Shown here: positions 1-8,465 of the stretch, piece by piece
Layout of the letters: each line of letters begins with the position of its first letter
Position numbering within the stretch: the first letter of the stretch is position 1
DNA from: Candidatus Cloacimonadota bacterium
GTDB taxonomy: Bacteria > Cloacimonadota > Cloacimonadia > Cloacimonadales > TCS61
Assembly: GCA_018654125.1 (NCBI GenBank)
Contig: JABIME010000327.1
Location: 1 to 8,465, forward strand
Length of the DNA: 8,465 nt
Reading direction: 5' to 3'
The notes under the pieces: model-generated
The model's database searches: none
What the model saw: only the letters and a program-made list of their open reading frames with translations
Told to the model about the DNA's origin: nothing
Translations under genes and position numbers: made by a program

Positions 1-875
1 ATTATTGCAGCATCGAAGATTTAAAGAAAGCTTACAATTTTTCTAATCTTCAAGAATTCTTAGATATTTATTATGCAGGATGTAATGTACTAATAAATGA
101 TATTGATTTTTATGATATGACTTGGGCATATCTCACCAAGGCTAAAGAGCAGAATATCATACATACTGAGATCATGTTCGACCCTCAAACTCATACCGAC
201 CGCGGGATTTCTTTTGAAACCGTAGTAAAAGGAATTCATAGAGCTTTGGTAGATGCAGAAACCAAACTTGGAATAACCTCAAAACTAATAATGTCATTCT
301 TACGTCATCTTCCAGAAGAAGCTGCTTTTGTAACGTTGGAACAAGCTGCACCCTTTAAGGAATGGATAGATGCTATTGGCCTTGATTCTTCAGAAGTTGG
401 ACATCCACCATCTAAATTTGAAAGAGTGTTCAAAAAAGCTAAGAAGGAAGGATACTTGATTGTTGCTCATGCAGGTGAGGAAGGTCCTCCGGAGTACATT
501 ACTGAGGCTTTACAATTGTTGCAAGTAGATAGAATCGATCATGGTAATAGATGTTTAGAAGATGTAAATGTTGTTAATGATTTAGTAGAGCGTAAAATGG
601 CATTAACGGTATGTCCACTTTCTAACTTAAAATTAAAAGTTGTTAAAGATCTAAATGAACATCCTCTTAAAAAAATGCTAATAAAAAGTCTTTTTGTAAC
701 AATAAATTCAGATGATCCAGCTTATTTTGGTGGTTATCTTAATGATAATTATTTTGAGATCCAAAGAGCTTTAGATCTTTCAAAGGAAGATATCATTCAA
801 CTAGCTGAAAACTCTATTAATGCCTCATTTTTAAATAAGATAGAAAAAGATAAAATATTATTAAAGATTAAATAA
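1..875 (+). CDS. add: Adenine deaminase (Aah1-type, ADA superfamily), 5' end cut by window
   Basis: This zinc amidohydrolase of purine salvage is predicted to deaminate adenine to hypoxanthine in the cytoplasm. The frame is open from base 3, giving 290 visible residues, so the first in-frame ATG (117) is internal. Upstream codons already match the family (YYAGCNVLINDIDFYDMTWAYL region). Family signatures seen are GLDSSEVGHPP, the HAGEEGPPEY motif at 468-497 (zinc His and catalytic Glu), RIDHG at 531-545, TVCPLSN, and SDDPAYFGG from 708 (metal and catalytic Asp). The DSSE-GHPP and SDDPAYFGGY wording fits the adenine deaminase subgroup better than true adenosine deaminase; this is from family knowledge and is not proof of substrate. 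The missing start, roughly 45-50 residues by family length, would hold the metal-binding HxH. The stop is TAA. Confidence 0.93.
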   Translation, partial: YCSIEDLKKAYNFSNLQEFLDIYYAGCNVLINDIDFYDMTWAYLTKAKEQNIIHTEIMFDPQTHTDRGISFETVVKGIHRALVDAETKLGITSKLIMSFLRHLPEEAAFVTLEQAAPFKEWIDAIGLDSSEVGHPPSKFERVFKKAKKEGYLIVAHAGEEGPPEYITEALQLLQVDRIDHGNRCLEDVNVVNDLVERKMALTVCPLSNLKLKVVKDLNEHPLKKMLIKSLFVTINSDDPAYFGGYLNDNYFEIQRALDLSKEDIIQLAENSINASFLNKIEKDKILLKIK

Positions 876-882
876 AAATCTA

Positions 883-902
883 TTCAGCAAATTTTTGTTG
901 AA
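883..902 (+). terminator. Weak hairpin after the adenine deaminase gene
   Basis: TTCAGCAAA and TTTGTTGAA form a 9-bp stem with one G:U pair and a TT spacer, beginning 7 nt after the stop codon. The stem is AT-rich. The next T-rich run (913-918) is not directly attached, so this is at best a weak terminator or an mRNA 3'-end hairpin. Confidence 0.3.
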
Positions 903-919
903 CAATTGGGAATTTTTTA

Positions 920-948
920 TTTGACACAAAAACCCGATTTTTTGTTGA
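920..948 (+). promoter_or_regulatory. Putative tRNA-Phe promoter
   Basis: TTTGACA (920-926) is followed 16 nt later by TGTTGA (943-948), inside the octamer TTTTGTTG (940-947). If the second block is the -10-like element, transcription would start near 955, just before the mature tRNA 5' end at 962. The same octamer, at slightly different spacing, lies before the regulator gene (5380-5387), and a close variant lies before the selenoprotein gene (3553-3560). The layout resembles the TTTG / TAnnTTTG promoters of Bacteroidota more than TTGACA/TATAAT. This is inferred from three examples only. Confidence 0.45.
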
Positions 949-961
949 GTCCACTTTGCGT

Positions 962-1037
962 GGCGGGATAGCTCAGTTGGTAGAGCAGAGGCCTGAAAAG
1001 CCTTGTGTCCCCAGTTCAAGTCTGGGTCCTGCCACCA
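962..1037 (+). tRNA. tRNA-Phe (anticodon GAA)
   Basis: A full 76-nt cloverleaf can be folded by hand. The acceptor arm is GGCGGGA/TCCTGCC with one G:U pair. The D arm is GCTC...GAGC, the anticodon stem GAGGC/GCCTT, and the loop CTGAAAA with GAA at 995-997. The variable region is GTGTC, and the T arm is CCCAG-TTCAAGT-CTGGG. The discriminator is A and the CCA end is encoded (1035-1037). A run of seven T (1038-1044) follows immediately and may end transcription. The gene converges on the HAD gene, 30 bp away. Confidence 0.98.
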
Positions 1038-1067
1038 TTTTTTTATCCAATTTTAATGAATCTTAGA

Positions 1068-1880
1068 CTACTTCATTAGTTTATTAACAACTTCGGCAAA
1101 TCCATCTTCTTCATTTGAAGATACAATTACATATTTTTGTTTTAAAGTTTTAGGAGCATTAGCAACAACAAAACTCTTATGTGTTATCTCCAAAAGATCT
1201 TCATCATTAAAATCATTACCAATCCCTACAGTTTCAGTCCTTTCAATTCTATGTTTATTACACAACCACTCTGCAGAATGGCCTTTAGAAATATTTTTTG
1301 GAAATACTTCCAGCCATATAGATCTGTTATCTAGAGGCGATGTGGCTCGAATAACTTTTAAAAACCCAAGTTCACTTTTTATAAAATTGAATTTATCTTT
1401 TTCATCTTGTTTTAGTACAGCCAGCAATTGAGTTGCTTTGTTTGGAGAATTATTCAGTTTTAGAGGTTGAGCAAATTCTTCATAAAGTTTAATTCTTCGT
1501 TTAAAATCTGGTAAAGAGTGATATACCCAATAATGAAACTTGTGATTCTCAGGGATTATATCATGAACCATGAAATCCACATTATTTCTTACTAAAACAT
1601 CAATTGCTCTCTTTGTATCTTTTTTGTTAATATGATTTTCATAAATTATATCTTTAGTTTGCCAATTTAAAAAACCAGCTCCCGATGAAAACATCAAATA
1701 ATCAAAATTATGTTCATTTGTCAGTACTTTTTTTGCCGATAGAATATTCCTTCCAGTGGCAATTACAAGTATGATGTTCTTATTTTTAAGCATTTTCATT
1801 GCTTTCAAATTTGCTTCAGAAAATGTCCCGTTGTCTTTGAGCAAAGTTTTATCTAGATCTGTGAATACTGCTTTAATCAT
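1068..1880 (-). CDS. Cof-type HAD-IIB family phosphatase
   Basis: This is a 270-residue cytoplasmic HAD-superfamily hydrolase that probably dephosphorylates sugar phosphates or other small phosphorylated metabolites; the substrate cannot be read from sequence. All HAD motifs are present. Motif I is D8-L-D10-K-T (Asp nucleophile and acid/base), motif II is ATGR at 41-44, the lysine is K199 in SKGHS, and motif IV is GNDFND at 221-226 (Mg2+ binding). The C2B-type cap lies between motifs II and III. The tail SNEEDGFAEVVNKL is the standard family ending, and the length is normal for Cof/YbiV-like proteins. The ATG at 1880 is preceded on its strand by AGGG, 7 nt upstream. The gene converges with tRNA-Phe and diverges from the FAD dehydrogenase gene. 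Confidence 0.93.
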   Translation of the reverse strand: MIKAVFTDLDKTLLKDNGTFSEANLKAMKMLKNKNIILVIATGRNILSAKKVLTNEHNFDYLMFSSGAGFLNWQTKDIIYENHINKKDTKRAIDVLVRNNVDFMVHDIIPENHKFHYWVYHSLPDFKRRIKLYEEFAQPLKLNNSPNKATQLLAVLKQDEKDKFNFIKSELGFLKVIRATSPLDNRSIWLEVFPKNISKGHSAEWLCNKHRIERTETVGIGNDFNDEDLLEITHKSFVVANAPKTLKQKYVIVSSNEEDGFAEVVNKLMK

Positions 1881-1906
1881 ATTTACACCCTAATTCATTT
1901 GATTCA

Positions 1907-1928
1907 CTTGACAAGAATATTAGTCAAG
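1907..1928. promoter_or_regulatory. Dyad CTTGAC-N10-GTCAAG in the divergent intergenic region
   Basis: The 84-bp gap between the divergent HAD and FAD genes holds a perfect 6-bp inverted repeat with a 10-nt spacer. Each arm includes a -35-like hexamer facing away from the other: TTGACA at 1908-1913 on the plus strand and TTGACT (complement of 1922-1927) on the minus strand. It may be two overlapping promoters, an operator, or both. No convincing -10 element was found for either direction. Confidence 0.35.
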
Positions 1929-1964
1929 AAGTTTAGATTTCTCTAAAGATTTCATGGAGGTTGT

Positions 1965-3503
1965 GTGTATCTGATTAGAAATATTTTAGTTCCGGTTGCA
2001 AGAGATGTTAATTTGAATAAAGCAATCTCTAATAAATTAAAGATCTCTGCAAACAAAATAAATAATATTAAAATTTTACGTCGTTCAATTGATGCTCGCA
2101 AGAAAAACTTCCTGAAGTATAATTTAACGCTAATTGCCGATATTGATCTTAATTTAAAATTAGATGCTGAACTACAAGAATATTCCGAGCCACAATCTTA
2201 TATCAAAGATATAATAAAACTTTCAAACTTAAATCCATTTATTATTGGAGCTGGGCCTGCAGGACTCTTTGCAGCACTTTCACTCGTTGAAAATGGCTTT
2301 AAACCATATATTTTTGATAGAGGAGAGACAATAGATCTTCGAGCAAAAAAAGTAGAAGATTTCTGGAATAATGGAATTTTTGATGAAAACAGTAATGTAC
2401 AATTTGGGGAGGGTGGAGCTGGAACATTTTCTGATGGAAAACTCACTTCCAGAACCAGAGATTTTTATACTAATAAAGTAGTTGATTACCTTATCAAGTT
2501 TGGTGCAGATGCATCAATAAGATACGATTCTCTTCCTCACCTTGGAACCGACGGACTTAGAGATATCATTAAGAATTTGCGAGAATTTCTTATTGAGAAA
2601 GGCTGTAAGTTTTTTTGGAACAGCAAGCTGGAAAATATTGATATTAAGGATAATGCAGTTAGTTCCGTTACTATAAATAAAGAAAAGTATTTTCCTGAAA
2701 TTATTGTCTTAGCTATTGGGAATTCAGCAAGAGACACCTTCTTAATGCTTAAAGATAAAATCAAAATGGAAAGTAAATCATTCGCAGTTGGATTTAGAAT
2801 TGAGCATTCCCAGAAATTTATTAATAATTCATTCTATGGTGAAAAAACAGATCTCTCGCTCACTGGTCCGGCAACTTATCGTCTCACAACTAAATATAAA
2901 GAAAAAGGGATTTATAGCTTTTGTATGTGCCCTGGAGGATTTATTGTAGCAGGATCTTCCCAGAAAGACAGTCTTGTTCTTAATGGGATGAGCTTTAAAG
3001 ATAGAAACAATAGATTCGCAAATAGTGCAATCGTTGCAACCGTTAATAATAGTGATTTTGGTGAAGACCTTTTAGCCGGAATGATGTTTCAACAACAAAT
3101 AGAGAAAAAGTGTTTTAGTAGCGATAGACCATATCTTGCTCCATCTCAAAATGCTTTTAATTTCATGAATAATTCTACTTCGAACACATTTACGAAAACC
3201 AGCTTTCAACCGGGAATTTTCCACCACGATCTTAATACTATTTTCCCATCTAAAATTACAGAAGCAATTAAATTTGGTTTAACCAAATTTGATAAAAGAG
3301 CTCCCGGATTTATAGCTAATGGTCTATTACTTGCACCTGAAACTAGAACATCCTCACCTGTTCGAATACTTAGGGACCGTGATACGTTCCATGCTAATGG
3401 GATATTAAATCTCTATCCAGTTGGTGAGGGCTCTGGTTATGCTGGTGGAATTATGAGCAGTGCAGCTGATGGCTTTAAGTGTGGTAATCATTTTTCGTTA
3501 TAA
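1965..3503 (+). CDS. FAD-dependent dehydrogenase (COG2509 type)
   Basis: This is a 512-residue cytoplasmic flavoprotein of the NAD(FAD)-utilising dehydrogenase family; its physiological substrate is unknown. Residues 1-65 form the family's small N-terminal alpha/beta domain with the signature RRSIDARKK. An FAD-binding Rossmann motif follows, GAGPAG at 95-100. The family hallmark VQFGEGGAGTFSDGKL is at 145-160. FMCPGG-like and PGFIANG segments and the closing YPVGEGSGYAGGIMSSAADG flavin-contact region are all present. The start is GTG, with GGAGG 4 nt upstream (1956-1960), and this start keeps the N-terminal domain intact. Length is normal for the family. The tail runs 121 bp short of the selenoprotein gene, with no clear terminator between them. 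No direct link to the redox genes downstream is evident. Confidence 0.9.
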   Translation: MYLIRNILVPVARDVNLNKAISNKLKISANKINNIKILRRSIDARKKNFLKYNLTLIADIDLNLKLDAELQEYSEPQSYIKDIIKLSNLNPFIIGAGPAGLFAALSLVENGFKPYIFDRGETIDLRAKKVEDFWNNGIFDENSNVQFGEGGAGTFSDGKLTSRTRDFYTNKVVDYLIKFGADASIRYDSLPHLGTDGLRDIIKNLREFLIEKGCKFFWNSKLENIDIKDNAVSSVTINKEKYFPEIIVLAIGNSARDTFLMLKDKIKMESKSFAVGFRIEHSQKFINNSFYGEKTDLSLTGPATYRLTTKYKEKGIYSFCMCPGGFIVAGSSQKDSLVLNGMSFKDRNNRFANSAIVATVNNSDFGEDLLAGMMFQQQIEKKCFSSDRPYLAPSQNAFNFMNNSTSNTFTKTSFQPGIFHHDLNTIFPSKITEAIKFGLTKFDKRAPGFIANGLLLAPETRTSSPVRILRDRDTFHANGILNLYPVGEGSGYAGGIMSSAADGFKCGNHFSL

Positions 3504-3530
3504 TTTGTAGAGAAAATTATTGAATTAACA

Positions 3531-3560
3531 TTTGACAGAATTTCAAAATATATTCTGTTG
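3531..3560 (+). promoter_or_regulatory. Putative promoter of the selenoprotein gene
   Basis: TTTGACA (3531-3537) and TTCTGTTG (3553-3560) are arranged as in the tRNA-Phe and trmB upstream regions, with 18 nt between TTGACA and TGTTG. ATAT at 3548-3551 is also in phase with ATAT upstream of trmB. The leader to the ATG would be about 55 nt. The -10 assignment is inferred only from recurrence. Confidence 0.5.
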
Positions 3561-3577
3561 CCTCTAATGATACAACA
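3556..3577. promoter_or_regulatory. Candidate operator TGTTGC-N10-ACAACA
   Basis: This is an imperfect 22-bp dyad (5 of 6 positions pair) overlapping the downstream promoter element. The same motif, at the same distance from TTTGACA, lies before the TrmB-family regulator gene at 5383-5404. Position over the promoter would suit a repressor. The regulator encoded downstream is the natural candidate, but binding is inferred. Confidence 0.45.
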
Positions 3578-3624
3578 ATGTATCTGGAGAGTTAAATAAA
3601 GATGTAAACTAAAAGGAGAGAAAG

Positions 3625-5289
3625 ATGAAAAAACACATTATTGTTTTGGTTATTCTATTGCTTACAATGTCATTGTTTGCAGTATGGCAAGTTGGAGAAC
3701 CAATTACTGATGACTATTCATGGACAGATAGTAATGGTGAAGAGCACTCAATACATGAGTTAACTGCTGCTGGAAAGGCTGTAGTAATATTCTGGGGAGA
3801 AAGTTGGTGACCGGGCTGCACAGCGGCGGCGCCGTTTATGGAAGCATGGTGGAACACACAAAATCCCGATGATGTTTATTACATCGCAACTTATGATTGG
3901 ACTGAAATTGGCGTAACAATGCCATATGCGACAGAAGTTTATGGTTATTATAATGATTTCGGGAATGGTTATGTTCCATTTTTCGGAGTTATTGGAGCAT
4001 ATAATATTTTTATGTATGGTGATAATGATTATCTTCCAGCTCAAAATATGGTACCAGATGCAATTGAATCTTTCAATCATATGGGTGTAGTTGCCCCAAT
4101 TGCAGATGTAGAAAATAATTTCTGGGGATTTAATAATATCGATGTTACCGATATGTTTGCATCACCAAGTGGAAATCCTGTCACTGTTTCAATTTCAGAC
4201 AATAGCAACCCAAATGTTGCCAGTGCTGTTTTAGAAGATGACGTTATTACAATTATTATCGGTTCTGAACTCGGATCAACAGAAATCACTGTTACAGGTG
4301 ATGATGGATCTGACGAAACTGTTGATGATGTATTTGTTGTTACAGCGTTAAATCCTAACCTTCTGAGCTATGATTATGATTTAGAAGATAGTCCTGCTCA
4401 GGGATTATATCCTAATAATCCTAACCAATATGCAAATTCTTATACAGATCTAGGCTGGACATCTATCGATGTTACAGAAACAGATGAAATTTCTAATGTT
4501 CATTTTTCTGTAATGTGGGAAAGTGTTGATTATGCTTCTGAAGGAACTTTCCGAGCTACATCACCAACTGGAACTGATGTTGAACTTTATGCTTCTGCAG
4601 GTACAACACCTACACAATTAGAGCTCGATGCCACTGGCTTCAATGGTGAAGCAATGAATGGTGAGTGGATCATTTATATGCTAGATAGCTTTGGTGATGG
4701 TGGACATCAAGTAACCGATGGTGTTGTAACTTTCATGGCAAGTTCTACTGATATCGGAATGGTTGCAGGACTTGTTACAGATGCTACAGGTGCTCCAATT
4801 TCAGATGCTGTGATTACTGTTAGCAATATTGCAACAATGGTAGATGAAGATGGTCAATTTTCTTTTGATATATTAAGTGGAGATTATACATTCACATGTG
4901 AAGCAGACGGTTATGAAGTAGCAACACTTGATGAAACTGTTACAACAGGTGAACTTACTTATTTAGGTTTCGAATTAACAGCTATAACAGGAACTAATGA
5001 TCTACCTATCTTTGCAACAGAGCTTCAAAACAATTATCCAAATCCATTTAACCCAACAACAAATATCGCTTACTCAGTTAAAGAAGCTGGTAATGTTACT
5101 TTAGAAGTTTACAATATTAAGGGACAACTTGTAAGAACTCTTGTAAATGGCACAAAAGAGACAGGACAGTTTACTGCAACGTGGAATGGAACTGATAATA
5201 ATAGCAAATCTGTTTCAAGTGGAGTTTACTTCTACAAAATGAAGTCTGGTAATTACTCTTCTACAAAAAAAATGATCCTTATGAAATAG
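3625..5289 (+). CDS. Secreted thioredoxin-like selenoprotein (UPGC) with P-like, carboxypeptidase-regulatory-like and C-terminal sorting domains
   Basis: One 554-residue frame runs through an in-frame TGA (3808-3810) read as selenocysteine U62, ending at TAG. Domains in order are: signal peptide (~1-19, MKK plus hydrophobic core); thioredoxin-like fold (~40-155) with VVIFWGESW-U62-P-G-C65-TAAAPFMEAW and a likely cis-Pro at P118 (YVPFF); Ig-like beta domain (~163-241); P/Homo B-like domain (~275-373, SPTGTDVEL, NGEWIIYMLDSFGDGG); carboxypeptidase-regulatory-like beta sandwich (~379-451); and type IX/FlgD-like sorting domain (~466-554). U62 stands where related proteins have the attacking Cys of CxxC, so an extracytoplasmic thiol-selenol oxidoreductase is predicted. 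The only other Cys is C425. The ATG has GGAG 6 nt upstream. A TGA stop would leave a 61-residue peptide of signal sequence and first strands. The domains after the TGA are intact, which argues against decay. Sec-synthesis genes are not in the window. Confidence 0.85.
3808..3850 (+). promoter_or_regulatory. Bacterial SECIS element with recoded UGA (Sec)
   Basis: Hand folding gives an upper stem AGCGGC (3822-3827) with GCCGUU (3831-3836) closing a GGC loop (3828-3830). The loop starts 17 nt after the UGA and has G in its first two positions, both features of bacterial SECIS elements bound by SelB. A lower stem is possible: A3810-U3850, CC 3811-3812 with GG 3848-3849, G3813-U3847, and UGC 3817-3819 with GCA 3844-3846, with bulges between. 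Bases 3811-3835 are 21/25 G or C in an AT-rich gene, and they force three consecutive GCG Ala codons, which suggests selection on RNA structure. A rival hairpin GCUGC-ACA-GCGGC exists but lacks a G in the loop and sits too close to the UGA. Confidence 0.82.
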
Positions 5290-5316
5290 TTACACAATCT
5301 ATAATAGTGTAATACA

Positions 5317-5347
5317 AAACGCCCTGATTAATCAGGGCGTTTTTTTT
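5317..5347 (+). terminator. Strong intrinsic terminator after the selenoprotein gene
   Basis: AAAACGCCCTGATT and AATCAGGGCGTTTT form a perfect inverted repeat with a GC-rich core. It is followed by an uninterrupted T run (5340-5347). It begins 28 nt after the stop codon and separates the selenoprotein unit from the trmB-dsbD unit. Being palindromic with flanking A and T runs, it could in principle act in both directions. Confidence 0.95.
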
Positions 5348-5357
5348 GTTATTAATA

Positions 5358-5387
5358 TTTGACAACTCATCCCGATATGTTTTGTTG
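5358..5387 (+). promoter_or_regulatory. Putative promoter of the trmB-dsbD unit
   Basis: TTTGACA (5358-5364), ATAT (5375-5378) and TTTTGTTG (5380-5387) stand at the same spacing as upstream of the selenoprotein gene. It lies just after the terminator, so it is likely the promoter for trmB and perhaps for dsbD and the lipoprotein gene. Confidence 0.5.
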
Positions 5388-5404
5388 CCCCACAAGTTGC
5401 AACA
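5383..5404. promoter_or_regulatory. Candidate operator TGTTGC-N10-GCAACA
   Basis: This is a perfect 6-bp inverted repeat with a 10-nt spacer, 20 bp before the trmB start codon and overlapping the promoter's downstream element. A matching copy lies before the selenoprotein gene (3556-3577). The position suggests autoregulation by the TrmB-family protein; this is inference. Confidence 0.5.
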
Positions 5405-5423
5405 GTATATTTAAGGAGAATAA

Positions 5424-6233
5424 ATGACAGAACATCTAGTTGAGTTGATGGAAGTTGGACTTACTGAAAATGAAGCAAAGGTTTATAGTTGTTTACTCCG
5501 GAAACACACTTTTACAGCTACTGAGATATCTCAATGTTGCAACGTGAACAGATCTAGAATATATTCTGTTTTAGAGAGCTTGATAGGTAAAGGATTATGC
5601 ATCGAAAAATTAGGTAAGATCAGAAAATTCCAAGCCGCTGCACCAGAGATCGCTTTTGAGAAACTTATAAGCGAACAAAACAATAAGCTAAAAACACTAA
5701 ATTCACTTCCAGATCTTCTATCACCTATTTATCAATCTAATAGCGATAATTCTTCTCCGCTTGAATTTATAGAAGTTTATGGAACTCCTGCGAGTATTAT
5801 AAAAAAACACCATACTTTAGAGCTAGAATCTAAAGAAGTTGTGCTTTCACTTTGCAAATCTCCATACGCAATGTCTAAAGATCTCGATATTCATGAAGAG
5901 CAGTCAGAAAGTATGAAGTCTGGTGTTATATTCAAATCAATATTTGAGGTAGAGACAGATAACATTGTACACTTTGCAAAAAGAATGAAGAATTTTGAGG
6001 ATCAAGGTGAGCAAATTAAAGTAGCTTATCACCTTCCAATTAAATTACATGTTTTCGATGACCATACAGTAATGTTCTCAATGATTAATCAGGTAAATCC
6101 AGAGCAAAACCTTACATATATGGTAATTAAGCATTCAGATCTCGCAGAAACCCTCATCACAACATTCTATAAATATTGGAATGACGCGATCACTGTTGAT
6201 AAGTTTTTAGACAAAGAAAACATTAAACTTTAG
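5424..6233 (+). CDS. TrmB-family winged-helix transcriptional regulator
   Basis: This 269-residue cytoplasmic protein has an N-terminal TrmB-type winged HTH (about 5-75). GLTENEAKVYSCLL, TATEISQCCNV and the recognition helix NRSRIYSVLESLIGKGL are followed by the wing. A short helical linker (~73-95) and a C-terminal sensor-like domain (~112-269) follow. The family is best known from archaea, where members regulate sugar uptake and metabolism; bacterial members have varied or unknown ligands. Adjacent cysteines C38-C39 sit just before the recognition helix, with C23, C59 and C144 elsewhere. In this redox neighbourhood thiol or metal sensing is possible but unproven. The ATG has AAGGAG 5 nt upstream. 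The gene lies 57 bp before dsbD on the same strand, so it probably heads that unit. The effector is unknown. Confidence 0.85.
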   Translation: MTEHLVELMEVGLTENEAKVYSCLLRKHTFTATEISQCCNVNRSRIYSVLESLIGKGLCIEKLGKIRKFQAAAPEIAFEKLISEQNNKLKTLNSLPDLLSPIYQSNSDNSSPLEFIEVYGTPASIIKKHHTLELESKEVVLSLCKSPYAMSKDLDIHEEQSESMKSGVIFKSIFEVETDNIVHFAKRMKNFEDQGEQIKVAYHLPIKLHVFDDHTVMFSMINQVNPEQNLTYMVIKHSDLAETLITTFYKYWNDAITVDKFLDKENIKL

Positions 6234-6234
6234 G

Positions 6235-6249
6235 AATGCAAATTGCATT
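6235..6249. promoter_or_regulatory. Short palindrome AATGCAA-A-TTGCATT before dsbD
   Basis: This is a perfect 7-bp inverted repeat with a single central base, starting 1 nt after the trmB stop. The 1-nt spacer makes it poor as an RNA hairpin and better as a protein-binding site. Its right arm TTGCAT could serve as a -35 element for a weak dsbD promoter (ATAAAT at 6266-6271), but this is not convincing. Its TTGC/GCAA core recalls the arms of the candidate operators in reversed arrangement. Confidence 0.3.
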
Positions 6250-6290
6250 TACTTAATAGTATTAAATAAATATAAAATATCGGAGGATTA

Positions 6291-7895
6291 ATGAAAAAAA
6301 TTTCGTGGATCACTTTATTAATAGTGATATTATTTACTTCTCTTACGGCTCAATTACCAGACCCGCAAGAAGTGATTTCAGCAAAGATTGAAGGAAATCA
6401 AATTAAAGTAACATATAATATACCGGATGGATTTCATCAAACCTTACAGGAAGATATGTTTTTTGTTGAAGTTGATGAAGTTGAAGGAATAACATTTGAA
6501 TCAACTGTCTATCCTAAAGGTGAAAAAATGGAAGATGGCACTATTGAATTTCATGGTGTTGTTTCTCTTACTAAAAATTTTGTAGCACAAGATAATATTA
6601 GCAAAGAAACTTCTGTAACCATTTATGCAGGTTACCAATTCTGTGATGAAGGTGGAACATGTTTTATGCCTGAAGAGATCGAATTAAACATATCTTTAGT
6701 ATCAGGTGATAATATTGCAAAATCAGAAGAAACCGAAGATTCAAACTCAGAAATTACTGGTTCAGACAGCATCGAAGAACTTTTAGTAATGCTTGAGGAT
6801 TTTGAAATTTCCGGTAAAGAAGCCGGATACCAGAATAGTAAAGATTTTTCTGCTTTCTTAGCAAACTCAAAAGAAGCCGGTTCATTTAACACAAATAAAT
6901 TTGCGGATATGAGTATCTGGGTGATTATCATATTGATACTAATTGGTGGTATTGCACTTAATCTAACTCCTTGTGTTCTTCCAATGATGCCAATAACAAT
7001 AGCAGTTTTAGGTGCTGGAACACAATCGGAATCTAAAGGCAAAGGCTTTCTTATTGGTGGTATTTATGGTTTAGGAATGGCATTAGCTTATGGAGTATTA
7101 GGCGTGGTGGTGGTTCTAACCGGTTCTCAATTTGGAACCATAAACTCATCTCCTTGGTTTAACCTAATTATCGCGGCTGTTTTCATTATTCTATCTTTAG
7201 CGATGTTCGATATTATTCCAATTGATTTCTCTAAATTTCAAAGTGGTAAAGTTGGCGGTAAGAGTAAAAGTAAATTCATAACTGTATTCATTCTTGGAGT
7301 TATAGCTGCTGTTTTAGCTGGTGCATGTGTTGCCCCTGTTCTTATCTCTGTCATCATCTATTCAACTTCGTTATATACAGCTGGGAATCCTGCCGGATTA
7401 TTACTTCCATTCCTGTTAGGTGTTGGAATGGCAATCCCATGGCCATTTGCTGGAGCCGGACTCTCATTCCTTCCTAAACCAGGTAATTGGATGAAGTGGG
7501 TAAAAATAATTTTTGGTGTTATTATTCTAGTAATTGCAATTTTCTATATCTACACAGGTGTGAAGATTTTCAAAAGTAATATGCCTGTTGATGTAGCTGA
7601 TTATACACACGAGACTTCTGAACTTCCTTGGAAACACTCGATAACCGAAGGTTTAATTGAAGCAAAGAAAACAGGTAAACCTGTATTTATTGATTTCTGG
7701 GCAACATGGTGTAAAAACTGCCTGGCAATGGATGCTTCAACATTTAAAGATGAGCAAGTCATTAAAGAATTTGATGATTATATTTTGGTTAAATATAAAG
7801 CAGAAAACCTAAAAGCCTCTCCAACAAAAGAGATATTAAAACATTTTGAGGTTCTCGGTTTACCAACTTATATCACACTAGTCCCAAAAAAGTAG
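6291..7895 (+). CDS. dsbD: DsbD-like thiol:disulfide interchange protein (C-terminus short)
   Basis: This inner-membrane carrier is predicted to pass electrons from cytoplasmic thioredoxin to periplasmic thiol proteins. All three DsbD modules are visible in 534 residues. They are a signal peptide (~1-20), an N-terminal Ig-like domain with C118-X5-C124 (YQFCDEGGTCFMP), a membrane domain of about eight helices (~207-427) with the redox cysteines C228 (LTPCVLP) and C346 (GACVAP), and a C-terminal thioredoxin domain with W-C474-K-N-C477. The protein stops 9 residues after the cis-Pro P525 (GLPTYITLVPKK), about 30 residues before E. coli DsbD would end, so the last strand and helix of the thioredoxin fold seem absent. 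Only 13 nt separate the stop from the next start, leaving no room for a shifted continuation. GGAGG lies 4 nt before the ATG. It is likely co-transcribed with the flanking genes. Confidence 0.92.
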   Translation: MKKISWITLLIVILFTSLTAQLPDPQEVISAKIEGNQIKVTYNIPDGFHQTLQEDMFFVEVDEVEGITFESTVYPKGEKMEDGTIEFHGVVSLTKNFVAQDNISKETSVTIYAGYQFCDEGGTCFMPEEIELNISLVSGDNIAKSEETEDSNSEITGSDSIEELLVMLEDFEISGKEAGYQNSKDFSAFLANSKEAGSFNTNKFADMSIWVIIILILIGGIALNLTPCVLPMMPITIAVLGAGTQSESKGKGFLIGGIYGLGMALAYGVLGVVVVLTGSQFGTINSSPWFNLIIAAVFIILSLAMFDIIPIDFSKFQSGKVGGKSKSKFITVFILGVIAAVLAGACVAPVLISVIIYSTSLYTAGNPAGLLLPFLLGVGMAIPWPFAGAGLSFLPKPGNWMKWVKIIFGVIILVIAIFYIYTGVKIFKSNMPVDVADYTHETSELPWKHSITEGLIEAKKTGKPVFIDFWATWCKNCLAMDASTFKDEQVIKEFDDYILVKYKAENLKASPTKEILKHFEVLGLPTYITLVPKK

Positions 7896-7908
7896 AAGGT
7901 TAAATAAA

Positions 7909-8465
7909 ATGAAGAAATTTCTGATCATAATTAGCCTAATTCTAATACTTTTTGCTTGCGATAGGTTTGAACATAACCTTGAGCCAACAAGTAATAATGA
8001 AAATTACATTATAGATTTTTTTACAACATTTACTAATTCAGTTGAAACTATACTTCCAGCAGAAGATGTTTCTAGTATTATGGAATATTTTCATGATGAT
8101 TATAGTAATAATGGGTTAATGAAAGCTGATGTAGAAAATTTTTATGAATCTTTCTATGCTGTAAACTCACTTCTGAATTTTGAGACTACATTAATAGATA
8201 CAAATGGCCTTGAAATTGAATGGCAATTATTGGTAACAGATCCTGATTCAGAAACAACATTTATGGATACATTAATTACTGATGTATTAATTGAAACTGA
8301 AGATTCTTTCCAATTTTATGGTAATCAAGCTGATATGAGAAATGTCATTGTTGAGCTTTTTACGGGTCAATGGTGCTCCAATTGTCCAAGTGCAGAAGAT
8401 GCTTTACACAACCTTAGAGCTCTTTACGGTAGCAGATTCTCATATGTGGAATATCATGTTGGTGA
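7909..8465 (+). CDS. Lipoprotein with thioredoxin-like WCSNC domain (Omp28-like), 3' end cut by window
   Basis: The frame is open to the window edge, giving 185 full codons. A lipoprotein signal, MKKFLIIISLILILFA-C17, predicts lipid anchoring in the cell envelope. Residues ~30-140 form an acidic region of unknown fold. A thioredoxin-like domain then starts at about 143: VIVELFTGQW-C156-S-N-C159-PSAEDALHNL. The ELFTGxWCxNCP wording resembles Omp28-related lipoproteins of Bacteroidota and related groups, from family knowledge. AAGG lies 9 nt before the ATG, 13 nt after dsbD, so the two genes are almost certainly co-transcribed and this protein may receive electrons from DsbD. The end of the fold, including the cis-Pro, lies outside the window. 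The active site uses TGC/TGT, so no selenocysteine is seen here. Confidence 0.85.
   Translation, partial: MKKFLIIISLILILFACDRFEHNLEPTSNNENYIIDFFTTFTNSVETILPAEDVSSIMEYFHDDYSNNGLMKADVENFYESFYAVNSLLNFETTLIDTNGLEIEWQLLVTDPDSETTFMDTLITDVLIETEDSFQFYGNQADMRNVIVELFTGQWCSNCPSAEDALHNLRALYGSRFSYVEYHVG

Follow-up and report, generated by a model that had tools for sequence, protein, structure and literature searches.

A gene of the Cloacimonadota that gene-calling programs divide in two is almost certainly a single translation unit encoding an exported selenoprotein, in which the UGA at codon 62 would be decoded as selenocysteine (Sec). The gene lies on contig JABIME010000327.1 within the stretch of 8,465 nucleotides analysed here (the window; GC content 34%), and the window gene itself was not found in the open-licence literature. 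The evidence comes from comparison of the gene with its relatives, from a covarying hairpin downstream of the TGA and from the Sec machinery of related genomes.

A single frame interrupted by one TGA

A single frame on the forward strand extends from 3625 to 5289 and is interrupted solely by a TGA (3808-3810); 61 codons (3625-3807) precede the TGA and 492 follow it up to the TAG at 5287-5289. The first-pass annotation had described two open reading frames joined in this manner, and both coordinates and translation proved exact. Translation also confirms the thioredoxin-like site it had pointed out, GESW-U-PGC, with the TGA at the first position of the motif. The elements of the gene, all on the forward strand, are as follows.

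3614-3618, +: Shine-Dalgarno-like AGGAG ahead of the upstream ATG, from the sequence
3625-5289, +: predicted complete selenoprotein gene, 554 aa with Sec62, from full-length relatives with the same single TGA
3625-3681, +: signal-peptide-like N terminus, residues 1-19, from the sequence, with the cleavage site judged by eye
3682-4074, +: TlpA/ResA-like thioredoxin domain with the UxxC motif at residues 62-65 and an invariant Pro118, from domain searches and structural matches
3808-3810, +: in-frame TGA, read as selenocysteine (Sec62), from translation and the conserved TGA in the family
3821-3837, +: bacterial SECIS-like hairpin of 6 bp in the window, its GGC loop (3828-3830) lying 17 nt past the TGA, from covariation and folding
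4762-4977, +: carboxypeptidase regulatory-like domain (PF13620), from domain search
5035-5277, +: type IX secretion system (T9SS) type A C-terminal sorting domain (TIGR04183/PF18962; overlaps FlgD_ig), from profile match
5316-5343, +: terminator-like hairpin

The downstream product of gene callers is a 483-aa open reading frame starting at ATG 3838; the GC-rich bases inspected upstream of that ATG hold no AGGAG-like match. The other six genes of the window, two of them clipped by its ends, contain no in-frame stops. The hairpin after the gene is a weak candidate for a terminator, since one was found where 0.8 was expected in shuffles.

Protein architecture, export and redox role

The active-site motif lies at the start of a long helix (63-76, following U62), and both Cys65 and Pro118, which we take to be the cis-Pro position of the thioredoxin family, are invariant in 18 of 18 domains. 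Together with the structural matches, these features place the domain in the TlpA/ResA-like fold. The window domain remains below the curated cut-offs for ResA (22.4 bits vs 170), Redoxin (23.6 vs 26.6) and AhpC-TSA (22.7 vs 26), the last being passed by three of eight relatives scanned; no NCBIfam model reaches its cut-off on the window domain, and the best E-value among the 18 domains scanned is 8.9e-05. ResA and StoA (PDB 2h1b, 3erw) and a putative disulfide isomerase of Bacteroides (2ls5) are far shorter than the window protein and, to our knowledge, are not selenoproteins.

Like T9SS cargo proteins, the window protein carries a C-terminal TIGR04183 domain over the cut-off (45.3 vs 23), in addition to a signal peptide judged by eye. 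All 12 related genomes searched have a SprA match over cut-off, and the 14 controls gave no SprA match. Eight relatives translated through the TGA measure 395-747 aa, and the sorting domain is matched in seven of them, six over cut-off; in L152 it falls just under while FlgD_ig is over, and in L169 the C terminus is a dockerin-like stretch that narrowly misses its cut-off. The middle regions of the eight differ: beta-helix with PKD in three, carboxypeptidase-like in one and a P-domain in one. Export is thus well supported by the signal-like N terminus, the sorting domain and the presence of SprA in relatives. The neighbours of the gene, listed below, touch on its chemistry.

1965-3503, +: FAD-dependent protein with a counterpart upstream in L001 and L003, from domain search and locus comparison
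5424-6233, +: TrmB-type regulator, also downstream in L001, L002 and L003, from domain search and locus comparison
6291-7895, +: DsbD-like transmembrane thiol reductant carrier with a counterpart downstream in L001 and L003, from domain search and locus comparison
7909-8463, +: Omp28-like lipoprotein with the Cys motif WCSNC, clipped by the window end, from profile match and locus comparison

A redox role is well backed by fold, motif and neighbours. The first-pass annotation had proposed an envelope redox enzyme; export is supported by the features above, and the redox activity is a prediction. That annotation mentioned neither the T9SS tail nor how large the family is, nor the members adjoining selA.

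The main competing view of the protein accepts Sec insertion but confines the product to the periplasm, as a reductase that never crosses the outer membrane and in which the T9SS-like tail serves as a structural Ig domain. FlgD_ig does match the same stretch as the sorting domain, and the DsbD, Omp28-like and, judged by eye, TlpA-type genes nearby in L003 are indicative of a periplasmic thiol pathway. This location is nevertheless rather unlikely, given a TIGR04183 score almost twice its cut-off, SprA in every related genome searched and a sorting domain that recurs behind differing middle regions. Passage of the product through the T9SS is accordingly considered likely, with less assurance than the decoding of the UGA.

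Conservation of the TGA in the family

The window DNA belongs to Cloacimonadota; its best relatives are L001 of Candidatus Tenebribacter mawsonii (88% identical), L003 (79%) and L002 (76%). A whole-protein search of the phylum was dropped, having matched 124 of 124 genomes, mostly via a common C-terminal region, and for this reason the thioredoxin domain was used alone. A profile of 18 such domains (A2), all of them rows from TGA-bearing genes with the TGA read as C, was run against 124 Cloacimonadota genomes, with only the best 30 candidates scored in some genomes. There were at least 38 strong matches (E<=4e-40) in at least 32 of the 124 genomes, the next match being at 1e-10. Weaker matches (E of 1e-10 and above), including one in G107 with three TGA in a 90-aa frame, were excluded from the family.

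Among the strong matches listed, 37 of 38 contain exactly one in-frame TGA and one (L173) contains none. The TGA column is identical across 37 distinct copies, i.e. the window and 36 others, in an alignment (A3) that omits L173, for its want of a TGA, and L167 (G115), whose 90 nt compared are the same as those of L164. Past the TGA, the frame stays open for at least 270 codons in most copies within the DNA examined; the exceptions are L153, whose DNA runs out 158 codons past the TGA, and L158, where a TAA follows after 172. Rather than the decay that a genuine stop might leave downstream, relatives have kept coding sequence there. Between the window and L139, codon differences are mostly synonymous on both sides, with raw counts of 17 synonymous vs 10 nonsynonymous upstream and 48 vs 18 in downstream codons 12-180.

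The exceptional paralogue, L173 (site at 1562, G002:C160), has WSPSS in place of WUPGC, so that Sec and Cys are both absent, and its DNA lacks the hairpin; it is perhaps a non-redox descendant or a decaying copy.

Database proteins reflect how the gene is called. Of 45 found, 44 have their first residue beyond the TGA, usually residue 72 or 99, and P0004, an NCBI entry of T. mawsonii, is one of them; gene callers cut the family systematically, in the way that the first-pass annotation had anticipated for the window gene. The sole full-length protein, P0002, is known from its protein sequence only and carries Cys at the Sec site (GESWCADC), the kind of homologue for which that annotation had proposed a search. 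The family therefore displays what is looked for among homologues of a bacterial selenoprotein: Cys at the site in P0002, and a single TGA there in nearly all strong relatives listed.

A further search covered 11 genomes, two of them (G075, G076) from Cloacimonadota and nine from elsewhere. Seven of these nine gave no match, G133 gave a weak match without TGA, and G126 (Calditrichaeota) gave a distant match bearing a TGA; among eight further genomes of the phylum of G126, seven had no match and one had a weak match without TGA. The G126 locus (L174; E 3e-15) is TlpA-like; its TGA falls within WFGYSUPSC, and its hairpin, of 6 bp with a GGC triloop, lies farther from the TGA than in the window. 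A relative without TGA is found about 12 kb away. From this locus, the Sec trait may extend beyond Cloacimonadota.

A SECIS-like hairpin after the TGA

The stretch after the TGA aligns without gaps in the 37 distinct sequences and could form a stem at 14-20/24-30 around a loop at 21-23, longer than the 6 bp of the window in some relatives. In these 37 copies, paired cells amount to 81.1% (shuffles 73.9), double-change cells to 21 (11.1), further pair types to 11 (7.1; reached by 1 of 500 shuffles) and covariation to 0.181 (0.083), and four pairs are changed on both sides (reached by 57 of 500 shuffles); these shuffle statistics do not correct for relatedness. L150, for instance, has an A-U pair where most copies have C-G. 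An alternative stem (5-12/19-27), preferred by short folds, was rejected as no better than shuffles in three measures, percentage paired, pairs and double-change cells being reached by 120, 453 and 231 of 500 shuffles; it shows a slight excess in covariation score (14/500) and pair types (25/500).

Codon choice within the stem-loop is also biased. Its two Ala codons are GCG in 35 of 37 and 37 of 37 copies and its Pro codon is CCG in 34 of 37; elsewhere in the same genes (60 codons upstream and codons 9-200 downstream), GCG accounts for 38 of 607 and CCG for 56 of 371. Selection on the protein does not by itself account for this bias.

Short folds yield the triloop in 35 of 37 copies, and folds of 45 nt in 20 of 37. 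It is absent from the short folds of L139, the nearest relative, and of L151, which has a 5-nt loop in shifted register. The window hairpin alone folds at -6.9 kcal/mol and a 45-nt fold containing the triloop at -15.2; three of four window stretches folded favour another structure, while the longest retains the triloop. As single-sequence folding gave no support, the window energy being unremarkable against shuffles, the hairpin signal comes from sequence comparison. The adjacent hairpin of the first-pass annotation thus stands as a covarying feature of the family and not as an energetic outlier of the window.

The bSECIS model, as set out in PMC13188914, requires a loop of 3-9 nt that carries G in its first two positions, an upper stem of 4-16 bp, a distance of 16-37 nt from the UGA and an MFE of <= -7.5 kcal/mol. 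The window agrees with this model in shape (GGC loop, 6 bp, 17 nt), but the isolated hairpin falls just short of the energy limit (-6.9 kcal/mol, as against -15.2 for the 45-nt fold that retains it). Rfam returned for the region just two matches, to lncRNA models and far below the gathering score; the SECIS check proposed earlier is favourable on shape and covariation, and unhelpful on Rfam and isolated energy. The selD genes of related genomes offer a parallel: selD was found in five of six genomes, each copy with one in-frame TGA, and four of the five have a hairpin GUCC-GGC-GGAC whose loop and spacing (17 nt after the UGA) equal those of the window, whereas selD of L132 has a 5-nt loop instead of the GGC triloop. 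At these loci (L132-L136), selD is itself a selenoprotein gene.

Were the TGA a true stop, the locus would be a pseudogene or two genes, the second being the 483-aa part from ATG 3838, in keeping with the output of gene callers and with the starting points of nearly all database proteins. This is highly improbable in view of the same TGA, flanked on both sides by conserved sequence, in 37 of 38 strong relatives listed, the mostly synonymous differences from L139 on either side, the lack of a visible ribosome-binding motif ahead of 3838 and a hairpin codon bias beyond what protein selection alone would give; the truncated protein would, moreover, begin inside the thioredoxin fold.

Selenocysteine machinery in related genomes

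The machinery on which the first-pass annotation had made its reading depend (selA, selB, selC, selD) was sought in six related genomes and is largely present. selA is over cut-off in all six and selB in five, with just a weaker partial match in G002; tRNA-Sec exceeds the gathering score in all six and is called by ARAGORN as tRNA-SeC with anticodon TCA; selD was found in five, with no match in G004. In 14 control genomes, matches over cut-off numbered one for selA, two for selB, two for selD and five for tRNA-Sec, so that the tRNA-Sec model is less telling alone; below cut-off, the selB, selD and tRNA-Sec models match all 14 controls, and hence weight is given solely to matches over cut-off. 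The literature already contains a Cloacimonetes type of tRNA-Sec (PMC5330540).

Across the phylum, selA is matched in 61 of 124 genomes (58 over cut-off): in 31 of the 32 family-bearing genomes listed (30 over cut-off) and in 30 of the other 92 (28 over cut-off), which have no strong family match among the matches listed. G069 (1.0 Mb) holds a family member and gave no selA match, and G102 has only a selA fragment; incomplete assemblies possibly account for the missing sel genes in G069, G102, G004 and G002. By analogy with these related genomes, the organism of the window would possess Sec genes too.

Seven genomes (G108, G109, G110, G112, G114, G115 and G124) encode a roughly 640-residue member of the family upstream of selA and in the same direction, at a gap of 150-260 nt as estimated from frame lengths. 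The loci of this branch are L167, L171, L160, L161, L164, L152 and L166. The arrangement suggests joint control with Sec synthesis.

Reading of the TGA as a sense codon for another residue (Trp, Gly or Cys), by virtue of an altered genetic code or an unusual tRNA, would fit the fact that no window gene ends in TGA, but hardly deserves credence against six other genes free of in-frame TGA, 32 TGG codons in the seven window genes counted, TGA ending 7 of 60 frames of >=250 codons in loci of the six related genomes (mechanical stop-to-stop frames, maybe not all genes), the tRNA-Sec with TCA anticodon, selA and selB of relatives, a homologue with Cys at the site and the covarying hairpin.

Proposed mechanism

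With the UGA read as Sec, the gene would be one translation unit, in which SelB with Sec-tRNA(Sec) (anticodon UCA) would recognize the GC-rich, GGC-looped hairpin 17 nt downstream of codon 62 and insert Sec. The N-terminal signal would then export the product which, because it carries a T9SS-type sorting domain, is probably carried across the outer membrane or onto the surface. At that site, the TlpA/ResA-like domain with Sec62 and Cys65 (UPGC) would perform thiol-disulfide or peroxide chemistry, with DsbD as the putative electron source. Sec insertion in the organism of the window, export, redox activity and the role of DsbD are all predictions from sequence. A surface location would put the protein beyond easy reach of periplasmic DsbD, which counts against this explanation.

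Relation to known selenoproteins

Bacterial UxxC thioredoxin-like selenoproteins are known, as the first-pass annotation had stated. Table 1 of PMC13188914 includes a Prx-like thiol:disulfide oxidoreductase (PF00578), a thiol-disulfide isomerase-like protein (cd02966), a Redoxin family (PF08534) and a UGC-containing TlpA (cd02966). The window protein resembles the TlpA and redoxin selenoproteins of that table in its thioredoxin-like fold and in having Sec first in UxxC (UGC in the TlpA row); unlike those entries, its domain forms the N-terminal part of longer proteins, T9SS-tailed in seven of the eight relatives scanned, an architecture named in no row of the table. The same source describes, in its GOS_C row, an Omp28-related selenoprotein (NF045500), a UxxC family related to Omp28. 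The Omp28-like neighbour in the window differs in having Cys in place of Sec and is weakly similar to the NF045500 model (17.3 bits, cut-off 200), the gene being clipped by the window end; the window selenoprotein showed no relation to that model in the same scan. No printed selenoprotein T9SS cargo or T9SS-tailed selenoprotein family was found in the open-licence literature. Thus, as far as these sources extend, Sec in TlpA-like domains is already known, and a T9SS-tailed selenoprotein family was not found in print.

Biological significance

Because 44 of the 45 database entries are fragments without signal peptide and active site, both the export and the chemistry of these proteins have been hidden. 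The architecture extends the range of selenoproteins in a phylum studied almost exclusively through metagenomes, and the family links the use of Sec to type IX export. On balance, though by a modest preference, we favour the view of a nearly Sec-only family of Cloacimonadota, formed by exported multi-domain proteins that would combine a selenocysteine thioredoxin head with varied middles (beta-helix/PKD, carboxypeptidase-like, P-domain) and type IX export, with one branch directly upstream of selA; cell-surface selenium redox chemistry would then help to keep the Sec trait in the phylum. The clean SECIS-like element, with its 17-nt spacing and GGC triloop, which is common to selD in four of five genomes, could reveal more selenoproteins in Cloacimonadota.
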